A stretch of DNA of 64,000 nt from the NCBI GenBank assembly GCA_028820845.1, contig JAPPII010000013.1:1-64000 (forward strand). Reading direction: 5' to 3'. The notes under the pieces are model-generated. The model saw nothing but the letters and a program-made list of their open reading frames with translations. It did not search any database and was not told the DNA's origin. Positions 1 to 64,000 of this stretch are shown here, in pieces. The DNA comes from Candidatus Poribacteria bacterium (lineage in GTDB: Bacteria > Poribacteria > WGA-4E > WGA-3G). A program made the translations under genes and the position numbers. Positions within the stretch are counted from its first letter, which is position 1; every line of letters starts with the position of its first letter.

Positions 1-113
1 AAGCGACGACTGAGAATATATCAACTCATTTTCTAATTTTGCGTAAGTCCTATAGAGACAAACCCGGTCAGATTGTTATTGTATTAATTCAACCCTGTTT
101 GTATTGCGTTTCC

Positions 114-581
114 TCACTCAACAAAATCCTCAAGTACAATTACATTTAACTCACTAACTTCCAGTTTCTTCAAATCTTTGTCGTTAGTGACAAAGATATC
201 ACAGCCATTCTCTAATGCTGTAGCAACAATTAGAGCATCAGGGGTTCGGATGGATGGATATTCTGAACGCAGTTTTCCCGCCCGTTCCGCTATCTCATAG
301 GTAACTGTGAGCACTTGAATTGACAATGAGGAGAGAAATCGCTTGAAACGTTCAATCTCTGCTATCTTTCCATCTGCAAACGGTTTAGTTACAAATTCTG
401 TCACTGATATTGCTGAGAGGAAACCTTTAATTTTCTCATCATTAATTTTGTTGAATATTTCCTCTGCTAAAAGATAGTACGGTTCAATATCTTCAAGGTA
501 ATATATAAGAACTGGGGTATCCAAGAACACTGACGTGGCTTTGGAACCAGCTGAGTGAATATCTAAAACTTTCTGTTCCAT
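114..581 (-). CDS. PIN-domain ribonuclease, last gene of the putative defence cassette
   Basis: A 155-residue PIN-fold protein (VapC-like). PIN domains are Mg2+-dependent ribonucleases, often toxins of toxin-antitoxin systems. The acidic metal-site residues are visible: D21 in VFLDTPVLIYY, E62 in SVTEF, D115 in TPDALIVA and D134 in VTNDKDL, so the active site looks intact. The usual DTN is DTP here. The start ATG lies 19 nt inside the end of the HerA gene, so the two are translationally coupled. No VapB-type antitoxin gene is seen next to it. Its place at the end of a HerA-NurA operon suggests an effector or accessory nuclease rather than a free-standing toxin; that is inference. The 113 bases downstream hold nothing recognisable. 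Confidence 0.88.
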   Translation of the reverse strand: MEQKVLDIHSAGSKATSVFLDTPVLIYYLEDIEPYYLLAEEIFNKINDEKIKGFLSAISVTEFVTKPFADGKIAEIERFKRFLSSLSIQVLTVTYEIAERAGKLRSEYPSIRTPDALIVATALENGCDIFVTNDKDLKKLEVSELNVIVLEDFVE

Positions 582-2485
582 GCTTCCCTCTCTGACGCAA
601 GATAAGCATCAATTTCTTCAACGGTACTTCCCCATGTGCCTTTCATTGAGCCACGCATTTCCCGAATCAATTCTTTCTTTTCGTCGTGAGAAAGTTCAGA
701 AGTGACAGAAGGAATAGCTTTGGATTCAACTTTACTTTGTTGCTGTACTGAAATTTGATTCTCTTTCAAAAAATTATTAGGATCTGTGAAAGCGTTTAAG
801 AAAAGTGGGGTCCCGGCAAATGAGAGCGGTGAAACAGGACCAATAGTCATGAACGCGTAATCTCGAGACGCGATATCAAACGAAGATTGTGGATCGCGAA
901 AAAGTTGGTAAAGATCAAGGGCTTTACTACGGCCACCAACAAGATTACGCAATGCCTGAAACTCTGCGCCCATTGATAATCCAAAACCAAAGAAGTAAAT
1001 ACGCAACTGTTGGGCAATTTCACGGTGCAGACTCGACAAGGTTTGAGATATGAACATCCAACCTACACCATATTTACGAGTGGTTCGCACCGAATCAATA
1101 AAGATATTGCGGATTTGTTTCATTGTATCATTATCAGGGCTATCAGCAGGAGCCAAACGGTGAGCTTCATCCATTAGAACTAGGGTGTTAAGGTTTTGTT
1201 TTTCAGTGTAGGCGGATTCAGCTGATAGACGAATGCCTTCCAAAAGTCTCTTGATCACTAATGCCTGAATAGTGTCGTTCCAAAATAGATCTGTTTCACC
1301 TTTAATCGCTAAATCAATGATAATCAAAGGCTTGTTTCCCTTTTTGAACAAACTATATAGAATACTCTCTACAGCTTGTGCGCCTGCACGATTTGAATCA
1401 AATAATCGGGCAATTGGTGCCCAAATATCACGATAAAATTCATTAGGATCAGCACTTGTATGCGCGGATGAAAAACGCTTAAGAGGTCCCGGAGAACGGT
1501 AAAAAATTTGTTGAGTAGATTCTTGTCCGAGAAGGGACCAAGCCTCATTAAAAGATTCTCGCTTATGTAAATCCGATAGTTTAACTTTTTTCTTCTTAAG
1601 TTCGTCGATTAAAGTATTGGCTGCTATATCTCGATTTTCGGTTTTTGGAATGGTGAGTTTTTCAAAAAAAGGTGATTCATAAAGTATTTGTGCAAATAGT
1701 TCCCATCTATCTAAAACAAGGTTCTGGACGCTAATGACCTTTGTTGTTTTGTTCAGGCTGTCTAAGACCTCTTTTACCGGTAGTTGAAAACTACCCAAAA
1801 CTCCTGTTCCTGAAGCTTCTTGTGAAAATTCTCCCTGTGGATCAATTACCAATATTCCCATACTTTCATGGTGAGCATAAGCCAGCATAATCATTTTTGC
1901 CAAGACTGATTTACCAGAACCGGTCTTACCAAAAATTCCCAAGTGATATGCCTCGCCTGCTCCATCTTCGCCAGTATCAAAATGTTTAAACCATAGAGGT
2001 AATTTAGGCTTTGAGCCATAAACGCGTCCTAAATAGACAATCTGCTCCTTATATGGATAAAGTAACATATCCAAAACATCGTTATTTACTTGTTGAATCG
2101 GTGTTCCTGTAGATGGGACCGTCCCTAAACTACTGGGGCGATAACTGCCGTTTTCGTCGGAAAAGACAGCACTGACAATCATTTCACCTTGATGCGTGTC
2201 CTGCCGTTCACTGACTGCATCAACTTTGCCACGCTGCCGTATCAAACTCCGCATGGTAGGGTCTTCGTGCCAGATGTTCTTCAGGGCGATTTCAGTGATC
2301 TGTCCCAACGCGTAATGGTCAAGACCGTCTTGTATATAGTCGAAAATAGCCAATTCACCGACTAACTTCTTATCAACGGCAGTTGATAAAATATCCAAGG
2401 CAAGTTCCGTTGTAGAAGATGGTGAACCAATAACGCCAATTCTTTCGGCCTGATCAATCAATTGGCTTAATTTTTGATCGGACAT
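563..2485 (-). CDS. herA: HerA-type hexameric DNA translocase/ATPase
   Basis: A 640-residue HerA/FtsK-superfamily ATPase. The N-terminus (about 15-65) fits the HAS-barrel of HerA (GVIGSPSSTTE, LVGELAIFDY). The ATPase core has Walker A GKTGSGKS at 186-193 and Walker B LVLMDEAH at 435-442, followed by a sensor/arginine-finger region near RTTRKYGVGWMF. HerA proteins form hexameric rings that pump DNA to the partner nuclease NurA; archaeal pairs act in end resection, and several bacterial HerA-nuclease pairs are anti-phage. Here NurA is encoded 2 bp upstream and a PIN nuclease overlaps the 3' end, so the ATPase sits between two nucleases. The length is typical of bacterial HerA. Confident family call; the physiological role is inferred from context. 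Confidence 0.93.
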   Translation of the reverse strand: MSDQKLSQLIDQAERIGVIGSPSSTTELALDILSTAVDKKLVGELAIFDYIQDGLDHYALGQITEIALKNIWHEDPTMRSLIRQRGKVDAVSERQDTHQGEMIVSAVFSDENGSYRPSSLGTVPSTGTPIQQVNNDVLDMLLYPYKEQIVYLGRVYGSKPKLPLWFKHFDTGEDGAGEAYHLGIFGKTGSGKSVLAKMIMLAYAHHESMGILVIDPQGEFSQEASGTGVLGSFQLPVKEVLDSLNKTTKVISVQNLVLDRWELFAQILYESPFFEKLTIPKTENRDIAANTLIDELKKKKVKLSDLHKRESFNEAWSLLGQESTQQIFYRSPGPLKRFSSAHTSADPNEFYRDIWAPIARLFDSNRAGAQAVESILYSLFKKGNKPLIIIDLAIKGETDLFWNDTIQALVIKRLLEGIRLSAESAYTEKQNLNTLVLMDEAHRLAPADSPDNDTMKQIRNIFIDSVRTTRKYGVGWMFISQTLSSLHREIAQQLRIYFFGFGLSMGAEFQALRNLVGGRSKALDLYQLFRDPQSSFDIASRDYAFMTIGPVSPLSFAGTPLFLNAFTDPNNFLKENQISVQQQSKVESKAIPSVTSELSHDEKKELIREMRGSMKGTWGSTVEEIDAYLASEREAWNRKF

Positions 2486-2487
2486 TT

Positions 2488-3642
2488 TTACCTCCCTGAT
2501 TCTGTGCGGTAACTGTGAAGACCAACGAAAACGTCATCGATGTTTCCCTGATAGTCTTCTGCAAGATGTTGACTGGTTATCTGGCGAAAAGCGGGGACGG
2601 CCCTAGGTAAATGTTTAACCATTCTGTCTGCCAGATAAAGAGGGTATGGCTCCATAATAGCAGCTGTGCTGCACTGATCCTTGATACCTTGTAAAACGAT
2701 ACCTAATCTGGGGCGATTTTTGGCAATAGTTTGACTCATTTCCAAACGTAAAGCTGGCATATAAGCGTGAGGTCGATAATAAAGAAAATGGACCCTGTTC
2801 AAAGATTGTAAAACTTGCTCAACGATTTGGTCTATCTCGTTTAAGGTAGCAACATCAGTGAAATCGTTAATTACTGAAGTGCCGAGATGCCAGGAGTAGG
2901 TAGAGAGTAAAGCAGGAGTTGTATACTCACCCGGTTCCAAAATAGAACTTAGCAATCCGCGATCATCATGAGAGTCGGGCCATCCCAATTTTTTGCCTAT
3001 TTCCCTACGAGAGGTATACTTAGGTATAGCTATCCATTGCCGGTCATTACGTGGAGGATTTAAAAGGCAGTAATACGCCTCAAGAAAAGACTGGATTTTA
3101 TTAACTAAATATCCTTTAACGGTTTTGAGATGAGGCCATTCCTTGGCTTTGCTAAAACCTTGATTAAAGTAAATGACAGGAGTGGTTAATGAACCATCCA
3201 AAAGAACAAGTTCATGAGGGGCTTGTTGGGCTAAAATCAACTCCATTCCAATCATCCCTGCGCGTAAGATGGAACTCGTGTCGGGATTATGAGTTTCAGT
3301 TTCGACATGGACAAAATGATTAGGTTCCGGCCAAAAACGTTTTTCGGAAGGGGGGGTCAAACCCTCAACTGCTACTGCGCCAGCTACCACCAAATCTGTC
3401 GCTAAAAGTCTTTCAACAGCGTAGGACCCGTCAACACCACAAGTAGTTGGGCTTTGTGTTACAGGCAAGCTGGAATCATGCATCACCAAACCAGAGTCAA
3501 TAAGTTGCTTGCGCCATACTTCTCTTTTGTTTCGCAGCTCTTCAAAAGATTCTAATAACTCTTGCCCTATTCCTTCAGTTCGTTTAAGGACCTCATCAAC
3601 GAGAGATTTTGGGAGTTCACTAAAATCAACCGATTCGTTCAT
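2488..3642 (-). CDS. nurA: NurA-domain 5'-3' nuclease, HerA partner
   Basis: A 384-residue protein with a NurA nuclease domain. The first catalytic aspartate is D71 in CGVDGSYAVERL, the second D149 in LVLLDGSLTTP; both are NurA hallmarks (RNase H-like fold, Mn2+-dependent nuclease working with HerA). An N-terminal coiled-coil-like region (about 10-50, rich in E/L/K/R) precedes the domain. The start ATG is 2 bp after the stop of the DruA-type gene, and its own stop is 2 bp before herA, so translation is almost certainly coupled along the operon. NurA homologues in bacteria are much rarer than in archaea and are often carried in mobile or defence loci. The cassette context argues for DNA degradation or restriction over housekeeping repair. 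Confidence 0.88.
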   Translation of the reverse strand: MNESVDFSELPKSLVDEVLKRTEGIGQELLESFEELRNKREVWRKQLIDSGLVMHDSSLPVTQSPTTCGVDGSYAVERLLATDLVVAGAVAVEGLTPPSEKRFWPEPNHFVHVETETHNPDTSSILRAGMIGMELILAQQAPHELVLLDGSLTTPVIYFNQGFSKAKEWPHLKTVKGYLVNKIQSFLEAYYCLLNPPRNDRQWIAIPKYTSRREIGKKLGWPDSHDDRGLLSSILEPGEYTTPALLSTYSWHLGTSVINDFTDVATLNEIDQIVEQVLQSLNRVHFLYYRPHAYMPALRLEMSQTIAKNRPRLGIVLQGIKDQCSTAAIMEPYPLYLADRMVKHLPRAVPAFRQITSQHLAEDYQGNIDDVFVGLHSYRTESGR

Positions 3643-3644
3643 TA

Positions 3645-5669
3645 TTATTTTACTCCTTCACTATCTACTTCGGGTAAGAGGAGGTCTACGGAGAATTGAA
3701 CCTTCGATTTTAATTCCTTAAGCAAATTGCGAATCCACACTGCTCCCTTGTCTCCGTAGTTGATTGCTTTGATCAGTTTCTCAAAGTCGGCAATTATGCT
3801 TCTGATACCCCTCAAGTAGTTGCTGTAACCTCTAATTGCCTCGTTGCTAATAGCATAGGATCGAGAAGTCGTTGTGAATGCTATCTTTTTTGTGGTACAT
3901 TCGTCTATGAATTCCTCGTAGGTGAGATGCTCTGAGAGTTGATGTTTACTAAAAGTATTTTCGAGCGTTTGCCTTTTTTCTATTGCTTTGATGACAAGTT
4001 GCTCGCGTTCCCTTTCTTCATCACCAGTTTTGGCTTTCTTTATGCTCTGCTGGTTAATACTCGAGTTCGCTTGTTTAATTGCAAAAAAACTGCTCTGGTT
4101 ACCTTCCCATAACTTCCACTCTTGAGGTTCCCACGTCCTATAGTATTTATTTTTTTTACTGTGAGGCAGCAACCATCTTTCACGATACCACTTGAATAGT
4201 TCACTTACGGGTTGATCGTAATAGTGCAGTTCTCGGTCATTACCACATAGGAAAGCGCGAGTATTTTCTGCCAATGGTGCCACATATATTTCTCGCTTAA
4301 TTCCATGATTAAGCCAACTTTTAGGTAACCCTAACTTACCAAGTGCCTTTTGAACCACCTCTTGTTTGTTTCTAAATCCTGACCCCCAAGATTCATGGCT
4401 AGCTGTGGCAGTAGCATTTGATTTCGCATACGCTATTAGTGAACCGTAAATTCCATTGGAGAAGTGAAATTCACCGAATCCCTGCGTGTGTCCTACGCGC
4501 TGAAAAACAAGTCGTTTCTCAAGATGTTCTATCTCAATATCCGGCTGCGCTGATAGATTTGGTTCTGCACATTTGAGACGGTTATACATTGACGATCTTT
4601 CAAGCGCAGAAGTAGTTGTTATCATTGCGATATCGCCAGCATTTTCTCGTTTTCGAATTACTGATTTTTTTCCTTTGTATTTGTGCTTGAATGCTTCACG
4701 AACTTCATTACTGGTGGCCAATAGTGCTATGAGTTTACCGCCTAACAAAAACGAATAAGGTGGAACTGCTCCCAATACAAAAGCATCTACAACATGATGG
4801 AGTCTCTCTTTTCTATCTTCATGATTCCAACCTACCCATTGATCACGATGTCTCAAACTAAAAACGGGATCTCCCAAACCGAACAAACCCATCACTTTAT
4901 TTGTATGTTGGTCCATTACAAGGTATCTGAGTCTTCGACCATACCCTGAAGATACTGGTATACTCCAATGTAAGCCAGCGTATCGAAACAAAAGTGCTTC
5001 TTTTGACCCCGCATGTACTTCAACAAGTTTAGGATTGATTTTATCCGGGACAATCTCTTCTCCAGAAGCAAAACATTGTAGTAAAGATGGCTCATGTTCA
5101 ATAAGACCTTTTTTATTTTCCTCAATTTTGTGGCAAACTGCCTCATTATGCAGTTTCCTAATTTTTCTCTTATCAAGGTATTCAGGTAAGTAAACTTCGT
5201 TGTCTTGAACTTTAAAACCTTGGGTTTTAAGAGAATTTGTAATGCGAGTTTTAAGGGTTTTGGCGTATACAGGACTAGCGTATAAGGTGTTAAGGATGGT
5301 TGATACTTCTTCATCCGCGTGGAAGTGTGCCTGTAGCGATTCAAAGACACCAGCATCACACCAGTGCCTAAAACGTTGGTATATAGTATGCATGTTGCCA
5401 TACTTATCAGGTAAATCACTCCAGGTGGTTTCCTCTTTTGCTAGCCACGAAATAGCAGAGAGGAACAAACGACATTTTTCTGGACTTCCAACGCGGACCT
5501 TTGGGTAATCAGCGAGAAAAAGCTGTATTTGATCCCAAACAGCATCCGTTATTTGCCATGGTAGTTCTTGGGAATTGTCTGTTTTTTTCTTTTTCATATG
5601 CGTATGGTATTCAAATTTGCTTGGGCGTTTCTTGTGAGCAAAAACCCTTCGTCGGGGGAACAAGGTCAT
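3645..5669 (-). CDS. DUF4338/DruA-type protein with N-terminal IS5-type (DUF4096) transposase domain
   Basis: A 674-residue open frame with two unrelated parts. Residues about 39-116 match the N-terminal domain of IS5-family transposases (DUF4096): ITDAVWDQIQLFL, TTWSDLPDKYG, IYQRFRHWCDAGVFE. Residues about 215-335 match DUF4338, the DruA family of the Druantia anti-phage system: RRLRYLV, SLRHRDQWVGW, RKERLHHVVDAFVLG. The remaining C-terminal half (VGHTQGFGEFHF, HESWGSGFRN, a charged C-terminal coil) fits the longer DruA-like proteins. No DDE catalytic core of IS5 is present, so this is not a transposase. The start is uncertain: M1 or M25 (position 5597); neither has a clear ribosome-binding site, and M25 loses nothing of the domains. 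It is co-directional with rpn 22 bp upstream and nurA 2 bp downstream. Whether the fusion is ancient or a recent IS scar cannot be told from one sequence. Confidence 0.8.
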   Translation of the reverse strand: MTLFPRRRVFAHKKRPSKFEYHTHMKKKKTDNSQELPWQITDAVWDQIQLFLADYPKVRVGSPEKCRLFLSAISWLAKEETTWSDLPDKYGNMHTIYQRFRHWCDAGVFESLQAHFHADEEVSTILNTLYASPVYAKTLKTRITNSLKTQGFKVQDNEVYLPEYLDKRKIRKLHNEAVCHKIEENKKGLIEHEPSLLQCFASGEEIVPDKINPKLVEVHAGSKEALLFRYAGLHWSIPVSSGYGRRLRYLVMDQHTNKVMGLFGLGDPVFSLRHRDQWVGWNHEDRKERLHHVVDAFVLGAVPPYSFLLGGKLIALLATSNEVREAFKHKYKGKKSVIRKRENAGDIAMITTTSALERSSMYNRLKCAEPNLSAQPDIEIEHLEKRLVFQRVGHTQGFGEFHFSNGIYGSLIAYAKSNATATASHESWGSGFRNKQEVVQKALGKLGLPKSWLNHGIKREIYVAPLAENTRAFLCGNDRELHYYDQPVSELFKWYRERWLLPHSKKNKYYRTWEPQEWKLWEGNQSSFFAIKQANSSINQQSIKKAKTGDEEREREQLVIKAIEKRQTLENTFSKHQLSEHLTYEEFIDECTTKKIAFTTTSRSYAISNEAIRGYSNYLRGIRSIIADFEKLIKAINYGDKGAVWIRNLLKELKSKVQFSVDLLLPEVDSEGVK

Positions 5670-5691
5670 TTACGTACAGATGTTACAATAT

Positions 5692-6720
5692 TCAGCCCTG
5701 AATATCTTCAAGGCTTTGGGCGGTCATCACCCGCTCTAAAAGGATATCAAGGTGTGAAAGATTTTGGATGGAGGTGATCCGATCGGTGAGTGTTTCTGGG
5801 ACGTTCTGAAATCGGATCCGTAGAAGCTGTAGGATTGCTGCCTGTTTGCCTTCTATGATGCCCTCGGCTTTGCCTTGTTCTATAAGGAATTCAGCCGCTG
5901 TTTGTGCCATGATTACTACCTCACTTTCATCTTGACTATGGCGTTTGACCAATTCTATTAACTCTTCACGCTCCTCAGCTGACCGACGATGCAGAATCAA
6001 TTGGATAAAATAGAGAAGTGCTGGACGCACTTGCGATACTTGTGCTTCATCCAACCGACTTAACGCCGATACCGCGGATGCTAACGCTTCACTGAGTGCT
6101 GATTTCCCCGAACGCTCTTTTTGAAGAACACTTAACAACCACCCTAATGGATGCCCAGGCTTCGTTAGAGTCTCTCGATCTGCTGTTTTTACTTCTAAAA
6201 ATAGGGTGTCAAACGTCGGCACAAATCGCTCCAGGATTTCGGGGACCTCCATTATTGCCGTCAGCGACAACGGAGAAGTCCACCGCCGATCCCCTGTGTA
6301 AAATACTATCGGTAAGATCGGATCCAAACGTCGTCTCGACCCAGCCTCCGACTGCCACTCCCGCCACTGCCCTTGCCATATCTCCATCATATAAGACAAC
6401 ATCCGAAATCCCATCGTAGGATCTACCGTCGATTGATGCTCAATCAGAATATAGATAAGGAGTTCTTCGTTCTCAGTCGTCCTCTGAAACGGCACACGTA
6501 GCAGGACATCCGACTCCCGCTCCCGCAACGCATCGGAGATAAAACTCCGATTCTGCTGCGTACCTCTGCTGAAATCAAGGAGCCCTACAAGGTCAGGCGC
6601 GATGATTTCTACTAAGCCTCGCACATACTCCGGGTCCTGGAGCAACCGTCTGATACTTCGGTCAGGGAAATGTTCTATCAGGATATCAGAAGGTTCAAGA
6701 GATTTCGGGGCTTTTAACAT
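5692..6720 (-). CDS. Rpn-family recombination-promoting nuclease / putative transposase
   Basis: A 342-residue member of the Rpn/PD-(D/E)XK family (formerly transposase_31). The nuclease core is visible as D71 in RERESDVLLRV followed by E94 and Q96 in ILIEHQST, with NRSFISDALRE just before. The C-terminal FLIEQGKAEGIIEGK stretch is typical of the family. E. coli Rpn proteins are Mg2+-dependent DNA nucleases that promote RecA-independent recombination. It is the first gene after the promoter at 6771-6799 and lies 22 bp before the DruA-type gene, so it is probably co-transcribed with the HerA-NurA cassette. A paralogue lies at 29795-30895 without that company, so membership in a functional system is not assured. 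Confidence 0.9.
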   Translation of the reverse strand: MLKAPKSLEPSDILIEHFPDRSIRRLLQDPEYVRGLVEIIAPDLVGLLDFSRGTQQNRSFISDALRERESDVLLRVPFQRTTENEELLIYILIEHQSTVDPTMGFRMLSYMMEIWQGQWREWQSEAGSRRRLDPILPIVFYTGDRRWTSPLSLTAIMEVPEILERFVPTFDTLFLEVKTADRETLTKPGHPLGWLLSVLQKERSGKSALSEALASAVSALSRLDEAQVSQVRPALLYFIQLILHRRSAEEREELIELVKRHSQDESEVVIMAQTAAEFLIEQGKAEGIIEGKQAAILQLLRIRFQNVPETLTDRITSIQNLSHLDILLERVMTAQSLEDIQG

Positions 6721-6770
6721 AAGTACCTAAATTTTCAATCCATTCAGACTGAAGATGAGATTTGAAGAAT

Positions 6771-6799
6771 AGTATAGCCTCAGTGCTCCTAGAAATCAA
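6771..6799 (-). promoter_or_regulatory. Sigma70-like promoter of the rpn-DruA-nurA-herA-PIN cassette
   Basis: Read on the minus strand: TTGATT, a 17-base spacer, TATACT. The -10 box is about 50 bases before the rpn start codon, with AGGT as a weak ribosome-binding site. No comparable promoter was noticed inside the cassette, which supports one transcript starting with rpn. A 7-bp hairpin at 6831-6846 on the far side may end transcription coming from leuD, though it has no T tract. Confidence 0.55.
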
Positions 6800-6914
6800 G
6801 TTGTTTTTTCATGGGGGCGGGGCCTTTTAGCCCTCTTGTAAGAGGGAACACCAATTCCTGACTCCTTCAGGACTTTCTCAGCTTCCTTCGCTGGCGAAGA
6901 AATCCGATACAAGA

Positions 6915-7496
6915 CTATTGATTTTCATAGGCAGCAATATCCGTTTCATACTGCAAGGTCCAGCCGATTTCATCAAGTCCGTTCAGTAAACAATACTTCT
7001 CAAAATCGCCAATCTCAAAATTGTGTGCAGTGCCGTCAGGGCAAATCACCGATTGCGCCTCCAAGTCTACCATCAACTGGTAACCCTCAGTGTCGTGTGC
7101 TGTTTGGCTGAGTGAGGCGATAACATCCGCAGGTAAGGCTATCGGGAGAATGCCGTTTTTATAGCAGTTATTACGGAATATGTCTGCAAACGAGGGTGCC
7201 AAAATCGCTTTGAAACCGTACTGCTGGAGTGCCCACGGGGCATGTTCACGCGAGCTACCGCAACCGAAATTCGCGCCCGCAATGAGAATGCTTGCACCGG
7301 CGTAGCGCGGGAGGTTCAACACGAATTCTGGGTTCGGATCGCCGTTTTCGAGGTAACGCCAATCGTTGAAGAGAAACTCGCCGAATCCGGTGCGTTCAAT
7401 CCGTTTCAAAAATTGCTTCGGGATAATCTGGTCGGTGTCAACATTAATTCGATCGAGTGGGACGACACGTCCAACGTGTTCTTTGAATGCTTCCAT
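6915..7496 (-). CDS. leuD: 3-isopropylmalate dehydratase small subunit
   Basis: LeuD, the small (swivel-domain) subunit of isopropylmalate isomerase, which converts 2- to 3-isopropylmalate in leucine biosynthesis in the cytoplasm. Recognised by [19 protein letters not shown] and the [17 protein letters not shown] motif of the aconitase swivel domain. The open frame runs to 7547, but the ATG at 7496 has AAAGGAAA upstream and gives a 193-residue protein of normal length beginning MEAFKEHVG. It follows leuC by 72 bp on the same strand; the pair forms the heterodimer. Confidence 0.95.
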
Positions 7497-7568
7497 ATTT
7501 TTTGTTTCCTTTATATTCGAGATTGAAGGCAAAGGTCCTCCTTCCAATCTTCCAGTTTTCCATGCTTT

Positions 7569-8969
7569 CTACTGAAACGTTCGGATGTCTACAAAATGTC
7601 CCGTTACCGCAGTGGCGGCAGCCATCTGTGGACTCACAAGGTGCGTGCGTCCGCCTTTGCCCTGTCTGCCTTCAAAGTTTCGGTTCGACGTGCTGGCACA
7701 ACGTTGACCTGGCATTAAGATATCGGGATTCATGCCGAGGCACATGCTACATCCCGCTTCGCGCCATTCAAAACCTGCAGCACGGAAAATCTCGTCGAGT
7801 CCTTCTGCTTCCGCTTGGCGTTTAACCGCCTGTGAACCTGGGACGACCATCGCGCTGACGGTCTCTGCAACCTTCCTGCCCTGCGCGACTTCAGCGGCAG
7901 CCCGTAAATCACTGATGCGGGAATTGGTGCAGCTGCCAATAAAGACTCTGTCTACCGGAATATCTGTGATTGGCGTACCGGGTTTGAGATCCATGTATGC
8001 TAAGGCGTGTTCAGTGGCAGTCTTCTCATCGGTTGTCGTCATCTCTGCTGGATCCGGCACGCGACCGGTTACATCGGTTACCATACCTGGGTTTGTCCCC
8101 CACGTTACTTGTGGTGCAATGTCCGCTGCATCGAGTAGTAGAGTCCGATCGTAGGTTGCTCCATCGTCGGTCGGGAGCTGCTTCCAGCGTTCAACCGCTG
8201 CGTCAAATTCTTCGCCTTTCGGTGCGAAACGCTTGCCAGCGATGTATTCATAGGTAGTCTCGTCAGGTGCAATCATTCCCGCGCGTGCACCTGCCTCAAT
8301 CGACATGTTGCAAACGGTCATCCGTTCCTCAATGCTAAGGGCACGGATCGCAGCACCTGTATACTCCACGACGGCACCGTTGCCACCGTCGATACCGATG
8401 TGTCCAATAATCGCGAGAATAATGTCTTTTGCGGTAACGCCATAAGGCAGTGTGCCATCAATCCGAATCTCGAAGGTCTCCGATTTCTGTTGCAAGAGGC
8501 ACTGCGTTGCGAGGACATGCTCAATTTCACTCGTACCGATACCGAAAGCGAGTGCGCCGAGTGCGCCGTGCGTTGAGGTGTGGCTATCACCACAGACGAT
8601 GGTTTTGCCGGGTTGTGTAATACCGAGTTCGGGTCCGATGACGTGGACGATGCCTTGTTCGGGACTGTCGATATCGTAGAGCGGAATGTCAAACTCAGCG
8701 CAGTTTTCCGCCAGCGTTTCCATCTGTTTCGCGGCAATCAGGTCGGTAATCGGTAGTGATCGGTCTGTTGTCGGTACGTTGTGATCCATGGTCGCGAAGG
8801 TCAGATCCGGACGGCGTACCTTTCGGTTATTAAGCCGCAATCCTTCAAATGCTTGTGGGGATGTGACTTCATGAACGAGGTGCGTGTCGATATAGAGGAT
8901 CGGCACCTCGTCTGCGGAAGCGCGAACGAGATGCGCCTCCCATATCTTTTCGTACATTGTTTTTGGCAT
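7569..8969 (-). CDS. leuC: 3-isopropylmalate dehydratase large subunit
   Basis: LeuC, 466 residues, the [4Fe-4S]-binding large subunit of isopropylmalate isomerase. Aconitase-family signatures are present: [33 protein letters not shown] with the first cluster cysteine, and [13 protein letters not shown] with the other two. AAGGT precedes the ATG by about 12 bases. It lies 31 bp downstream of a branched-chain-type binding protein gene and upstream of leuD. Full length and intact. Confidence 0.97.
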
Positions 8970-9000
8970 AATTTTGTTTTACCTTATGTCTCTGACGGAG

Positions 9001-10149
9001 TTATTCAAACGCCTGCAACGTGCCATCTTTCACTCTCAGGACCTTCGGATCATAGATAGCGTCCCCGTTGGCAGCAAAAGAGAATTTGCCGAAAACTGTG
9101 TCAAAGTCTTTGATGTCCGCCAGCGCGTCTCGAATCGCAGCCGAATCGGTGGATTCGGCATTCCTAATTGCCTCCGCTAAGATATAGACGGAAGTATACG
9201 CGACCATAGCAAATCCGTCTGGTTCCATCCCAAACGTTTCGCTATAATTCTGAACGAAAGCTTGATTTCCGGGGGTGTCATCTGTGCTAATCCAACTTAC
9301 GAACGTGACTGCCCCCTCGGCGGCGGGCCCCGCAGCTGCTACCTCAACATCGGTTAACGAAGAAATAATAATGGGAGCCGTTAAACCGAGGTGGCGTGCT
9401 TGAATCAGGATTCCTGGTTTTTCCGGTGGCAATGCTGAGACGAAAATAGCATCCGGATTCAACGCTTTTATCCGAGTGAGTTGCGCTGAGAAGTCAGTAT
9501 CACCGGTTTGGAAAGTTTCTGGGGTGAGCCCCTCAATACCATTTGCTTCAAATATTTTCCGTAATACCGTGTCTTGATCTGTAGAAAAGAGATCCGTGTC
9601 GTCATATAACGTGGCTACTCGTTGATAACCGAGTTTCGCATGCGTTTCCTTGATGCCCGCGGCAATAGCGACCGCCGTCGTGAGTGGAATACGGAAAACA
9701 AAGTCACCGATGTCAGTAAGGCCGCTTGCTCCCGCTGTCGGGCTGAGTGCCACGATCTTGTGTGCTTGTGCAATCGGGAAACCCGCTTGTGTTGCACTCG
9801 ATGTTGAGGGACCGAGAATAGCAACCACGCTATCTGTCCCAATGAGTTTATTGAATGCCTGAACCGTCCCTTCTGGCGTGCCCATATCGTCCTCAAAGAT
9901 AAACTTGAGTCGGACCTCGCTGACATTTGCCTTGGTGATTTCATCAATAGCGAGTGCGAACCCCTGTTCCATACGTTCACCCGTAGCAGCCACGTGTCCT
10001 GTCAAAGGTAAAACGATTCCGATAGCAATCTCACTACGCTTCTCTTCTATTTCAGGTGTAGCAGGTTGGACAATTTGTGATGCCCGCTCACAGGCAGAGA
10101 AACCTACTATCAGGGTAGCAATTGCCACGATAGATGTAAATAATTTCAA
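9001..10149 (-). CDS. Leucine/branched-chain-type ABC substrate-binding lipoprotein (TTG start)
   Basis: A 382-residue type I periplasmic binding protein (Peripla_BP_6, LivJ/LivK family), which captures branched-chain amino acids or similar ligands for an ABC importer. It has a lipoprotein signal with lipobox VGFSAC (Cys20). Family motifs include GIVLPLTGHVAATGERMEQG, LGPSTSSATQAGFPIAQ and SPTAGASGLTD. The start is TTG, supported by AAGGAG about 10 bases upstream; the preceding TTG is closed by a stop at once. No permease or ATPase genes (livHMGF) lie beside it, so it is an orphan here. Its position between leuS/rnj and leuCD fits leucine-related use, but the ligand is not proven. Confidence 0.9.
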   Translation of the reverse strand: MKLFTSIVAIATLIVGFSACERASQIVQPATPEIEEKRSEIAIGIVLPLTGHVAATGERMEQGFALAIDEITKANVSEVRLKFIFEDDMGTPEGTVQAFNKLIGTDSVVAILGPSTSSATQAGFPIAQAHKIVALSPTAGASGLTDIGDFVFRIPLTTAVAIAAGIKETHAKLGYQRVATLYDDTDLFSTDQDTVLRKIFEANGIEGLTPETFQTGDTDFSAQLTRIKALNPDAIFVSALPPEKPGILIQARHLGLTAPIIISSLTDVEVAAAGPAAEGAVTFVSWISTDDTPGNQAFVQNYSETFGMEPDGFAMVAYTSVYILAEAIRNAESTDSAAIRDALADIKDFDTVFGKFSFAANGDAIYDPKVLRVKDGTLQAFE

Positions 10150-10177
10150 TTCAATTTACTCCTTATTAAATTTCGCT

Positions 10178-10765
10178 TTATTTCCCATAAAACTTAACTT
10201 CTCGAATTACAATATCTTTGAACGGCACTGTGATTTTATCTGTTGACGGTTCTCGTGTCGATTTGGCACTGTCTCGCTCGGATGTGGCAGTGAGTCGGAG
10301 AAACAGTATATCTCGTTCAATGCTAACACGTATCACAGCGGCATTTTCAGATTTTGCCCGGCGATTGTCAGAAATACGTGTGAAGCGGTGTGCTTGGTCT
10401 GATTCTGCTGTGTCTATTGTGAGGCTCAGAATGTTTGATGCAGGATGAATCTCAACGTAAGTTACATACTCAGCAGAATTAAGCTGAATCAACGCTTGGA
10501 CCTTATTCGTTCCTTGTATGGAGTCCTGATACCTGTAGGGAAGTGTGACTCCGTCCGTATGATCCTTTTCAACAGAACCCTCCACCTTCAGAATGCTGGA
10601 CGTACCCATGTTCCCATCAACCAGCCGCGGATAATTCTTGCACTGAAGTTGGACAGCGGGAATCTCTGTCGGCGGCGGTTGATTCAATATCGCGCAACCG
10701 GGAACTAAGAGTGTCGTTAGGAAGAGTAAAAACTTCTCTCGTAGGGGACAGTTTAAGAGTTTCAT
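10178..10765 (-). CDS. Putative lipoprotein with discoidin-like beta-sandwich
   Basis: About 195 residues. The open frame reaches a GTG at 10780, but the ATG at 10765 has GAGG nine bases upstream and gives MKLLNCPLREK, a short basic n-region and a hydrophobic stretch ending in the lipobox LLVPGC. The body (LVDGNMGTSSILKVEG, TYVEIHPASNILSLTIDT, VIREVKFYGK at the end) resembles F5/8 type C (discoidin) domains in its beta-strand pattern; this is a weak resemblance and no function is assigned. It sits 28 bp upstream of the binding-protein gene and 77 bp after rnj, so probably in the same transcript, on the outer face of a membrane. Confidence 0.7.
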   Translation of the reverse strand: MKLLNCPLREKFLLFLTTLLVPGCAILNQPPPTEIPAVQLQCKNYPRLVDGNMGTSSILKVEGSVEKDHTDGVTLPYRYQDSIQGTNKVQALIQLNSAEYVTYVEIHPASNILSLTIDTAESDQAHRFTRISDNRRAKSENAAVIRVSIERDILFLRLTATSERDSAKSTREPSTDKITVPFKDIVIREVKFYGK

Positions 10766-10842
10766 AATTGCAATCCTCACGTATGCAAACGGAAGTGGAA
10801 TGCCTGTTCTGCTCCATCGGATGTAGATGTTTGAATTGCCCT

Positions 10843-12579
10843 CTAAACCCGCATAACAACTGGGAAGATGAGCGGTGTCCGTTGCATCTGTTTTGAGAAA
10901 AAGCGACGGAGCGCGCTTCGGATCTCATCTTGGACTATCTCCGTTTCGTGTTTCTGTTCATCGCTCAGATTTTCGATGACGCGTCGGGTAATCTCTTTCG
11001 CCTCTTCTATGAGTTCTTCCGATTCGTCCATATAGACAAATCCACGCGAGATGATTTCTATCTGTCCAGCGTTCAATCCTGTTTTGGAATGGCTATCCGC
11101 AGAAATATTCTCTTGCTGGTCGCCATCACCTGTGTCGCTCTGTAGGACAATAATAGGCACGAGGATGCCGTCTTCAGAAAGTTGGATACGGTCACGCAGG
11201 ACAATATCCTCAAGTTCGATTTCTGGTTTGCCATCGACAAGGACCCGTCCGGAACGGCCCTCGCGTCCAAAGACTTCACACATTTCAGATGTAAGGCGGA
11301 TAAGTTCGCCATCTTCAGCGACTTTGATGTTTTCACTCGGCACCCCGACAGATTCAGCGAGTTCGGCGTGCCGCATCAGATTTTGGTATTCACCGTGCAT
11401 CGGCATAAAGAATTTAGGCTGCAGGAGGTTGAGCATTAACTTCAAGTCTTCACTCGAACCATGACCGGAGACATGTACGTTGGCGTTGCGTTCATGATAT
11501 ATCTTCGCGCCACGCCTAAGCAAATGGTTCACCACGTTCCCGATTGACTTTTCGTTACCTGGAATGATGCGTGCCGACATAACCACAGTATCACCCTGTT
11601 CCACCTTTAAAAACGCGTGATCATCAAGTGCCATCAATGCCAGTGCCGAACGTGGTTCGCCTTGGCTGCCGGTTGTTAAAATCACAACCTCGTGTGGTTT
11701 GAACAGAGACGCATCGCGGGCATCAATAAGATAGTCAGGATTCACATTGAGGTAGCCGAGTTCAGAAGCCGTGCGGACATTGTTGATGAGAGAACGTCCG
11801 GTGACAGCAACGAGTCGCCGATGAATATTCGCGAGATCAATGAATTGCTGGATACGGTGGAGACTTGAGGAAAATGTGCAAAGGAACAGTTTCTGCTCCG
11901 TTTTCTGAAAGATATTGTCTATAGTATCATAGATGCTTCGCTCGGACGGTGTTTGTCCGGGACGTTCTGCGTTTGTGCTGTCGGAGACGAGCATCGTGAC
12001 GCCTTCTGCACCTAAACGGGCGAGCCTCTGAACATCGCTTAGCTTACCATCGACAGGGGTCATGTCGAACTTGAAATCACCCGTATGAACAATAACACCG
12101 ACGGGTGTGTGGAGTGCGATTGCTACACTGTCGGGAATGCTATGTGTGACATGGATGAATTCGGCAGAAAAGGCACCCAGTTCAACGGTATCGCCCGGGG
12201 CAATTGTGTTGAGTTGTGCTTTGCCGAGTACACCGTATTCACGGAGTCTGCCGCTTGCGATTGCGAGGGTGAGCTGCGTGCCGTAAACCGGCACGTCTAA
12301 CTGCCGTAGGACATAGGCTAAAGCACCAATATGGTCTTCGTGTCCGTGAGTCAGAAGGATTCCGCGAATCTTCTTCTGCCGTTCAACGAGATAATGAATA
12401 TCTGGGAATATTAGGTCAACGCCGGGCATGTCTGCATTCGGGAGCATGAAACCGGTATCGATGACGATAAGGTCGTCCTCGGTTTCATACACCATCATAT
12501 TCATCCCAAATTCGCCTAAGCCGCCCAATGGGATGATTGAGACGTTCGCTTCAGTTATATCTTCAAGATTTTTTCTCAT
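10843..12579 (-). CDS. rnj: Ribonuclease J
   Basis: RNase J, 578 residues, a beta-CASP metallo-beta-lactamase RNase with 5'-3' exonuclease and endonuclease activity in mRNA decay and rRNA maturation. Zinc motif LTHGHEDHIGAL, then HTGDFKFD, the beta-CASP region with LVSDSTNAERPG and VILTTGSQGEP, the HVSGHGSSEDLK motif and MPMHGEYQNL are all present. The C-terminal domain (DEQKHETEIVQDEIRSALRR) is complete. It starts 18 bp after the leuS stop, so the two are probably co-transcribed. No anomalies seen. Confidence 0.96.
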   Translation of the reverse strand: MRKNLEDITEANVSIIPLGGLGEFGMNMMVYETEDDLIVIDTGFMLPNADMPGVDLIFPDIHYLVERQKKIRGILLTHGHEDHIGALAYVLRQLDVPVYGTQLTLAIASGRLREYGVLGKAQLNTIAPGDTVELGAFSAEFIHVTHSIPDSVAIALHTPVGVIVHTGDFKFDMTPVDGKLSDVQRLARLGAEGVTMLVSDSTNAERPGQTPSERSIYDTIDNIFQKTEQKLFLCTFSSSLHRIQQFIDLANIHRRLVAVTGRSLINNVRTASELGYLNVNPDYLIDARDASLFKPHEVVILTTGSQGEPRSALALMALDDHAFLKVEQGDTVVMSARIIPGNEKSIGNVVNHLLRRGAKIYHERNANVHVSGHGSSEDLKLMLNLLQPKFFMPMHGEYQNLMRHAELAESVGVPSENIKVAEDGELIRLTSEMCEVFGREGRSGRVLVDGKPEIELEDIVLRDRIQLSEDGILVPIIVLQSDTGDGDQQENISADSHSKTGLNAGQIEIISRGFVYMDESEELIEEAKEITRRVIENLSDEQKHETEIVQDEIRSALRRFFSKQMQRTPLIFPVVMRV

Positions 12580-12597
12580 ATAAGTGGTTTTCGCTTT

Positions 12598-15150
12598 TTA
12601 AACAACGATGTTAATAAGACGGTTTGGTACGACGATGACCTTCCGAATCGGTTTGCCATCAGTAAACCGTTGAACCCGATCATCTGCGAGTGCTGCTGCT
12701 TCAATCTCTTTGTCGGTTGCATCGGCAGGTAGTTGGAGCCGGTTACGGAGTTTCCCGTTGACCTGTACGATTATGGTTGTAGTTGCACTTGTCAGGACTG
12801 CCTCGTCGTGTGTGGGCCACTGTTCATGTGCAATGAATCCTGTTTCACCGAGACGGTGCCACAATTCTTGTGCGATGTGCGGCGCGTAAGGCGAAAGCAG
12901 ATGCAAGAACGCCTTCAAGGTTTCTCTCGGCAGCGATTTCGCTTGTGTGGCAGCGTTAACGAAAATCATCATCTGACTAATTGCCGTGTTCATCTTATCA
13001 ATGGATTCAGTGTCTTCTGTTACCTGTTTGATAGTTTGGTGGAGTTCGCGCCAAAGTTCAGGTGCCGTTATGCCATCAGCGTCGGTGAGTTTCTCGCTGA
13101 GTTCACCGTTCTCTTCATTCACAACAAGTCGCCAGACGCGTTGCAGGAATCGGTAGACCCCCTCCACCCCGGCATCTTGCCACGGCGTACTGGCTGTAAC
13201 AGGTCCAATGAACAGCAGATAAAGCCGAATTGCATCCGCACCGTATTTATCAATCACATCGTCTGAGTTGATGACATTAAAACGGGATTTAGACATCTTT
13301 TCTATTTGCACATTGAGTGGTGTACCAGAGGTTTTCACAACCGCTTTTCCATCATTCTGCTCGACTTCGTGCGGATAATAGTACTTGCCTCGGGCATCTT
13401 GATAAGATTCAGCGAGGATCGTACCTTGGTTGACCAAACCTTGGAAAGGCTCTTTCGTTGAAACTAAACCACAATCATACAAAACTTTATGCCAAAACCG
13501 GGCGTAGAGTAGATGGAGTACTGCATGTTCTGCACCACCCAGGTAAAGGTCAACAGGCATCCAATATTGTTCAAGTGCCGAGTCAAAAGGTGCTTCAACA
13601 TTGTGGGCATCAAGGAAACGGAGATAGTACCAGCAAGAACCCGCCCACTGCGGCATGATATTCGTTTCCCGCGTCGCGGTTCGTCCGTCTGGTAGCGTCA
13701 CGTTCAACCACTCGGATCCAGCACGAGCAAGCGGGGGTTGCCCATCTTCTGTCGGCTTGTAAGCATCAATAGGTGGAAGTTCGAGGGGTAGATCTTCGTC
13801 AGGCAGTTGAACGATGGTGCCATCTTCAAGATGGGCAAGTGGGAAAGGTTCCCCCCAATACCGTTGTCGCGAGAAGAGCCAGTCGCGTAAACGATATTGA
13901 ACCTGCCGCTTGCCTCTCCCTTCACTTTCGAGCCATATAATCATCTTCTCCTTCGCCGCATCAACCCGCAAGCCGTTGAGGAAATCAGAATTAACACAGA
14001 CACCATCGCCTTCAAAAGGTGCTTCTTCAATAGGCTTTTTGCCGCCCTTGATAACCTCAATAATAGGAATATCAAAAGTTGAAGCGAATTCATGGTCACG
14101 TTCGTCGTGTCCCGGGACCGCCATGATGGCACCCGTGCCATAAGTCATAAGGACGTAATCCGCAACCCAGATTGGGATAGGCGTATTGTTACATGGGTTG
14201 ATAGCGTAAGCACCTGTGAATACCCCCGTCTTTTCAGTGGCGAGGTCGGTGCGCTGGAGGTCGGATTTGTTGATAGCCTCCTTAACGTAAGCACTAACAG
14301 TCGGTGCCGCATCAGGATGTGTGATTTCTGAGACGAGCGGGTGTTCGGGTGCCAGCACGCAATAAGTGGCACCGAACAGCGTATCCGGACGGGTCGTGAA
14401 AACTGTGAAAGTCTTATCGCTGTCTTTGATGCTGAAGGTGATGTCTGCCCCTTCCGACTTACCGATCCAGTGCCGTTGCATCTCCTTGAGTCCATCAGGC
14501 CAATCCAATAAATCTAAGTCTTCCAGCAATTGGTCGGCATAGGCAGTGATTTTGAGCATCCACTGCCGCATGAGGCGGCGTTCAACAGGGTCACCAGTTT
14601 CAACATATTTCCCATCTTTGACCTCTTCATTTGAGAGGACAGTTCCCAACGCGGGACACCAGTTCACCGGGACATCGGCGAGGTATGCAAGATCTTTTTC
14701 ATAGAGACGGAGAAAAATCCATTGTGTCCACCTGTAATAATCCGGTAGGGAGGTATCAATTTCACGCGACCAATCGTACGAGAAACCGATACGTTGCATC
14801 TGGTGCCGGAAGGTGTCCGTGTTTCGTCGGGTGATATCTATTGGATGTTCGTTTTCGCGCACTGCGAACCGCTCCGTTGGGAGACCGAAGGCATCCCAAC
14901 CCATCGGATGCATGACGTGATAGCCCTGCATACGTCGGAAATTCGCAAGAACATCGGTAGGCAAGTAGTTTTTCGAGTGACCCACGTGCAGCCCAGCACC
15001 TGAGGTATATGGGAACATGCCAAGTACATAAAATTTCGGCTTGGTCTTTAATGTTTCGATATCGTTTGGAATTTTAAATGCTTCTTTTTTTTGCCACTCG
15101 GCTTGCCAATGCGGCTCTATTCTCGCCGGGGCATAAGGATGATTCTCCAT
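12598..15150 (-). CDS. leuS: Leucyl-tRNA synthetase
   Basis: LeuRS, charging tRNA-Leu. The open frame extends to 15210, but ATG 15150 has AAAGGAG about 11 bases upstream and gives [16 protein letters not shown], the usual bacterial N-terminus; 850 residues. The HIGH-class motif appears as [14 protein letters not shown], the KMSKS loop as [11 protein letters not shown], and an editing (CP1) domain is present ([19 protein letters not shown]). The C-terminal anticodon-binding and LeuRS-specific domains ([16 protein letters not shown]) are intact. It heads a co-directional run to leuD. No T-box leader was recognised upstream. Confidence 0.97.
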
Positions 15151-15321
15151 TTCGCGTCCTGCTCCTTTTTCAGCCTTTTGGTATTGGCTTGATGATATAA
15201 ATTCTACCACAACTTCGCTTGATTGTCAAGATAGAGTCGTTCTCCTTCCATTAGTTATGGGTTGTTTGAATCTCGGATGAGGCGGATTTTTCGGGTTTTG
15301 GCGAGAGGTGAAAAAAGAAAA

Positions 15322-15346
15322 GGCGAGGTTAAGGAACCTCGCCTAC
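15322..15346. repeat. REP-like hairpin with CTAC/GTAG end
   Basis: A 9-bp stem (GGCGAGGTT / AACCTCGCC) with a 4-base loop, followed directly by TACC so that, read on the minus strand, GTAG precedes the hairpin. GTAG placed 5' of a short hairpin is the hallmark of REP elements mobilised by TnpA-REP (RAYT) transposases. It lies in the gap between leuS and a small hypothetical gene. Nothing else in 15151-15432 is recognisable apart from a decayed copy of the repeat family at 34561. Confidence 0.6.
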
Positions 15347-15432
15347 CGATTTTAAAGGGGAAAAGGCGGGAGTGGAGAATCCGCTAGCGGTTGTCCGTCA
15401 ATAAATACCTAATATTCCAGATTTACACTGTG

Positions 15433-15630
15433 TTATTGCGCTCGCTCTGTTACTACCGCATTTTGCGTGGCAGAGAGAACACTCCGTAACGACTGAAAAT
15501 AACTCATCTCAGCCAACTTTATCCGTTTCTGATTGCCTTCAATTCGCGCTTTAACAAGCGTTTCCCAATTCAAGGTCAGCATACGGTTTGTTTTCTGTAG
15601 CACTTTCCAGTGCCCTTCTGAAATCATCAT
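15433..15630 (-). CDS. Small hypothetical protein
   Basis: About 65 residues, not recognised. The open frame extends to 15693, but AAGGAG sits just before ATGATG at 15630/15627 and fixes the start at MMISEGHWKVLQ. The protein is basic and helical-looking (NWETLVKARIEGNQKRIKLAE), with no signal peptide or membrane segment. It is flanked by non-coding stretches on both sides and shares its direction with the next small gene. Probably real because of the strong ribosome-binding site, but short. Confidence 0.5.
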   Translation of the reverse strand: MMISEGHWKVLQKTNRMLTLNWETLVKARIEGNQKRIKLAEMSYFQSLRSVLSATQNAVVTERAQ

Positions 15631-15827
15631 ACCTCTCCTTGTACAGTTGTTTATTGCACACCTGAGAGAAGATCTTCTCAACGTTTCAGCCAATATATCC
15701 TACGTCATTATAATCTCTTAACATTAATATGTTGCATTCGACGATAGATATCTTCAGGAAAATAACCATTTATATGCTAAAGATAGAAACGTTGGAGTGG
15801 CGGATTTGGTTTCAAACGACCGTATTT

Positions 15828-16130
15828 TCAGGCGTTTTGTTTTTTCTCGCTCTCCTGCTCTGATAGTTTTGATGGTGGTGGAAAAACAATCTTTTTCGCT
15901 ATGGACATTTCATGTTTTTCCAATACTCGCTGCAGCATCTTGTAGGTTTCCTCGCATTCTGCTTTCGTACCGAGGAACTCTATGCTGGGTGAGTCGACTA
16001 AATTAATATGTATCTCGTAAGAATCATTCTTTGCCCTAATTATTTTTACCTGTTGGATGTAGGTAATATTTACCATTCCTTTGTAGGATGTTTGATGTCT
16101 ACCCTTCGGATTGATAATCTCAATAAACAC
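15828..16130 (-). CDS. Small hypothetical protein (GTG start)
   Basis: 100 residues, not recognised. The start is GTG with AAAGGAG and an 8-base spacer, a strong site. The first two thirds alternate in a beta-strand pattern (MFIEIINPKG, VNITYIQQVKIIRAK, YEIHINLVDSPSIEFLG) followed by a helix (KAECEETYKMLQRVLEKHE) and a charged tail; this is the strand-then-helix order of a small PH-like domain, which is only a suggestion. No signal peptide. Stands alone between two gaps. Confidence 0.6.
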   Translation of the reverse strand: MFIEIINPKGRHQTSYKGMVNITYIQQVKIIRAKNDSYEIHINLVDSPSIEFLGTKAECEETYKMLQRVLEKHEMSIAKKIVFPPPSKLSEQESEKKQNA

Positions 16131-16339
16131 AGAAAATCTCCTTTATATGTTTATCTGCTGTAGATCGCCTTTAAGTCAAATACAATCTACATAGCAATTC
16201 CCAAATTGCTTGAGGAAATCTATAATTGACATAAATAATATATGAATACGGAAATAAAAAATTGTTTTATAAATGATTCAATATGACTTTAATGTGGTAG
16301 AAGAAATAGGCTTTAATCTTTTGGGTTTGAATGCTATGC

Positions 16340-17353
16340 CTAACGGATTTGATACCGTTCAACAGCATTCATGTCGAGACTGACCCCCAATCCAGGTTCT
16401 TCTATCAGTGTGATTGCGCCGTTAGAGAGGTCCATACTACCGCCGGATAAATCGTCAACACGGATATGTGGAAGTTCATCGATTGGCATCGTGCAGTTTG
16501 GCAGTGTACATGCGATATGTGCGGCGAAGGTCGAAGCGACACAGGAACCGAACGCGAAGATCTGCACCCAAATTGGCAAGTCTGCGGCTTCAGCAACAGC
16601 GGCACTTTTTCGCAGTCCCGCGACGTTCCCACCCATATTGACAGCATCCACTGCATCTGCGCGGATGTTCTCTAAAATCCCTTGCGGTGCCCCAAGATGT
16701 CGAGCAACCGGTACCTCTACTTCTTCTCGAAGCCGACGGTACCAAGACAAGTTCTCGAACCGAATTGGGTCCTCATAGACCTCGACGTTATAGGGTCGCA
16801 ACTCCCGTGCGAGCCGGAGCCCGGTCTCTAAATCCCCGAATTCCGTATTTGGATCGACACGAATCTGGAAATCAGGACCACACGCGTCTCTGATTAACCG
16901 GGCGGTTTCGACGATGTTTGCGCTTCGAGCCTTGAGTTTATGCACCCGAAATCCCATCTTTGCAGCACGTTCCGCCTCCGCCGCCGTTACCTCTGCTGGC
17001 ATTGGTGGCGACCAGTAGGCGAGTTCAACCCTGTCTCTATATTTTTCGCCGATTAACTTATGAGCAGGCACCCCTAACGCTTGTCCTGCCAAGTCGTAAA
17101 AGGCGCATTGGAAAGCAAATGACTCCGAAGCCAGATCAATATCCCAAAGGTTTTTACCGACATACCTTTCGGCAATGGCATCCGCTTGGTCTGTAATATT
17201 GCTATTCAGAGAATTGCTTTCTCCCAATCCTGTGAGACCTTCGTCCGTGTGGACCCATACCAAAGTGGTTGGATAATCCATGTCCCAGTGCTCCTGTATT
17301 GCCGGAACAAACGGGATAGATACGGTTCGGTATTCAATGCCAGTGATTTTCAT
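16340..17353 (-). CDS. Enolase-superfamily (mandelate racemase/muconate lactonizing) enzyme
   Basis: 337 residues. The N-terminal capping domain (MKITGIEYRTVSIPF, GLTGLGESNS) is followed by a TIM-barrel with the KxK pair K139/K141 in RVHKLKAR, metal ligands D167 (RVDPN) and E194 (VYEDPI). Superfamily members abstract an alpha proton from carboxylates and either racemise, dehydrate or cycloisomerise them. The third metal ligand, usually an acidic residue on the next strand, falls at PVARHLG and is not acidic, so the metal site may be altered. Substrate cannot be told. It is a single gene with no sugar-acid operon around it. Confidence 0.85.
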   Translation of the reverse strand: MKITGIEYRTVSIPFVPAIQEHWDMDYPTTLVWVHTDEGLTGLGESNSLNSNITDQADAIAERYVGKNLWDIDLASESFAFQCAFYDLAGQALGVPAHKLIGEKYRDRVELAYWSPPMPAEVTAAEAERAAKMGFRVHKLKARSANIVETARLIRDACGPDFQIRVDPNTEFGDLETGLRLARELRPYNVEVYEDPIRFENLSWYRRLREEVEVPVARHLGAPQGILENIRADAVDAVNMGGNVAGLRKSAAVAEAADLPIWVQIFAFGSCVASTFAAHIACTLPNCTMPIDELPHIRVDDLSGGSMDLSNGAITLIEEPGLGVSLDMNAVERYQIR

Positions 17354-17626
17354 AAGGCCGCAGCTCCTTGGAATATTACCTTAAGTCGTGGATTGTATAC
17401 CCTATGTTCAATCGGCGCATCGGACCTTTTTCCAATAATTGGAATTTTATGAGAAATATTAAAGCGTGTCAAGCATTTTTTTAAGGATGATGCAAGACGA
17501 AGGATTTGTCCTAACCTGAGTATTTGCTTTCACCCTTGCTAAGGTTTCTCAGTTTTGTTTGGTAACAACGTAATTGTGGGAGTTTGAACCAGAAGCGGCT
17601 ATTGTCCGGCAACATGTCACAAACTT

Positions 17627-17654
17627 TTGAAAAAATTTTAAAAATATTGTAAAA
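17627..17654 (+). promoter_or_regulatory. Candidate sigma70 promoter for the PhoX-like gene
   Basis: TTGAAA, a 16-base spacer, TAAAAT, in a very A/T-rich tract about 90 bases before the ATG. The rest of the 390-base gap 17354-17743 shows no gene; it lies between two divergent genes and should also hold the promoter of the enolase-superfamily gene, which was not identified. Confidence 0.45.
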
Positions 17655-17743
17655 TAGTAAAGTTATACTTTACAGATAAAAAATGTTGCATCTAAATACG
17701 GGAGCTTTTGGTATCTCTTTAGTGCCTTGATGAGGAGAAATTT

Positions 17744-19207
17744 ATGAAGAATAGGTTATCTCGACGACAGTTTCTACGCTTGGGTACACTTGTGACCGCC
17801 TCTGCAGCGGTCAGTCTCGGATTTTTGGGGTGTAGCCGGACACTGATTCAAAAGGTGCCAGGCTTCGGACCTCCGCCACCCTTTGAATTCAAGCCGAGTC
17901 CAAATCGCCTCCTTGATCTTCCAGAAGGGTTTACCGCTCACGCCTTTTCGAGAACAGGCGAACTGATGGATGATGGGCTTTGGGTGCCAGGTGCACACGA
18001 CGGCATGGCGGCTTACCCAGGTCCCAACGGCAAAACTATTCTCATTCGCAATCACGAATTGCAGGCGACTAGCAAATCAGTTGGCGCGTTTGGATGGAAT
18101 AACGAGAAAATTGAACGCGCTGCCGTTGGTAAATTCTATGACGCTGGATCAGGTGAACTGCCATGCCTCGGTGGCACGACAACGCTCGTCTATGACACGA
18201 AAACGCAGACATTGGAGAAGCATTTCTTGAGTCTGGTAGGAACAATCCGAAATTGCGCTGGCGGTCTCACACCTTGGAATACATGGATTACCTGTGAAGA
18301 GACTATGCAAAAGGCGGATCCAGAAACGACTTATGAAGTAGATCACGGATATAACTTTGAGGTCCCGGTCACTGCTGAGATAGGATTGACTGACCCCATC
18401 CCCTTGAAAGCGATGGGACGTTTCAATCATGAAGCCGTTGCCGTTGATCCTAAGACGGGGATTGTCTATCAAACCGAAGACAGAGGCGATAGTTTAATTT
18501 ATCGGTTTATTCCGGACACACCGGGTGAACTCGCTGCAGGTGGTAAACTTCAAGCACTAAAAATCCGCGACCTCAAAGGTGCGGATACTCGGAACTGGCA
18601 GAGCCGGATGCAGAAGATTTTTCGCTGGATGTATAATCCAGTTCCAGTTGGAGAGACACTTGCAGTCGAATGGGTGGATGTTGAGAATATAGCATCCCCG
18701 GATGACGATCTCCGCATACAGGGAAACGAAGATAAAGGGGCGGCAAAGTTTGCACGCGGTGAAGGGATATGGTATGGGAGTGGATCCGAAACGGGAGAAT
18801 TTTATATCGCTTGCACGAATGGTGGTATTGCGTACAAGGGCCAGATCTGGAAGTATATACCGAGTCCTTATGAAGGGACGAATCGTGAGGAGCAAGAACC
18901 GGGAACGCTTCAACTCTTCATTGAGCCAAACGACAGGAATCTCATGGAAAACGCCGATAACCTGACAGTCGCGCCGTGGGGAGATCTTATTATCTGTGAA
19001 GACGGTCCCGAAGAAGAGTTCTTGGTTGGTGTCACGCCTGAAGGGCATCTTTATAAGTTTGCTCGGAATTCGGGCAATATGTCTGAACTTGCGGGTGCGA
19101 CGTTCTCGCCTGACGGCACGACGCTCTTTGTGAACATACAGAGTCACGGGATTACACTGGCGATTACCGGTCCTTGGCACGAAATTCGCCAGCGTCCGCT
19201 TGTATAG
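17744..19207 (+). CDS. DUF839/PhoX-like Tat-exported protein
   Basis: 487 residues. The N-terminus carries a twin-arginine signal (RLSRRQFLRLG) followed by a hydrophobic stretch with a lipobox-like LGFLGC, so it may be a Tat lipoprotein. The body matches DUF839/PhoX proteins: GAHDGMAAYPGPNGKTILIRNHE, GGTTTLVYD, CAGGLTPWNTWITCEET, GRFNHEAVAVDPKTGIVYQTEDRGDS pieces and FSPDGTTLFVNIQ at the end. PhoX enzymes are Ca2+/Fe-dependent alkaline phosphatases; the cysteine-bearing CEE motif and the beta-propeller repeats are visible, but activity is not assured for the wider DUF839 family. It ends 1 bp from the convergent VWA gene. Confidence 0.88.
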   Translation: MKNRLSRRQFLRLGTLVTASAAVSLGFLGCSRTLIQKVPGFGPPPPFEFKPSPNRLLDLPEGFTAHAFSRTGELMDDGLWVPGAHDGMAAYPGPNGKTILIRNHELQATSKSVGAFGWNNEKIERAAVGKFYDAGSGELPCLGGTTTLVYDTKTQTLEKHFLSLVGTIRNCAGGLTPWNTWITCEETMQKADPETTYEVDHGYNFEVPVTAEIGLTDPIPLKAMGRFNHEAVAVDPKTGIVYQTEDRGDSLIYRFIPDTPGELAAGGKLQALKIRDLKGADTRNWQSRMQKIFRWMYNPVPVGETLAVEWVDVENIASPDDDLRIQGNEDKGAAKFARGEGIWYGSGSETGEFYIACTNGGIAYKGQIWKYIPSPYEGTNREEQEPGTLQLFIEPNDRNLMENADNLTVAPWGDLIICEDGPEEEFLVGVTPEGHLYKFARNSGNMSELAGATFSPDGTTLFVNIQSHGITLAITGPWHEIRQRPLV

Positions 19208-19208
19208 T

Positions 19209-21956
19209 CTAACGTGCACGTTTTTTGGCGGCTAATAATCGGGTCATCGTTGCTTCTGCAGGTTGTGGAGGTATTGTGTCTGCTGGGACGCGTTGGTCCG
19301 AAGGTGCAACGCTCACAGGTGTACCTATTGTTTGGGGACTGATCGATTCGTCAATAAGTTTTCCGCGCAATTGCTCAAAAAACGCAGTCAAATGTCTATT
19401 TGTTATGCTGAAACGCCGAAGAATCATCTCTAATACGAACAAGAGAACCGCAGCGACTAACAACACTCGTGCCAGTGAGACCTCCTTCTCGACGGGTGTA
19501 CCTGCCGGTTTCGTTATCTGAGTCGGTGTCGGTTCATAAATACCAGTCGTGCCAGCAGCAAGCATCTTTAGCAGAACCGTATTGACTTCAAATTCGGCGT
19601 ATTCTGCCGGGTAAGAGAGCGACAAAACTTCGGTACGCCTGTGGGCATCGCCTTCACGCTGAGCAGTAACAATATAGGCACCACTGTTGGGCATCTGAAA
19701 TGTGCCGCTGTAACGCGTCGGTGTTCCCTGTTGCATTTCAACCGATTCGCTTGTACCATCCGGGCCTACAACGTGAAGTTTATACGATGCTTGCGACGCT
19801 GTGCGTGTATCAATATTGGCTTGCGCCACACCGTGCCGAAGTGATACCGAGAGATCGAAATCAGCATCCGTATCTGTTGCTGGAAGTACCCAGTTGATAG
19901 TCTGTCCCCAAAACTTCCCAAAGTTTTCCCACGAAATCCACGCTTTCGCCCATACGGGTTGAGCGTCTGATGTCCACGCAACCGATTTCCCCAATCCGAA
20001 ATTCCAACCTGCAAGGATCGGTTCGTCTTTGTGTGAGCGGATGAAAACTTGGGAGGCTCCCTTTTCTGTTGTTGAAACGTAACCCAGAAGTTCCGGAGGT
20101 GTGTCGATGCCTGCAACAATCGGTTCTTCTGGAACAGCAATAACAGGTTGAAAGGGTTCTTGAACGATGTAACGCCGGGTCTCTCGGACGGCTTCTGTCA
20201 AGACCTCCGGCAGCTGCTGGATATTTTCAACAAAAACAGGATGTCCACCGCCTGTTTCTGCGACTTTCGTAAGGAGTTGTCTATTGGCATCGCCTATTGC
20301 TATTGTTGTGAGGCTGATGCGTGCCTCAGCGATCTGCGCTGCGAGTTCAAGAAAAGCAGATTCCGCACCATCGGATTTACCGTCGGATAAGAGGACGATA
20401 TGCTTCCGTTTTGCCTCGTTTGCTTTGAGCATCTCGTACGCCTTCTCAGTGGCATCTTTTATCTTCGTAGTGCCACCCGTTGGACGGAGTTTGCTCACGG
20501 CAAAGATCAGCGCATTCTGGTCGGAAATGAGGTCAGAAATGCGATGAACATCAGTATTGAAACCGAGGATGCCAGCCATATCTTCTTCGTCGAGGTTACG
20601 GATACCGGTACGGACCCCTTCAATGGCGAGTTGGATTTTCTGTCGCGCCCCGACGTAGTTCGCCATACTCCCCGATGTATCCAGCACAAAGACAATAGCG
20701 ACAGCGTCCTTGCGTTCACGTGGGGTCATCTCTATCGGGAGTGTCCGTTCCAACGCCGTATCGGTATAGCCGCCAGGTCCATAGGCACGCCTTCCACCGA
20801 TAACAACCAATCCGTGTCCGAGGTCGCGGACGTAATTTTCGATGTGTTGTTGTTGTTCCACCGAAAGCGCATCTGCAGGGACGTTGTTCAGTATCAGAAC
20901 ATCGCTGCGTTGGAGTGCTACAAGTTCTGTCGGCATCTCCGTTGCGAACATTACCTCCACACTGAAGCCATTTTCCTCAAGAACGGTTTTAAGGGGCGTA
21001 GTGTTTGACAAATTACCTTCTGTGTATACGGTAACCTGGGGTTTGTCCTGAATTTGCACAACGGCATCCGCCTGATTGTTTTCTGGAATTTCATCGGTTA
21101 CGTTCAACTTCAGTCGGTACGTATGACTTCCTTCTTCCGAAATCTGTTCTGTCAGTAAAGAGCGTACATATCTGCCGCTCGGTAATGTCCATTCAAATTC
21201 GTCAATCGGGGTGTCTTCGCGATAGAGGGTGGCGTTCAGGTTTGGGATACTCCCGTCGGTTTCAATCACTACGTCGATTCCAAAATGTTGTCCTTTGTGG
21301 ACTTCAGCGGGGAGTTGCAGCTGCACCACTTGAACGGCATCCTTGATAGTTTCGAGTGGGATTGTTAATATTTCAACATCGCTTGCAGAGAGCAGCGGTA
21401 GGTAGTCTTTGATGGGTGTCCCGCCAGCGTTATGTATGCCGTCGCTGAACAGTACGATCCGTCGATGATAATTGTCTGGCAAGAGGGCAATTGCGCGTTT
21501 GAGTGCTGTGAGGATATCCGTGCCGTCTCGCTGGAACGTCTGTTCCGCGAGTGTTTCCACTGACGCTACAGACGCATCTGCAACGGGTAGGTCTTGTTTA
21601 GAACGGATTTCTCGTAGGATAGCGGTCTCCCTCGCGAAGTTGATAATACCGAACCGATCAGTAGGTTTTAAACTCGCGACAGCGGCGTTTATCTTTTTGA
21701 GTGCCTTTTCGTGTTGTATAGATGGGATGCTTTCGGAGGTATCAATCAGGAAAACGACTGCGAGACGTTGTTCTTTATGGGTTCGGTGCAGATCGGCTAA
21801 GGCGAAGATAGCGCATAAAAGCGCGGTACCTCTGAGGAAGAAGATCGCGCTTTTTCGCCACTGCGCTGTGCTGCGGTGTGCCCGTCGTTGCAGAAAAATT
21901 AGTAACGGGATTGCAGCGAGTAGAATTAAGAAAAGGGGTGCTCGGAAATCAAACAT
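19209..21956 (-). CDS. Large VWA-domain membrane protein (BatA/GATase-like)
   Basis: 915 residues. N-terminal hydrophobic segments (FDFRAPLFLILLAAIPLLIF, then FFLRGTALLCAIFALADL) match the BatA/aerotolerance type. A first VWA domain has the MIDAS start VVFLIDTSESIPS; a beta-sandwich follows; a ThuA/GATase-like domain (DVLILNNVPADALS, GLVVIGGRRAYGPGGY) precedes a second VWA domain with a complete MIDAS (FVLDTSGSMAN, GGTTKIKD, LLSDGKSDG). A transmembrane segment (VLLVAAVLLFVLEMILRR) lies near the C-terminus. Such proteins are thought to work as membrane-anchored metal-dependent protein-binding scaffolds; the ligand is unknown. No MoxR ATPase is adjacent. Convergent with the PhoX-like gene. Confidence 0.9.
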   Translation of the reverse strand: MFDFRAPLFLILLAAIPLLIFLQRRAHRSTAQWRKSAIFFLRGTALLCAIFALADLHRTHKEQRLAVVFLIDTSESIPSIQHEKALKKINAAVASLKPTDRFGIINFARETAILREIRSKQDLPVADASVASVETLAEQTFQRDGTDILTALKRAIALLPDNYHRRIVLFSDGIHNAGGTPIKDYLPLLSASDVEILTIPLETIKDAVQVVQLQLPAEVHKGQHFGIDVVIETDGSIPNLNATLYREDTPIDEFEWTLPSGRYVRSLLTEQISEEGSHTYRLKLNVTDEIPENNQADAVVQIQDKPQVTVYTEGNLSNTTPLKTVLEENGFSVEVMFATEMPTELVALQRSDVLILNNVPADALSVEQQQHIENYVRDLGHGLVVIGGRRAYGPGGYTDTALERTLPIEMTPRERKDAVAIVFVLDTSGSMANYVGARQKIQLAIEGVRTGIRNLDEEDMAGILGFNTDVHRISDLISDQNALIFAVSKLRPTGGTTKIKDATEKAYEMLKANEAKRKHIVLLSDGKSDGAESAFLELAAQIAEARISLTTIAIGDANRQLLTKVAETGGGHPVFVENIQQLPEVLTEAVRETRRYIVQEPFQPVIAVPEEPIVAGIDTPPELLGYVSTTEKGASQVFIRSHKDEPILAGWNFGLGKSVAWTSDAQPVWAKAWISWENFGKFWGQTINWVLPATDTDADFDLSVSLRHGVAQANIDTRTASQASYKLHVVGPDGTSESVEMQQGTPTRYSGTFQMPNSGAYIVTAQREGDAHRRTEVLSLSYPAEYAEFEVNTVLLKMLAAGTTGIYEPTPTQITKPAGTPVEKEVSLARVLLVAAVLLFVLEMILRRFSITNRHLTAFFEQLRGKLIDESISPQTIGTPVSVAPSDQRVPADTIPPQPAEATMTRLLAAKKRAR

Positions 21957-22289
21957 AATATTTAGCCGTCAGCAGTCAGGTCGCCTACTGCGTAGGCTTT
22001 CAGCGGTCAGCAGGGCGTTTGCTTATTAGAGCGTCTTTTCATGATACAAGTTAAGTTACTGACATCTTAGTGTGCAGCGGAACGTCCTGAAAGCGGAACA
22101 GCCTGACAACCAGCAGCGATCAACGAAGTTCTTCAAAATATGCTTCTGCTGTTTGTGTTTCCGCGGCATGTGACATGTTGTAACGCTGGCACAACGCGAT
22201 TTCGCCTTGCTGAAATCCTTAGCTTGCCGCCAGTCGGATAAAACGCAAGTGTTTTATCCGTTGACATAATTTCTTACCTCAATTTTGCA
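21957..22289. other. Non-coding gap with hairpin and coding relic
   Basis: 333 bases between two minus-strand genes. It holds a GTCAGCAG-type low-complexity repeat (21967-22015), a perfect 10-bp stem hairpin at 22235-22260 (CGGATAAAAC / GTTTTATCCG) that could end the MFS transcript although no T tract follows, and on the minus strand a short frame 22120-22215 reading ALCQRYNMSHAAETQTAEAY before a stop. That frame has no usable start and looks like the tail of a lost small gene. Confidence 0.4.
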
Positions 22290-23615
22290 CTATGTAGAAT
22301 TTTGTCCCATTGCTTCCGCGTCTGCTTGATACTTCTGCTCGTCGAATAACGCAATGAAGGCAATTGCGGCAAAGACTGTTACAACGATAGGCACCATGAA
22401 GATTTTTGCCCAGGCGTGTCCACCGTCAGCGTAGGCGAAAAAGTCGTGGACGCGTCCGCTGATGATATGTCCGACTAACATCCCGAACCCGTTGGTAACA
22501 AAAAGGAGCAGGGATTGAGAACTCGCTCGGATATCTTGTGAACTCAACCGCTCTACTGCAATCATTCCACCAACGAAGAAGAACGAGTAACAGATCCCGT
22601 GTAGGGTTTGCGCGCCAACAACTAACCACACCGGTTGACCTATGGCGAAAATGGCGTACCGAACGGGCCACGCGAGGATCCCCAAGAAGATTGTCCACCG
22701 CATCCCAAACCACCGTAGGCACGGGAATAGGAGGAGCATAAGTGCAACCTCAGCAACTTGTCCGAGGCTCATTGCAAAATTGGCACTACTCCCTGCCAAT
22801 CCAACGCCATGCTCTGCTTCGGTTAGGAAGAGATAGGTCAAGTTGTAATAGAAGGGAAGTTCAATGGCAACAACGAAGGAGATAATCAGAAGCACAGCGA
22901 AATTTCGGTTTGAGACGAGAGAGAACGCTTCAAGAAATGCATACGGGTTCTTTGCCTCTTTGCTTGGCGGTGTGTTGGGAAGTGTCAGGCAGTAGATGCC
23001 CATAATAAAGGAAAGGATGGCACCGAAGAAGAGGCAGTCGGAGACAGCCCCATCAAGAAGGTGATTGATGAGAAAAGAAACAACATTACCTAAGAAGGAG
23101 AACCAGTCAGAGATGAATGAAAGGTTTATCGCTTGGCCTTCGCAGTACCGTAGATACAGGCTCAACGCCCAATTAATCGCAATCCAGCCAAACGTCCCAA
23201 AGACCCGAATATTACCAAATTTATCTGATTGTCCCATGTGGTGGAAAGCGATAGCGTTGGTCAGTGCGATCGTGGGCATGTAGAGGACGGCATGCAGGAA
23301 AATCGCGCCCCACATCATCGGGAAGCTTGTCTGTCTCCAGGCGAAAAGCAGACAGACACCGCCGAGTAAGTGTGAGATCGCTGCGAACACCTGAGCAGGC
23401 ATTAATCGGTCCGCAATCCAGCCAGCGATGATTGGAGAAATCATTGAACCGATGGCGGTCGTGCCGAAGACGTAGCTAATCTGTTTGCCGGTGAATCCGA
23501 GGTTTTGCATGTGTCCAGCAATAAGTACTGCCCATGCGCCCCATATAGCGAACTGGAGAAACATCATCCCTGACAAGCGCACGTAAGTTCCGAATCCTGT
23601 TTGTCTATTTTCCAT
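22290..23615 (-). CDS. MFS transporter, nucleoside:H+ symporter type
   Basis: 441 residues with about 12 hydrophobic segments, inner membrane. The N-terminus (LSGMMFLQFAIWGAWAVLI, SYVFGTTAIGSMISPIIAGW) and the NIRVFGTFGWIAINW region fit the NHS family (NupG/XapB-like) of proton-coupled nucleoside transporters, common in Planctomycetes and related phyla, where the substrates are often unknown. No ribosome-binding site is obvious before the ATG. Neighbours give no pathway, though a nicotinamidase-like hydrolase lies upstream on the same strand 90 bp away, so nucleoside or nicotinamide salvage is possible. Confidence 0.87.
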   Translation of the reverse strand: MENRQTGFGTYVRLSGMMFLQFAIWGAWAVLIAGHMQNLGFTGKQISYVFGTTAIGSMISPIIAGWIADRLMPAQVFAAISHLLGGVCLLFAWRQTSFPMMWGAIFLHAVLYMPTIALTNAIAFHHMGQSDKFGNIRVFGTFGWIAINWALSLYLRYCEGQAINLSFISDWFSFLGNVVSFLINHLLDGAVSDCLFFGAILSFIMGIYCLTLPNTPPSKEAKNPYAFLEAFSLVSNRNFAVLLIISFVVAIELPFYYNLTYLFLTEAEHGVGLAGSSANFAMSLGQVAEVALMLLLFPCLRWFGMRWTIFLGILAWPVRYAIFAIGQPVWLVVGAQTLHGICYSFFFVGGMIAVERLSSQDIRASSQSLLLFVTNGFGMLVGHIISGRVHDFFAYADGGHAWAKIFMVPIVVTVFAAIAFIALFDEQKYQADAEAMGQNST

Positions 23616-23705
23616 TTTTTAATTTCTTACTCCTGGACTGTCCTCCACTTCGTTTCGGACAGATTTTCGATCATTCTAAGCCTTCTTCAGTAATGACCCA
23701 AGTTG

Positions 23706-24743
23706 CTACTTAACCCACTCCGCAATCATCTCTGTTGACTGCACCACATGCATCCCTGCATCCGAAACTTTGGCAAAAACAGCGTCTGCAGGTTCTGTAT
23801 AGTCCACTATACCTGGCACAACAACGGGTGAAGTTAGGTCATCCACAAGATAGATTTTCTTTGCCAATTCAATATCCGTTTGCTGAATCTCTTCGAGCAA
23901 GTCGCTAACGGTCCATGCGACGCAGTGGCTTTTTGCCTGTCCAGCGACAATCACTCGATCGTATTCGAGAAGCATTTGTAGGAAGGTGGTGTTTCTTTCA
24001 GCGATCGGTTTTCCATCGGCATCGTTAAGGACTTCCGGACGCAAGACGGAATAGTTTTCCGTTAACGGATTCTGTCCTTTAATTTCGTAATGTATCTGTG
24101 TCTTACGTGCGATTGTATGGAAAAAGCAGGCTTCATCAACAGCAGAGACAACGGCATGCCCAATCCCACCGAGCATTGCATGGTAGGGCCATATCGCAAG
24201 CGGGTATTTCCCCTCTGCTGTGAGGGTTTTGACATAGTGTTCACCGTAAGCCTTGAGCCATTCGTACCGATTTTGGTCTCCCATCAGGCTTTCCGCAACC
24301 GCAGGATTGACGCGCCATTTACCTGTTTCGATGTCTTCTTGTGTAATCAGGGTCTGTAGGGGTGTGGGGTGTTCACCGGCATCGTTGATCCAGAAGACTT
24401 CGTGAAATATCTGCATCGCTGTGTGTGTATCCATCGTGCAAGCGATTTTGCTGATATTTGGTAGATTGCGATAGATGAATTGACACAAGCGGATATTATC
24501 TTCTACGGCACCATTCCCAGATCTTCCACCAACGAAAAGTTCGTAGTCCGGGATACAGAATGTATTTTGGACATCGACGAGTAGCAGAAACGTCCGAAAC
24601 GTATCCTCCGATGCCGGGCGGATTGCGTGTTTCCGTGCCCACTCTTGTGCTTCACCTTGGCGTTCTTGATAGGGAATCCGCCAAACTTTGTCTACCCGAT
24701 CTGCATCGAAATGTGGTGGGAGTGGGAGTTGTAGTGTAGGCAT
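23706..24743 (-). CDS. Isochorismatase-family cysteine hydrolase, nicotinamidase-like
   Basis: 345 residues, longer than the usual 200. Catalytic residues can be placed: D57 in LLVDVQNTF, metal-site D105/H107 and H114 in MDTHTAMQIFH, WPYH at 185-188, and the nucleophile C274 in AGQAKSHCVAW. The D/H/H metal set is the nicotinamidase pattern (nicotinamide to nicotinate, NAD salvage), but the insert of about 120 residues between metal site and cysteine loop makes the substrate uncertain. AGGAG precedes the ATG with good spacing. Cytoplasmic, no signal. Confidence 0.85.
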   Translation of the reverse strand: MPTLQLPLPPHFDADRVDKVWRIPYQERQGEAQEWARKHAIRPASEDTFRTFLLLVDVQNTFCIPDYELFVGGRSGNGAVEDNIRLCQFIYRNLPNISKIACTMDTHTAMQIFHEVFWINDAGEHPTPLQTLITQEDIETGKWRVNPAVAESLMGDQNRYEWLKAYGEHYVKTLTAEGKYPLAIWPYHAMLGGIGHAVVSAVDEACFFHTIARKTQIHYEIKGQNPLTENYSVLRPEVLNDADGKPIAERNTTFLQMLLEYDRVIVAGQAKSHCVAWTVSDLLEEIQQTDIELAKKIYLVDDLTSPVVVPGIVDYTEPADAVFAKVSDAGMHVVQSTEMIAEWVK

Positions 24744-24869
24744 TGTGATGCTCCTATTTCGCGACTCGTTTGTTAGCAGGTAGCGAACGCCCTAACTGCT
24801 GTCTGCTAATTACTGATCTCTGAATGCCCTAATTTTATAGCATGTCGCGGTTTTTATCAACAAAATTGG

Positions 24870-24899
24870 TTGATGTACGTCAAAGAGGTGTGCTACAAT
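24870..24899 (+). promoter_or_regulatory. Candidate sigma70 promoter
   Basis: TTGATG, an 18-base spacer, TACAAT; about 55 bases before the ATG of the pseudo-receiver gene. It faces away from the hydrolase gene. Confidence 0.5.
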
Positions 24900-24952
24900 A
24901 GAAAGCAGTAATCGATTCCTATTTTTTTGACCAAAGGGCTTGCAGAAACAAA

Positions 24953-25552
24953 ATGCGAAAATTTTTTAAGCCACTCCCAGATTTGGAAGAGAGACTTGAC
25001 GATGTCAACGAGCGGGTGAGGCGGGCGCGTCGAACCTTGGATTGGCGGACTCGGGAGGCACGTATTCCCCTTGATATTCAAGAGGATTTCGGCATCTCTG
25101 AATTACAAGGCGATGTGATGTTCCTCTCAAGGAACGAGGATTTACATTATAAGGTGAGGGATCTCGTTCATTCTGCAGGCTACGGATGCGATATTCCAGA
25201 ACGCACTGGAGAAGCCATCGGTATGCTGAAGGTGGCAAAATATCAGATGGTAATCCCTGATTGTTTGCGGCGCTCGCGCTGGAGACTCTTTGAATATGTT
25301 GAGAGGTATCAGCCTCACGTGAAAATTGTTCCTATTGTCCGTAATAACAATGCCGGACGACACGTGATGCGTTTGGGCAGCTACAGTTTTCTATTAGGAC
25401 GCGATTTCGATCCAGAGCAGTTGCGTACCTGTCTGATGAGTTCACTTCAGTTACGACATGAGGTTTGTTGGTTGTTGGCGCATGGAGAACGCTGCAATCG
25501 CTCGTGTATTGACGGTTTTGAATCTGATGAAGACATTAGAGACCTGGAATGA
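24953..25552 (+). CDS. Receiver-like (response-regulator-fold) protein without output domain
   Basis: 199 residues. After a charged N-terminal helix (about 8-35) the sequence GDVMFLSRNEDLHYKVRDLV, EAIGMLKVAKYQMVIPDC, VKIVPIV and SYSFLLGRDFDPEQLRTCL follows the order of a receiver domain, with D in VIPDC at the phosphoacceptor place. The acidic pair of strand 1 is replaced by SRNED and the strand-5 lysine is not evident, so phosphorylation is doubtful. The C-terminal tail has paired cysteines (HGERCNRSCIDG). No kinase is nearby. Similarity is by pattern only; treat as a conserved protein of unknown role. Confidence 0.6.
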   Translation: MRKFFKPLPDLEERLDDVNERVRRARRTLDWRTREARIPLDIQEDFGISELQGDVMFLSRNEDLHYKVRDLVHSAGYGCDIPERTGEAIGMLKVAKYQMVIPDCLRRSRWRLFEYVERYQPHVKIVPIVRNNNAGRHVMRLGSYSFLLGRDFDPEQLRTCLMSSLQLRHEVCWLLAHGERCNRSCIDGFESDEDIRDLE

Positions 25553-25558
25553 TGCCCA

Positions 25559-25582
25559 GTGCGGTTGGGAAACCGCACCTAC
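25559..25582. repeat. REP-like hairpin
   Basis: GTGCGGTT / AACCGCAC stem with GGGA loop, followed by CTAC (GTAG 5' of the hairpin on the minus strand). Lies 6 bases after the stop of the receiver-like gene, where it can also stabilise the mRNA end. Nearly the same stem as the copy at 51198-51221. Confidence 0.65.
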
Positions 25583-25623
25583 CCAGTCTGATGAGGCGTG
25601 CTTAACGTTATATCTGATCAAAT

Positions 25624-26151
25624 ATGGCAACAAATTTAGAGTTCAAGGCACAGTGTCAGTCGCTTGAGAGTTTCTATCCAAGATTGGCTGACTTAAATGC
25701 AACATATCATGAAACTGTGCGTCAAATTGATACGTATTTTTATGTACCGTCGGAAAAGTGCCAACCTCGTCTTAAACTACGTGAAATTGATGAGATAACA
25801 GAGGCGTGGCTCATCTATTATGAACGTCCGAACATGGAGGCGTCCCGCTACAGTCAGTACCAACTCTGTGAGATCGTTAATCCCGTAACCCTCAAAGCGT
25901 TCCTAACCGCCGCGCTGGGTATCAAAGCAATTGTCAAGAAACAGCGAGAACTTTGGATGTTCAATCACACGCGTATCCACCTTGATACGGTTGCTGATTT
26001 AGGGCAATTCGTTGAATTGGAGACGGTGTTTCAGGGACAAACTAAAACTGAAGCCGTAAACGAACATCAACACGTTAAAACCATACTTCGCTTAGACACT
26101 ACCGACCCGGTTGCTGTTTCCTACAGCGATCTCATTGTGCAAAGGTCGTGA
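25624..26151 (+). CDS. CYTH-domain protein (class IV adenylate cyclase/triphosphatase type)
   Basis: 175 residues with the CYTH tunnel fold: N-terminal E-x-K core in NLEFKAQC, basic LKLRE at about 56-60, KKQRELWMF and the acidic C-terminal strand FVELETVF. The family binds triphosphates: CyaB adenylate cyclases, thiamine triphosphatases and inorganic triphosphatases share it. This sequence fits the CyaB-like branch (a separate RELW and HLDTV strand), but the substrate is unproven. No ribosome-binding site is evident before the ATG at 25624. Confidence 0.82.
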   Translation: MATNLEFKAQCQSLESFYPRLADLNATYHETVRQIDTYFYVPSEKCQPRLKLREIDEITEAWLIYYERPNMEASRYSQYQLCEIVNPVTLKAFLTAALGIKAIVKKQRELWMFNHTRIHLDTVADLGQFVELETVFQGQTKTEAVNEHQHVKTILRLDTTDPVAVSYSDLIVQRS

Positions 26152-26195
26152 CTGATTTGGGTGACACTATCTCATAGAGACCGGAGGGATTTGAG

Positions 26196-26369
26196 ATGGA
26201 CGGTTCAATATATCAAAAGATTTTGGAAACTTACACGGATGCGGATCGTGCGAAACGGGGCAAACTCCTAAGGATCTACTTGCACATTCCGTCTTTACCA
26301 CAATTGCGGGCGCGCCGAGCATTGTTAGCAGAATTAAAAAGGACGTTCCAACGCAGGAGAGGGCAATAG
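26196..26369 (+). CDS. Small basic hypothetical protein
   Basis: 57 residues, beginning MDGSIYQKILETYTDADR and ending in a very basic FQRRRGQ. A GGAGG site lies about 10 bases upstream, so it is probably translated. Two predicted helices, no signal. It precedes a toxin-antitoxin pair by 61 bp on the same strand. Not recognised; could be a third component or an independent small gene. Confidence 0.5.
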   Translation: MDGSIYQKILETYTDADRAKRGKLLRIYLHIPSLPQLRARRALLAELKRTFQRRRGQ

Positions 26370-26430
26370 TGTATCTTCTGTGTTGTTTGTGTTAGTAGGT
26401 AATTTTTTCTTCCAAAGGAGAAATTATAGA

Positions 26431-26685
26431 ATGAATGCAACTATTGAGTTAACAACCGAACAGCTTATCGATTTTATCCAGCAGATGCCCCCAAAAGAAA
26501 AACGGGCAGTCTTGGTTGCGCTTGCAGAGAGAACCAGTGTCGGTGAAGAAGAGCGGATGAAATATGCCGAGTCGCAGGTCCGACAGCTCTGTGCATCCCG
26601 AGGATTGAATTGGGACACCATGACAGAAGAGGAACGAGAGGACTTTATTGATGACCTTGTTCATGAGGACAGGGAATGCAGCTGA
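26431..26685 (+). CDS. Antitoxin-like protein paired with a PIN toxin
   Basis: 84 residues. The frame runs back to 26380, but ATG 26431 has AAAGGAG ten bases upstream and gives MNATIELTTEQLIDFIQQMP. The sequence (IQQMPPKEKRAVLVALAER, a helical middle, then GLNWDTMTEEEREDFIDDLV) is the common antitoxin type found before PIN toxins in cyanobacteria and Planctomycetes. It overlaps the PIN gene by 10 nt, the usual coupling. Its toxin is interrupted by a stop codon, so the antitoxin may be a leftover. Confidence 0.78.
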   Translation: MNATIELTTEQLIDFIQQMPPKEKRAVLVALAERTSVGEEERMKYAESQVRQLCASRGLNWDTMTEEEREDFIDDLVHEDRECS

Positions 26686-27083
26686 TAGTAGTTTATGATA
26701 CAAATGTTTTGATATCAGGTATGATTTAGGGCGGCGTTCCCTACGATTGCATTAAACTTGCAAAGAGTGATAAAGTTGTAGGAATAACATGTTCTGAAAT
26801 ACTTGATGAGTTTGAAGAAAAGTTGACTACCAAGTTAAATGTCCCTCCATTGCAGATCTCGGAAATAGTTACGAATCTCCTCAGTTTTCTTCGGACGGTG
26901 AGAATTCCCAACCAACTCCGAGGGGTCACCACGGATCCTGATGACGACAAGATAATAGAGTGTGCTATTGTCGCTGGTGCTACTCACATCGTTACTGGTG
27001 ATCGAAAGCATCTCCTTCCTCTCCAAAGTTATCAAGATATTCTTATTGTCAGAGCAGCAGATATTCTCGTGCAATTACGGTAA
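26676..27083 (+). pseudogene. PIN-family toxin interrupted by an in-frame TAG
   Basis: The frame starts with ATG 26676 inside the antitoxin gene and reads MQLIVVYDTNVLISGMI, then TAG at 26727-26729, then GGVPYDCIKLAKSD and an open frame to 27083. Joined, it is a 135-residue PIN toxin (COG1569 type) with D8 (YDTNVLIS), E near CSEILDEFEE, D/D in TTDPDDDKIIECA and D in VTGDRKHL, so all acidic residues survive. The stop falls where relatives often have an aromatic or other bulky residue; TGG to TAG is one base. Either a toxin killed by a point mutation, a sequencing error, or readthrough. Confidence 0.85.
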
Positions 27084-27089
27084 AATTCC

Positions 27090-28037
27090 TTATAGCCGCG
27101 AAAGCACTGCCTGCACCAGAAGCGGAATCATCAACTCGTGGTGTCCCGTGAACGTATAGCCTTTCCCTCCCATCTCCGTCGGACGTTTGACGACATTCTC
27201 TACAGGACGATATTGCTGATTCATGTCAAAATTAGCAGTCGTGAAATGGGATACCGTATTCCCTAAATTTCGCGCGATTGTTAAAGCCTTCAAAAAGACC
27301 TCCGGCAAAATCACAGCTGAACCCAAATTGAGCACGACCCCACCTCCCTCTAATTCCTTTACCAACGCCGTCAACAGGCAAAAATCCGTAAAACTCGCAG
27401 CACCGATGGCAGCACCGTTCGCTGCAGGATGCTGGTGGATAATGTCTGTGCCGATAGCGACATGCACCGTAATTGGGACATCGTATTGGACACCGGTAGC
27501 AAGGAGACTCGCCGCGTTATAAGGCGCGTTCATCTCTACGAGCTGCTGACCTAACGCTTCGCCCATCCCCATACCTGTATCCGCAGCGTGCTGAATTGCC
27601 GTGTTCATCAAACGTCCAGTCTCCTCCCACATCCCGAATTGTCCGGTCTGAAGATACACAGAGACATCCTCAGAGGTTTCCCCGATAAGGGCAATCTCGA
27701 AATCGTGGATACTGCTCGCGCCGTTAAAGGCAAACCCGGTAATCACACCACGTTTCGCCAAAGCGATGAGGAGTGGGCTCAATCCGCATTTGATGACATG
27801 GCCACCCATCATTACGATAACGGGTTTCTTGCGCTGATGCGCTGTGACGATATCGTCGACGAGTGCTAAGAAATCTGATCCTTTGAGAATTTTCGGGAGG
27901 CTCGCTAAAAATACGGAAATATCCGTCTCTGATTCTGGCAGCGTCGCAAAATCGTGAACCGAGACTTTATTGATACGTTCCTTGAGTGGATAGGTTGTCA
28001 CGGAAGATAGATCAACCGGTGTCCGAGTTTTTTTCAT
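27090..28037 (-). CDS. Conserved deoxyhypusine-synthase-like protein
   Basis: 315 residues. Conserved blocks are clear (VIVMMGGHVIKCGLSPLL, GTDIIHQHPAANGAAIG, GGVVLNLGSAVILPEVFLKA, ENVVKRPTEMGGKGYTFTGH) and recall a bacterial family loosely annotated as deoxyhypusine synthase-like, with a glycine-rich NAD-type fold. True deoxyhypusine synthase modifies eIF5A, which bacteria lack, so the reaction is unknown. AAAGGA nine bases before ATG 28037 supports the start, which lies 26 nt inside the end of the O-antigen ligase gene. It ends 6 bp from the convergent PIN relic. Confidence 0.8.
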   Translation of the reverse strand: MKKTRTPVDLSSVTTYPLKERINKVSVHDFATLPESETDISVFLASLPKILKGSDFLALVDDIVTAHQRKKPVIVMMGGHVIKCGLSPLLIALAKRGVITGFAFNGASSIHDFEIALIGETSEDVSVYLQTGQFGMWEETGRLMNTAIQHAADTGMGMGEALGQQLVEMNAPYNAASLLATGVQYDVPITVHVAIGTDIIHQHPAANGAAIGAASFTDFCLLTALVKELEGGGVVLNLGSAVILPEVFLKALTIARNLGNTVSHFTTANFDMNQQYRPVENVVKRPTEMGGKGYTFTGHHELMIPLLVQAVLSRL

Positions 28038-29634
28038 ATTTTGTGTCCTTTGATAGTTGTGAATAAAAAATTATGCCGATGATAAACCAGAAAAGCAACA
28101 CTGTGCGTTGATGTAGAATGTTATCTGCAAGCCCGTAAACAAGCGCAGAAATGAGGAATCCGCTCGCGCCGATAAAGGTCCCCATCCCCCAAAAATCTGT
28201 TGCCTGCCGCATGGCGAATATAGATTGGCAGATGATCGCTACTATCCACAAAAACAGCAAAAGCGATGGAATCCCCTGCTCGGCGGCGATGTGCAAATAG
28301 ATGTTATGTGCGTGATAAGGCGTGTCGTATTGTTCAGGGGGTCCGTTTAGTTGGTACTCGTAGCGAAATCTACCGGGTCCGATTCCGGTAAGTGGATACT
28401 GCTGAATGAATTGTAGGGACATTCGCCACCACTGTGGACGTTCACTCATGAAGCCTGTGGGATGCGTAATCATGGTCTGAAAACGGGTCTTGATGTGCCG
28501 CGGCACCATATCAATTAGTATCTGTCGAGTATTTGTATTCAGAAGTAGTACACAGCACACAATGCTCATTAAAACCAATACCAATAAGCCTCGTTTCCAT
28601 GGGATAGTTGTGGACAGCGTGCTGATGGTAAGATAGGAGACACTGAAGATGATTGCGAGGGTAACACTCACCCACGCCGCACGCGTCAAGGTCAAGACAA
28701 GATTCGCGCTCATCAAGACTAAGATTATTCCTAATATTACGGTTATACTTATCAGTTTTCGGTTTTCGGTTTTCGGCAAAGAGGAATCTTTACGGATGAC
28801 GCACTGCTGACCGCTGACCGCTGACCGCTGATCGCTGATGGCTATTAAACCAACAGCAAAGTAGCCTATGACGAATGGAAGGCTGAGCGCGAGGTATGCA
28901 CCGAGGTCATTGGGCATTTTGAACGTCCCCGTGAGACGTTGCTCAATCATATATACCATAAGGTGTGTTTCACCCGGACGGACTGTGTAGCGTCTGTCTC
29001 TCGCCGGATCGTCAATACGCCATGTGTCGGGTTGCGCTGACGGGTTTCTGTCGGTTACGTGGAAAGCCGTTTCCGAGAGCGGGACACGGCATGTACGCAA
29101 TTCGGCACGTAATTCGTCCGAGAACCCTTCTGCTACAGTAAATTCCTCCTGAAATTGTAACCCAATTCGTCCCATAAAGTCGAGTGCTAAACGGGTGTCG
29201 TTTACGTAATACGAGAGCCCGAGTGTAGAAGAGATACCCGCTGTAGCGATAAAGACAATGACGACGTGTCGCCATCGGGTTCCCAAGCGACTGTGGACAA
29301 CGGCATAGAAGAGTAGGATCGCTCGCAGTAATTTCCAAAAGTAGCCGAGGCTGCTTGTGGAAGGGTGCGGTGCGAAGAGGGATGCGATGAGGGCTGATCC
29401 TAAAAACAACGCGATAGGAAGGTCGAGCGGGGTCCGTCGCCAGCCGAGTTTCCGTTCCGAAACGATGCGTCCGATCCATCCGAATAGCACAAGCGAGAGT
29501 CCGATGTTAAGGAACGCCGTCGAGTAACCGAAGGGAAGTGCTAAAACAAAGACGAAGAGTCCGATATAGGTTACAGTCCCAAAGACTTTTGCCGATGTCC
29601 ACCGTGAAGGCAACAGAAATTTCAGTTCTGACAT
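28012..29634 (-). CDS. O-antigen ligase / Wzy-family membrane protein
   Basis: 540 residues, about 11-12 hydrophobic segments, inner membrane. The Wzy_C/WaaL signature is present toward the C-terminus: RPQWWRMSLQFIQQYPLTGI, GPGRF, then YHAHNIYLHIAAEQGIP with the conserved His. Such enzymes polymerise or ligate lipid-linked glycans on the periplasmic side. A loop region near residues 265-295 is made of translated low-complexity repeat (see 28753-28845). No glycosyltransferases are nearby, so the glycan is unknown. It overlaps the next gene by 26 nt. Confidence 0.88.
   Translation of the reverse strand: MSELKFLLPSRWTSAKVFGTVTYIGLFVFVLALPFGYSTAFLNIGLSLVLFGWIGRIVSERKLGWRRTPLDLPIALFLGSALIASLFAPHPSTSSLGYFWKLLRAILLFYAVVHSRLGTRWRHVVIVFIATAGISSTLGLSYYVNDTRLALDFMGRIGLQFQEEFTVAEGFSDELRAELRTCRVPLSETAFHVTDRNPSAQPDTWRIDDPARDRRYTVRPGETHLMVYMIEQRLTGTFKMPNDLGAYLALSLPFVIGYFAVGLIAISDQRSAVSGQQCVIRKDSSLPKTENRKLISITVILGIILVLMSANLVLTLTRAAWVSVTLAIIFSVSYLTISTLSTTIPWKRGLLVLVLMSIVCCVLLLNTNTRQILIDMVPRHIKTRFQTMITHPTGFMSERPQWWRMSLQFIQQYPLTGIGPGRFRYEYQLNGPPEQYDTPYHAHNIYLHIAAEQGIPSLLLFLWIVAIICQSIFAMRQATDFWGMGTFIGASGFLISALVYGLADNILHQRTVLLFWFIIGIIFYSQLSKDTKYEKNSDTG
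28753..28845. repeat. Low-complexity repeat inserted in frame in the O-antigen ligase gene
   Basis: A CGGTTTT tandem followed by CTGACCG heptamers (28804-28842). On the coding strand it reads as SDQRSAVSGQQ and PKTENRKLIS, residues unlike the surrounding membrane protein. The same kind of repeat lies in mutL (59235-59263) and in gaps at 21967, 24785 and 40440. Confidence 0.6.
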
Positions 29635-29794
29635 AAGGACAGAGAAGGTTAGGGGTATTTATGGTAACCTATAGTTTGGACGATTTCTGCGTGGTTAATG
29701 CTCATTCATTAAATCGGAAAAGAGGATCCATGAAAAACATCCTTCAATAGATGTGTTGTTTCTTATGAACTGATAACTCGCTTTTTCTTTCGGC

Positions 29795-30895
29795 TTATGC
29801 GTCTACGCGTTCTTGGAAGGCGTGAAAGGAGTCTACGACAGATGCCTCGATATTGAGTTGCTTGAGTCGGTTGAGGTCCGCAATAGCTTCAAGGATAGGC
29901 GTGAGCGTCTGAACGTTAGCATCAGGGAAGCGAGTGTTGAGGATAGCGAGTGTGCTTTCGATACTCGTCCGACGCGCCCCTTGTTCAATACCTTGTTCAA
30001 TACCTTGTTCAATACCTTGTTCAATACCGAGTTGATGTCCGCGTTGTTCACTGAGTTCAATGATGGATGCTGCCATGTCTACGATCTCCTGATTCTGTGT
30101 ATGCTCTTTGGTGAGGATACGAAGTAAGTCTTGATGTTCAGCTGCGTCTCTGCGGTGTAGAATGAGTAGGAAAATATACAAAATCGCACGCCTATACTGA
30201 TCCGCATCGTGTGTGTGCAAGTCCGTGAGCCCTTCTAAAGCCTCAAGGAGGACTTTCCGCATCACAGGGGCATCGGAGTCCTCATGCTGTAAGACAGTCA
30301 ACAACCATCCCAACGGATGACCGGCTTCTGTCAGTTCGTCGGGGTCCGTGGCTTTGACATCGAGGAGCAAGGTGTCGAAAGTCGGGACGAAACGGGTAAG
30401 GACTTCCGGGATGTCCAGGAGGGCGGTCAGAGAGAGCGGGACCCGCCACGCGCCTTTACCGGTGTAAAAGACGATCGGCACGATCGGTGTCAGCTGCCAC
30501 TCGCTCTGTGGATGTCTCTCTTCCTGCCACTGCCGGCGCTCCTCCATCCATATCTGAATCATGTAAGAGAGCAAGCGAAGTGCCATGGAGGGATCGATTG
30601 TGGATTGGTGCTCTATGAGCAGATAGACGATGACTTCCTGACGCGTCTGCGTCGGGGACCGAAACGGCACCCTGAAGACCATATCAGATTCTTGGGGTCG
30701 CAGTTCATCGGAGATGAAACTTCGATTGAGTTGTTCGACGTGTGCAAAGTCAAGGGCATCGGCGATCTGTCCTGCAACCATTCTCAGTAACGCTTCAAGA
30801 TGTTCGCGCTGACGGATCAGCCATTTCGCACTCCTATCGGGGAAGTGGTGGCTCGAAACATTCGACAACTCCCGCAGGTCGCGTTCTATTAACAT
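29795..30895 (-). CDS. Rpn-family nuclease/putative transposase, paralogue
   Basis: 366 residues, the same family as 5692-6720 and alignable along its length (HFPDRS near 20, NRSFISDELR, D71, E95 and Q97 of the PD-(D/E)XK core, PLSLTALLDIPEVLTRFVPTFDTLLLDV). The C-terminal part contains a GIEQ tetrapeptide repeated four times, encoded by a 12-bp tandem repeat, a frame-neutral site for length change. It stands alone with gaps of 160 and 654 bp on its sides. Family members are often multi-copy; function here is probably DNA cleavage linked to recombination. Confidence 0.9.
   Translation of the reverse strand: MLIERDLRELSNVSSHHFPDRSAKWLIRQREHLEALLRMVAGQIADALDFAHVEQLNRSFISDELRPQESDMVFRVPFRSPTQTRQEVIVYLLIEHQSTIDPSMALRLLSYMIQIWMEERRQWQEERHPQSEWQLTPIVPIVFYTGKGAWRVPLSLTALLDIPEVLTRFVPTFDTLLLDVKATDPDELTEAGHPLGWLLTVLQHEDSDAPVMRKVLLEALEGLTDLHTHDADQYRRAILYIFLLILHRRDAAEHQDLLRILTKEHTQNQEIVDMAASIIELSEQRGHQLGIEQGIEQGIEQGIEQGARRTSIESTLAILNTRFPDANVQTLTPILEAIADLNRLKQLNIEASVVDSFHAFQERVDA
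29981..30028. repeat. Four perfect 12-bp tandem repeats inside the rpn paralogue
   Basis: TTGTTCAATACC four times without a mismatch; each unit encodes GIEQ on the minus strand. Loss or gain of units keeps the frame. Confidence 0.95.
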
Positions 30896-31549
30896 GCGTT
30901 CTCCTCTTCGGACACGGGGGCATCCGCAGCACCTGCCTCCTACTTATATGAGAGAGTCTAACACATTTCAGGTCCTTTTGTCAACACTTTTTCGCGTCCG
31001 AAACACAACATTTCTCAAAGAAGCTGCCAGCGAACGCAATTACAAGGAGGTAGACACGATCAGCCCCAGGCGAGGAAAAAGGCGAACGACATCCCCTGGC
31101 ATTTGCGGCGAAGGTTACGTTTAACGTAAAATGTCCTATACTTAATAGCAACGAGTGTTACAAAGTTAATTTTCACACACGTTTTGCCAGAATGTGAGTC
31201 GATTTCCGAGACGCGAAGGGTTTCTCCTATTATAAGAAGTAACAAGGGAAATAGGAAAACAACGCGTATCTATTAAAGGCATGGCTCGCGCAGGGGATAA
31301 ATGCCCCCCTCGGCACAAGTTTGAAAATGGACGATGCTGTATCCAAATAGGCAGCGAAGAAAAACACCTCGTTATCGCTGCACACGATGCAGCACATTAG
31401 GTTAGGTTCAAAAAAGAATAGATATCCACATCTCTGGATACAGATTCTTATGTATATAGTGTTAGAGACATCGGAAGGGTGGGGATCCTAAAATCCGCGC
31501 CTCCGATAAAAGTTTATCTTTATATTTAGTATTAAGGAGAATAGAAGTA
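30896..31549. other. Long non-coding leader before the lamin-tail gene
   Basis: 654 bases between divergent genes with no gene seen on either strand. It holds two perfect 6-bp-stem hairpins, GCTGCA/TGCAGC at 31377-31393 and TATCCA/TGGATA at 31423-31440, and a GC-rich imperfect hairpin near 31474-31510 shortly before AAGGAG and the ATG. No known riboswitch was recognised. Confidence 0.45.
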
Positions 31550-34447
31550 ATGTTGTCAAAGAAATTGACATTTTCCTTAGCAAGTTTAGTTGTAATGTTA
31601 GCCGTCGGGCTTATCTTTGTTGCGACACCAGCAGAGGCACAGAAGACCTATATTAGTCGGGTAATCGGTGGTGATGCCACTGCTACTGCGGTAAACAGCA
31701 CGACGAATACTTTCCCAAAAGCCAACGGTTTTGCTGTCTTTGAAATGCCTATTGCAACACCCAGCGTAGTAGCTATTGAAACAGCCAATGGGATCGTTGC
31801 ACAAGCAGGTACGGATTCAGGGACCTTTGTCATACCAGCGGCAGCAGGTGCCAGAAGTACTACGAATACACCGATAATAACGGCAGAAGCGTCAGCTGCT
31901 CGGACTCCAAGACCTACTATTGGTGGTGTTTCGGTTGAAGACGAGAGGTTCCCGAATCTGTATCATATCCTTCGTGACGGGGGTACTATCGAACTGGCGA
32001 TCAGTACTACAGGTGTAAAAGCCAATAAAAGCTATGCACATCGTTTCGTCATGACTGAGGTTATGTGGGGAGAGAACGAGTCTGTTACTGGTGATCCCAG
32101 AGCAATGCCCCAATGGATTGAAATCTACAATAATTTTACGCTTCCGGATGCAACGCGAGTAGTAGACGATCCCTTGACAGTTGCGGTAGAGGGTCCAGCT
32201 ACTGGTGGTGTTAATAATGCTACAATGCTGTTCATCTTCACTGAGAACAACAGAAGGGATCGTCTTGGACAGACAGTAACGTATGATCCAGATCCTGGTA
32301 CTGCGGATAATGAAGTTACGTATTACATCGTTGACATGATCAGCACTACAGCGCGCTTCGGTTCTAATTGGTGGGGCAGCATTCCCGGGAACAGCGGTTC
32401 CCTTCCAGTAGCGGCTCAAACCGGTGGCTCGGGTGCTGGAATCACTGCAGACGCAGCATTGGAGTTTGAACCGACCCGTCTCGTCTCCATGTATCGGAAA
32501 CATGATCTCGTAGATTTGAATCGCGAATACAAAGTCGCTGGTTGGAACGACGGCAGTGCGGGCGGTTCTTGGGCTGCCTCTTCAGGACGCCTTAACATGA
32601 CAGGGTTCTTTACCGGTACACCCGGTTCCGTTCACAGACCTCCCGTAGGTACAGAGATCGATTATGCGAAAGCTCCGGCTTCGCTGCCTGCTACCTCTGT
32701 TATTATCAACGAAGTCCGTAACGATACAGCCGATGCCAATCTTGACTGGATTGAACTCCACAACACCGGCACTGCTGATGTTGAAATCAAGAAGTGGGTG
32801 ATCGATATGGTCATCAACAACAATTCGGATGCTGCGAAGAATCATAAGCGGATCGTAGAGTTCCCCGATGCGGGTTATGCGAAGATCCCCGCAGGGGGTT
32901 TCTTGGTTATCTATAACCGTGATCCCGCAGATACCATTCTGGCAGATGGGGTCAATATTGCGGATCCGCTCAATGAGCGCGTCCAAAAAGGCGCGAGCCA
33001 CATGTATTTCGTTGATCCAGATCTGAAGTTGAACAACACCGGAAAATACCTACTCGTTCTCCGGAACGGCAACGATAAGACGAACCATGAAAAGGTTGTT
33101 GATATCGCAGGTAACGGTTTCTTCGCCGTCACCGACAAAACCAGAGTCGATCAAACGGATGTATTTCCGCTCAAAGGTTGGACGGTGCCGGGGGACCGGG
33201 ATGATGGCGGTGACTTCGGTGGTGATAACACCTTCGCTTCCGCGAACAACTCCTTCGGACGGGATGCCCAGAAGACCGGAGACAACAGGCTCCACAAGGA
33301 CGACTGGAAATCCTTCGGTCATCAAGGTGGTCTCGGCTATGATGCCCGTGTAGATTTAGCAGTTGCGCCGGGTACACCCGGTTATGCGAACAACGCTGTC
33401 AAAGGCAAAAACGCGGATTTAACTGCTGCCACTGCGACGGTCACAATCAGCGAAATTATGTATGATGCCGGTCCACGCTGGAACCTCATCCAGTGGGTCG
33501 AACTCTATAATAGCTCAATGACAGAAGCGGTTAACCTCCAAGGATGGCACCTGGAAATTCGCAACAAGGAAGATGTTGCGTCCTACGTCGACTCTATCTT
33601 CGAGTTTGAAGATGGTGCGATCATTCTACCGAACCAGACGCTCTTGCTGGTTTCAGGAAGTGCTACAAACAACGTCGCACGTAATCGTGTCTATAACCTT
33701 TATCAGCGACATCGTACGGAGTTAGGGTTAGAGCCTGCGGGTCGCAGAAGCACGCTTCTGAGCCGTACAGGTTTCGTTCTGAAACTTTGGGACAAAGATG
33801 CGAACCGTCAAACGGGTGTTCCGGTCGATGTAGCAGGGAACGTTGATGTGAAGGGTGCTGAGCGCGTGATTATGTGGGATCTGCCTATGCGCGATCCTGA
33901 AGCCCGTCAGTCGCTTCTACGCCAATATGGTAGCCGCAGTATTGGTAGTGGTCCCGAAGCAGCCCTTGATGGCATAATGGTAGATTCTTGGAATCAATCC
34001 GATATTGCGGGTGCGGGTATCAGTTACTACGGCCATCGCGATGATGTCAGCACCCCCGGCTACCGTCTCGGTGGTCCACTGCCCGTTTCGCTCTCCAGCT
34101 TCCGTCCCGTCCGTGATGACGCCACTGGACACGTCGTCGTCCGTTGGATTACACAGTCTGAATTGAACAACGCCGGATTCAACATCCTGCGGAGTGAAAG
34201 CAAGACGGGTGAATTCACAGTCGTCAACGTCAAAGGTATCGTTCCCGGACACGGCACGACATCTGAAAAGCATGTCTACGAGTGGACGGACACCACGGCG
34301 AAACCCAACGTTGTCTATTATTATCAAATCGAAGATGTGTCGTTAGACGGCAAGCGCACGCGCCTTGCGACGACGCGTCTGAAAGGTCATGTCTCTGCAG
34401 CAGGGAAGGTCACCACGACCTGGGGTGATTTGAAAGATGTTGACTAA
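31550..34447 (+). CDS. Secreted lamin-tail-domain (LTD) protein
   Basis: 965 residues with a Sec signal peptide (MLSKKLTFSLASLVVML then a cleavage site near TPAEAQ). Three LTD-like beta-sandwiches are visible: RFVMTEVMWGENE to WIEIYNNF (about 165-290), VIINEVRNDTAD to DWIELHNTG (about 383-500) and TISEIMYDAGPRW to WVELYNSS (about 632-740). The C-terminal 120 residues (LPVSLSSFRPVRDD, VRWITQSELNNAGFNILRS, YYYQIEDVSLDGKR) form an fn3-like domain found at the ends of many exported proteins in these bacteria. Bacterial LTD proteins are extracellular and often linked to nucleases or surface binding; here no enzyme domain is seen. AAGGAG precedes the ATG. A strong terminator follows. Confidence 0.88.
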   Translation: MLSKKLTFSLASLVVMLAVGLIFVATPAEAQKTYISRVIGGDATATAVNSTTNTFPKANGFAVFEMPIATPSVVAIETANGIVAQAGTDSGTFVIPAAAGARSTTNTPIITAEASAARTPRPTIGGVSVEDERFPNLYHILRDGGTIELAISTTGVKANKSYAHRFVMTEVMWGENESVTGDPRAMPQWIEIYNNFTLPDATRVVDDPLTVAVEGPATGGVNNATMLFIFTENNRRDRLGQTVTYDPDPGTADNEVTYYIVDMISTTARFGSNWWGSIPGNSGSLPVAAQTGGSGAGITADAALEFEPTRLVSMYRKHDLVDLNREYKVAGWNDGSAGGSWAASSGRLNMTGFFTGTPGSVHRPPVGTEIDYAKAPASLPATSVIINEVRNDTADANLDWIELHNTGTADVEIKKWVIDMVINNNSDAAKNHKRIVEFPDAGYAKIPAGGFLVIYNRDPADTILADGVNIADPLNERVQKGASHMYFVDPDLKLNNTGKYLLVLRNGNDKTNHEKVVDIAGNGFFAVTDKTRVDQTDVFPLKGWTVPGDRDDGGDFGGDNTFASANNSFGRDAQKTGDNRLHKDDWKSFGHQGGLGYDARVDLAVAPGTPGYANNAVKGKNADLTAATATVTISEIMYDAGPRWNLIQWVELYNSSMTEAVNLQGWHLEIRNKEDVASYVDSIFEFEDGAIILPNQTLLLVSGSATNNVARNRVYNLYQRHRTELGLEPAGRRSTLLSRTGFVLKLWDKDANRQTGVPVDVAGNVDVKGAERVIMWDLPMRDPEARQSLLRQYGSRSIGSGPEAALDGIMVDSWNQSDIAGAGISYYGHRDDVSTPGYRLGGPLPVSLSSFRPVRDDATGHVVVRWITQSELNNAGFNILRSESKTGEFTVVNVKGIVPGHGTTSEKHVYEWTDTTAKPNVVYYYQIEDVSLDGKRTRLATTRLKGHVSAAGKVTTTWGDLKDVD

Positions 34448-34509
34448 GCTGCGAGACAAACAAGGTTATTTCAGGGATACAATCTATTTGAACTAACCTA
34501 CCAACCGAT

Positions 34510-34545
34510 AAAGGCGGTGTATCCCTACACCGCCTTTATTTTTTT
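34510..34545 (+). terminator. Rho-independent terminator after the lamin-tail gene
   Basis: A 12-bp perfect stem (AAAGGCGGTGTA / TACACCGCCTTT), 4-base loop TCCC, then ATTTTTTT. About 65 bases after the stop codon. Confidence 0.93.
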
Positions 34546-34560
34546 ACATCGTTTCTGAAT

Positions 34561-34615
34561 CGCGGATTATGGGAAATCGTCTGAAGCAGGATTTATAGGA
34601 TGATTGGGATTTGCA
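34561..34615. repeat. 55-bp dispersed repeat, copy 1
   Basis: Begins CGCGGATTATGGGAAATCG and runs to TTGCA; the second copy at 34786-34840 differs by two or three bases. A shorter inverted relative is at about 34960-35015 (CCTGCTTCAGACGGGAAT). Such AATCCTG/CAGGATT-type repeats are not coding and may be scars of a small mobile element. Confidence 0.75.
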
Positions 34616-34638
34616 CGAGGAGGGGCGTATCGGTTGCT

Positions 34639-34692
34639 GTACCGCAAACTTCAGTTTGCGTGATGAAATGCACAATCTAAAGATTGTGCTAC
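34639..34692. repeat. BIME-like pair of REP hairpins
   Basis: Hairpin CGCAAACT/AGTTTGCG preceded by GTAC, then 9 bases on, hairpin GCACAATCT/AGATTGTGC followed by TAC (CTAC). The two point toward each other, as in bacterial interspersed mosaic elements. The 725-base gap 34448-35172 holds no gene, only the terminator and these repeats. Confidence 0.6.
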
Positions 34693-34785
34693 AAAGATAT
34701 CAAGTGGCACGGCTCGGCACCTCACCCGCAGGCGAAAAGGCTTTATCTGTCTGAATCTCGGATTTTCACGGATGAGGCGGATGGA

Positions 34786-34840
34786 CGCGGATTATGGGAA
34801 ATCGTCTGAAGCGGGATTTACAGGATGATTGGGATTTGCA
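34786..34840. repeat. 55-bp dispersed repeat, copy 2
   Basis: Direct copy of 34561-34615, 225 bp further on; each copy is followed within about 80 bp by a GCAAACT-type hairpin, so the repeated unit may be larger and partly duplicated. Confidence 0.75.
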
Positions 34841-34862
34841 GAATGAGAGAGTATTAGTTGGT

Positions 34863-34884
34863 GTAGCGCAAACTTTTAGTTTGC
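34863..34884. repeat. REP-like hairpin with exact 5' GTAG
   Basis: GTAG followed at once by the 8-bp stem CGCAAACT / AGTTTGCG with a TT loop, on the plus strand. The stem is the same as in the copy at 34643-34660, where the tetranucleotide is GTAC. Confidence 0.65.
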
Positions 34885-35145
34885 GTGCTGAGATGCCCAC
34901 GTGCATACGGTTTCAACAAATAGCTTGATTATCTACTGAAAAATAAAGGGCAATCAAAAGTGCTGTAATCCTGAAAATCCGTATAATCCCGCAAATCCTG
35001 CTTCAGACGGGAATATTATCTAACATCATATTTTTAACGATAAAAAAGTGGAACTGCTTTCTTTACAGGTTGGGGTGTTTTTGCTTGGGTGTTTCCCCAC
35101 AAACCCTCTTACACATCAAAGAATTGAGATTACAATAGAAAACTC

Positions 35146-35166
35146 GGGGGTACAAACCCCTCCTAC
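35146..35166. repeat. Weak REP-like hairpin before the giant surface-protein gene
   Basis: GGGGT / ACCCC stem followed by TCCTAC. Lies about 25-45 bases before the start codon; short stem, so low weight. Confidence 0.35.
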
Positions 35167-35190
35167 ATAGAAATGGAGAAGGTATTTCTT

Positions 35191-38100
35191 ATGAAAAACT
35201 TAATGACACAGAAATTCATTTTTGGTCTACTAATGGCTCTTGTGTTGGCGTTGGGTGTGCAGGGTGTCGTAGAGGCACAAACCTCATCGGTGAGTGGAGA
35301 CTCTGCCGTTACCAGTGCAACGGCAGGGACTACGACCATACCTGTTTTCGATATATCCACAACCAATCTGCTTACACGTTCCTTCACGCTTACAGTAACT
35401 GAGGCAGCAGACACGAATACCGTTGAAGTTCAGGCTACGGGCGCGACAGTGACGGAGATAAGAGTAACAAAAGCACCAAGCGATCCGACATCTGACCCAC
35501 AAGATACTGATGATCCGGATCCAAGTCCAGCCAAAGATGATATAATCAGTGGCACTACTATTACATTTGGCGGTTTGGGAACTAAGGATGATAGCGATAG
35601 CGCTACTGCTACTGGAGACCCTAATACAGCGGACTGGACATTCAAGGTTACCTACACGGTTGCTGCCTTAGGAGCCTATTCCATAGAGGTGGATGGCAAT
35701 ACCGCTAGTCCGGAGATAGCGGCTTACGTTGTGCAAAGCAAGGGTAGAGCCGCATCTTATCATCTTAATAAAATCGCAGCTGCCAATATAACCCAAACAC
35801 CCCAAATAACGAATACTGCCATGGAAGTGCAGGTAACTGATGGGTCGACTGGGCAGACATGGGTTCAAGTTGATTTGAACATCACCAATGGTAGACTCTA
35901 TCCGACAGGTCAATTTGTGAGCGGTAACAGGATCTATAGTTCAAACGAGGCTAACGATAACGGCTATACAAACCTTTCTGTATTCACCGGTGCAGGCGGA
36001 GACATAGCTGGCGTGACGGTCGCCCCAAATAGAGGCCAAACTGCCATGGTTACAGCAAAAATCTCTGGGACCACGGGAGACCATGCATCGCATACCGTTA
36101 CCTATTTCGATAGTGGAGTGGTTACCATAGACAGGGTGTCGGGGAACTATCAACATGCGAAGGAGAGTGAGAGGCTCGCTCAGCCCCTTGTTGTGCGTGT
36201 GTTGGATGGCACTAGACCGGTTCGGGATCAACGGGTTAGATTCACTGCCTCTGGTGGTCAGTTGCGGTCTGTCACAGGCTCGACCTTCATTAACGAGACA
36301 GGTTCAGTGGAGGCTACTACTGCAATATCCATAAAGACGGACAGTAGCGGTCAAGCAAAAGTGTATCTCACAGTACCCGCTGCAGCGGCAGCGGTCAGTG
36401 TTAATGCTGAGATCGCACAAACACCACCCGCCGTCGTTGGGAGGGCTGATGGCAGTGGTAGTCCGCTTGCGCAATTAAGTGAGCGATTTTCGGTTTTTGC
36501 AGTGGAAAGGGACTCCGCTACATTGAGCCCATTGACAATTACCGGGGCACCCGTAACACCTGTAGAGAATGCTGACCCGGATCGGGAGATAATCTGGGTG
36601 GATACCTCGGCTACTGGACCAGTTGAGGTTGAGTTTACAGTTACCGGCGGACAGCTCTATTTGGATCCTTCACGTCTGGATTTAGATGCCATTAGCCTGA
36701 AGCAATCTACAGATAGACCGCAATATGTTACAACACTCCGTGTCAGCACCGATGCTACTGGTAATATAGGGACTGCGGCTGCCCCGATTCTGTTCGTCAG
36801 GGCATCTTCTGGAATCGCAGAAGTTAAGGCGCAAATCCTTCGCAGTTCGCTAGATACTGCCGTGCGTACTATTCAGTATATCGCAGGTAGTATTGAGTTG
36901 GAAGTGGTCTCTAATAACCCCCGTGTCAGAGGGGCCCTCGGCGGATTGCGCGATGATCCATTTGTGGTTAGAGCAATGATCGGAGGCAGACCCGCACCTG
37001 GGCAGACTGTCAAGTTTACAGTCGATACTACCAGTGGAGGTGCTCTTATTCCTGTTCCTGAGACAGAAGTATTTGTCACACAACCGAGGGGTCTTACATT
37101 GTCTGCTGGCGCATCTCCTACTGATTTAACACCGGCTTCCGGTAGCCACGTTACTACTGTTCTTCGACAAGAAGAATACACGGCTGCTGATAACGGGGAA
37201 ATATTTGTCAGAACCGATGATCAGGGCGAGGCGAAAGTTTATCTCCAGATGGGTACTACCGCTGGTGCCTCTCACACAATCACAGCTCAACTTCCAGTGG
37301 GAAGTGAGCGCGTCAGTTTCACAGTTCAACCACAAGCCGGTACAATTGCGGGGGATCTAAAGAAGATTGATGTGCCCGATTTGCGTCCTAACGATGATAA
37401 TCTTGAAACTTTGGCTGTTCGCGCGGAAAATGTATTTGGAGATAGACTCCCAGATGTGAATATCAGATGGACCACAACCCACGGAATAATCACTCATGTG
37501 AATGGACGTGGAACGATATCGAACAATCAGGCCCAGGCCGAGGCTGACATAACCTCACCGATTCGGAGTGGTCAAGAAATATTCGTCCGGACAGATGCTT
37601 CTGGTGAAGCCTGGATTCTCTATCGTAGGGACCAGGCTATCAGCGGTGCACAGACCGTCAGAGCAGAGATTGCTTCGGAACAGGGCGCGCAACAGTATGA
37701 TTTCGAGATTAGGCATCAGACGTTCACTATTGGTAGTGGCGGTGTTAGCAACAACCAAAACAACAACCCACAAACCAGAAATCCATATCTCTCAATTTCT
37801 CCCAGTAGTCTCACAGGTAACCCAGGTCAACAGCGGAGTTTCACGGTTTCTGCTTTCGATGCGAACAATAGACAACAGAGCATATCCGTGAATCTCAGCA
37901 GCAGCGGCGTTACGGTACCTGCCTCTGTCAGAACAGGTGAGTCCGTCTCTATCACATTACCGAGCAGCTCGACTTCCATTTCTGTGAGTGCCTCTAACTA
38001 TGGTTCGCGCTCCCTGAGTGTTAGCGTGCAGGCTGTTCCTGATGAGATTGTAAAGGTCTCTGGCGATAGTCCTGTACAGACAGGTGAGCCGGGTGCGCAA

Positions 38101-40437
38101 CTGTCTTCGGCGTTTGTGGTGCGAGTAGAAGATAGTAGCAATAATCCAATTCCAGGGCAAACCGTGACCTTCCGGGTAACCGGGGGTGGCGGTAGCGTCT
38201 CATCGTCAACGGATACCACCGACTCCAGTGGAGAAGCCGGCACGACGCTTACCTTGGGAAGTGCTGAGGGCACGAACACCGTGGAGGCAAGTGTGAGTGG
38301 CGTGTCAAGTGTCGTCACCTTTACCGCAACAGCGGAACGGGTGAGCGTCGCCAATCGACTGGAGATTGAAGAGGGTAATAACCAGAGCGGGGAACTGAAT
38401 AGACTGCTGCCATCTCCGTTGGTTGTTCAACTTTTAGACCAAGACGGGGACCCGATTCAAGGTCTTACAATTGCGTTTGAGGTGACCGAAGGCAGGGGTC
38501 GACTCTCGCCTCGCACGGCACGCACGGATAACCAAGGGTTTGCGGAAGTTAATTTCACTCCGAGCAGCACGGGGAACATTGAGGTCGAGGCAAGCGTCCG
38601 CGGCATCGACACAATTTCGCCAGTAACCTTCACAATTAGCGGTGGTGAACTCCCCGATGCAATTACGGTCGTCTCCGGTAACAACCAGCGCGGGAGACCC
38701 GGGGCGAGACTCGCCAATCCGTTTGTTGTGCAAGTGATTGATAGGAACGACGATCCTGTTTCTGGGGTAAGTGTGTCATTTTCAGTCACCGCAGGCGGCG
38801 GGAGCGTCTCCCCGACATCTGCCACCACCACCAATAACGGACGCGCACAGACGACCTTGACACTCGGCGATGACCCCGGCGAGAACACCGTCCGCGCAAG
38901 CGTCACAGGACTCACGGATAGAGTCTCCTTCAAAGCGACTTCCGGCATGCAGGTGCACCTCAACGCTTCACAACGTCCCCCAATGTATTGGATTAGCAGA
39001 AACGAGGGGAAACTCTATCGACTCGTTGACGACGAAATCGAGAGTCTCGCACCGAACGTCACGGGCATCACGAACGTCGCTGTGGATGCGGCAAATAACG
39101 TTCTGTATCTGAGTGTGCAAACAGGCGAGAACCGGGGCGACATCCGGCGTGCGAACCTGAACGGTGGCAACATCCGGACGTTGAAGACGATCACTGCCGT
39201 GCCGAGCGGGATAACGGTGGATAGCACGGGGGATACCCTCTACTGGGCAAACTCACGCGGTCGTATCCAGAGCATGCCGACGGCGGGTAGCACGAAACTG
39301 ACGAACGTATTAGAGAACCTTCGCAATCCGACGATCGTCGTCTCTAATGGACATCTGTATTGGACGGAATCTATCGGCAGGATCCGTCGGATTGATCTCA
39401 CAGACGCACAGTTAACGATCCAGAACATCGCTACAGGTTTAGGCGAGCCGTTAGGACTTTCCGTTGCGAAAGGGAAGGTTTACTGGATAGAACGGAACGC
39501 TGACGGCAGCGGGAGTCTGAATCGGTCGAACCTTGACGGGTCTAACGCGCAGGCGTTGAAGACCTTCGCCTCGGGTGTGCCGACCTCGCTTGCTGTGGAT
39601 TCTGCGGACAACAAGATTTACTGGACGAAGGGTGCCGGTAAGATTCAACGTTCCAACCTTGCGGGTAAGTTCGTCCGAGACGTTGCTTCGGGTCTGATGG
39701 GTCCGACAGGTATTGCGTTGAGCATCACGGCGACAGATGGACAGATGGCGACGACGCAGCCAGGGACTCGGAATACGCAACAGACGAACAACGCGCAGAC
39801 GAATTTCTCACGGTATGACATCAACCGCGACGGTGCGGTGAACAATGCCGATACACGGGCAGTTGCCGCAGCGATCGGACAGAGCGGTGCAGACATCGCG
39901 AACCCACGCACGGACGTTGACGGTAACGGCGAAGTGGATGTGACCGACCTGATTCTCGTCTTGGGTAACCTTGACGACGATGTCGCGGCACCGGCAATTG
40001 ATGTGGATGTGAAGGCACTTGACATCGACTTCGATCGTGTGCAGGAGCAGGTCGAGGTGTTGTTGGCATCGGGGGATGCGTCGATCGCAGCGCAGCGTGC
40101 ATTGTTGTATCTGCAACATCTGTTGGCAAACGCACGTCCGGACGAGACCGTCTTGTTGGCAAACTATCCGAACCCGTTCAACCCGGAGACGTGGATCCCG
40201 TATCACTTGGCAGAAAGCACGGCTGTGAAAATCAACATCTACGATGCGCAAGGCGTGTTGGTGCGTGCGTTGACCGTGGGTCATCAATCGGCGGGTTACT
40301 ACACATCTCGGAGTCGTGCGGCGTATTGGGATGGTCGGAACGCACTCGGTGAACGCGTGGCGAGTGGTATCTATTTTTATCAGTTGCAGACGGGCGAAAC
40401 GGCTTCACCGCTGCGGAAAATGGTGATTTTGAAATAG
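35191..40437 (+). CDS. Giant secreted protein: Ig-like domains, beta-propeller, dockerin-like EF hands, FlgD-like C-terminus
   Basis: About 1748 residues. The frame opens at ATG 35173, but ATG 35191 has GAGAAGG at proper distance and starts a Sec signal (MKNLMTQKFIFGLLMALVL, cleavage near VVEAQ). Many invasin/Big_1-type Ig domains fill residues 30-1250; the three clearest begin at about 950, 1055 and 1160 (QTVTFRVTGGGGSVS, GEAGTTLTLG). Then comes a six-bladed LDLR-B/NHL-like propeller (about 1260-1520; MYWISRNEGKLYRL, TLYWANSRGRIQSM). A pair of dockerin-like calcium loops (DINRDGAVNNAD, DVDGNGEVDVTD) follows at about 1540-1600, and the end is a FlgD Ig-like domain with NYPNPFNPETWIPYHL. That end is the typical sorting-type C-terminus of this phylum's exported proteins. 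Probably a cell-surface adhesin or matrix protein. Confidence 0.9.
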   Translation: MKNLMTQKFIFGLLMALVLALGVQGVVEAQTSSVSGDSAVTSATAGTTTIPVFDISTTNLLTRSFTLTVTEAADTNTVEVQATGATVTEIRVTKAPSDPTSDPQDTDDPDPSPAKDDIISGTTITFGGLGTKDDSDSATATGDPNTADWTFKVTYTVAALGAYSIEVDGNTASPEIAAYVVQSKGRAASYHLNKIAAANITQTPQITNTAMEVQVTDGSTGQTWVQVDLNITNGRLYPTGQFVSGNRIYSSNEANDNGYTNLSVFTGAGGDIAGVTVAPNRGQTAMVTAKISGTTGDHASHTVTYFDSGVVTIDRVSGNYQHAKESERLAQPLVVRVLDGTRPVRDQRVRFTASGGQLRSVTGSTFINETGSVEATTAISIKTDSSGQAKVYLTVPAAAAAVSVNAEIAQTPPAVVGRADGSGSPLAQLSERFSVFAVERDSATLSPLTITGAPVTPVENADPDREIIWVDTSATGPVEVEFTVTGGQLYLDPSRLDLDAISLKQSTDRPQYVTTLRVSTDATGNIGTAAAPILFVRASSGIAEVKAQILRSSLDTAVRTIQYIAGSIELEVVSNNPRVRGALGGLRDDPFVVRAMIGGRPAPGQTVKFTVDTTSGGALIPVPETEVFVTQPRGLTLSAGASPTDLTPASGSHVTTVLRQEEYTAADNGEIFVRTDDQGEAKVYLQMGTTAGASHTITAQLPVGSERVSFTVQPQAGTIAGDLKKIDVPDLRPNDDNLETLAVRAENVFGDRLPDVNIRWTTTHGIITHVNGRGTISNNQAQAEADITSPIRSGQEIFVRTDASGEAWILYRRDQAISGAQTVRAEIASEQGAQQYDFEIRHQTFTIGSGGVSNNQNNNPQTRNPYLSISPSSLTGNPGQQRSFTVSAFDANNRQQSISVNLSSSGVTVPASVRTGESVSITLPSSSTSISVSASNYGSRSLSVSVQAVPDEIVKVSGDSPVQTGEPGAQLSSAFVVRVEDSSNNPIPGQTVTFRVTGGGGSVSSSTDTTDSSGEAGTTLTLGSAEGTNTVEASVSGVSSVVTFTATAERVSVANRLEIEEGNNQSGELNRLLPSPLVVQLLDQDGDPIQGLTIAFEVTEGRGRLSPRTARTDNQGFAEVNFTPSSTGNIEVEASVRGIDTISPVTFTISGGELPDAITVVSGNNQRGRPGARLANPFVVQVIDRNDDPVSGVSVSFSVTAGGGSVSPTSATTTNNGRAQTTLTLGDDPGENTVRASVTGLTDRVSFKATSGMQVHLNASQRPPMYWISRNEGKLYRLVDDEIESLAPNVTGITNVAVDAANNVLYLSVQTGENRGDIRRANLNGGNIRTLKTITAVPSGITVDSTGDTLYWANSRGRIQSMPTAGSTKLTNVLENLRNPTIVVSNGHLYWTESIGRIRRIDLTDAQLTIQNIATGLGEPLGLSVAKGKVYWIERNADGSGSLNRSNLDGSNAQALKTFASGVPTSLAVDSADNKIYWTKGAGKIQRSNLAGKFVRDVASGLMGPTGIALSITATDGQMATTQPGTRNTQQTNNAQTNFSRYDINRDGAVNNADTRAVAAAIGQSGADIANPRTDVDGNGEVDVTDLILVLGNLDDDVAAPAIDVDVKALDIDFDRVQEQVEVLLASGDASIAAQRALLYLQHLLANARPDETVLLANYPNPFNPETWIPYHLAESTAVKINIYDAQGVLVRALTVGHQSAGYYTSRSRAAYWDGRNALGERVASGIYFYQLQTGETASPLRKMVILK

Positions 40438-40439
40438 CG

Positions 40440-40482
40440 ATTAGCGGACCGCGAACCGCGAATAGCGGACCGCGGACAGCAA
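40440..40482. repeat. GCGAATAGCGGACC-type low-complexity repeat
   Basis: Alternating GCGGACCGCGAAC-like units directly after the stop codon; same class as the repeats found inside the O-antigen ligase and mutL genes. Confidence 0.55.
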
Positions 40483-40619
40483 CCACGGAAGAACACACGT
40501 CCTGGGATGACGCTAAACTCACCCTGTCTTTTTAGGACGACATTAACCTCCTAAATTCAAACTAAATGCTGGCGGTCAGGGGGCCATGCGCGCAACGCGC
40601 GGAACTGACCAAACCTAAT

Positions 40620-40660
40620 GTAGCGATGAGAACCGTCGACACTCTCATCGCTACGTTTTA
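40620..40660 (+). terminator. Terminator-like hairpin after the giant gene
   Basis: A 12-bp perfect stem (GTAGCGATGAGA / TCTCATCGCTAC, 40620-40654) with an 11-base loop, followed by GTTTTA. Because it starts with GTAG and ends with CTAC it could also be a REP pair that has been taken over as a terminator. Confidence 0.6.
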
Positions 40661-40723
40661 TCAAACAAACCAATCACACCGCAAACAAACACCGGTATCA
40701 GCGCACAACCGCCAATCCGCAAA

Positions 40724-40843
40724 GGGTGTGTAAAGTTTTTGACAGTCAGCGGTCAAAAGTCGGGAATCGGAGTTCCCTCCTACAAACACAGCGGGTAGGA
40801 GGGAACTCCGCATCGCGACCGGCGACGAAATATTTACACACCC
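40724..40843. mobile_element. 120-bp MITE with 11-bp terminal inverted repeats and 9-bp target-site duplication
   Basis: The ends are GGGTGTGTAAA and its exact complement TTTACACACCC. The bases ATCCGCAAA stand immediately outside both ends (40715-40723 and 40844-40852), a perfect 9-bp duplication. Inside is a 16-bp perfect inverted repeat (40768-40783 and 40795-40810, CGGAGTTCCCTCCTAC). There is no coding capacity. GGGTGTGTAAA ends and 8-9-bp duplications are typical of IS256/Mutator-type elements, so a related transposase elsewhere in the genome may mobilise it. The gap 40438-40882 holds otherwise only the repeat and terminator listed. Confidence 0.85.
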
Positions 40844-40882
40844 ATCCGCAAATCGGCAAAGGCGACTGACACGGAGGGGACG

Positions 40883-41107
40883 ATGCGTAGTAATGCAAAA
40901 GGCAGGATTCTTGCAGCCTGCGAGATGTCTTTCAAAGGGAAGAGCAATGCTGAGATTGCCGCACACTTCAACGTCACGGATTCGACGGTCTCTCGGTGGC
41001 GGAAACTCCAACTCTGGATTGAGTTTGAGAATGAACTCGTTGCTGCGTATAAGGATGCAGCCCTTCAGAAACACCAGACCCCCGATGCGGACACCGACCC
41101 GGCTTGA
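40883..41107 (+). CDS. Small helix-turn-helix protein, terminase-small-subunit/phBC6A51-like
   Basis: 74 residues. A homeodomain-like helix-turn-helix is clear: GKSNAEIAAHFNVTDSTVSRWRK, followed by an acidic-basic helix (LWIEFENELVAAYKDAAL). GGAGGGGACG lies just before the ATG, a strong ribosome-binding site. Similar HTH units start phage terminase small subunits and IS-related proteins; with no partner gene beside it, it may be a relic or a small regulator. It begins 30 bp after the MITE target duplication. Confidence 0.65.
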   Translation: MRSNAKGRILAACEMSFKGKSNAEIAAHFNVTDSTVSRWRKLQLWIEFENELVAAYKDAALQKHQTPDADTDPA

Positions 41108-41311
41108 TATTTCATAATTCAGTGCCATGTAGTTGTAGATACTACCGATGCGCGAAACCAGGAACAGTGCGAAACCTGTTTTCCAAAAGTCCCGCACACT
41201 CTTCCATAATTCATACTTTTTTTCAAAATACCCTCCCTGACATTACATATAGCATACCGTGTCTCAGCGAAGATGTCAACCAAAAACCCCTCAACCCTGA
41301 TAAAAAAGGTG

Positions 41312-41340
41312 TTGGAAAATTCGTTGGGATGTAATACAAT
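41312..41340 (+). promoter_or_regulatory. Candidate sigma70 promoter
   Basis: TTGGAA, a 17-base spacer, TACAAT, about 85 bases before ATG 41424. The gap 41108-41423 otherwise shows nothing. Confidence 0.5.
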
Positions 41341-41423
41341 ATTGTTAATTGGAAAATCCAAACATATCTAAAAGCGAGCGTGGTTCATTAACTACGTTTA
41401 TAACATTTAAAGGGGATTTCGCC

Positions 41424-42620
41424 ATGCGCTTTACATCCAGCCTCGTTGCATCACTTCTGGCGTTTAGTCTTGTAGGTTTGCTTTTCACACCATCTGCCTC
41501 GGCGTTTATTGAGCGAGAATATACAATTCGAGAAGTCGTTGATGCATGCACGAACATTGTCTTCGGCGAAGTAGAAAGTGTTGACAAAAGACGGTTGCGG
41601 GGTGTTATTACCGTCAAAAAAGATGTCAAAGGAAAGAGCAATCTCAAAGAAATTAAGATGAACTTCGCCACTGGACATTACAAGTCAGGCACCTCGCCAG
41701 AAAAAATGGTGGGTTTGCTCAAACCCAAAATGCCTATTATCGTTTTCTACCGCGAACATTACGGCATTGATAGTATGTGTTTTATTGATAATACATGGTT
41801 TCAGATGCGTGCCTATCGGAGCGGCTACAGCGGTTCTTGGTGGACCTTTACACACATTGACCCGATGATGTCACGCACGTTTAATGGCAAAACGAAGGCG
41901 TTCCAGAAGATTGTTAGCGATATGTTAGCCGGTAAAATGTGGGTTGGTACACCCAAAGATGCAATAAAAGTCTTAGTCTTGACTGCAAACAGCACACATC
42001 CGACATGGAGCCAGACCCCTGTGTACACCAACACGGCAACGTACGAGTATAAAGCACTACGCTCTGTGAAAGAGGTAGGGAAACGTGTCGTGGCATACGA
42101 ACTCACCCGAGCACACGCGCTCCCACAGTTAGAAAGTGCTGATGTGTTATGGATCGGTTACGAAGAGATCTCAAGTTATGGACACTACCTCCTTTCGCGT
42201 GAAACGGAGAAAAAGATTAAGGCATTTGTGAAAAACGGCGGTGTCGTCGTTGTCGCGGGGCAGGACAGCAGTGACGAAAAACCGTGCGAGACCGGGTGGT
42301 TACAAGGGAAATTGAAAGGCATTGAAAGCCCACCAACCCAGAAGTTTGTCGTTACTGAAAAAGGCAAATCTCTCTTCTCCACACCCAACAAAGTTGCGTC
42401 AGGCAAAATCTTTATTGATGATGCGTGGACGGACTGGCATCGCAGCGATGAAATTTTTGCGACCACCGAGGATAAAAAAGAGTTAGTTGTCGGCGCAAGG
42501 CGATATGGTAAGGGAATGTACGTCATCACCAGCCTCCGCAACGATAGCCAGTATACAACTGCGATGAACAAAAAACTCATAGAGAATATTATGCACTATG
42601 TAGCCAGCCAAATCAAGTAA
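41424..42620 (+). CDS. Exported protein with ThuA/GATase-like domain
   Basis: 398 residues. The frame opens at 41349, but ATG 41424 follows AAAGGGG with good spacing and begins a Sec signal (MRFTSSLVASLLAFSLVG, cleavage after SASA). Residues about 30-150 form a beta-rich domain of unknown type (IREVVDACTNIVFGEVESVD, FTHIDPMMSRTF). The C-terminal half has the flavodoxin-like fold of ThuA/class I GATase-like proteins: IKVLVLTANST, SADVLWIGYEEISS, VKNGGVVVVAGQDSS, VVGARRYGKGMYVITSL. No catalytic cysteine is evident at the nucleophile position. Periplasmic; role unknown. Confidence 0.75.
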   Translation: MRFTSSLVASLLAFSLVGLLFTPSASAFIEREYTIREVVDACTNIVFGEVESVDKRRLRGVITVKKDVKGKSNLKEIKMNFATGHYKSGTSPEKMVGLLKPKMPIIVFYREHYGIDSMCFIDNTWFQMRAYRSGYSGSWWTFTHIDPMMSRTFNGKTKAFQKIVSDMLAGKMWVGTPKDAIKVLVLTANSTHPTWSQTPVYTNTATYEYKALRSVKEVGKRVVAYELTRAHALPQLESADVLWIGYEEISSYGHYLLSRETEKKIKAFVKNGGVVVVAGQDSSDEKPCETGWLQGKLKGIESPPTQKFVVTEKGKSLFSTPNKVASGKIFIDDAWTDWHRSDEIFATTEDKKELVVGARRYGKGMYVITSLRNDSQYTTAMNKKLIENIMHYVASQIK

Positions 42621-42653
42621 CGCCGATTTTTGGGGAGTGTGATTTTCGCATCT

Positions 42654-43853
42654 CTACATGAACTTCGCGACAACCAGCGTGATGTCATCGTTCGTACCTT
42701 CGCCTTGCTGATGTACTCGGAGATCCGACAGAATCTCATCTTTAATCTCTTCGGGAGACAGATGACGCTTTTTGGAGATCAGTGATTTGAGCCGCTCCAA
42801 TCCATACATTTCCGAGTTCGGGTTGAACGCTTCCGTGATACCGTCTGAATAAAGGACAAGCAGATCCCCCGGATGCCACGCCACCTCTATACTGTGATAT
42901 TCCGATGGTCCTGGAAAAAATGAAATGCCGACTGGCAGAAAGGCAGATTCTAATTCAAGTGGTTCCTCGTCTTCGTTGTCGCGCCTATTCGGGTCGGCAC
43001 GATACAAGAGCATCTCTGGGTGGCCTGCGTTGGTGTATTCCAATCGATTGTCCGGATGGATAATCAGATAACAGCAGGTTATATAGATAAAGGCTTGCGA
43101 GTCTTCTTCGATGACACGTGTAATAGCCTTCATGACTTCCGGCACGGAAGCGTCAAAGCGAATCTGTGTCTCCAAACAACTTTTCGTCATTGCGGCTACC
43201 ATCGCTGAGTGGTAACCGTGCCCCATAACATCACCAATAAAAATAGCGACCCGGTTTTCCGAGAGTTCCATGTAATCGTAATAGTCGCCACCCACACTAT
43301 TCGCCGGTTGGCAATATCCAGCGGTACTGACGCAGGGATGCGAAATTTCTTGGTTCGGGAGGAGGGACTGTTGGACTTCAGCGGCGAAACGCATCGATTC
43401 TTCTTGTGCGATTTCTTTACGGATAGCACTCATCTGAATTTCAAGGTCGCGTCGGATCTTTTCGTTGAGTACCCGAAACATACCGCTGCCAATTCGAGGT
43501 TCACGCGCCATCGCGTTGAAGAAGTCGTTTCGGGTGATACGCAGGAATCGGGTCGGCTTCACAGTTTTGACAGTAGCGCTCCGGGGTTTGTTGTCAATCA
43601 AGGCGATTTCGCCGAGACAGTAACCTTTCTCATCAAAGAACAAAACCTCCGTGCCTGCCTTGATGATACTCACTTTGCCGTCAACGATAAGGTAAAGTGA
43701 GTCGCCTTCGTCTCCCTCCTCAAATAGTAGTGAACCCGCGGGATAAGTGACTTCGTTTGCAATCTGAGAAATCGCTTTCAGTTCAGTTTCCGAAATTTCC
43801 GCGAAAAGTTCTGTTTTGTGTAAGAATTGTAACTTGTCTGCTTCTGATAGCAT
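42654..43853 (-). CDS. cNMP-binding domain plus PP2C/SpoIIE-type serine phosphatase
   Basis: 399 residues. An N-terminal cyclic-nucleotide-binding domain (about 12-125; GSLLFEEGDEGDSLYLIVDG, then GEIALIDNKPRSATV, whose PRSATV matches the phosphate-binding cassette) is joined by a helical linker (IRRDLEIQMSAIRKEIAQEE) to a PP2C/RsbU phosphatase (about 165-399). Metal aspartates are in VGGDYYDY and IGDVMGHG, plus LYSDGITEAF and the C-terminal GTNDDITLVV. RsbU-type enzymes dephosphorylate anti-anti-sigma factors; no STAS or RsbW partner is adjacent. Cytoplasmic. It diverges from the lipid mega-enzyme gene. Confidence 0.9.
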   Translation of the reverse strand: MLSEADKLQFLHKTELFAEISETELKAISQIANEVTYPAGSLLFEEGDEGDSLYLIVDGKVSIIKAGTEVLFFDEKGYCLGEIALIDNKPRSATVKTVKPTRFLRITRNDFFNAMAREPRIGSGMFRVLNEKIRRDLEIQMSAIRKEIAQEESMRFAAEVQQSLLPNQEISHPCVSTAGYCQPANSVGGDYYDYMELSENRVAIFIGDVMGHGYHSAMVAAMTKSCLETQIRFDASVPEVMKAITRVIEEDSQAFIYITCCYLIIHPDNRLEYTNAGHPEMLLYRADPNRRDNEDEEPLELESAFLPVGISFFPGPSEYHSIEVAWHPGDLLVLYSDGITEAFNPNSEMYGLERLKSLISKKRHLSPEEIKDEILSDLRVHQQGEGTNDDITLVVAKFM

Positions 43854-43868
43854 TATCTATTTGAGCCT

Positions 43869-43897
43869 TTGACTTTTTGTAGAAAATGTGTTAAAAT
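43869..43897 (+). promoter_or_regulatory. Sigma70-like promoter for the lipid mega-enzyme
   Basis: TTGACT, a 17-base spacer, TAAAAT. About 115 bases before the ATG at 44011, in the gap shared with the divergent phosphatase gene. Confidence 0.6.
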
Positions 43898-44010
43898 GTG
43901 GCAACCTAAAAAATTAGACGAAATTCGCAAAGATAAGTTGAAGATAATGTAAGAGACCGCAGCCTCGTGCTATACGTTCCAGTATCTATCATGACACTGA
44001 AAAGGAAATT

Positions 44011-47000
44011 ATGTCAATAACTGATTTTTTTCGAGGGAAAGTTCTGCTGATCACCGGGGGCACGGCGTTTTTAGGTCAACCGATGGTAGCAAAAATTTTG
44101 ACCGCATTGCCTGATGTCGAAAAGATTTATCTTCTCATCCGAAGCCGCACTGATAGAACAGGGAAGCATGTTTCTGCACAAGAGCGCTTAGAAAATGAAC
44201 TCCTTGTCTCAGATGTTTTCGGATCTCTCCGTCGCTTGCACGGCGAAAATTTTGATGAATGGGCGCAACAGAAGTTAATTGCTGTTGAAGGTGAACTGAC
44301 TCACGACCGTCTCGGATTCAGCGATGCCGAATACCAACGGCTCCAAAACGAAGTACAGGTTTTTATTAATATCGCAGGACTTGTGGATTTCGATCCACCT
44401 TTTGATGATTCTTTGTGGGGGAACGCTCTTGCTGCTAAGCATGTGGTTAACTTCGCAAAAGGCTGCCAAGATACCGTATTCCTGCATATTTCAACGGCGT
44501 ACGTTCGGGGAAGCGAATCCGGACGGGTGCCTGAGGAATTACCGCTTCCATATCCACAATACGCAGCGCAGCATCAGGAAAAAACCGGGACAGCTATTCC
44601 ACAGACGCTCTCCGAAGAGATCGAAGGACTGCTAGCTCTCAGTGCTGCTATTCATGCTGAAGCCGATGCCCCTGAGAATCTTGAACGTTTCGAGCAAGTG
44701 GCTGAAGGGCAGATAAGAGGGACTCGCAAAAGGCTGGCGGCGCAGGTTAAAGAATTGAAAGCAGAATGGCTTGAAAATCGTTTGGTCGAAGCAGGATTAG
44801 AACACGCTCGCTCGCGTGGCTGGAACGATACCTATACCTATATGAAATTCCTTGCCGAGCAGATGGTTATGGAATTGCGCGGCGACCTTCCGACGGCTAT
44901 TATACGTCCTTCGATTATTGAAAGTAGTTTTGATGAACCTGTCCCTGGCTGGCTCGGAAAGTTTCGGATGTCTGAACCGCTAATTGTCGGTTTCGGGAAG
45001 GGACGACTGCCGGACTTCCCCGCGAACCCAGACATAATTTTGGATATTATCCCGGTCGACTTTGTTGTAAATGCCACCTTGGCAGCTGCCGAAGCAACAG
45101 CAAGACGGGGTGGCATTGAGGTGTATCATGTTGCAACCGGAACACAGAACCCACTCTACTTTCGAGGTATCTTTGAGGCGACTTACGACTACTTTGTCAA
45201 AAACCCGATGCTCGAAGATGGAAAACCGATCACTGTGCCTATCTGGAAGTATCCAAGTTTGGAAGAATTCCAACAGAAGTTGGACAGCCGGATGCGGCTC
45301 ATTGATTTTACCACAGCAGTACTCGGACACCTCCCCATGCGTGCTGCCAAACGGAAACGCCGTCAACTTGTCCTGAAGCAGAGCGGGGTCAAAGCACTTC
45401 TGCATTACATCAAAATTTATGCTCCCTACACTCGGACCAACTTTGAGTTTGAGACTGAGAAGATGCAAGGGCTTTACACGGCACTCTCACCCACAGAACA
45501 GCAGCGTTTTAACTTCGATGTCTCGAAAATCCACTGGAAGCGGTATTTTCAAGAGATTCATATCCCCGGCATCAAGCGGCATGTCTTGAAAATTGAAGAT
45601 GGGACAGCAGATGATTCGGAGACAAAACCGAGTAAGGTGGACGCACAAGAGGAATCGGAGGAGTCTGTTACACCCGCTGAACATATTTACCCAAAAACTA
45701 TTGTAGACTTGATTAAGACCCAGGCATCGCGTATCCCTGATAGGATTGCGCTGCAGATGGTAAAAGAGGATGAATGGGAAGAGTACACCTACGCCGAAAC
45801 TTATACGCGCTCGCGAGAGGTCGCATGGCGGTTATGGAAGAGCGGTTTACGTAAAGGGGATCGGGTCGTATTAGTCTCGGAAAATCAGCCGGGATGGTGT
45901 ATCGCCTACCTTGCAGCTACCCAGATTGGGATTGCCGTAGTTCCACTTGACGCACAGACCCCTGCCCACGAAATCTTAGCGATTGCAGCATTCACTGCCG
46001 CAAAATCGATTTTAGCCTCCGATGCCGTTTTGGAAAAGTCTGGTGCGGTTTTATCGGAGGCGGGGACGATGTTACAAAACATCAATAATGGCTGCGAAAT
46101 TGTCGGTTCCGAACCTTCTGAGAACGGAACGCTAACCCCAGAGATTCCTGCCGATTTTCCGAATGTGGAAATATCCCCTGATACCGTTGCCTCTATTATT
46201 TTCACGATGGGTACCACCGTTGACGCTAAGGGGGCAATGCTCACGCACGGGGGATTCCTCTCTAACGTACAAGCAGTCGCAAAAGCACTTCCACCGACAG
46301 ACACAGAACGCATCTTGTCGGCGCTGCCACTCTATCACGCTTTGAGTTTTTCGTGCAGTTTGTTAATGGCGCTCTACAGTGGGACGACTGCGACCTATGT
46401 CAATGCTCTTCGTCCGACCACGCTTCTGAAGACGATGCGAGAGGCGAAAACAACTGCCTTTATCGGGGTTCCACGTCTCTTTCAGTTACTCCAAAGCACG
46501 ATTGAACGACAGGCGGTGCGAGAAGACACGCCCGGTGAAACTTTGGCGGAGAAGGCGAAGGCTGTTATGGGCGGTGAAATTCGCGTCCTCGTGAGCGGCG
46601 GTGCCTCGCTCTCCGATGCAATTTATGACGGATTTCAGAAATTCGGTATGACAATCTACCAAGGCTACGGTATGACCGAGACTGCCCCTGTGTTGACTGT
46701 CAACCCTTACGAAAAGAGTAAGCGCGCCTCTGTCGGACCCGCAGTAGAAGGGGTCGAACTTAGGATTGAAAATCCAGATACCGATGGCGTTGGTGAGATT
46801 GTTGCTAAGGGACCGAGTACCATGAAGGCATACTATCAGAACCCAGCTGCTACAACAGCGGCTGTCCGGAATGGCTGGCTCTACACAGGCGATCTCGGCT
46901 ATATGGACGCTGATGGTTACCTCTATCTTACAGGACACTGCAAAGACGTTATCGTTCCTGCTTCTGGCAAGAATGTCTATCCGGTCGAATTGGAAGCACT

Positions 47001-48327
47001 CTATCGAGACAGTCCGGCTATCTCTGAAATATGTGTGGTTGGTGTTCCTTATGAAGATGGATCCGATACGGCTATCCATGCCGTAATTGTACCGACAGTG
47101 CCGGATGAAACAACCAAAGAGGCGATTCAGCATCATCTTCAAACGCGGGCAAAGGAGCTGCCGAGTTACCAACAATTTCACAAGTTCCATTTCTGGGACG
47201 ATGCGCTACCCAAAACTCAGGACGGTGTTATAGACCGGCAGCACCTAAAGTGCAGTTTGCAAACACATATTGAAAATACAACGCGCCTTCATGAGACCCC
47301 CAAAGCAGGGGCGATGGACGCGGAATCCGCTGCACCAAGGACTGATGTACCGCAAGAAGTACTCTCTACTCTCTCACGATTGGCACGCATGCCAGACCAT
47401 CAAATTCGCTTAGAGAGTCGATTGGATATTGATTTAGGGCTTGATTCTCTCACACGACTTGACCTGTTGTTGATGCTTGAAGCCAGGCTCGGCGAGACGA
47501 TTCCCGATGCGTTACTCGCGAACTTGGAGACAGTCGGTGATGTTGTCAAACTCATTGAGACGTTTCAATCTGACGTTGAGAGACAGACTGAACCCCTTAA
47601 TGATTTCGGAGTTAGAGACGCCTCTCACAGGATGGAATTGCGGCAGGTGCCGCGATGGTACGCACGTGCCTTCCGTTCTGTGATTACTGGCATCTATAGG
47701 AACTATTTCTCGCTGAAGTGCTATGGACTTGAGCATATTCCGCAAGGCAAACCCTATATTATTATGCCAAATCACACGAGTCACCTTGATACGTTGACGG
47801 TTATCACTGCGCTTGGAAAGAGGGCGTACCAACTCTGGGTGCTCGCTGCGCGGGACTACTGGTTCGCTACCCGTCTCCAAGGTTGGTTCGCGGGAACGTG
47901 TCTCAATGCACTCCCGATAGAACGGGAGGGCAATTTTACGGAGTTTCTGCAGGATCTGAGGATGGCGAACGCGGTGATGGCGGAAAATAACGGTTTGCTT
48001 ATCTTTCCTGAAGGCACGCGTTCACTTGACGGGGAGCTTCAACCGTTCAAGTCGGGAATCCTCAGCCTGCTCATCTATGGTCCTAATGTCCCGATTATAC
48101 CGGCGTATATTGACGGCACCTATCATGCCTTGCCGAAAGGGCAGAATTTACCGAAGAAGCACCCAGTGCGCATTATTTTTGGAGAACCGCTCACTTTTCC
48201 ACCTGAAGGTTGGGGCGATCCCGACGAAACACCGATCGATCCGGACAAATATCAGGAATTCTTGGAATTGGCACAGCATCGCGTCGCGGAACTGAGAGCA
48301 GCGTTAAAACAGCAGAAAGGTGCTTAA
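44011..48327 (+). CDS. Four-module lipid enzyme: acyl reductase, acyl-CoA ligase, carrier protein, PlsC acyltransferase
   Basis: 1438 residues. (1) About 10-510: fatty acyl/thioester reductase (Male-sterility fold) with NADP motif TGGTAFLG at 15-22 and Y275/K279 of YxxxK. (2) About 560-1085: ANL acyl-activating domain; YQGYGMTETAP, YTGDLGYMDADGYLYLTG and SGKNVYPVELE are normal, but the P-loop reads FTMGTTVDAKG (731-741) instead of SGTTGxPKG. (3) About 1120-1195: carrier domain with phosphopantetheine serine S1146 in LGLDSLTRLD. (4) About 1225-1438: PlsC with NHTSHLD (1254-1260) and FPEGTRS (1332-1338). The logic is activation, loading, reduction and acyl transfer, giving fatty alcohol, wax-type or ether lipids. 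A HAD-IB phosphatase follows 8 bp later. From memory, ElbD of Myxococcus xanthus has similar modules; the product here is inferred. Confidence 0.9.
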   Translation: MSITDFFRGKVLLITGGTAFLGQPMVAKILTALPDVEKIYLLIRSRTDRTGKHVSAQERLENELLVSDVFGSLRRLHGENFDEWAQQKLIAVEGELTHDRLGFSDAEYQRLQNEVQVFINIAGLVDFDPPFDDSLWGNALAAKHVVNFAKGCQDTVFLHISTAYVRGSESGRVPEELPLPYPQYAAQHQEKTGTAIPQTLSEEIEGLLALSAAIHAEADAPENLERFEQVAEGQIRGTRKRLAAQVKELKAEWLENRLVEAGLEHARSRGWNDTYTYMKFLAEQMVMELRGDLPTAIIRPSIIESSFDEPVPGWLGKFRMSEPLIVGFGKGRLPDFPANPDIILDIIPVDFVVNATLAAAEATARRGGIEVYHVATGTQNPLYFRGIFEATYDYFVKNPMLEDGKPITVPIWKYPSLEEFQQKLDSRMRLIDFTTAVLGHLPMRAAKRKRRQLVLKQSGVKALLHYIKIYAPYTRTNFEFETEKMQGLYTALSPTEQQRFNFDVSKIHWKRYFQEIHIPGIKRHVLKIEDGTADDSETKPSKVDAQEESEESVTPAEHIYPKTIVDLIKTQASRIPDRIALQMVKEDEWEEYTYAETYTRSREVAWRLWKSGLRKGDRVVLVSENQPGWCIAYLAATQIGIAVVPLDAQTPAHEILAIAAFTAAKSILASDAVLEKSGAVLSEAGTMLQNINNGCEIVGSEPSENGTLTPEIPADFPNVEISPDTVASIIFTMGTTVDAKGAMLTHGGFLSNVQAVAKALPPTDTERILSALPLYHALSFSCSLLMALYSGTTATYVNALRPTTLLKTMREAKTTAFIGVPRLFQLLQSTIERQAVREDTPGETLAEKAKAVMGGEIRVLVSGGASLSDAIYDGFQKFGMTIYQGYGMTETAPVLTVNPYEKSKRASVGPAVEGVELRIENPDTDGVGEIVAKGPSTMKAYYQNPAATTAAVRNGWLYTGDLGYMDADGYLYLTGHCKDVIVPASGKNVYPVELEALYRDSPAISEICVVGVPYEDGSDTAIHAVIVPTVPDETTKEAIQHHLQTRAKELPSYQQFHKFHFWDDALPKTQDGVIDRQHLKCSLQTHIENTTRLHETPKAGAMDAESAAPRTDVPQEVLSTLSRLARMPDHQIRLESRLDIDLGLDSLTRLDLLLMLEARLGETIPDALLANLETVGDVVKLIETFQSDVERQTEPLNDFGVRDASHRMELRQVPRWYARAFRSVITGIYRNYFSLKCYGLEHIPQGKPYIIMPNHTSHLDTLTVITALGKRAYQLWVLAARDYWFATRLQGWFAGTCLNALPIEREGNFTEFLQDLRMANAVMAENNGLLIFPEGTRSLDGELQPFKSGILSLLIYGPNVPIIPAYIDGTYHALPKGQNLPKKHPVRIIFGEPLTFPPEGWGDPDETPIDPDKYQEFLELAQHRVAELRAALKQQKGA

Positions 48328-48335
48328 AAATAATC

Positions 48336-49016
48336 ATGTGGGATCCTAACATGAAAGGAACAGTCGCATTTTTTGATGTAGATGGCACGCTGTTGAAGTC
48401 TACAATTGTGCATTACTACATCTGGATGCGTACTGCTGAAATTCCGAGACCTCTGAAGTTGGTCTGGCTTGTCGGGTTTCTACCGAAGGTTGTCTACTAC
48501 CTGATTTTAGACAGGATAAGTCGAACCCGTTTCAACCAGGTATTCTATCGGAACTATCGCGGGATGGACGCTGCCGAGGTTAAAGCGTTATCGGTGGAAA
48601 TGTTTGAGACCTACCTTCGTCCAAAAATCTTCTCCGAGGCGGTATCGGAAATTCAGGAACACAAACAACAAGGCATGGCGGTAATCCTCGTAACCGGCTC
48701 GCTCGATTTTATCGTCCAACCAATTGCCGATTATCTCGATATTGACGCTGTATTGGCTCCGCAGCTCCGCGAAGAAGATGGACAATTTACAGGCGAACTC
48801 ACAACTGCCCCGCTTATTGGAGAACGCAAGGCGGAAGTGATGCAAGAATTTGCCAAACAACACGAAATTTCACTAAAAGACAGTTATGCTTACGGCGACA
48901 GCCAATCGGATTTGCCGATGCTGGAATGTGTCGGGAATCCTGTCGTTGTAAACCCAGGAAAAGCACTCCGCCAGAAAGCACTTGACTCTGGTTGGGAGCT
49001 GCACGAGTGGATGTAA
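48336..49016 (+). CDS. HAD-IB family phosphatase
   Basis: 226 residues. Motif I FFDVDGTLL carries the nucleophile and acid Asp, motif II VTGSLDFIV, motif III Lys in GERKAEVM and motif IV YGDSQSDLPML are all present, as in SerB-like and PlsC-linked HAD-IB enzymes. The open frame extends back into the upstream gene; ATG 48336 (MWDPNMKG) or 48351 (MKGTVAFFD) are the likely starts, neither with a strong ribosome-binding site. It is 8 bp after the lipid mega-enzyme, so translationally linked; a lipid-phosphate phosphatase role is inferred. Confidence 0.9.
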   Translation: MWDPNMKGTVAFFDVDGTLLKSTIVHYYIWMRTAEIPRPLKLVWLVGFLPKVVYYLILDRISRTRFNQVFYRNYRGMDAAEVKALSVEMFETYLRPKIFSEAVSEIQEHKQQGMAVILVTGSLDFIVQPIADYLDIDAVLAPQLREEDGQFTGELTTAPLIGERKAEVMQEFAKQHEISLKDSYAYGDSQSDLPMLECVGNPVVVNPGKALRQKALDSGWELHEWM

Positions 49017-49042
49017 AAAAATAAGAAAGGAACAGAACAATT

Positions 49043-49255
49043 ATGAACGTTAGGCGTTATTTTGAGTCCATGTCTACCCCCAACGACACGATGTTTGTTG
49101 AAATTGAAGATAGGCATCGGTTTACGCGTCGTGGGGACGATTGGATTAAGTTCCGTGAGGACATAATTCAACTCTTAGAGCAGACTGTTTCTGATGAGTT
49201 ATCGCAGGAATTTGAAGCAGCGACGGAGGATTGGGTTTCGGAGGGGGCCCCGTAG
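49043..49255 (+). CDS. Small conserved-looking hypothetical protein
   Basis: 70 residues, not recognised. AAAGGAAC precedes the ATG. Acidic, with an aromatic-rich N-terminal half (RRYFESMSTPNDTMFVEIED, HRFTRRGDDWIKF) and a helical C-terminal half (EDIIQLLEQTVSDELSQEFE). It lies 26 bp after the HAD gene and 39 bp before the TPR gene, so probably in the same transcript. Confidence 0.6.
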   Translation: MNVRRYFESMSTPNDTMFVEIEDRHRFTRRGDDWIKFREDIIQLLEQTVSDELSQEFEAATEDWVSEGAP

Positions 49256-49294
49256 GCTGGATGTTCACTTCCAATTTTTGGACGGATATATCTC

Positions 49295-50257
49295 ATGTCA
49301 AATTCAATCACCCATGCACAAGCTTTAGAAACCGAAGGGAACTTAAACGAAGCCGTTCAGGCTTACGATAGCATCCTTAACACAACCGACGAAACATCCA
49401 CACTCGCGCTGGCTAACTTTAGACTTGGCACTATCTATCGGACGTGGCGGGAACTCTTCACGGCGCAGCGGTTTTTAGCAAAAGCACATCAACTTTCCCC
49501 AAGCGACACAGATATCCGAGACGCGATTGAGGCACTCAATCTGCACTTTTCAGAGAATCGGGAACTAATTGCGGATGAGATGACCCGCAAGAACAGCGAT
49601 CAGATTGTATCTCTCTTCCGAATCGCTACGGGGATTAAACTCATATCTATGGACAAACCCGTTCAAGCCTACCCGCTATTAAAAAGCCGCACCAAAATCT
49701 TTCCGAACGCCGCTATCGCCAAACATCTCCTCACCGACATCCAGATTACTGAAGAAGAACGAAATTCAGCGATTGATTTCCTGTTGGAACGAGAATGGCT
49801 TGTTAGCACTGGTATGTCGCTTTACACGATAGCAGAGAGCGGGTTGTACGCCTTTTATACCGCACTTGCCGAGTTGCACGTTGACAATTCGGATTATAGA
49901 GAGGCGATACTGTGTTATGAACAGGCACTCTGGCTCGATCCATCACAACAGCAGTTGTGCTACCGACAAGTTATCTGTCATGCCGAGATAGAAGCGTGGG
50001 AGGCAGCAGTCGAAGTGCTATCGCAGCTTCCTGATGATGTACCGGAAGGCGTAGACCTTGAAGCATATTACACAGCTGTTGCCCAGAGTTATCACCATCT
50101 CTATGAGACGACCCAAGACGAGTCTGCCAAAGAGAAGGTTATTGAGGCATGTGAGGCGGTGTTGCGTTTGAACAAAAGGGCGAGAGAGATTTCAAAACTC
50201 CTTTCATCGTATCAAGGCAAAAAACCGTGGTGGCGTCAGAGCGTTTTAGTTTTATAG
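49295..50257 (+). CDS. TPR-repeat protein
   Basis: 320 residues of helical repeats. Tetratricopeptide signatures are seen at about 8-40 (ALETEGNLNEAVQAYDSIL), 43-75 (ALANFRLGTIYRTW), 195-230 (AELHVDNSDYREAILCYEQALWLDPS) and 235-265. No signal peptide or membrane segment, so cytoplasmic. A likely protein-protein scaffold for the lipid enzymes upstream or a separate function. The C-terminus ends shortly before the IS630-type insertion, which may have cut it; the last residues (GKKPWWRQSVLVL) give no sign of disruption. Confidence 0.82.
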   Translation: MSNSITHAQALETEGNLNEAVQAYDSILNTTDETSTLALANFRLGTIYRTWRELFTAQRFLAKAHQLSPSDTDIRDAIEALNLHFSENRELIADEMTRKNSDQIVSLFRIATGIKLISMDKPVQAYPLLKSRTKIFPNAAIAKHLLTDIQITEEERNSAIDFLLEREWLVSTGMSLYTIAESGLYAFYTALAELHVDNSDYREAILCYEQALWLDPSQQQLCYRQVICHAEIEAWEAAVEVLSQLPDDVPEGVDLEAYYTAVAQSYHHLYETTQDESAKEKVIEACEAVLRLNKRAREISKLLSSYQGKKPWWRQSVLVL

Positions 50258-50312
50258 TAAAGCCCTGAAATAATTTGACATATTCTAAGATTGCTGGTAT
50301 CCTCTAAGTCTT

Positions 50313-50651
50313 ATGAGTTATTCATCAGATTTCCGCAAATGCGTGCTTGACTTCGTTGCTAATGGGGGTAGTAAAACCGAAGTTTCACGCCGTTTTGGTA
50401 TCTCTCGAGGCATCATCTATGAGTGGTTGGCTGCTCAAGACCGGTTGATCTCTAAGAAACCGGGGTCTCAAGGGCCTCGAAACATCGATTATCAAGCCTT
50501 GAAGCAACACGTTGCCGATTTCCCAGATGCCACCGAGCAGGAGCGTGCTGCTCCTTTTGGCGTCTCGAAACATGGTATTTGGTATGCGTTGCGAAAGCTC
50601 AATATCACGCGAAAAAAAAGACACACACCTACAAAGAACAGTGTCCTATGA
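50313..50651 (+). CDS. IS630 transposase ORF A (helix-turn-helix part)
   Basis: 112 residues: two helix-turn-helix units, FRKCVLDFVANGGSKTEVSR-type at the start and VADFPDATEQERAAPFGVSK near 70-90, ending NITRKKRHTPTKN. It provides DNA binding. Near its end (50612-50619) is a run of eight A, where a -1 slip joins it to the catalytic frame. Confidence 0.85.
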   Translation: MSYSSDFRKCVLDFVANGGSKTEVSRRFGISRGIIYEWLAAQDRLISKKPGSQGPRNIDYQALKQHVADFPDATEQERAAPFGVSKHGIWYALRKLNITRKKRHTPTKNSVL

Positions 50652-51157
50652 AGTGCCAAGAGTCTCTCTCGAGGCTTCAGGCAGAAATAGAAAAGGGTAA
50701 AAAGCCGGTTTATATTGATGAGAGTGGTTTCACGAAAACCGATTTTCGCCGGTATGCTTATGCCCCGAAAGGCCTCCGTATTGAAGTGAAAGTGCCAAGT
50801 CATCGGTATACGACGCCGCCGTTGATAGCGGCTCGTCTTGACGGACCTTTCAGGGCCCCTGTGCTTTTCGAGGGGTGTTGTGATGCGCTTGCCTTCAACA
50901 CGTGGCTTTCGGAGATGCTGTGTCCATTGCTTGATGATAGCCACGTTGTGATTATGGATAATGCGTCGTTTCACAAAGGTTCAGAAACGGCGGCATTGAT
51001 CCGGGCTTCAGGTGCGAGTTTGTTATTTTTACCGCCCTATTCTCCGGATCTAAATCCGATTGAGAAGGATTTCGCCAACATCAAACGGATACGTCAATAC
51101 AACGCTGAGACTTCCATTGATGATATTATAAAAGTGTATAATACCAATTCTAATTGA
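50579..51157 (+). CDS. IS630 transposase ORF B (DDE catalytic part)
   Basis: 192-residue frame, used in practice from the A8 run on. The DDE triad is intact: D in YIDESGF, D in VVIMDNASFH, E in SPDLNPIEKDFANIK. It is in the -1 frame relative to ORF A; fused length about 275 residues, normal for the family. No internal stop, so the element may be active. Confidence 0.88.
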   Translation: MVCVAKAQYHAKKKTHTYKEQCPMKCQESLSRLQAEIEKGKKPVYIDESGFTKTDFRRYAYAPKGLRIEVKVPSHRYTTPPLIAARLDGPFRAPVLFEGCCDALAFNTWLSEMLCPLLDDSHVVIMDNASFHKGSETAALIRASGASLLFLPPYSPDLNPIEKDFANIKRIRQYNAETSIDDIIKVYNTNSN

Positions 51158-51197
51158 TAATTCCTCTTAAAAGGTTGACTATTTTTCAGCGATGCTC

Positions 51198-51221
51198 GGT
51201 GCGGTTAGAAACCGCACCTAC
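51198..51221. repeat. REP-like hairpin between the two insertion elements
   Basis: A 9-bp stem GGTGCGGTT / AACCGCACC, AGA loop, followed by TAC (CTAC; GTAG on the minus strand). Near-identical to the copy at 25559-25582. Confidence 0.65.
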
Positions 51222-51295
51222 CGGGTGTGGTGTGAGTGGGTTCGGTTAATGCGAGATAAACTTTTAGAAATAGTATAAGTAATTATGGGCTTTAG

Positions 51296-52285
51296 TATAA
51301 TCAAAAAAAGAAGGCGTTTGATTGGACGAAGGCACAAGATCAGCGTGCTGCGATGTATGCCGTTCACAATCTCGGGCGTGCGATAGAGAATTGGAAAGGT
51401 AAACGTGCCAAGTTTCCGAAGTTTAAGAAACGCGGTTGTCGTCATTCCTACACAACTGACGAACAAGCCGTGCGTGTAGAGGGCAAACGTATCAAGTTGC
51501 CGAAAATCGGTTGGATACGCACTTTTGAGAAGTTGCGGTTTGTGGGTAAAATCGTATCTGTCACCATATCAAGAACAGCACACCGTTGGTTTGCGTCTGT
51601 ATCTGTAGAAGTGCAACCGCCTTTGGAGAGATGCCCAGCGTCGTCAGAATTTGTGGATTGGTTTGCGTCGAGCGTCGATATTGGAACACCTCATCAGATG
51701 GAACGATCCATCTACCCCACTATCGGCATAGACGTAGGCATTTCCACACTTGCAACATTGGATGATGGCACGAAATACGAGAATCCGAAGGCACTCAAAC
51801 GCTACGAGCGAAAGTTAGCCCGTGAGCAACGCAAGCTAAGCCGAAAGGTGTTTTTGTCCCAAAATTGGTATAAGCAAAAGCAGCTTGTAGAACGCCTGCA
51901 TTATCGTATTGCTTGTATCCGACGCGACGCGCACCATAAGGCAACAACGGATATACTTAAATGTGCATCGAAAATCGGAATTGAGACGCTGCGAGTTACC
52001 AACCTACTGAAAAATAGGAAACTCGCGAAGGCGTTATCAGACGCAGCGTTAGGTGGTTTCCTTGAGAAACTTAAGACGAAATCAGAAAGTCTGGGTATAC
52101 CGATTGTGCAGGCGGACAGGTTCTTCGCGAGTTCCAAGACGTGCAGTCGTTGCGGACACAAGAAAGACGACTTACCGCTTTCGGACAGAGAATATCCGTG
52201 TAGCAACTGCAGTGTGTCTATAGATAGAGACGAAAACGCAGCCATCAACTTAAAACATGTCGCGGTGGGATACACCGAGACGTAA
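51296..52285 (+). pseudogene. tnpB: IS605-type TnpB (OrfB), 5'-truncated
   Basis: The open frame starts after a TAG at 51293; first ATG at 51353 gives 310 residues. It is a TnpB RNA-guided nuclease: WED part KFPKFKKRG, RuvC motifs D in GIDVGISTLATL, E in GIETLRVTNLL and D in SIDRDENAAINLK, and a CxxC...CxxC zinc finger (CSRCGHKKDD, PCSNC). All three catalytic residues are present, but about 60 residues normally at the N-terminus (YKFRLYPT region) are missing, and no TnpA is near. So it is a truncated, probably inactive copy, though the nuclease core is undamaged. Its 3' end carries the hairpin that now lies over the next gene's start. Confidence 0.88.
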
Positions 52286-52292
52286 AACGCTT

Positions 52293-52326
52293 GTGGAGTT
52301 TCTGTAAGTCCTCCACTTGCGGGAGG
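52293..52326 (+). promoter_or_regulatory. Competing hairpins over the GH127 ribosome-binding site
   Basis: CTCCAC at 52311-52316 can pair upstream with GTGGAG (52293-52298), and the overlapping CCTCC (52310-52314) can pair downstream with GGAGG (52322-52326), which is the ribosome-binding site of the GH127 gene. The pairings exclude each other. The first resembles the right-end hairpin of an IS605 element. Confidence 0.4.
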
Positions 52327-52333
52327 CACGAAA

Positions 52334-54262
52334 TTGAGAAACAAGAAGCACACGTCTTTAGACGTTGTGAGTATCACAGCACTTCCCTTTACGGCTGTTA
52401 CAATTAATGACCGATTTTGGGCACCCCGACAAAAAACGAATTCTGAAGCGACGATTCCGCACGAATTGGTACAGTGCCGAAAAACCGGTAGAATAGATAA
52501 CTTTGCAAAGGCTGCGGGTTTGATGTCTGGAGCGTTTGAAGGTATCTTTTTCAATGATTCTGATGTCTATAAATGGGTGGAGGCGGCATCGTATACTCTC
52601 TCGACGCATCCGAATCCAGTGTGGGAAGCAGAATTGGATGAAGTCCTCGCGAAGATCGCTGCGAGCCAACAACCTAATGGCTACTTGAATACCTATTTCA
52701 CACTGGTTGAACCGACGAAGCGGTGGCAGAATCTCGGCATCATGCACGAGTTGTATTGCGCCGGACATCTCTTTGAGGCAGCAGTCGCGCACTACCAAGC
52801 GACCGGAAAGCGGACGTTATTGGATGTTGCATGCCGATTCGCAGACCTAATTAACAGCATCTTTGGACCCGACAAACGGGACGGTCTTCCGGGGCACGAG
52901 GGCATTGAGTTGGCACTTGTGAAGTTGGCGGAGGCCACAGGTGAGACACGCTACGCCGCGCTTGCCGAATATTTTGTCACCCGGCGCGGGCATTCTCCAT
53001 CAGTTTTTGAGGAAGAATTGGGAAATTCCGACATTCCCGGCGGACTTGATGCCTATCGGCATCACTACACGCGTGACGGAAAATTTGAAGGACACTATGC
53101 CCAAGCACATCTCCCAATACAGCAACAAACAGAATGCGTCGGACACGCCGTACGCGCGATGTATCTCTACAGTGCCGCTGCTGACATCGTTCATCAAACA
53201 GGCAATGCCGAGATTTCAAAGGCGTTGGATATGCTCTGGCGGAATGTAACGGAGAAACGTCTCTATGTCACGGGTGGTGTGGGTCCCTCCGGTCACAATG
53301 AAGGTTTCACAAATGATTATGAACTGCCGAATTTCTCGGCTTATGCTGAGACCTGTGCTTCAATCGGACTGATATTTTGGGCACATCGGATGTTCTTGTT
53401 GCATGGTGAGTCGCGCTTCGTAGATGTGTTGGAGACGGCACTTTACAACGGCGCTCTCTCTGGAATTTCGCTTGATGGTACGGGTTTCTTCTATCAGAAT
53501 CCATTGGCGAGTTACGGCGATCGGTCCCGACACGAATGGTTTGGCTGCGCATGTTGTCCACCCAATATCGCGAGGCTTCTCGCATCTGTCGGACAATACA
53601 TCTACGCTGAAACGGCTGAAGGTGTGTGGGTGAATCTCTACGTCGGTGGCACTGCCGAGGCAACCGTCGCAGGCAATATCCCCGTGAAACTGACACAAGA
53701 GACCGATTATCCGTGGACGGGTGATGTGACGCTGACGATTGATCCCGAAGTTCCGGCGTCTTTTGGTCTGAATTTACGGGTACCGAGTTGGTGCGAGCAA
53801 TTTGAAGCATGCATCAACGGTAGACGCTACAGACCTGAAGCAAACGCCGAGGGTTACCTCTCAATTACACGGGAGTGGCACGCTGATGATAGTGTTGAAC
53901 TTCAGTTCGATATGCCTATTGCCCGTGTTTATGCGCATCCACTCGTTAGGGAAAATGTTGGACGTTTCGCTTTGCGCCGCGGTCCGATTGTCTACTGTTT
54001 TGAAGACGTTGACAATCCGGGTGGTGTTTTTCAGACGTTGGCACTCTCCGCGGATGTCGCATTGGAAACGACATTTAATGAGGAATTGCTTGGTGGTGTG
54101 ACGCTAATCCGTGGTATGGGAACGATGTTGGATGCTTCTGAGTGGGAGAACAATCTCTATCTGCCCACAAAACCGAAAATGCGGCAGTTGGAAGTTACAG
54201 CGATTCCATATTATGCCTGGTGCAATCGAGGCAGTAGCCAGATGTCGGTGTGGATTTTGTAG
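52334..54262 (+). CDS. Glycoside hydrolase family 127 (beta-L-arabinofuranosidase type, DUF1680)
   Basis: 642 residues, start TTG with GGGAGG 7 bases upstream. GH127 enzymes release beta-L-arabinofuranose from plant-type or algal glycans through a zinc-bound cysteine nucleophile. The zinc/catalytic set of the family is visible: E339 and C341 in YAETCASIG, C407/C408 in GCACCPPNIAR; the N-terminal (alpha/alpha)6 barrel begins ITALPFTAVTINDRFW and the C-terminal beta-sandwich ends YYAWCNRGSSQMSVW. No signal peptide, so it acts inside the cell on imported sugars. No sugar transporter is adjacent. The start sits in IS605 debris, so its original promoter may be lost. A terminator follows. Confidence 0.92.
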   Translation: MRNKKHTSLDVVSITALPFTAVTINDRFWAPRQKTNSEATIPHELVQCRKTGRIDNFAKAAGLMSGAFEGIFFNDSDVYKWVEAASYTLSTHPNPVWEAELDEVLAKIAASQQPNGYLNTYFTLVEPTKRWQNLGIMHELYCAGHLFEAAVAHYQATGKRTLLDVACRFADLINSIFGPDKRDGLPGHEGIELALVKLAEATGETRYAALAEYFVTRRGHSPSVFEEELGNSDIPGGLDAYRHHYTRDGKFEGHYAQAHLPIQQQTECVGHAVRAMYLYSAAADIVHQTGNAEISKALDMLWRNVTEKRLYVTGGVGPSGHNEGFTNDYELPNFSAYAETCASIGLIFWAHRMFLLHGESRFVDVLETALYNGALSGISLDGTGFFYQNPLASYGDRSRHEWFGCACCPPNIARLLASVGQYIYAETAEGVWVNLYVGGTAEATVAGNIPVKLTQETDYPWTGDVTLTIDPEVPASFGLNLRVPSWCEQFEACINGRRYRPEANAEGYLSITREWHADDSVELQFDMPIARVYAHPLVRENVGRFALRRGPIVYCFEDVDNPGGVFQTLALSADVALETTFNEELLGGVTLIRGMGTMLDASEWENNLYLPTKPKMRQLEVTAIPYYAWCNRGSSQMSVWIL

Positions 54263-54281
54263 TGCTTCTTTATTTTTGGAT

Positions 54282-54310
54282 GGGTGGATGTGAAAATCCA
54301 CCCGTTTTTT
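54282..54310 (+). terminator. Rho-independent terminator after GH127
   Basis: Stem GGGTGGA / TCCACCC, 8-base loop, then GTTTTTT, 20 bases after the stop. Confidence 0.88.
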
Positions 54311-54386
54311 GCATAAAATCTGGGTATACCTTGCTGAAAATTCCCTTTAAACGCAGTTGCTTATAAAAAAAAATTACGACCCTGTT

Positions 54387-56393
54387 ATGGAAACAGATTC
54401 ACGTCTAACCTTAGTCATCGTCGGTAACGGCATGGTGAGTTACAAATTTTGTGAGAGACTTGTCGAGAACGGTGCAACTGCCCAATTTCATGTTGTCGTG
54501 TTTGGTGAAGAACGTGTACCCGCCTATGACAGGGTGCATCTCACTGAATTCTTCGGCAGTGACGATACAGAGGACCTCCTGTTAGCCCCGGAAACCTGGT
54601 ATACGGAAAATGGAATTGAGCTGCATCTTGGTACTTCGGTTGAATCGATAGATCGCGAACAGCGTATTATCCATACGAGTTCAGATCTCTATATCGAGTA
54701 CGATAAACTTGTTTTCGCGACAGGCTCATACCCTTTTGTTCCATCTATTGATGGAACGAACCTACCGGGTGTGTTTGTTTACCGAACGATTGATGATCTT
54801 AGGGATATTGAGGACTACAGTCGCAATGCCAAGAGTGTAGCGGCGATAGGCGGTGGACTTCTGGGGTTGGAAGTGACGCGCGCCCTTGAAATTAGTAGAG
54901 AAGAGGGAGGCATTGAGGCGCATATTGTACATCGTTCTTCCCACTTGATGTCGCGGCAATTGAACCCAGATGCAGCCGCAGTCCTTCAAAACAAAGTGGA
55001 AGAGATGGATATACGGGTGCATCTCAATAAACAGACAACACATATTACAGCGGAGGGGAAAACCCGTGTGTTGCACTTTACAGACGGATCTCTGCTTCCT
55101 GTTGAGATGGTTGTCATTTCAGCAGGCGTTCGACCACGGGATGAGTTGGCACGTGCATGCAATCTCATTTGTAGTGTTGACGGTGGAATTGAAATTAATG
55201 ATGAATTACAAACCTCAGATACCGACATCTACGCTATTGGCGAATGTGCCTCACATAAGGGAAAGTTCTATGGGCTCGTTTCGCCCGGCTATAAAATGGC
55301 TGAAGTTCTGGCTAAAAACCTCACAGCGGTAGAAAAACAGAATGAGAAGCGGCTTCAACGCTTTGAAGGTGGTGATGTATCAACTACGCTGAAGTTGATG
55401 GGCGTTGATGTTGCTGTGTTTGGTGAATATCGTTCAGAAGATGCACACATTACCTTTGCTAATAGCGATGTCTATCGACAATTAGCGTACCGCAATGGTA
55501 AGTGTGTGGGTGCAACGGTGGTTGGAATTTGGCGAGAGATGGGAAAGGTACAACAAGCAGTGGCTGCGAATAGACGAATATGGTTCTGGAACTCTTGGCG
55601 TTTCCGAAGGAAAGGCAAACTTTGGCGTGAACAAAGTATGCAAGGTGTCCAAAACTGGTCAGAGGACACGGTTATTTGTAATTGTACTGGTGTGAAACGC
55701 GGTGAACTGAGTCACGCTTGTACAACCGGGTGTCGGACTGTTGCAGCGTTGTCGGAAACCACGGGTGCCGCGACTGTTTGTGGGATGTGCGTCCCTTTAT
55801 TGGAAGAATTAATTATCGGGATGCCGACTGTTAGCGAGCGATACGAAGACAATCCTCCATTACAATATTCATGGAGAGGACTGTTTGGTGCTTCGCTTGT
55901 CGGTTTGTTTCTGGTGCTATTGACCTATTTTTCAAGGCCTATCCCTTTTTCCGCTACGGCGCAGAATCTCCATCACGTCATTGACGCGTTGTGGCGCGAT
56001 AACTTCTGGAAACAGGTCACTGGTTATACGCTCCTTGGACTCTCGGCGGGTGCACTCATTTTATCATTACGGAAGCGGTGGAAATGGCTTCCGTTTGGAG
56101 ATTTCGGAATCTGGAGACTCATTCATGCGTTAATTGGGATTGGAACCCTCGTTTTTCTTGTCGCCCATACCGGTTTTCGGTTGGGGAACAATCTAAATCA
56201 AATATTGATGATGAGCTTCCTTATGCTAAACCTTGTTGGGACGTTAGGTGGAGGAATAACAGCCTTGTCAGCAAAACGGGGGAGTACTCCATTGCATCGA
56301 TGGCAGAACTGGCTCATCCGAGTGCATACTGTGTTATTCTGGCCACTACCGGTATTAATTCTTTTTCATATCATTGCCATCTACTATTTTTAA
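54387..56393 (+). CDS. NirB-like FAD/NAD reductase fused to [2Fe-2S] BFD domain and cytochrome b-type membrane domain
   Basis: 668 residues from ATG 54387 (a TTG at 54357 is also open). Residues about 5-300: FAD-dependent pyridine nucleotide reductase as in NirB (VIVGNGMVSYKFCERL, YDKLVFATGSYPFVP, AIGGGLLGLEVTRAL, IYAIGECASHKG). About 425-480: BFD-like [2Fe-2S] domain with C431, C433, C465 and C468. About 490-668: four to five transmembrane segments with paired histidines (WRLIHALIG, FLVAHTGF, RVHTVLFW, LFHIIAIYYF) suited to b-heme. This would pass electrons from NAD(P)H through flavin and FeS to membrane heme. It is 1 bp from the multiheme cytochrome gene, the likely acceptor. Confidence 0.88.
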   Translation: METDSRLTLVIVGNGMVSYKFCERLVENGATAQFHVVVFGEERVPAYDRVHLTEFFGSDDTEDLLLAPETWYTENGIELHLGTSVESIDREQRIIHTSSDLYIEYDKLVFATGSYPFVPSIDGTNLPGVFVYRTIDDLRDIEDYSRNAKSVAAIGGGLLGLEVTRALEISREEGGIEAHIVHRSSHLMSRQLNPDAAAVLQNKVEEMDIRVHLNKQTTHITAEGKTRVLHFTDGSLLPVEMVVISAGVRPRDELARACNLICSVDGGIEINDELQTSDTDIYAIGECASHKGKFYGLVSPGYKMAEVLAKNLTAVEKQNEKRLQRFEGGDVSTTLKLMGVDVAVFGEYRSEDAHITFANSDVYRQLAYRNGKCVGATVVGIWREMGKVQQAVAANRRIWFWNSWRFRRKGKLWREQSMQGVQNWSEDTVICNCTGVKRGELSHACTTGCRTVAALSETTGAATVCGMCVPLLEELIIGMPTVSERYEDNPPLQYSWRGLFGASLVGLFLVLLTYFSRPIPFSATAQNLHHVIDALWRDNFWKQVTGYTLLGLSAGALILSLRKRWKWLPFGDFGIWRLIHALIGIGTLVFLVAHTGFRLGNNLNQILMMSFLMLNLVGTLGGGITALSAKRGSTPLHRWQNWLIRVHTVLFWPLPVLILFHIIAIYYF

Positions 56394-56394
56394 A

Positions 56395-57732
56395 ATGGGT
56401 TGGATTAGAAGAAACGCCTCTTGGTTGTGCTGGCTCCTACTCACCATGAGTATTGGCTGCTATTTTACCTTTTTGTTGGTAACAGATCATAACAAACGGA
56501 TATTCTTACCCGGTGAGACTTCGCATGGACATTACCAAATTGAGGTGAAATGTGGAGCGTGCCATACACCGATGCGAGGGGTAAAACAGGAGGCATGTCT
56601 CCAGTGCCACGCCGCAGAACTAAAAATTGCCAACGATACACATCCAGAAAAAAAGTTTACCGACCCACGGAACGCTGATCTTATTGCTGTTTTGGATGCT
56701 CGGAGATGCATCACCTGTCATGTGGAGCATGAGCCAGATATGACCCGTTCAATAGGACTGACGCTTCCAACAGATTACTGTTTCCGCTGCCATGCTGATA
56801 TCGGTAATGAACGTCCGAGTCATCAGGGCCTCGGATTTGATACATGTGCTTCTGCTGGATGTCACAACTTTCACGACAATCGGGCATTATACGAAGATTT
56901 CCTAAGTAAACACCTTGATGAACCGGATGTTTTAGATGAAGCAACCGGACCAGCACCAAACATGACACAGTTTCTCCATCTGTTTGAGGGAATCGCGACC
57001 GAACCGCTAAGTGCCACTGAACAAGATGCACCCGTTGACGTGAATTTGGATTCTACGCTACTATATGAATGGGAAAACACGGCACATGCGCAAGCTGGGG
57101 TCAACTGTCAGAACTGTCATACACAGAGTGGGGTCTGGAAAAATGAACTCACACATCGCGCATGCCAGACTTGCCATAGTAGTGAAGTGGACGGTTTCCT
57201 AAAAGGTAAGCACGGCATGCGCCTCGCGCAGGAACTAAGCCCGATGTCCCCCGGTATCGCACGACTCCCGATGAAGTCCGAAGCACACGCCAGAAACTTG
57301 ACATGTGTATCTTGTCACAGTGCACATCGCTTTGATAGACGATATGCTGCCGTGAATGCATGTCTCTTCTGTCATAATGATACGCACAGTTTGGCATATA
57401 CGCACTCACAGCACTTCGCCTTATGGGAATCAGAAATGAGCGGTGAAGCAGAAGCGGGTAGCGGTGTATCCTGTGCTACTTGTCATCTACCACGCGAAAT
57501 CCATAAGCAGGCTAACATTGAAAAAGTTGTTGTTCAGCACAATCAGAATGACAGTCTGAGACCGAATGAAAAGATGATTCGGAGTGTCTGCATGAATTGC
57601 CACGGACTCGGATTCTCCATCGACGCTTTGGCAGATCGAATGCTCATCGAAACGAACTTCAACGGAACGCCGTCCGAACATATTGAAAGTTTAGATATGG
57701 TTAAACAGCGGCTTAAAAGGAGAATAGAATGA
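56395..57732 (+). CDS. Membrane-anchored multiheme cytochrome c
   Basis: 445 residues. N-terminal membrane anchor (ASWLCWLLLTMSIGCYFTFL) and an extracytoplasmic domain with ten CxxCH heme motifs (CGACH, CLQCH, CITCH, CFRCH, CQNCH, CQTCH, CVSCH, CLFCH, CATCH, CMNCH) plus one CX4CH (CASAGCH). The spacing, with paired motifs in the first half, resembles NapC/NrfH-fed or octaheme-type relay proteins, but no catalytic motif of nitrite or hydroxylamine enzymes is recognised. The start ATG lies 1 bp after the reductase stop, and its end overlaps the next gene by 4 bp (ATGA), so the three genes are one translational unit. Confidence 0.93.
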   Translation: MGWIRRNASWLCWLLLTMSIGCYFTFLLVTDHNKRIFLPGETSHGHYQIEVKCGACHTPMRGVKQEACLQCHAAELKIANDTHPEKKFTDPRNADLIAVLDARRCITCHVEHEPDMTRSIGLTLPTDYCFRCHADIGNERPSHQGLGFDTCASAGCHNFHDNRALYEDFLSKHLDEPDVLDEATGPAPNMTQFLHLFEGIATEPLSATEQDAPVDVNLDSTLLYEWENTAHAQAGVNCQNCHTQSGVWKNELTHRACQTCHSSEVDGFLKGKHGMRLAQELSPMSPGIARLPMKSEAHARNLTCVSCHSAHRFDRRYAAVNACLFCHNDTHSLAYTHSQHFALWESEMSGEAEAGSGVSCATCHLPREIHKQANIEKVVVQHNQNDSLRPNEKMIRSVCMNCHGLGFSIDALADRMLIETNFNGTPSEHIESLDMVKQRLKRRIE

Positions 57733-58325
57733 AAAATTTGAAACATGCTGTCATAAACGGGGTTCATCTACTCGCCCTATTTATACTTTCGGTGGTTACC
57801 TTTGCCGGTTGTAGTGCTGAGGGGCCTGAATCAGGTGGGATTTCACCGCAGAAGATGGCGGATGCACTCCACGCAGTCATGGAGGCTAACAGAACGGTTT
57901 ACACACGGAACGTTGTAAATCGTTTGATGGAAGAAGAGCAGGTTATTGAGGCGAGTGAATACTGGAAAGATGACAAAGCATTACCGTTGCCAGCACAGAT
58001 ATTTCGGATGGGTGCAGAGATGGTGTCTGAGAAAAATATTGGGTTCACCTATGCCTTGCTATCTATGTGGCCCATCAACAAGCAGAATGCTCCCAAAACG
58101 GAAGCAGAAAAAATGGGACTAAAGTACGTTTTTGATAATCCCGGCGAAAATTATTACACAGCGGAAAAACTCGGTGGACAAAATTACTTCACCGCTGTCT
58201 ATGCAGATACTGCAGTTGCACAAGCCTGTATTGAATGCCACAATGCTCACCAAGATAGTCCGAGATCTGATTTTGAGTTGGGTTCGGTCATGGGAGGCAT
58301 CGTCATCCGAATTCCGCTCAATTGA
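57729..58325 (+). CDS. DUF3365 (Tll0287-like) heme lipoprotein
   Basis: 198 residues. Lipoprotein signal with lipobox TFAGC. The body matches DUF3365: YTRNVVNRLM, IGFTYALLSMWPINKQNAP, YYTAEKLGGQNYFTAVYADT and one heme motif CIECHNAHQDSPR close to the C-terminus. Such domains are PAS-like heme sensors or small periplasmic c-type cytochromes. Overlaps the multiheme gene by ATGA. Likely the third component of the redox chain, tethered to the outside of a membrane. Confidence 0.9.
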   Translation: MKNLKHAVINGVHLLALFILSVVTFAGCSAEGPESGGISPQKMADALHAVMEANRTVYTRNVVNRLMEEEQVIEASEYWKDDKALPLPAQIFRMGAEMVSEKNIGFTYALLSMWPINKQNAPKTEAEKMGLKYVFDNPGENYYTAEKLGGQNYFTAVYADTAVAQACIECHNAHQDSPRSDFELGSVMGGIVIRIPLN

Positions 58326-58498
58326 GCATCTTCGCGAGAGGCACAAGAACGAGGATGGGTTATCCCTCTCTGGGGCCGCTTTACAACGCTGTTATACATT
58401 TGACAGTGGCGTTTTCGATAACTCACATGCGGAATGCACAGCCGCGTGCCCTCGCTGCAGTGTTTCATTTAGGGTAACTGTAGGGCATTCTGCATTTT

Positions 58499-60382
58499 TT
58501 ACCGATGAAATCGCCGTTCGAGTTCATCGCGTCCCATCTCGACGATAATGGGTCGTGAGTGCGGGCAATTAAAGGGTAGCTTTGCCTCCGATAACTCTTT
58601 GAGGAGGTTTATCATCTCTTTCGTATCCAGTGTATCCCCTGCCTTAACAGCCGATTTACATGCGAGGGTTATCAAGGCGTTCTCAATCGCTTCCGGGATT
58701 TGCACTTCAGTGTGTGGTTGCGTTGGGAGTTTGTCGAGTAGGTCCGTAACGGTCTGTGCAGCGACACGTGTCGGCAGAGGTGCCGGAATTGCCCGAATCA
58801 AAATAGTATTCCCACCGAATTCCTCCAAATCAAAACCGAGTTTCTTAAAGATGTCGCCGTGAATCTTGAGAGTACCGAGCTGCTGCGCCGTGGCTTCCAG
58901 CGTGACGGGTAATAGCAGCCCTTGCACAGGAATACCATCGGTTTTCATCTGGTTGACGAAGCGTTCGTAAAGGACGCGCTCCGCAGCGACGTGTTGATCA
59001 ATAAAGAAGATTTTATCTCTCGCCTCAACGACAATGTAGGTCTTAAAAAGATTGGTTTTCAGTTGGATATGCTCAAAATCGAGCAGACTGAGATCGGTGT
59101 CTTCAGGAACCTGCTGCTGCGGGGGTTGCACAACAATTTCAGTAGGCGCAACTATCTGTTGGTTGTCGGTTGCTGGCGATGTGTGAGAAGTTTGTAACCC
59201 CGAACTCCCGCTTTCCGCTTCCACAGGACTCTCTGGCTGACTGCTGACTGCTGATGGCTGACCTCTAAATTGTGTGCGTTGTCCCTTCCCAGTAATAGGT
59301 GTGGAGACCCGTTGTGGTAGACTGATATCGCGGTGCTTAGCGGTTGCCTCGGATTGCGAAGGTTCAACGGCTGTCTCGATTTTTGGGATGTACTTCGCTT
59401 TATGGATGGCGTTACGGAGCATCCGAACGATACCGCTGTAAATTGTACGTTCGTTCCGAAAACGCACCTCTATTTTGGCGGGATGTACGTTGACATCAAC
59501 GGCTTCGGGATCGAGCGTTAGGAAAAGTAGGGCGACAGGCTGCCGGTCCTTGACAATCATGGAACTGAGTGCTTCTGTGAGTGCTGCAGCTATGATGGGA
59601 CTGCGAATCGGTCGCTGGTTGAGAAAAAAGAGTTGATACTCACGGTTCGGTTTTGTAAATTCCGGTTTCCCGAGTAAGCCATACATCTTCAAGTCGGGCA
59701 ATTCTTCTGTAAATTCGATAAGATTGTCAGCGAATTCTTTGCCGTATATGAGGCGTACCCGCTCCAAGTGTGAATCACACGCGCGAACATCAAGAATGGA
59801 TCTGCTGTTGTGTGTTAGCGAAAATTGGATGTTCGGATGTGCGAGGGCTGTCCATGTTACTTGCCGCGTGACGTGGTTCATCTCTGTGGTATCGGTTTTC
59901 AGAAACTTCAGACGTGCCGGGACGTTGTAAAACAGGTTGTTGACCGACATGTGGGTGCCGGGAGAACATCCGCTTTCTTGCACGGATCGGAAGACACCAC
60001 CGTCAACATTCACCTTTGTGCCAATGAGTGCGTCAGGTGTACGGGTGAGGAGTTCAAATTGTGAGACCGAGGCGATACTGGCTAAGGCTTCACCCCGGAA
60101 TCCAAAGGTTTGAATCTGCGTAAGGTCTTCGATACGGTTGACTTTGCTCGTTGCATGGCGTTCTAAGGCGAGGAGCGCGTCCTCACGTTCCATGCCGCTG
60201 CCGTTATCGGAGACGTGGATAAGACGTTTCCCACCGGCACGGACTTCGACGCGAATCGAAGTGCTTTCAGCATCCACAGCGTTTTCGATAAGTTCTTTAA
60301 CGACTGAAGCAGGACGTTCGACAACTTCGCCTGCGGCGATTTTGTTGGCGACATCTGCAGAGAGTATTTTAATTTTTGGCAT
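58499..60382 (-). CDS. mutL: DNA mismatch repair protein MutL
   Basis: 627 residues. GHKL ATPase N-domain: ENAVDAESTSIRVEV, DNGSGM, TFGFRGEALASIASVS. The C-terminal endonuclease-type motifs are present as DQHVAAERVLYE (usual DQHAxxE, here A to V), ACKSAVKAGD and CPHSRP. MutL with these motifs nicks DNA itself, as expected for a bacterium lacking MutH. The linker (about residues 350-400) contains translated low-complexity repeat (QPSAVSSQPESP), encoded at 59235-59263. No mutS is in the window. Start MPKIKILS at 60382. Confidence 0.97.
   Translation of the reverse strand: MPKIKILSADVANKIAAGEVVERPASVVKELIENAVDAESTSIRVEVRAGGKRLIHVSDNGSGMEREDALLALERHATSKVNRIEDLTQIQTFGFRGEALASIASVSQFELLTRTPDALIGTKVNVDGGVFRSVQESGCSPGTHMSVNNLFYNVPARLKFLKTDTTEMNHVTRQVTWTALAHPNIQFSLTHNSRSILDVRACDSHLERVRLIYGKEFADNLIEFTEELPDLKMYGLLGKPEFTKPNREYQLFFLNQRPIRSPIIAAALTEALSSMIVKDRQPVALLFLTLDPEAVDVNVHPAKIEVRFRNERTIYSGIVRMLRNAIHKAKYIPKIETAVEPSQSEATAKHRDISLPQRVSTPITGKGQRTQFRGQPSAVSSQPESPVEAESGSSGLQTSHTSPATDNQQIVAPTEIVVQPPQQQVPEDTDLSLLDFEHIQLKTNLFKTYIVVEARDKIFFIDQHVAAERVLYERFVNQMKTDGIPVQGLLLPVTLEATAQQLGTLKIHGDIFKKLGFDLEEFGGNTILIRAIPAPLPTRVAAQTVTDLLDKLPTQPHTEVQIPEAIENALITLACKSAVKAGDTLDTKEMINLLKELSEAKLPFNCPHSRPIIVEMGRDELERRFHR
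59235..59263. repeat. Low-complexity repeat in the mutL linker
   Basis: GGCTGACTGCTGACTGCTGA-type heptamers, in frame, coding for SAVSSQ on the minus strand. Same class as 28804-28842. Confidence 0.6.
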
Positions 60383-60544
60383 TTTTTAACGATCGCTCCT
60401 GGGCTGGGGTCCCCATAGCGAATAGCGTATGGGGCGAAGTCCTTCGTTCTTGCAGGTTTCCGGTTAATCTACGTTCTCTTACGGTTTTGGAACTGCTTTT
60501 AGAAATTTTCATCATACCTTCCGGGGTGAATACAGATTGGGCCC

Positions 60545-62593
60545 TCAGGAATCCTCTTGGTACAGGTGACAGTGGCAGGAATGCGTCTGTGTGAAATGCA
60601 ATTCGTCTGGATATGTGTCTTTACACACAGGCATTACTTCTGGGCAACGTGGGTGAAAGTGGCATCCAGATGGGCGATTGATTGGCGAAGGCACGTCCCC
60701 TTCTAATCTAATCTTTTTAACACCTGTCTGCTCGTCCATCTTCGGTACAGCAGAGAGGAGTGCGCGTGTATACGGGTGCTTGGGAGAATCGAAAATCTCC
60801 TCTGTTGTCCCGCGTTCAACGATTTTACCGAGATACATCACTGCTACCTCGTCCGCAAAATACTCAACGACGGAAAGGTTGTGTGTGATGAAGAGATACG
60901 TGAGATTAAAATCCGTTTGTAGCGATTTTAGTAGATTGAGTATCTGTGCTTGCACGGACACATCCAATGCGCTGGTGGCTTCGTCGCAAACGATGAATTC
61001 TGGATCGACAGCGAGGCACCTTGCAATACCGATGCGTTGCCTTTGACCCCCAGAGAATTCGTGCGGGTAGCGTGTTACCATATCCGGCGATAAGCCGACG
61101 CGACGCATCAGTTCTGCGATTCGCTCGTGGCGTTCGTCAGTTGATCCACCGATATTGTGTGCTTGCATTCCCTCTTGGATAATAGCCCCAACGGTCATCC
61201 GTGGATTAAGGGATGCATAAGGGTCTTGGAAAATAATTTGCATCCGTTTCCGATACGGATGTAGCTGCTCACGCTTCACAGTAGCGATGTTAATGCCATC
61301 ATAAGTGAGCTCGCCTTCGACAGGTATCCCTAATCGGAGAACGGCTTTTCCGAGTGATGTCTTGCCGGACCCCGACTCGCCGACCAATGCGAGCGTTTTA
61401 CCGCGTGGAATATCGAACGTGACATCGTCAACGGCATAAACGTAGCCGACTGTCCGTTTTAAAACTCCCTTTTGGATCGGATAGTGGACGCAGAGGTCTT
61501 TCACTTGAAGTTGGGAGTGGGTTTCTGTCAATTGTGTTGGAATTTCGCTATCTTCTCGGTCTATCTCTGTTTCAAGTTCAAGTTTTGTTGCCTCGGTTCC
61601 AGAGGCGTTGAACGGAGGATTAGAGTTATAGAGATGACAGGCGACGTTGTGTTCGTTGCCATTGACGCGCTGCAGCGTCGGAACGATATTTTCACATCCG
61701 TCCATGACTTTCGGACACCGTTCAGCGAACCTACAACCCTCGTTATATTCAGTTGCTTTCGGGACTCTGCCTGTAATTGTGCGGAGTTGCGTGCCGCGTT
61801 TATCACGTGCCGGTGTTGATTCGAGAAGTTTCACGGTATACGGGTGTTGTGGGGTCTTGTAAAGTTGTTCCCATGTGCCTGTCTCGGCAATTTTCCCCGC
61901 ATACATGACAGCGACGCGGTCGGCGATGTTCGCAACGACCCCTAAATCGTGTGTGATTAACAGCACTGCCATCCGCAGTTCTTGCTGGAGGCGTTGGATG
62001 AGCTCGAGAATCTGTGCTTGGATGGTGACATCGAGAGCTGTCGTTGGTTCGTCGGCGATGAGCAGTCCTGGGTGACAGGAGAGTGCCATAGCAATCATGA
62101 CGCGTTGTTTCATGCCACCGGACATCTGGTGCGGGTATTCATCGTAACGGGCAGCGGGTTCTGGAATACCGACGAGATTAAGCATTTCGATCGCTGCAGT
62201 CCGTGCAGCCGTTCCACGCAGATGCTGATGCTGTCGGATCGCTTCTGAAATCTGGTTGCCGATCGTGAAAACTGGATTCAGGCTGGTCATCGGCTCTTGG
62301 AATATCATGGCGATGTCGTTGCCCTGAATTTTCCGCTTCTCGACTTCTGAGAGTTGTGTGATGTCTTGACCTTTATAGGAAATAGCACCGCCTGCGATGA
62401 ACCCAGCGGGTTTCGCAACGAGTTGGATGATGGAGAGGGCAGTGACGCTTTTACCACAACCTGATTCACCGACGAGTGCGAAAATCTCGTTCGGTTTGAT
62501 GTCGAAAGAGATGCCATCAACGGCACGCGCGACCCCTTCTGGCGTGCGAAAATAGGTTTTGAGATTCTGGACGCTGAGCAATGTGTCGTTCAT
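60545..62593 (-). CDS. Fused oligopeptide-type ABC transporter ATPase (two nucleotide-binding domains)
   Basis: 682 residues, two complete ABC ATPases in one chain, equal to OppD/DppD and OppF/DppF fused. NBD1: Walker A GESGCGKS, signature MSGGMKQR, Walker B LLIADEPTTALD. NBD2: GESGSGKTS, FSGGQRQR, FIVCDEATSALD. Each ends with the oligopeptide-type C-terminal cysteine region (CRFAERCPKVMDGC; CHFHPRCPEVMPVC). The pair drives uptake of peptides or related solutes; its permeases and binding protein are not in the window. Such fusions are regular in several phyla, so it is not a rearrangement. Confidence 0.95.
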   Translation of the reverse strand: MNDTLLSVQNLKTYFRTPEGVARAVDGISFDIKPNEIFALVGESGCGKSVTALSIIQLVAKPAGFIAGGAISYKGQDITQLSEVEKRKIQGNDIAMIFQEPMTSLNPVFTIGNQISEAIRQHQHLRGTAARTAAIEMLNLVGIPEPAARYDEYPHQMSGGMKQRVMIAMALSCHPGLLIADEPTTALDVTIQAQILELIQRLQQELRMAVLLITHDLGVVANIADRVAVMYAGKIAETGTWEQLYKTPQHPYTVKLLESTPARDKRGTQLRTITGRVPKATEYNEGCRFAERCPKVMDGCENIVPTLQRVNGNEHNVACHLYNSNPPFNASGTEATKLELETEIDREDSEIPTQLTETHSQLQVKDLCVHYPIQKGVLKRTVGYVYAVDDVTFDIPRGKTLALVGESGSGKTSLGKAVLRLGIPVEGELTYDGINIATVKREQLHPYRKRMQIIFQDPYASLNPRMTVGAIIQEGMQAHNIGGSTDERHERIAELMRRVGLSPDMVTRYPHEFSGGQRQRIGIARCLAVDPEFIVCDEATSALDVSVQAQILNLLKSLQTDFNLTYLFITHNLSVVEYFADEVAVMYLGKIVERGTTEEIFDSPKHPYTRALLSAVPKMDEQTGVKKIRLEGDVPSPINRPSGCHFHPRCPEVMPVCKDTYPDELHFTQTHSCHCHLYQEDS

Positions 62594-63259
62594 AATACTA
62601 CTTTAGCACGGAATTTGGTAAAAGTCAAGCGGAATTTGTATCTATGATTTTCGGAGGGAGTCGCAAGGTAGAATCGGAATCGGGGATCCTGCTACAGTTG
62701 TAAATCATTGCCTGACAAAATATTTTTTTTATCAAATTCTTCGGTGTCAAAACCCCCAGTCTTTAGGCGGGGGATGTAGACACCGCCAATGTTTTTCGTA
62801 GTTTTTCCTAAACCTTTTTCTTTCTAAATCGTCTAAATAGTAGAGTGTTCGGCATTGGTTGTACGTTGATGCACTGGTATATTGCTTGATATTCAGACAA
62901 CGACGTAAAAGCCTGCACGACTCATAAATATCTAAAATATGCTTGACAGTCGTGAGTAGGGAAAGAATTTGCTGAAAAGCACATCCCACTTGAAATATAC
63001 GACTCAAAACGTTCTTGAGGACACTTCGGTGTCGCAGTTAGGGCATTAACTGTTGCAGTAGGCTTCGTAAGACTTGCTACGCAAGCAGTGGTCGTTGATC
63101 GCACGATCTCACACAAAGTGCAGAATTCTAAGAATCTCTGTGCTTTAGCACAGAGAGTATGTCAAGAGGCAACGACTCAGCAGCAGACTTTTTCTTGGAT
63201 TTCGTCCGATCCTTGAACTTGTGCTCGATTGAATCACATTCACAAAGGAGAAAAAATTG
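62594..63259. other. Hairpin-rich non-coding region with IS200/IS605-type end
   Basis: 666 bases without a convincing gene. At 62742-62785 a composite hairpin (outer CGGTGTC/GACACCG, inner CCCCC/GGGGG) looks like the terminal hairpin of an IS200/IS605 element. Further: a UUCG-capped GACAC/GTGTC hairpin at 63020-63033, CTTGC/GCAAG near 63072 and a 10-bp near-perfect palindrome at 63135-63156 (TCTCTGTGCT / AGCACAGAGA). Minus-strand frames inside (86 and 64 residues) show no known protein. It may be a remnant element or a structured RNA. Confidence 0.45.
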
Positions 63260-64000
63260 ATGAAAAAAATCAGTTTTTTGAGCGTTATCTTTTTGTTTGT
63301 TCCCATGTTATTTCTGACGAGCAGTTTTGCCCAAGACACACCACAATGGCATCTACCTGCAGGTGTCAAAGCGCGCATCGGCAAAGGTCAGGTGAATGAT
63401 GTTGCATTGTCGCCTGATGGCATGCAGCTCGCCGCCGCAACAAGTATCGGGGTTTGGCTTTATGAGGCTCAGACTGGCACCGAGATTGCCCTCCTCACTG
63501 GACATACAGATCCGGTCAATTCCGTTGCATATTCACCGGATGGTAAGACGTTAGCAAGTGGGAGCGGCAAAGAGATTCGGTTATGGAATCCAAGCACCCA
63601 AGCACACAAAACAACCTTTGCGGGGCAAGAAGTCAGGTCCCTTGCATATTCTCCAGATGGCCGAACGCTGGCAGCGGGCCGATGGCAAGGCATTGATCTA
63701 TTGAACGCTCAGACGGGGGAACGTAAATTATCCCTCTCTGGGCCTGCAGGGGATGTCTCGATTCTTGTGTTTTCATCCGATGGCAAGAAATTGGTGAGTG
63801 CTATGAGTGTCCACGAGGGTCAACCGATTCGTGTGTGGAACGCCCGCACGGGTAAGCTCCTAAGGACGCTTACTGGACATACAGAGAGCGTTCACTCCCT
63901 TACATTCTCACCCGACAATAATACACTCGTAAGTGGGGGGCGAGATAGAACAATTCGCTTATGGAATCCTAACACCGGGAAAAACACAAGAACGATTGAG
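63260..64000 (+). CDS. Secreted WD40-repeat protein, 3' part beyond the window
   Basis: Open from ATG 63260 to the window end, 247 residues so far; AAAGGAG lies about 10 bases upstream. A Sec signal (MKKISFLSVIFLFVPM, cleavage near SSFAQ) is followed by WD40 blades of about 42 residues: NDVALSPDGMQLAAA, NSVAYSPDGKTLASGS, RSLAYSPDGRTLAAG, SILVFSSDGKKLVSA and HSLTFSPDNNTLVSGG with the IRLWN ends. At least five blades are seen and the propeller continues. A periplasmic or surface binding scaffold; such genes are numerous in this kind of genome. Confidence 0.9.
   Translation, partial: MKKISFLSVIFLFVPMLFLTSSFAQDTPQWHLPAGVKARIGKGQVNDVALSPDGMQLAAATSIGVWLYEAQTGTEIALLTGHTDPVNSVAYSPDGKTLASGSGKEIRLWNPSTQAHKTTFAGQEVRSLAYSPDGRTLAAGRWQGIDLLNAQTGERKLSLSGPAGDVSILVFSSDGKKLVSAMSVHEGQPIRVWNARTGKLLRTLTGHTESVHSLTFSPDNNTLVSGGRDRTIRLWNPNTGKNTRTIE

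Follow-up and report, generated by a model that had tools for sequence, protein, structure and literature searches.

Genes and layout of the locus

All coordinates are those of the window, i.e. the whole 64,000-nucleotide stretch of the Candidatus Poribacteria contig that was analysed. Five co-directional genes, described in an initial annotation as a single cassette, were all recovered at the same coordinates by an ORF check, on the minus strand. Profile searches agreed with the families that had been assigned to them: an Rpn-family PD-(D/E)XK protein (Transposase_31, 5e-31; TIGR01784), a DUF4338/DruA-family protein, the nuclease NurA, the translocase HerA and a PIN RNase (Table 1). The intergenic distances (22, 2 and 2 bp, and a 19-bp overlap) were correct as read, and only the first of them changes on closer inspection. 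The druA ORF is open from 5669, and its start was corrected to codon 25 (base 5597), because two relatives start there and because the DNA upstream of 5616 is flanking sequence also present in a same-species genome that lacks the cassette. This start widens the distance between Rpn and DruA to about 94 bp.

A sigma70-like promoter ahead of the genes found no backing (10 sites were detected, 15.8 being expected by chance), and it was dropped as evidence for one unit. The five genes are real but do not form a single cassette: only DruA-NurA-HerA make up the core, and Rpn and PIN are residents of the site. The contig ends beside PIN in a repeat of which the genome has 15 exact copies, many of them at contig ends, so additional downstream genes may be missing. 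The contig-end motif was absent, but for one lone match, from the IS5-type ORFA loci examined, and the repeat is therefore a different one.

Table 1. Features of the locus (window coordinates)
Feature	Coordinates	Strand	Evidence
End of the repeat at which the contig breaks off, next to PIN	25..50	-	15 exact genome copies
PIN RNase, VapC-like toxin	114..581	-	PF01850 1e-20; same-site homologues with free antitoxin; residues
herA translocase, 640 aa	563..2485	-	PF01935 / DUF87 2.5e-14; motifs; alignment
Antitoxin-derived HerA tail, residues about 586-640	563..730	-	protein and DNA similarity to AF2212-like antitoxin
nurA nuclease, 384 aa	2488..3642	-	PF09376 4e-8; alignment
druA, 650 aa from corrected start	3645..5597	-	PF14236 8e-110; PADLOC DruA 1e-111; relatives; G056 flank
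DruA core, PF14236, putatively GNAT-like fold	4242..5174	-	profile; Foldseek with the AF2 model of L130, a relative
DUF4096 domain at DruA N-terminus	5334..5552	-	PF13340 1e-16; alignment
Cassette left boundary against the cassette-less same-species genome G056	5615..5616		97.3% DNA identity ends
Rpn-family PD-(D/E)XK protein, site resident	5692..6720	-	copies without cassette in G056, G083

The Rpn gene as a resident of the site

Rpn had been counted as a member of the system. Its membership was rejected because G056 (same species, 98% identical) and G083 (78%) have copies of Rpn at this site but no cassette; the cassette was also found without an adjacent Rpn (G062, G031 and G016). The comparison with G056 gives a clean breakpoint between the shared flank and the cassette (Table 1).

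The DruA protein

The DruA protein is composed of a DUF4096 domain, the DruA/DUF4338 core and a C-terminal helical extension. The DUF4096 domain, of the IS5 transposase ORFA type, had been overlooked, and it occurs only in the three leuD-site cassettes. The domain raised the possibility that DruA is an IS-borne gene, which was rejected: DNA identity to the IS5-type ORFA copies is only about 64-66% over the full length, and a search for shared terminal repeats gave none. The domain is shared with IS5-family ORFA; in contrast to it, the cassette lacks the catalytic part of a transposase, IS ends were not found, and the domain is fused to DruA.

For the fold, the AF2 model of the relative L130 (pLDDT 86.7) was compared with PDB structures using Foldseek. 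Nearly all the top matches were GNAT proteins, but weak ones (E 0.01-0.3, TM to target up to 0.55), and a PDB sequence search with DruA returned nothing credible. DruA diverges faster than its partners HerA and NurA. Short DUF4338 proteins (about 300 aa, transposon-linked) and phage orphans were kept apart as different groups.

The HerA-NurA pair

The window encodes a NurA-domain nuclease adjoining a HerA ATPase whose motor motifs are intact, as follows: Walker A at 186-193, Walker B near 435-442, the Arg-finger region at 467 and the Gln sensor region at 479. In NurA, the alignment shows invariant acidic residues in the GVDGS and LLDGS motifs. Across the cassettes, HerA and NurA fall into divergent subfamilies, with two gene orders. 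Of the five proteins of the divergent NurA group, three were confirmed by the Pfam NurA model; the remaining two, from L036 and L081, are called NurA-like because of their position and motifs and because they resemble the others. When the two groups were compared profile against profile, the probability was 2.5%, the alignments being too shallow to be informative. A NurA search of plasmids gave distant matches only. Pairs of the same subfamilies were also found without DruA (G120, G228 and G195), so the pair can do without DruA. The sole PDB sequence match of the window HerA was TdpA (E 9e-4), part of a modification-dependent system.

Capture of half an antitoxin by HerA

In cassette-less relatives, the same site carries an AF2212-like antitoxin-PIN pair of the VapBC type, with the same 19-bp overlap. 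The cassette keeps the PIN toxin, with its acidic residues D21, E62, D115 and D134 present and intact, the overlap and the C-terminal half of the antitoxin; it differs in that there is no free cognate antitoxin gene, this half being now the C-terminus of HerA. The last ~55 residues of HerA match the C-terminal half of the antitoxin (71% identity over 52 aa, E 6e-25), and 78% DNA identity to the antitoxin-PIN locus extends from base 730 through PIN. The N-terminal half is absent from all the cassette loci, and the HerA proteins of G470 and G483 have no such tail. The fusion is established at the level of sequence: since the tail is one half of the antitoxin, the other half is gone and HerA elsewhere is tail-free, HerA has taken the antitoxin's place, and PIN counts as a captured toxin.

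The retained part is the presumed toxin-binding half, and we infer that the tail would neutralise PIN. The proposal of the initial annotation that PIN is an abortive-infection effector thereby gains a concrete basis, but PIN lies outside the ancestral set, since it belongs to a toxin-antitoxin pair resident at the site. In the cell, the tail may have no effect and PIN may be inactive. If HerA does act as the antitoxin of PIN, it would be the first DNA-processing defence motor known to us with an antitoxin domain.

Recurrence, mobility and neighbours

Whether DruA homologues neighbour herA and nurA elsewhere was checked in about 490 genomes, and they do so in many of them: 14 of 15 full-length DruA loci adjoin NurA, 13 of these 14 also have HerA in the same run, and one locus has DruE instead. 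The earlier suggestion that HerA-NurA may stand in for DruE as the partner of DruA is supported by this recurrent pairing. The genome-level association of DruA and NurA has a p of about 1e-13 (1.6e-5 once the six genomes behind the NurA models are left out), and the arrangement recurs in 14 genomes or more. For the core trio, these figures refute a chance juxtaposition, whose probability is negligible; unrelated genes are neighbours by chance only in the case of Rpn and, as regards its origin, of PIN.

The trio is spread over many unrelated bacteria, and it was also found on three viral contigs (L130, L131 and L133) and, in part, on a Chloroflexota contig; complete three-gene loci include L104 6983-11004 and L130 2358-6423. 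The cassette is patchy, occurring in 4/85 genomes of the phylum and being absent from the same-species G056. Between genera, dS is 0.55 for NurA and 0.31 for PIN, whereas the adjacent leuD is saturated, which indicates horizontal transfer. Neighbours of the cassettes include restriction-modification genes (L037, L080 and L131), NACHT (L078), AbiEii and HEPN/HepT (L102 and L104) and Nmad3 beside the DruA trio (L034; G016 copy). Genome comparison establishes both the conserved module and its mobility.

Comparison with known systems

Druantia type I shares the DruA family with the cassette (34-40% identity to DruA of Nitrosococcus, Pseudomonas and Meiothermus plasmid loci). The cassette differs by having HerA-NurA in the place of the DruE helicase, and no DruB, DruC, DruD or DruE. 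DruE was found neither in the cassette nor beside 14/15 related DruA, and a genome-wide search for the MrfA Zn-binding domain (MZB) gave one match only, in a 200-aa frame on another contig. PADLOC gave no match to DruB, DruC or DruD among the five proteins; as a control, the same library detected DruB and DruD in the true Druantia loci L043 and L045. On the DruA tree, the DruE-linked proteins form their own clade and one change separates the DruE and HerA-NurA associations. As DruE, DruB, DruC and DruD are missing, the cassette is not Druantia.

Sir2-HerA and DUF4297-HerA likewise have a HerA translocase gene beside a nuclease, likely forming a motor-nuclease complex; such HerA-nuclease complexes protect against phage, and DUF4297-HerA restricts phage (PMC11291478). 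The cassette differs in its NurA nuclease and its third partner DruA, no Sir2 or DUF4297 domain was found in the five proteins by profile searches, and the PADLOC HerA models are no more than distant relatives of the window HerA. The HerA-NurA pairs of archaea and Deinococcus-Thermus share adjacent genes and conserved motifs, but the window pair is DruA-linked, patchy and mobile, and the window HerA stays far under the cut-off of even the closest curated models of archaeal HerA. That no system with this set had been described agrees with the literature searched, where no description of Druantia with NurA was found, coverage being incomplete and an earlier description possible.

Proposed function and alternative explanations

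Defence is the likeliest role of DruA-NurA-HerA, and we infer an antiviral function in which DruA acts as the selector. With moderate confidence, we propose a mobile antiviral system working as follows: HerA, a hexameric dsDNA translocase, and NurA would form a motor-nuclease that degrades invading dsDNA, and DruA, putatively GNAT-like, would be the recognition or licensing subunit that selects the DNA to be attacked. At the leuD site of Poribacteria, the cassette replaced the 5' part of the resident AF2212-like antitoxin gene, and HerA, ending in the C-terminal half of the antitoxin, would hold the PIN RNase in check as a second layer. If HerA were destroyed, inhibited or sequestered by a virus, or if the cassette were lost, PIN would be freed, would cut RNA and would arrest the cell; HerA thus probably doubles as a safety catch on a growth-arresting PIN when a virus disables the module. 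The antiviral reading draws on recurrence, viral carriage, patchiness, horizontal transfer, defence neighbours and the intact HerA, NurA and PIN residues, and HerA-NurA of relatives degrades both strands of dsDNA (PMC12977600). Against it stand the pairs of the same subfamilies that lack DruA, the classical ascription of HerA-NurA to DNA end processing and the weak GNAT match of DruA (best PDB E 0.01).

The fusion may instead be a by-product of the landing site that makes the cassette hard to lose, with no sensing of viruses and with DNA degradation by HerA-NurA-DruA as the sole defence. Its confinement to Poribacteria leuD-site cassettes (the other loci have neither tail nor PIN) and the movement of the cassette between genera into the same site, PIN and tail included, would suit such a selfish, self-stabilising cassette. 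This explanation is credible but rather unlikely: an antitoxin fused to a defence motor is exposed to any viral inhibitor of the motor, and toxin-antitoxin pairs are common abortive-infection devices. Addiction and virus-triggered release of PIN are in any case compatible. A role in DNA repair or recombination, in which HerA-NurA would process broken ends with DruA as an accessory and no antiviral function, follows the long assignment of the pair to end resection in archaea and Deinococcus, which is discussed together with recent biochemistry that argues against resection (PMC12977600). The rarity of the cassette in the phylum, its absence from a same-species genome and its transfer between genera speak against such a role, as do viral carriage, the defence neighbours and the DruA shared with Druantia, and we regard it as very improbable.

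Phage Mu Mom is GNAT-like, and DruA could by this parallel be a DNA-modifying GNAT enzyme that marks self DNA, HerA-NurA destroying unmarked DNA as in modification-restriction. The putatively GNAT-like fold of DruA, the nucleotide-modification-associated domain Nmad3 beside the G016 copy and TdpA as the only PDB match of HerA are consistent with this, and DUF4338 has been remarked to be a GNAT domain (PMC10853773). The fold match is weak, however, the acyl donor, active site and modified base are hypothetical, Nmad3 was seen at a single locus, and if DruA were what protects self DNA, HerA-NurA persisting without it would be hazardous; we consider this explanation distinctly unlikely. A two-tier system, in which DruA would mark or recognise DNA by an acyltransferase-type activity, HerA-NurA would destroy non-self DNA and HerA would serve as the PIN antitoxin, an attack on the motor arresting the cell, appears doubtful.

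Significance

In the sample examined, DruA, by which Druantia is recognised, has HerA-NurA as its partner far more frequently than DruE, and Druantia I may thus represent a single branch within a broader family of DruA defences. The DruA-linked cassettes offer a plausible antiviral setting for bacterial HerA-NurA pairs. The leuD-site version is a reconstructable case of a defence gene that captured half an antitoxin, and such capture would give a DNA-degrading system direct access to an abortive-infection backup.

Recurrence of DruA with NurA and HerA

DruA homologues were collected with the Pfam DruA model alone on three overlapping bacteria-wide samples and with the window DruA in a search of the phylum (~490 genomes; G and L numbers denote genomes compared and loci read for gene neighbours). 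The check set in the initial annotation, whether herA and nurA neighbour DruA homologues elsewhere, came out positive: among 15 full-length DruA loci, NurA was adjacent or one gene off at 14, with HerA in the same run at 13 (two cut by contig ends). At the 14th (G474), the contig was cut inside NurA, and the remainder of NurA with HerA lay on another contig; at the 15th (G389), DruA stood beside a 1807-aa DruE-like helicase and was identical, over the aligned part, to DruA of a Meiothermus plasmid Druantia locus. DruA and NurA were associated at the genome level (p ~1e-13; p = 1.6e-5 after omitting six genomes that supplied NurA models). Two gene orders were found (DruA-NurA-HerA and NurA-HerA-DruA), with divergent subfamilies of HerA (the divergent types share 19-21% identity with HerA of the window) and likewise of NurA; divergent NurA were confirmed by Pfam at L078, L080 and L084, and for L036 and L081 the assignment uses gene position, motifs and similarity among the divergent NurA. 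Three viral contigs carry DruA-NurA-HerA: L130, L131 and, with DruA truncated at the contig end, L133. A NurA-like frame starts after DruA on a Caldilineaceae contig (Chloroflexota), close to where that contig stops. The association is weaker in reverse: HerA-NurA of the same subfamilies occurred without adjacent DruA in three genomes (see table).

In a maximum-likelihood tree of 31 DruA, the six DruE-linked sequences (two of them the same sequence) formed one clade (100/99), and the nearest to it was a HerA-NurA-linked DruA (88/77). One change separates the two associations and, with long branches leaving the root uncertain, it may have run either way. Druantia differs from the window cassette by DruB, DruC, DruD and DruE, none of which was found in the latter. 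The initial annotation knew of no described system with this gene set; likewise, no paper mentioning both Druantia and NurA was found in the literature searched, and none of these NurA matched a PADLOC model. Neither the components nor the HerA-nuclease theme is new; what appears undescribed is the recurrent three-gene system, together with the fusion of HerA to an antitoxin (below).

Other DruA relatives had different neighbours. DruA-like N-terminal domains (~300 aa) lay beside or were fused to transposase-like proteins (L105 of G427, L082, L083, L085-L087, L089, L107), with at least 5 equal-scoring copies of a 755-aa frame in G427; these are a mobile-element branch of DUF4338. DruA-type proteins of ~660 aa adjoining an ATP-binding protein (L046, L038) are a different association. 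Two viral contigs resembling inoviruses (Zot-like ATPase, judged by eye) carried DruA without HerA-NurA or DruE. Giant-virus proteins strongly resembled the window DruA model (Foldseek against BFVD: A0A3G4ZXG3, Faunusvirus, E 3e-16; A0A5K0UAJ3, Yasminevirus, 7e-14).

Coordinates of features in the window and in compared loci
Sequence	Position	Feature	Remark
Window	25-50	26-bp motif	Exact copies: 15 in the genome, many of them at the ends of contigs; repeat element fragmenting the assembly
Window	114-6799	Five-gene run	Minus strand
Window	730	Start of DNA homology to antitoxin-PIN locus	Continues through PIN
Window	3648-4091 (about)	DruA C-terminal extension	Residues 527-674; helical
Window	5597	Proposed DruA start
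Window	5616	End of identity to G056
Window	5692-6914	Interval after leuD	Small hotspot
L171 (G195)	5368-8687	HerA-NurA	No adjacent DruA
L168 (G120)	5117-8617	HerA-NurA	No adjacent DruA
L169 (G228)	984-3843	HerA-NurA	No adjacent DruA
L137, L138	5842-7041	399-aa DruA	Viral contigs
L046	2996-6738	~660-aa DruA-type protein with ATP-binding protein	Large DEAD/DEAH helicase also near
L038	6755-10454	~660-aa DruA-type protein with ATP-binding protein	GHKL-type histidine-kinase-like ATPase

Limits of the cassette

The five open reading frames were all present as first described (Pfam: PIN, HerA (DUF87), NurA, DruA, Rpn/Transposase_31), and Pfam added an N-terminal DUF4096 in DruA. The window covers bases 1-64000 of contig C13 in a 5.7-Mb genome of the Candidatus Poribacteria. 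Genes 3' of PIN are not visible because the contig begins just past PIN, inside the repeat. Among 85 genomes from the phylum, NurA of the window type was found in 4, these being precisely the genomes that have a close full-length DruA. The gene order was leuC-leuD-DruA-NurA-HerA-PIN-HAD hydrolase in G062 (same genus) and G031 (another genus); in G016, DruA-NurA-HerA lay at a different site, with the contig end inside HerA. Rpn adjoined DruA in none of the three (the sole trace in G062 was a fragment of Rpn upstream of leuC), and the same-species genome G056 had leuD, Rpn (98% identical) and HAD without the cassette. Rpn, initially counted as a member, is therefore an older resident of the site. 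Window and G056 DNA were 97.3% identical up to a point 18 bases before the DruA ATG of the relatives, which places the DruA start at the position tabulated and indicates that the cassette was inserted in the window genome, or else lost from G056. The hotspot after leuD (20 poribacterial genomes, L109-L128) contained, according to genome, Rpn, antitoxin-PIN pairs, lone antitoxins, the DruA cassette or nothing.

Fusion of HerA to an antitoxin

At the leuD site of three cassette-less genomes (G084, G080, G045), an 86-aa AF2212-like antitoxin (PF01954, 1e-10 to 1e-8) preceded PIN with a 19-bp overlap; four further cassette-less genomes had it without PIN. Its C-terminal half matched the last residues of the window HerA (71% over 52 residues, E 6e-25), and the DNA homology extended through PIN (78%). 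None of the cassette loci gave a significant match to the antitoxin's first 33 residues, and HerA of G470 and G483 stops just before the tail begins. Together, these comparisons indicate that the cassette took the place of the initial part of an antitoxin gene, that HerA is an in-frame fusion with the second part, and that the HerA-PIN overlap noticed initially is the inherited antitoxin-toxin overlap. By analogy with VapB-type antitoxins generally, the captured half would bind the toxin, and the HerA tail probably neutralises PIN.

Transfer and selection

Between the window genome and G031, dS was 0.55 for NurA and 0.31 for PIN, against saturation for the adjacent leuD; between G062 and G031, the values were 0.47, 0.29 and 1.93. 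This contrast shows that the cassette, PIN included, was transferred between genera to the same site. The dN/dS ratio was 0.06-0.11 in NurA, 0.09-0.11 in the HerA core and 0.10-0.13 in the DruA core; PIN had 0.19-0.27, the HerA tail (a stretch of just 60 codons) 0.13-0.28 and DUF4096 0.29-0.42. Of the core proteins, DruA had diverged most (68-78% identity among these cassettes, against 93% for NurA), and its dS (0.85-1.78) exceeded that of its partners, which suggests that it was exchanged separately. The C-terminal extension of the window DruA, which only G016 shares and which the nearer G062 and G031 lack, suggests that DruA ends were exchanged between cassettes. Defence genes near other copies were restriction-modification (L037, L080, L131), NACHT (L078), AbiEii (L104), HEPN/HepT-type proteins (L102, L104) and Nmad3 (L034).

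Proposed function

The module, its mobility and the HerA-antitoxin fusion are read directly from the genomes; an antiviral role is very probable. In HerA the motor motifs are intact, as are the acidic residues in PIN; those of NurA are invariant in the alignment. HerA-NurA of T. kodakarensis cuts both dsDNA strands, and its authors proposed an antiviral function (PMC12977600); DUF4297-HerA is a phage-protective dsDNA nuclease (PMC11291478).

For DruA, selection and modification of DNA were weighed. A model of DruA from viral contig L130 (mean pLDDT 86.7) showed a GNAT-like fold, its top PDB matches being nearly all GNAT acyltransferases, though weak (E 0.01-0.3); this agrees with a published description of DUF4338 as a GNAT domain (PMC10853773). 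Separate exchange would suit a specificity subunit. DruA has about an even chance of being the selector; that it modifies DNA instead seems quite unlikely. On the favoured reading, DruA would direct a dsDNA-degrading HerA-NurA motor, and in Poribacteria HerA would hold PIN as a fail-safe.

Follow-up and report, generated by a model that had tools for sequence, protein, structure and literature searches.

DruA is best known from a phage-defence system. In the window, the 64,000-nt stretch of DNA analysed here, a single open reading frame (ORF) of 674 codons with no internal stop (5669..3645, minus strand) joins the N-terminal domain of an IS5 transposase to DruA, which raises the question of whether the gene carries a domesticated DNA-binding module or the scar of a recent insertion. 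The first-pass annotation had put forward both possibilities, after reading the ORF as an IS5-type DUF4096 domain fused in frame to a DruA-type protein. This reading holds, as both domains lie in one stop-free frame: among Pfam profiles, PF13340 (DUF4096) matches ORF residues 40-112 (E 1.2e-16; 61 bits, cut-off 34) and PF14236 (DruA) residues 166-476 (E 8.2e-110). An NCBIfam IS5 transposase model also matches residues 37-120 (E 2.4e-17), and the PADLOC DruA model matches the DruA of the window at E 1e-111. The DUF4096 and DruA matches are far above chance level.

The start of the gene had to be revised. The frame is indeed open from 5669 as annotated, but its first 24 codons (5669-5598) are flanking sequence and the gene begins at Met25. 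These codons were placed outside the gene on two grounds: the match of an operon-less genome of the same species (G056; gene order leuD-Rpn-HAD) to the window, at 98.3% identity, stops at nt 5616, and the start codons of both orthologous fusions and of intact IS5 orfA genes correspond to Met25 (nt 5597). The Rpn-type gene (PF04754; 5692-6720, minus strand) lies between leuD and the operon, and is also present in the operon-less genome. The features of the locus are collected in Table 1.

Table 1. Features of the fusion gene and its operon in the window (ORF residues are counted from nt 5669).
Feature	Position	Strand	Evidence
DUF4096-DruA fusion gene, 650 aa from Met at 5597	3645..5597	-	Pfam; start from G056 break at 5616, orthologues and IS5 orfA
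Overall IS5 homology	5292-5597	-	Alignment
DUF4096 (PF13340), N-terminal helix-turn-helix domain of IS5-family orfA	5334..5552	-	Pfam, NCBIfam, alignment, AlphaFold
DruA domain (PF14236), GNAT-like fold	4242..5174	-	Pfam, fold search, PMC10853773
DruA C-terminal extension, ORF residues ~517-674	3645..4120	-	Alignment of orthologues
Left operon boundary, between leuD/Rpn and HAD gene	5598..5616		Comparison with empty site of relatives
NurA-family nuclease gene, 384 aa	2488..3642	-	PF09376 E 4e-8; alignment
HerA-like ATPase gene, 640 aa	563..2485	-	PF01935 E 2.5e-14; alignment
HerA C-terminal tail, residues ~589-640, homologous to AF2212-type antitoxin C-terminus	566..721	-	Alignment with relatives
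PIN-domain (VapC-like) toxin gene	114..581	-	PF01850 E 1e-20; identity to resident PIN

The AlphaFold model of the fusion (mean pLDDT 70) has an N-terminal domain made of helices, together with one long helix and an alpha/beta core, the DUF4096 part being helical with pLDDT values of ~70-84 from residue 11 onward. A fold search of the DruA model against the PDB gave no significant match; the matches listed were mostly GNAT acyltransferases with weak E-values, which agrees with the published assignment of DUF4338 to GNAT (PMC10853773). Comparison of the DruA and NurA sequences with solved structures found no relative, and no established molecular role of DruA was found in the literature searched. 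DruA-like matches occur in Synechococcus and Pelagibacter phages, and one of these is annotated as the methylcarbamoylase Mom, which hints at a Mom-like (GNAT) activity. The C-terminal extension of DruA is shared with an unfused orthologue (G016) and missing from the other two fusions (G062 and G031) and from the unfused L033.

Three Poribacteria genomes in two genera of one family, the only family in which it was found, carry the fusion: that of the window, G062 of the same genus (L032/L039) and G031 of another genus (L005/L040). In the latter two both domains also score over the Pfam cut-offs, and DUF4096 reaches 61-67 bits against 34 across all three. Orthologues of DruA without DUF4096 are found in the same order (G016) and in a Caldilineaceae genome (L033 in G085), and every Chloroflexota orthologue is likewise unfused. 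A tree built from DUF4096 domains places all fusions in one clade (100/100) nested in a clade of Poribacterial IS5 elements (100/100); the fusion arose once. The first-pass annotation had looked to independent genomes for the DUF4096-DUF4338 architecture; the two additional Poribacteria genomes carry it, but no second, independent fusion was found, either among the 28 Chloroflexota genomes with a match or in the plasmid and phage matches covering the junction, and viral contigs scanned for the IS5 domain gave no match. N-terminal extensions of DruA at three loci (L087, L100, L141) were considered as further fusions and excluded as evidence, since they contain no Pfam domain and some are just an upstream open frame. 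The DUF4096-DruA fusion appears to be undescribed.

The fusions are 65-69% identical to each other, and the single strong match to IS5 within the genome of the window (G000:C70, L034) is ~54% identical to the fusion with synonymous sites near saturation. Homology to IS5 starts at Met25 and breaks off around residue 126, where the transposase has the first catalytic Asp of its DDE domain, and the fusion therefore lacks the DDE half; the residues at this point are LLVDST in the IS and ILNTLY in the fusion. Intact IS5 copies have an inverted repeat, TAGGTAGTGTTTACATTT, ~50 nt before orfA, and no such end was seen upstream of the fused genes. The GC3 of the IS5-derived part, counted over no more than 100 codons, is 0.38 vs. 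0.29 for the window.

Selection was measured as pN/pS over fusion codons 1-105 in three genome pairs. The IS part gave values of 0.41-0.50 (Fisher test, p 0.006, 1e-5 and about 4.5e-6) and the helix-turn-helix core alone 0.38-0.47; the 30-residue leader is unconstrained, and the DruA domain has a pN/pS of about 0.2. The IS5 domain is thus maintained, under weaker constraint than DruA. This evidence tells against a recent IS scar that captured the start of druA. The exact start of the homology at the orfA start codon would suit such a scar, but the fusion is common to two genera and forms a single clade, its nearest IS5 relative is far diverged, the upstream inverted repeat is gone and the domain is under purifying selection. 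We accordingly reject a scar, which has next to no chance of being correct. The same evidence supports the other suggestion of the first-pass annotation, domestication, namely that the DNA-binding front half of an IS5 transposase was joined to DruA long ago and has been kept by selection since.

What the domain does for DruA can be read in several ways. Target recognition, as initially suggested, may be its role. At several positions where the IS domain has a conserved arginine, the fusion has another residue (CRR to CRL, WRALP to WSxLP), so binding to IS ends may be lost, and the domain is not essential to the cassette, since the unfused orthologues do without it. It could be that the IS5 part supplied just a start codon and upstream signals, and that the domain is tolerated and decaying; its pN/pS being higher than that of DruA, the neutral look of the first 30 residues and the existence of the cassette without the domain elsewhere are in line with this. 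We nevertheless hold it unlikely, given that each of the three pairs shows significant purifying selection, that three genomes retain the helix-turn-helix core as well as the frame and the junction, that every fusion scores well over the Pfam cut-off, and that in neutral simulations with equally many changes ~1-3% remain stop-free. Transposase N-terminal domains often multimerise as well, and the domain might instead be a dimerisation or autoregulatory module that binds its own promoter or multimerises DruA; this we regard as doubtful, though somewhat less so than mere tolerance.

In the window the operon reads druA, nurA, herA and PIN, head to tail, with 2-nt gaps among the first three genes. 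Both HerA and NurA belong to established families, of DNA-translocating ATPases and of nucleases respectively. The DGS motifs of NurA with D71 and D149 are invariant in the alignment of relatives, and in HerA the P-loop GKTGSGKS and DEAH are conserved among relatives, with Walker A and B motifs intact. The grouping of these genes is recurrent. In a sample of 400 Chloroflexota genomes, 15 of the 22 strong DruA matches adjoin NurA: twelve complete DruA-NurA-HerA operons (two of the Chloroflexota genomes, G193 and G233, are near copies of one another), G420, G452 and G085. The DruA-NurA pairing in G085 is inferred from a truncated nurA that follows druA at a contig end (L033), the halves lying on different contig ends (L033 and L159). 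Of the other strong matches, two have DruE as their partner and two a different HerA. Viewed from the nuclease, 17 of the 20 strong Chloroflexota genome matches of the same NurA clade are paired with a DruA: 15 stand beside a DruA of the window type and two (G140, G205) beside a shorter one (PF14236, E 3e-32), the remaining three being found beside an unrelated gene. In Poribacteria the NurA clade is present in 4 of 85 genomes and is paired with DruA in all four. DruA is the constant partner of the NurA-HerA pair in this cassette.

The short DruA of G140 and G205 (L146 and L147; ~303 aa) heads the same NurA-HerA pair with a different N-terminal region, RTRISKEVCKRLDWKQPNGWLKDRACRDALVQLEKMGVIKLP, which may be a winged helix. 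Cassette loci (L078-L082, L084, L085, L087-L089, L091, L092, L099, L139, L141) include three virus-like contigs (L099/L140, L139 and L141), and the neighbours in some of them are an Eco57I-type methylase (L079), a serine recombinase with a ResIII helicase (L099) and phage-tail-like genes (L141). In L141 (~2748-13082) DruA-NurA-HerA is followed by a 1088-aa methylase-like protein. A distant trio in G035 has another gene order (NurA-like, HerA, DruA), and its first protein is a NurA tentatively, as it has no Pfam match. No description of a DruA-NurA-HerA system was found in the literature searched, subscription papers being outside its scope, and this operon type appears to be undescribed.

The cassette shares parts with several known systems. 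With Druantia type I (DruABCDE) it has the DruA protein (PF14236) in common, but DruB, DruC and DruD are absent beside the DruA of the window and NurA and HerA stand in their places; the large DruE helicase with DUF1998, found in Druantia of any type, is also absent from the operon. Type I-like loci (L045, L100, L101) do carry DruB, DruC and a large DruE helicase, and in L047 this helicase comes after three unnamed genes. The SIR2-HerA and DUF4297-HerA defence pairs and archaeal HerA-NurA likewise combine a HerA-type ATPase with a partner effector, here a NurA-family nuclease; the window differs from such pairs by DruA as a constant third partner and by the antitoxin tail on the Poribacterial HerA. 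PADLOC HerA models match the HerA of the window weakly (best 49 bits). From IS5-family transposases, of which the Poribacterial copies are the nearest, the fusion retains the N-terminal domain in full, beginning with the orfA Met and reaching the first DDE Asp, and differs in that DruA follows in place of the DDE domain and the inverted repeats are missing.

Several relatives lack the cassette and have, at their leuD-HAD site, an AF2212-type antitoxin (PF01954, E 1e-8 to 1e-9) next to a PIN toxin, an association that has been described (PMC2701414). Compared with such AF2212 (DUF104)-PIN pairs, the window keeps the PIN gene, 71-76% identical to the intact resident PIN, and has no separate antitoxin: HerA replaces the AF2212 N-terminal domain and only the antitoxin tail is left. 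The last ~52 residues of the window HerA align with the antitoxin C-terminus (ELSxxxKxxLxxxMRGSMKGTWGS...SERxxWNR), homology to Chloroflexota HerAs stops near residue 580 with the tail absent from these, and herA and PIN overlap by 19 nt, exactly as antitoxin and PIN do in the relatives. On these grounds the cassette seems to have inserted into a toxin-antitoxin locus, HerA gaining the antitoxin tail. In the unfused Poribacterial cassette, that of G016, HerA is cut by a contig end. Apparent HerA remnants at empty leuD-HAD sites, considered as decayed operons, are actually AF2212 antitoxins with the common tail.

Between the window and G031 the pS of nurA is about 0.3-0.5 and that of the herA tail 0.04, against about 0.55-0.89 in the flanking leuC and leuD. 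Synonymous divergence lower than in leuC and leuD suggests that the operon was transferred, or has recombined, between the genera, and with such a signal the presence of the fusion in two genera cannot by itself date it to their ancestor. Over the herA tail (566-721) and the start of PIN (357-581, minus strand) synonymous divergence is just 0.04-0.08, which suggests recombination through this stretch.

Taken together, we favour, with moderate confidence, a defence cassette of DruA, NurA and HerA with a captured IS5 DNA-binding module at the front and an antitoxin tail at the back. A Poribacterial IS5 orfA would have lost its catalytic half and the IS ends to become the in-frame N-terminal DNA-binding module of DruA, and HerA would have taken over the C-terminal tail of the resident antitoxin, directly upstream of the PIN toxin of that antitoxin. 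DruA, with its GNAT-like core and IS5 helix-turn-helix, would then sense or mark foreign DNA and load HerA-NurA in a putative complex, which would pump and degrade this DNA; a role as sensor or loader is likely for DruA with the captured domain. The HerA tail, for its part, would hold the PIN ribonuclease in check, and a loss of HerA would release the toxin as a backup. A more specific version, in which the IS5 domain steers DruA-NurA-HerA to insertion sequences or their carrier elements and the tail makes PIN a tripwire for phages or plasmids that disable HerA, is quite unlikely to be right in full. Marginally less probable still is that the operon encodes a housekeeping complex for DNA end processing or repair. 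In archaea NurA-HerA does serve as a pair in DNA repair, and resection of DNA ends by it is reported there (PMC12977600), but a distribution as patchy as 4 of 85 Poribacteria and ~5% of the sampled Chloroflexota, presence that varies inside one species (G056 is without the operon), its presence on virus-like contigs, a methylase and a recombinase as neighbours, and the suggested transfer of the operon between genera all speak against repair.

The association of DruA with NurA-HerA offers a much smaller system in which the role of DruA could be tested. The fusion represents a transposase DNA-binding domain of single origin recruited to a probable defence protein, for which the unfused sister proteins are natural controls, and the joining of HerA to an antitoxin tail suggests a simple way in which a nuclease complex may guard itself by a toxin.
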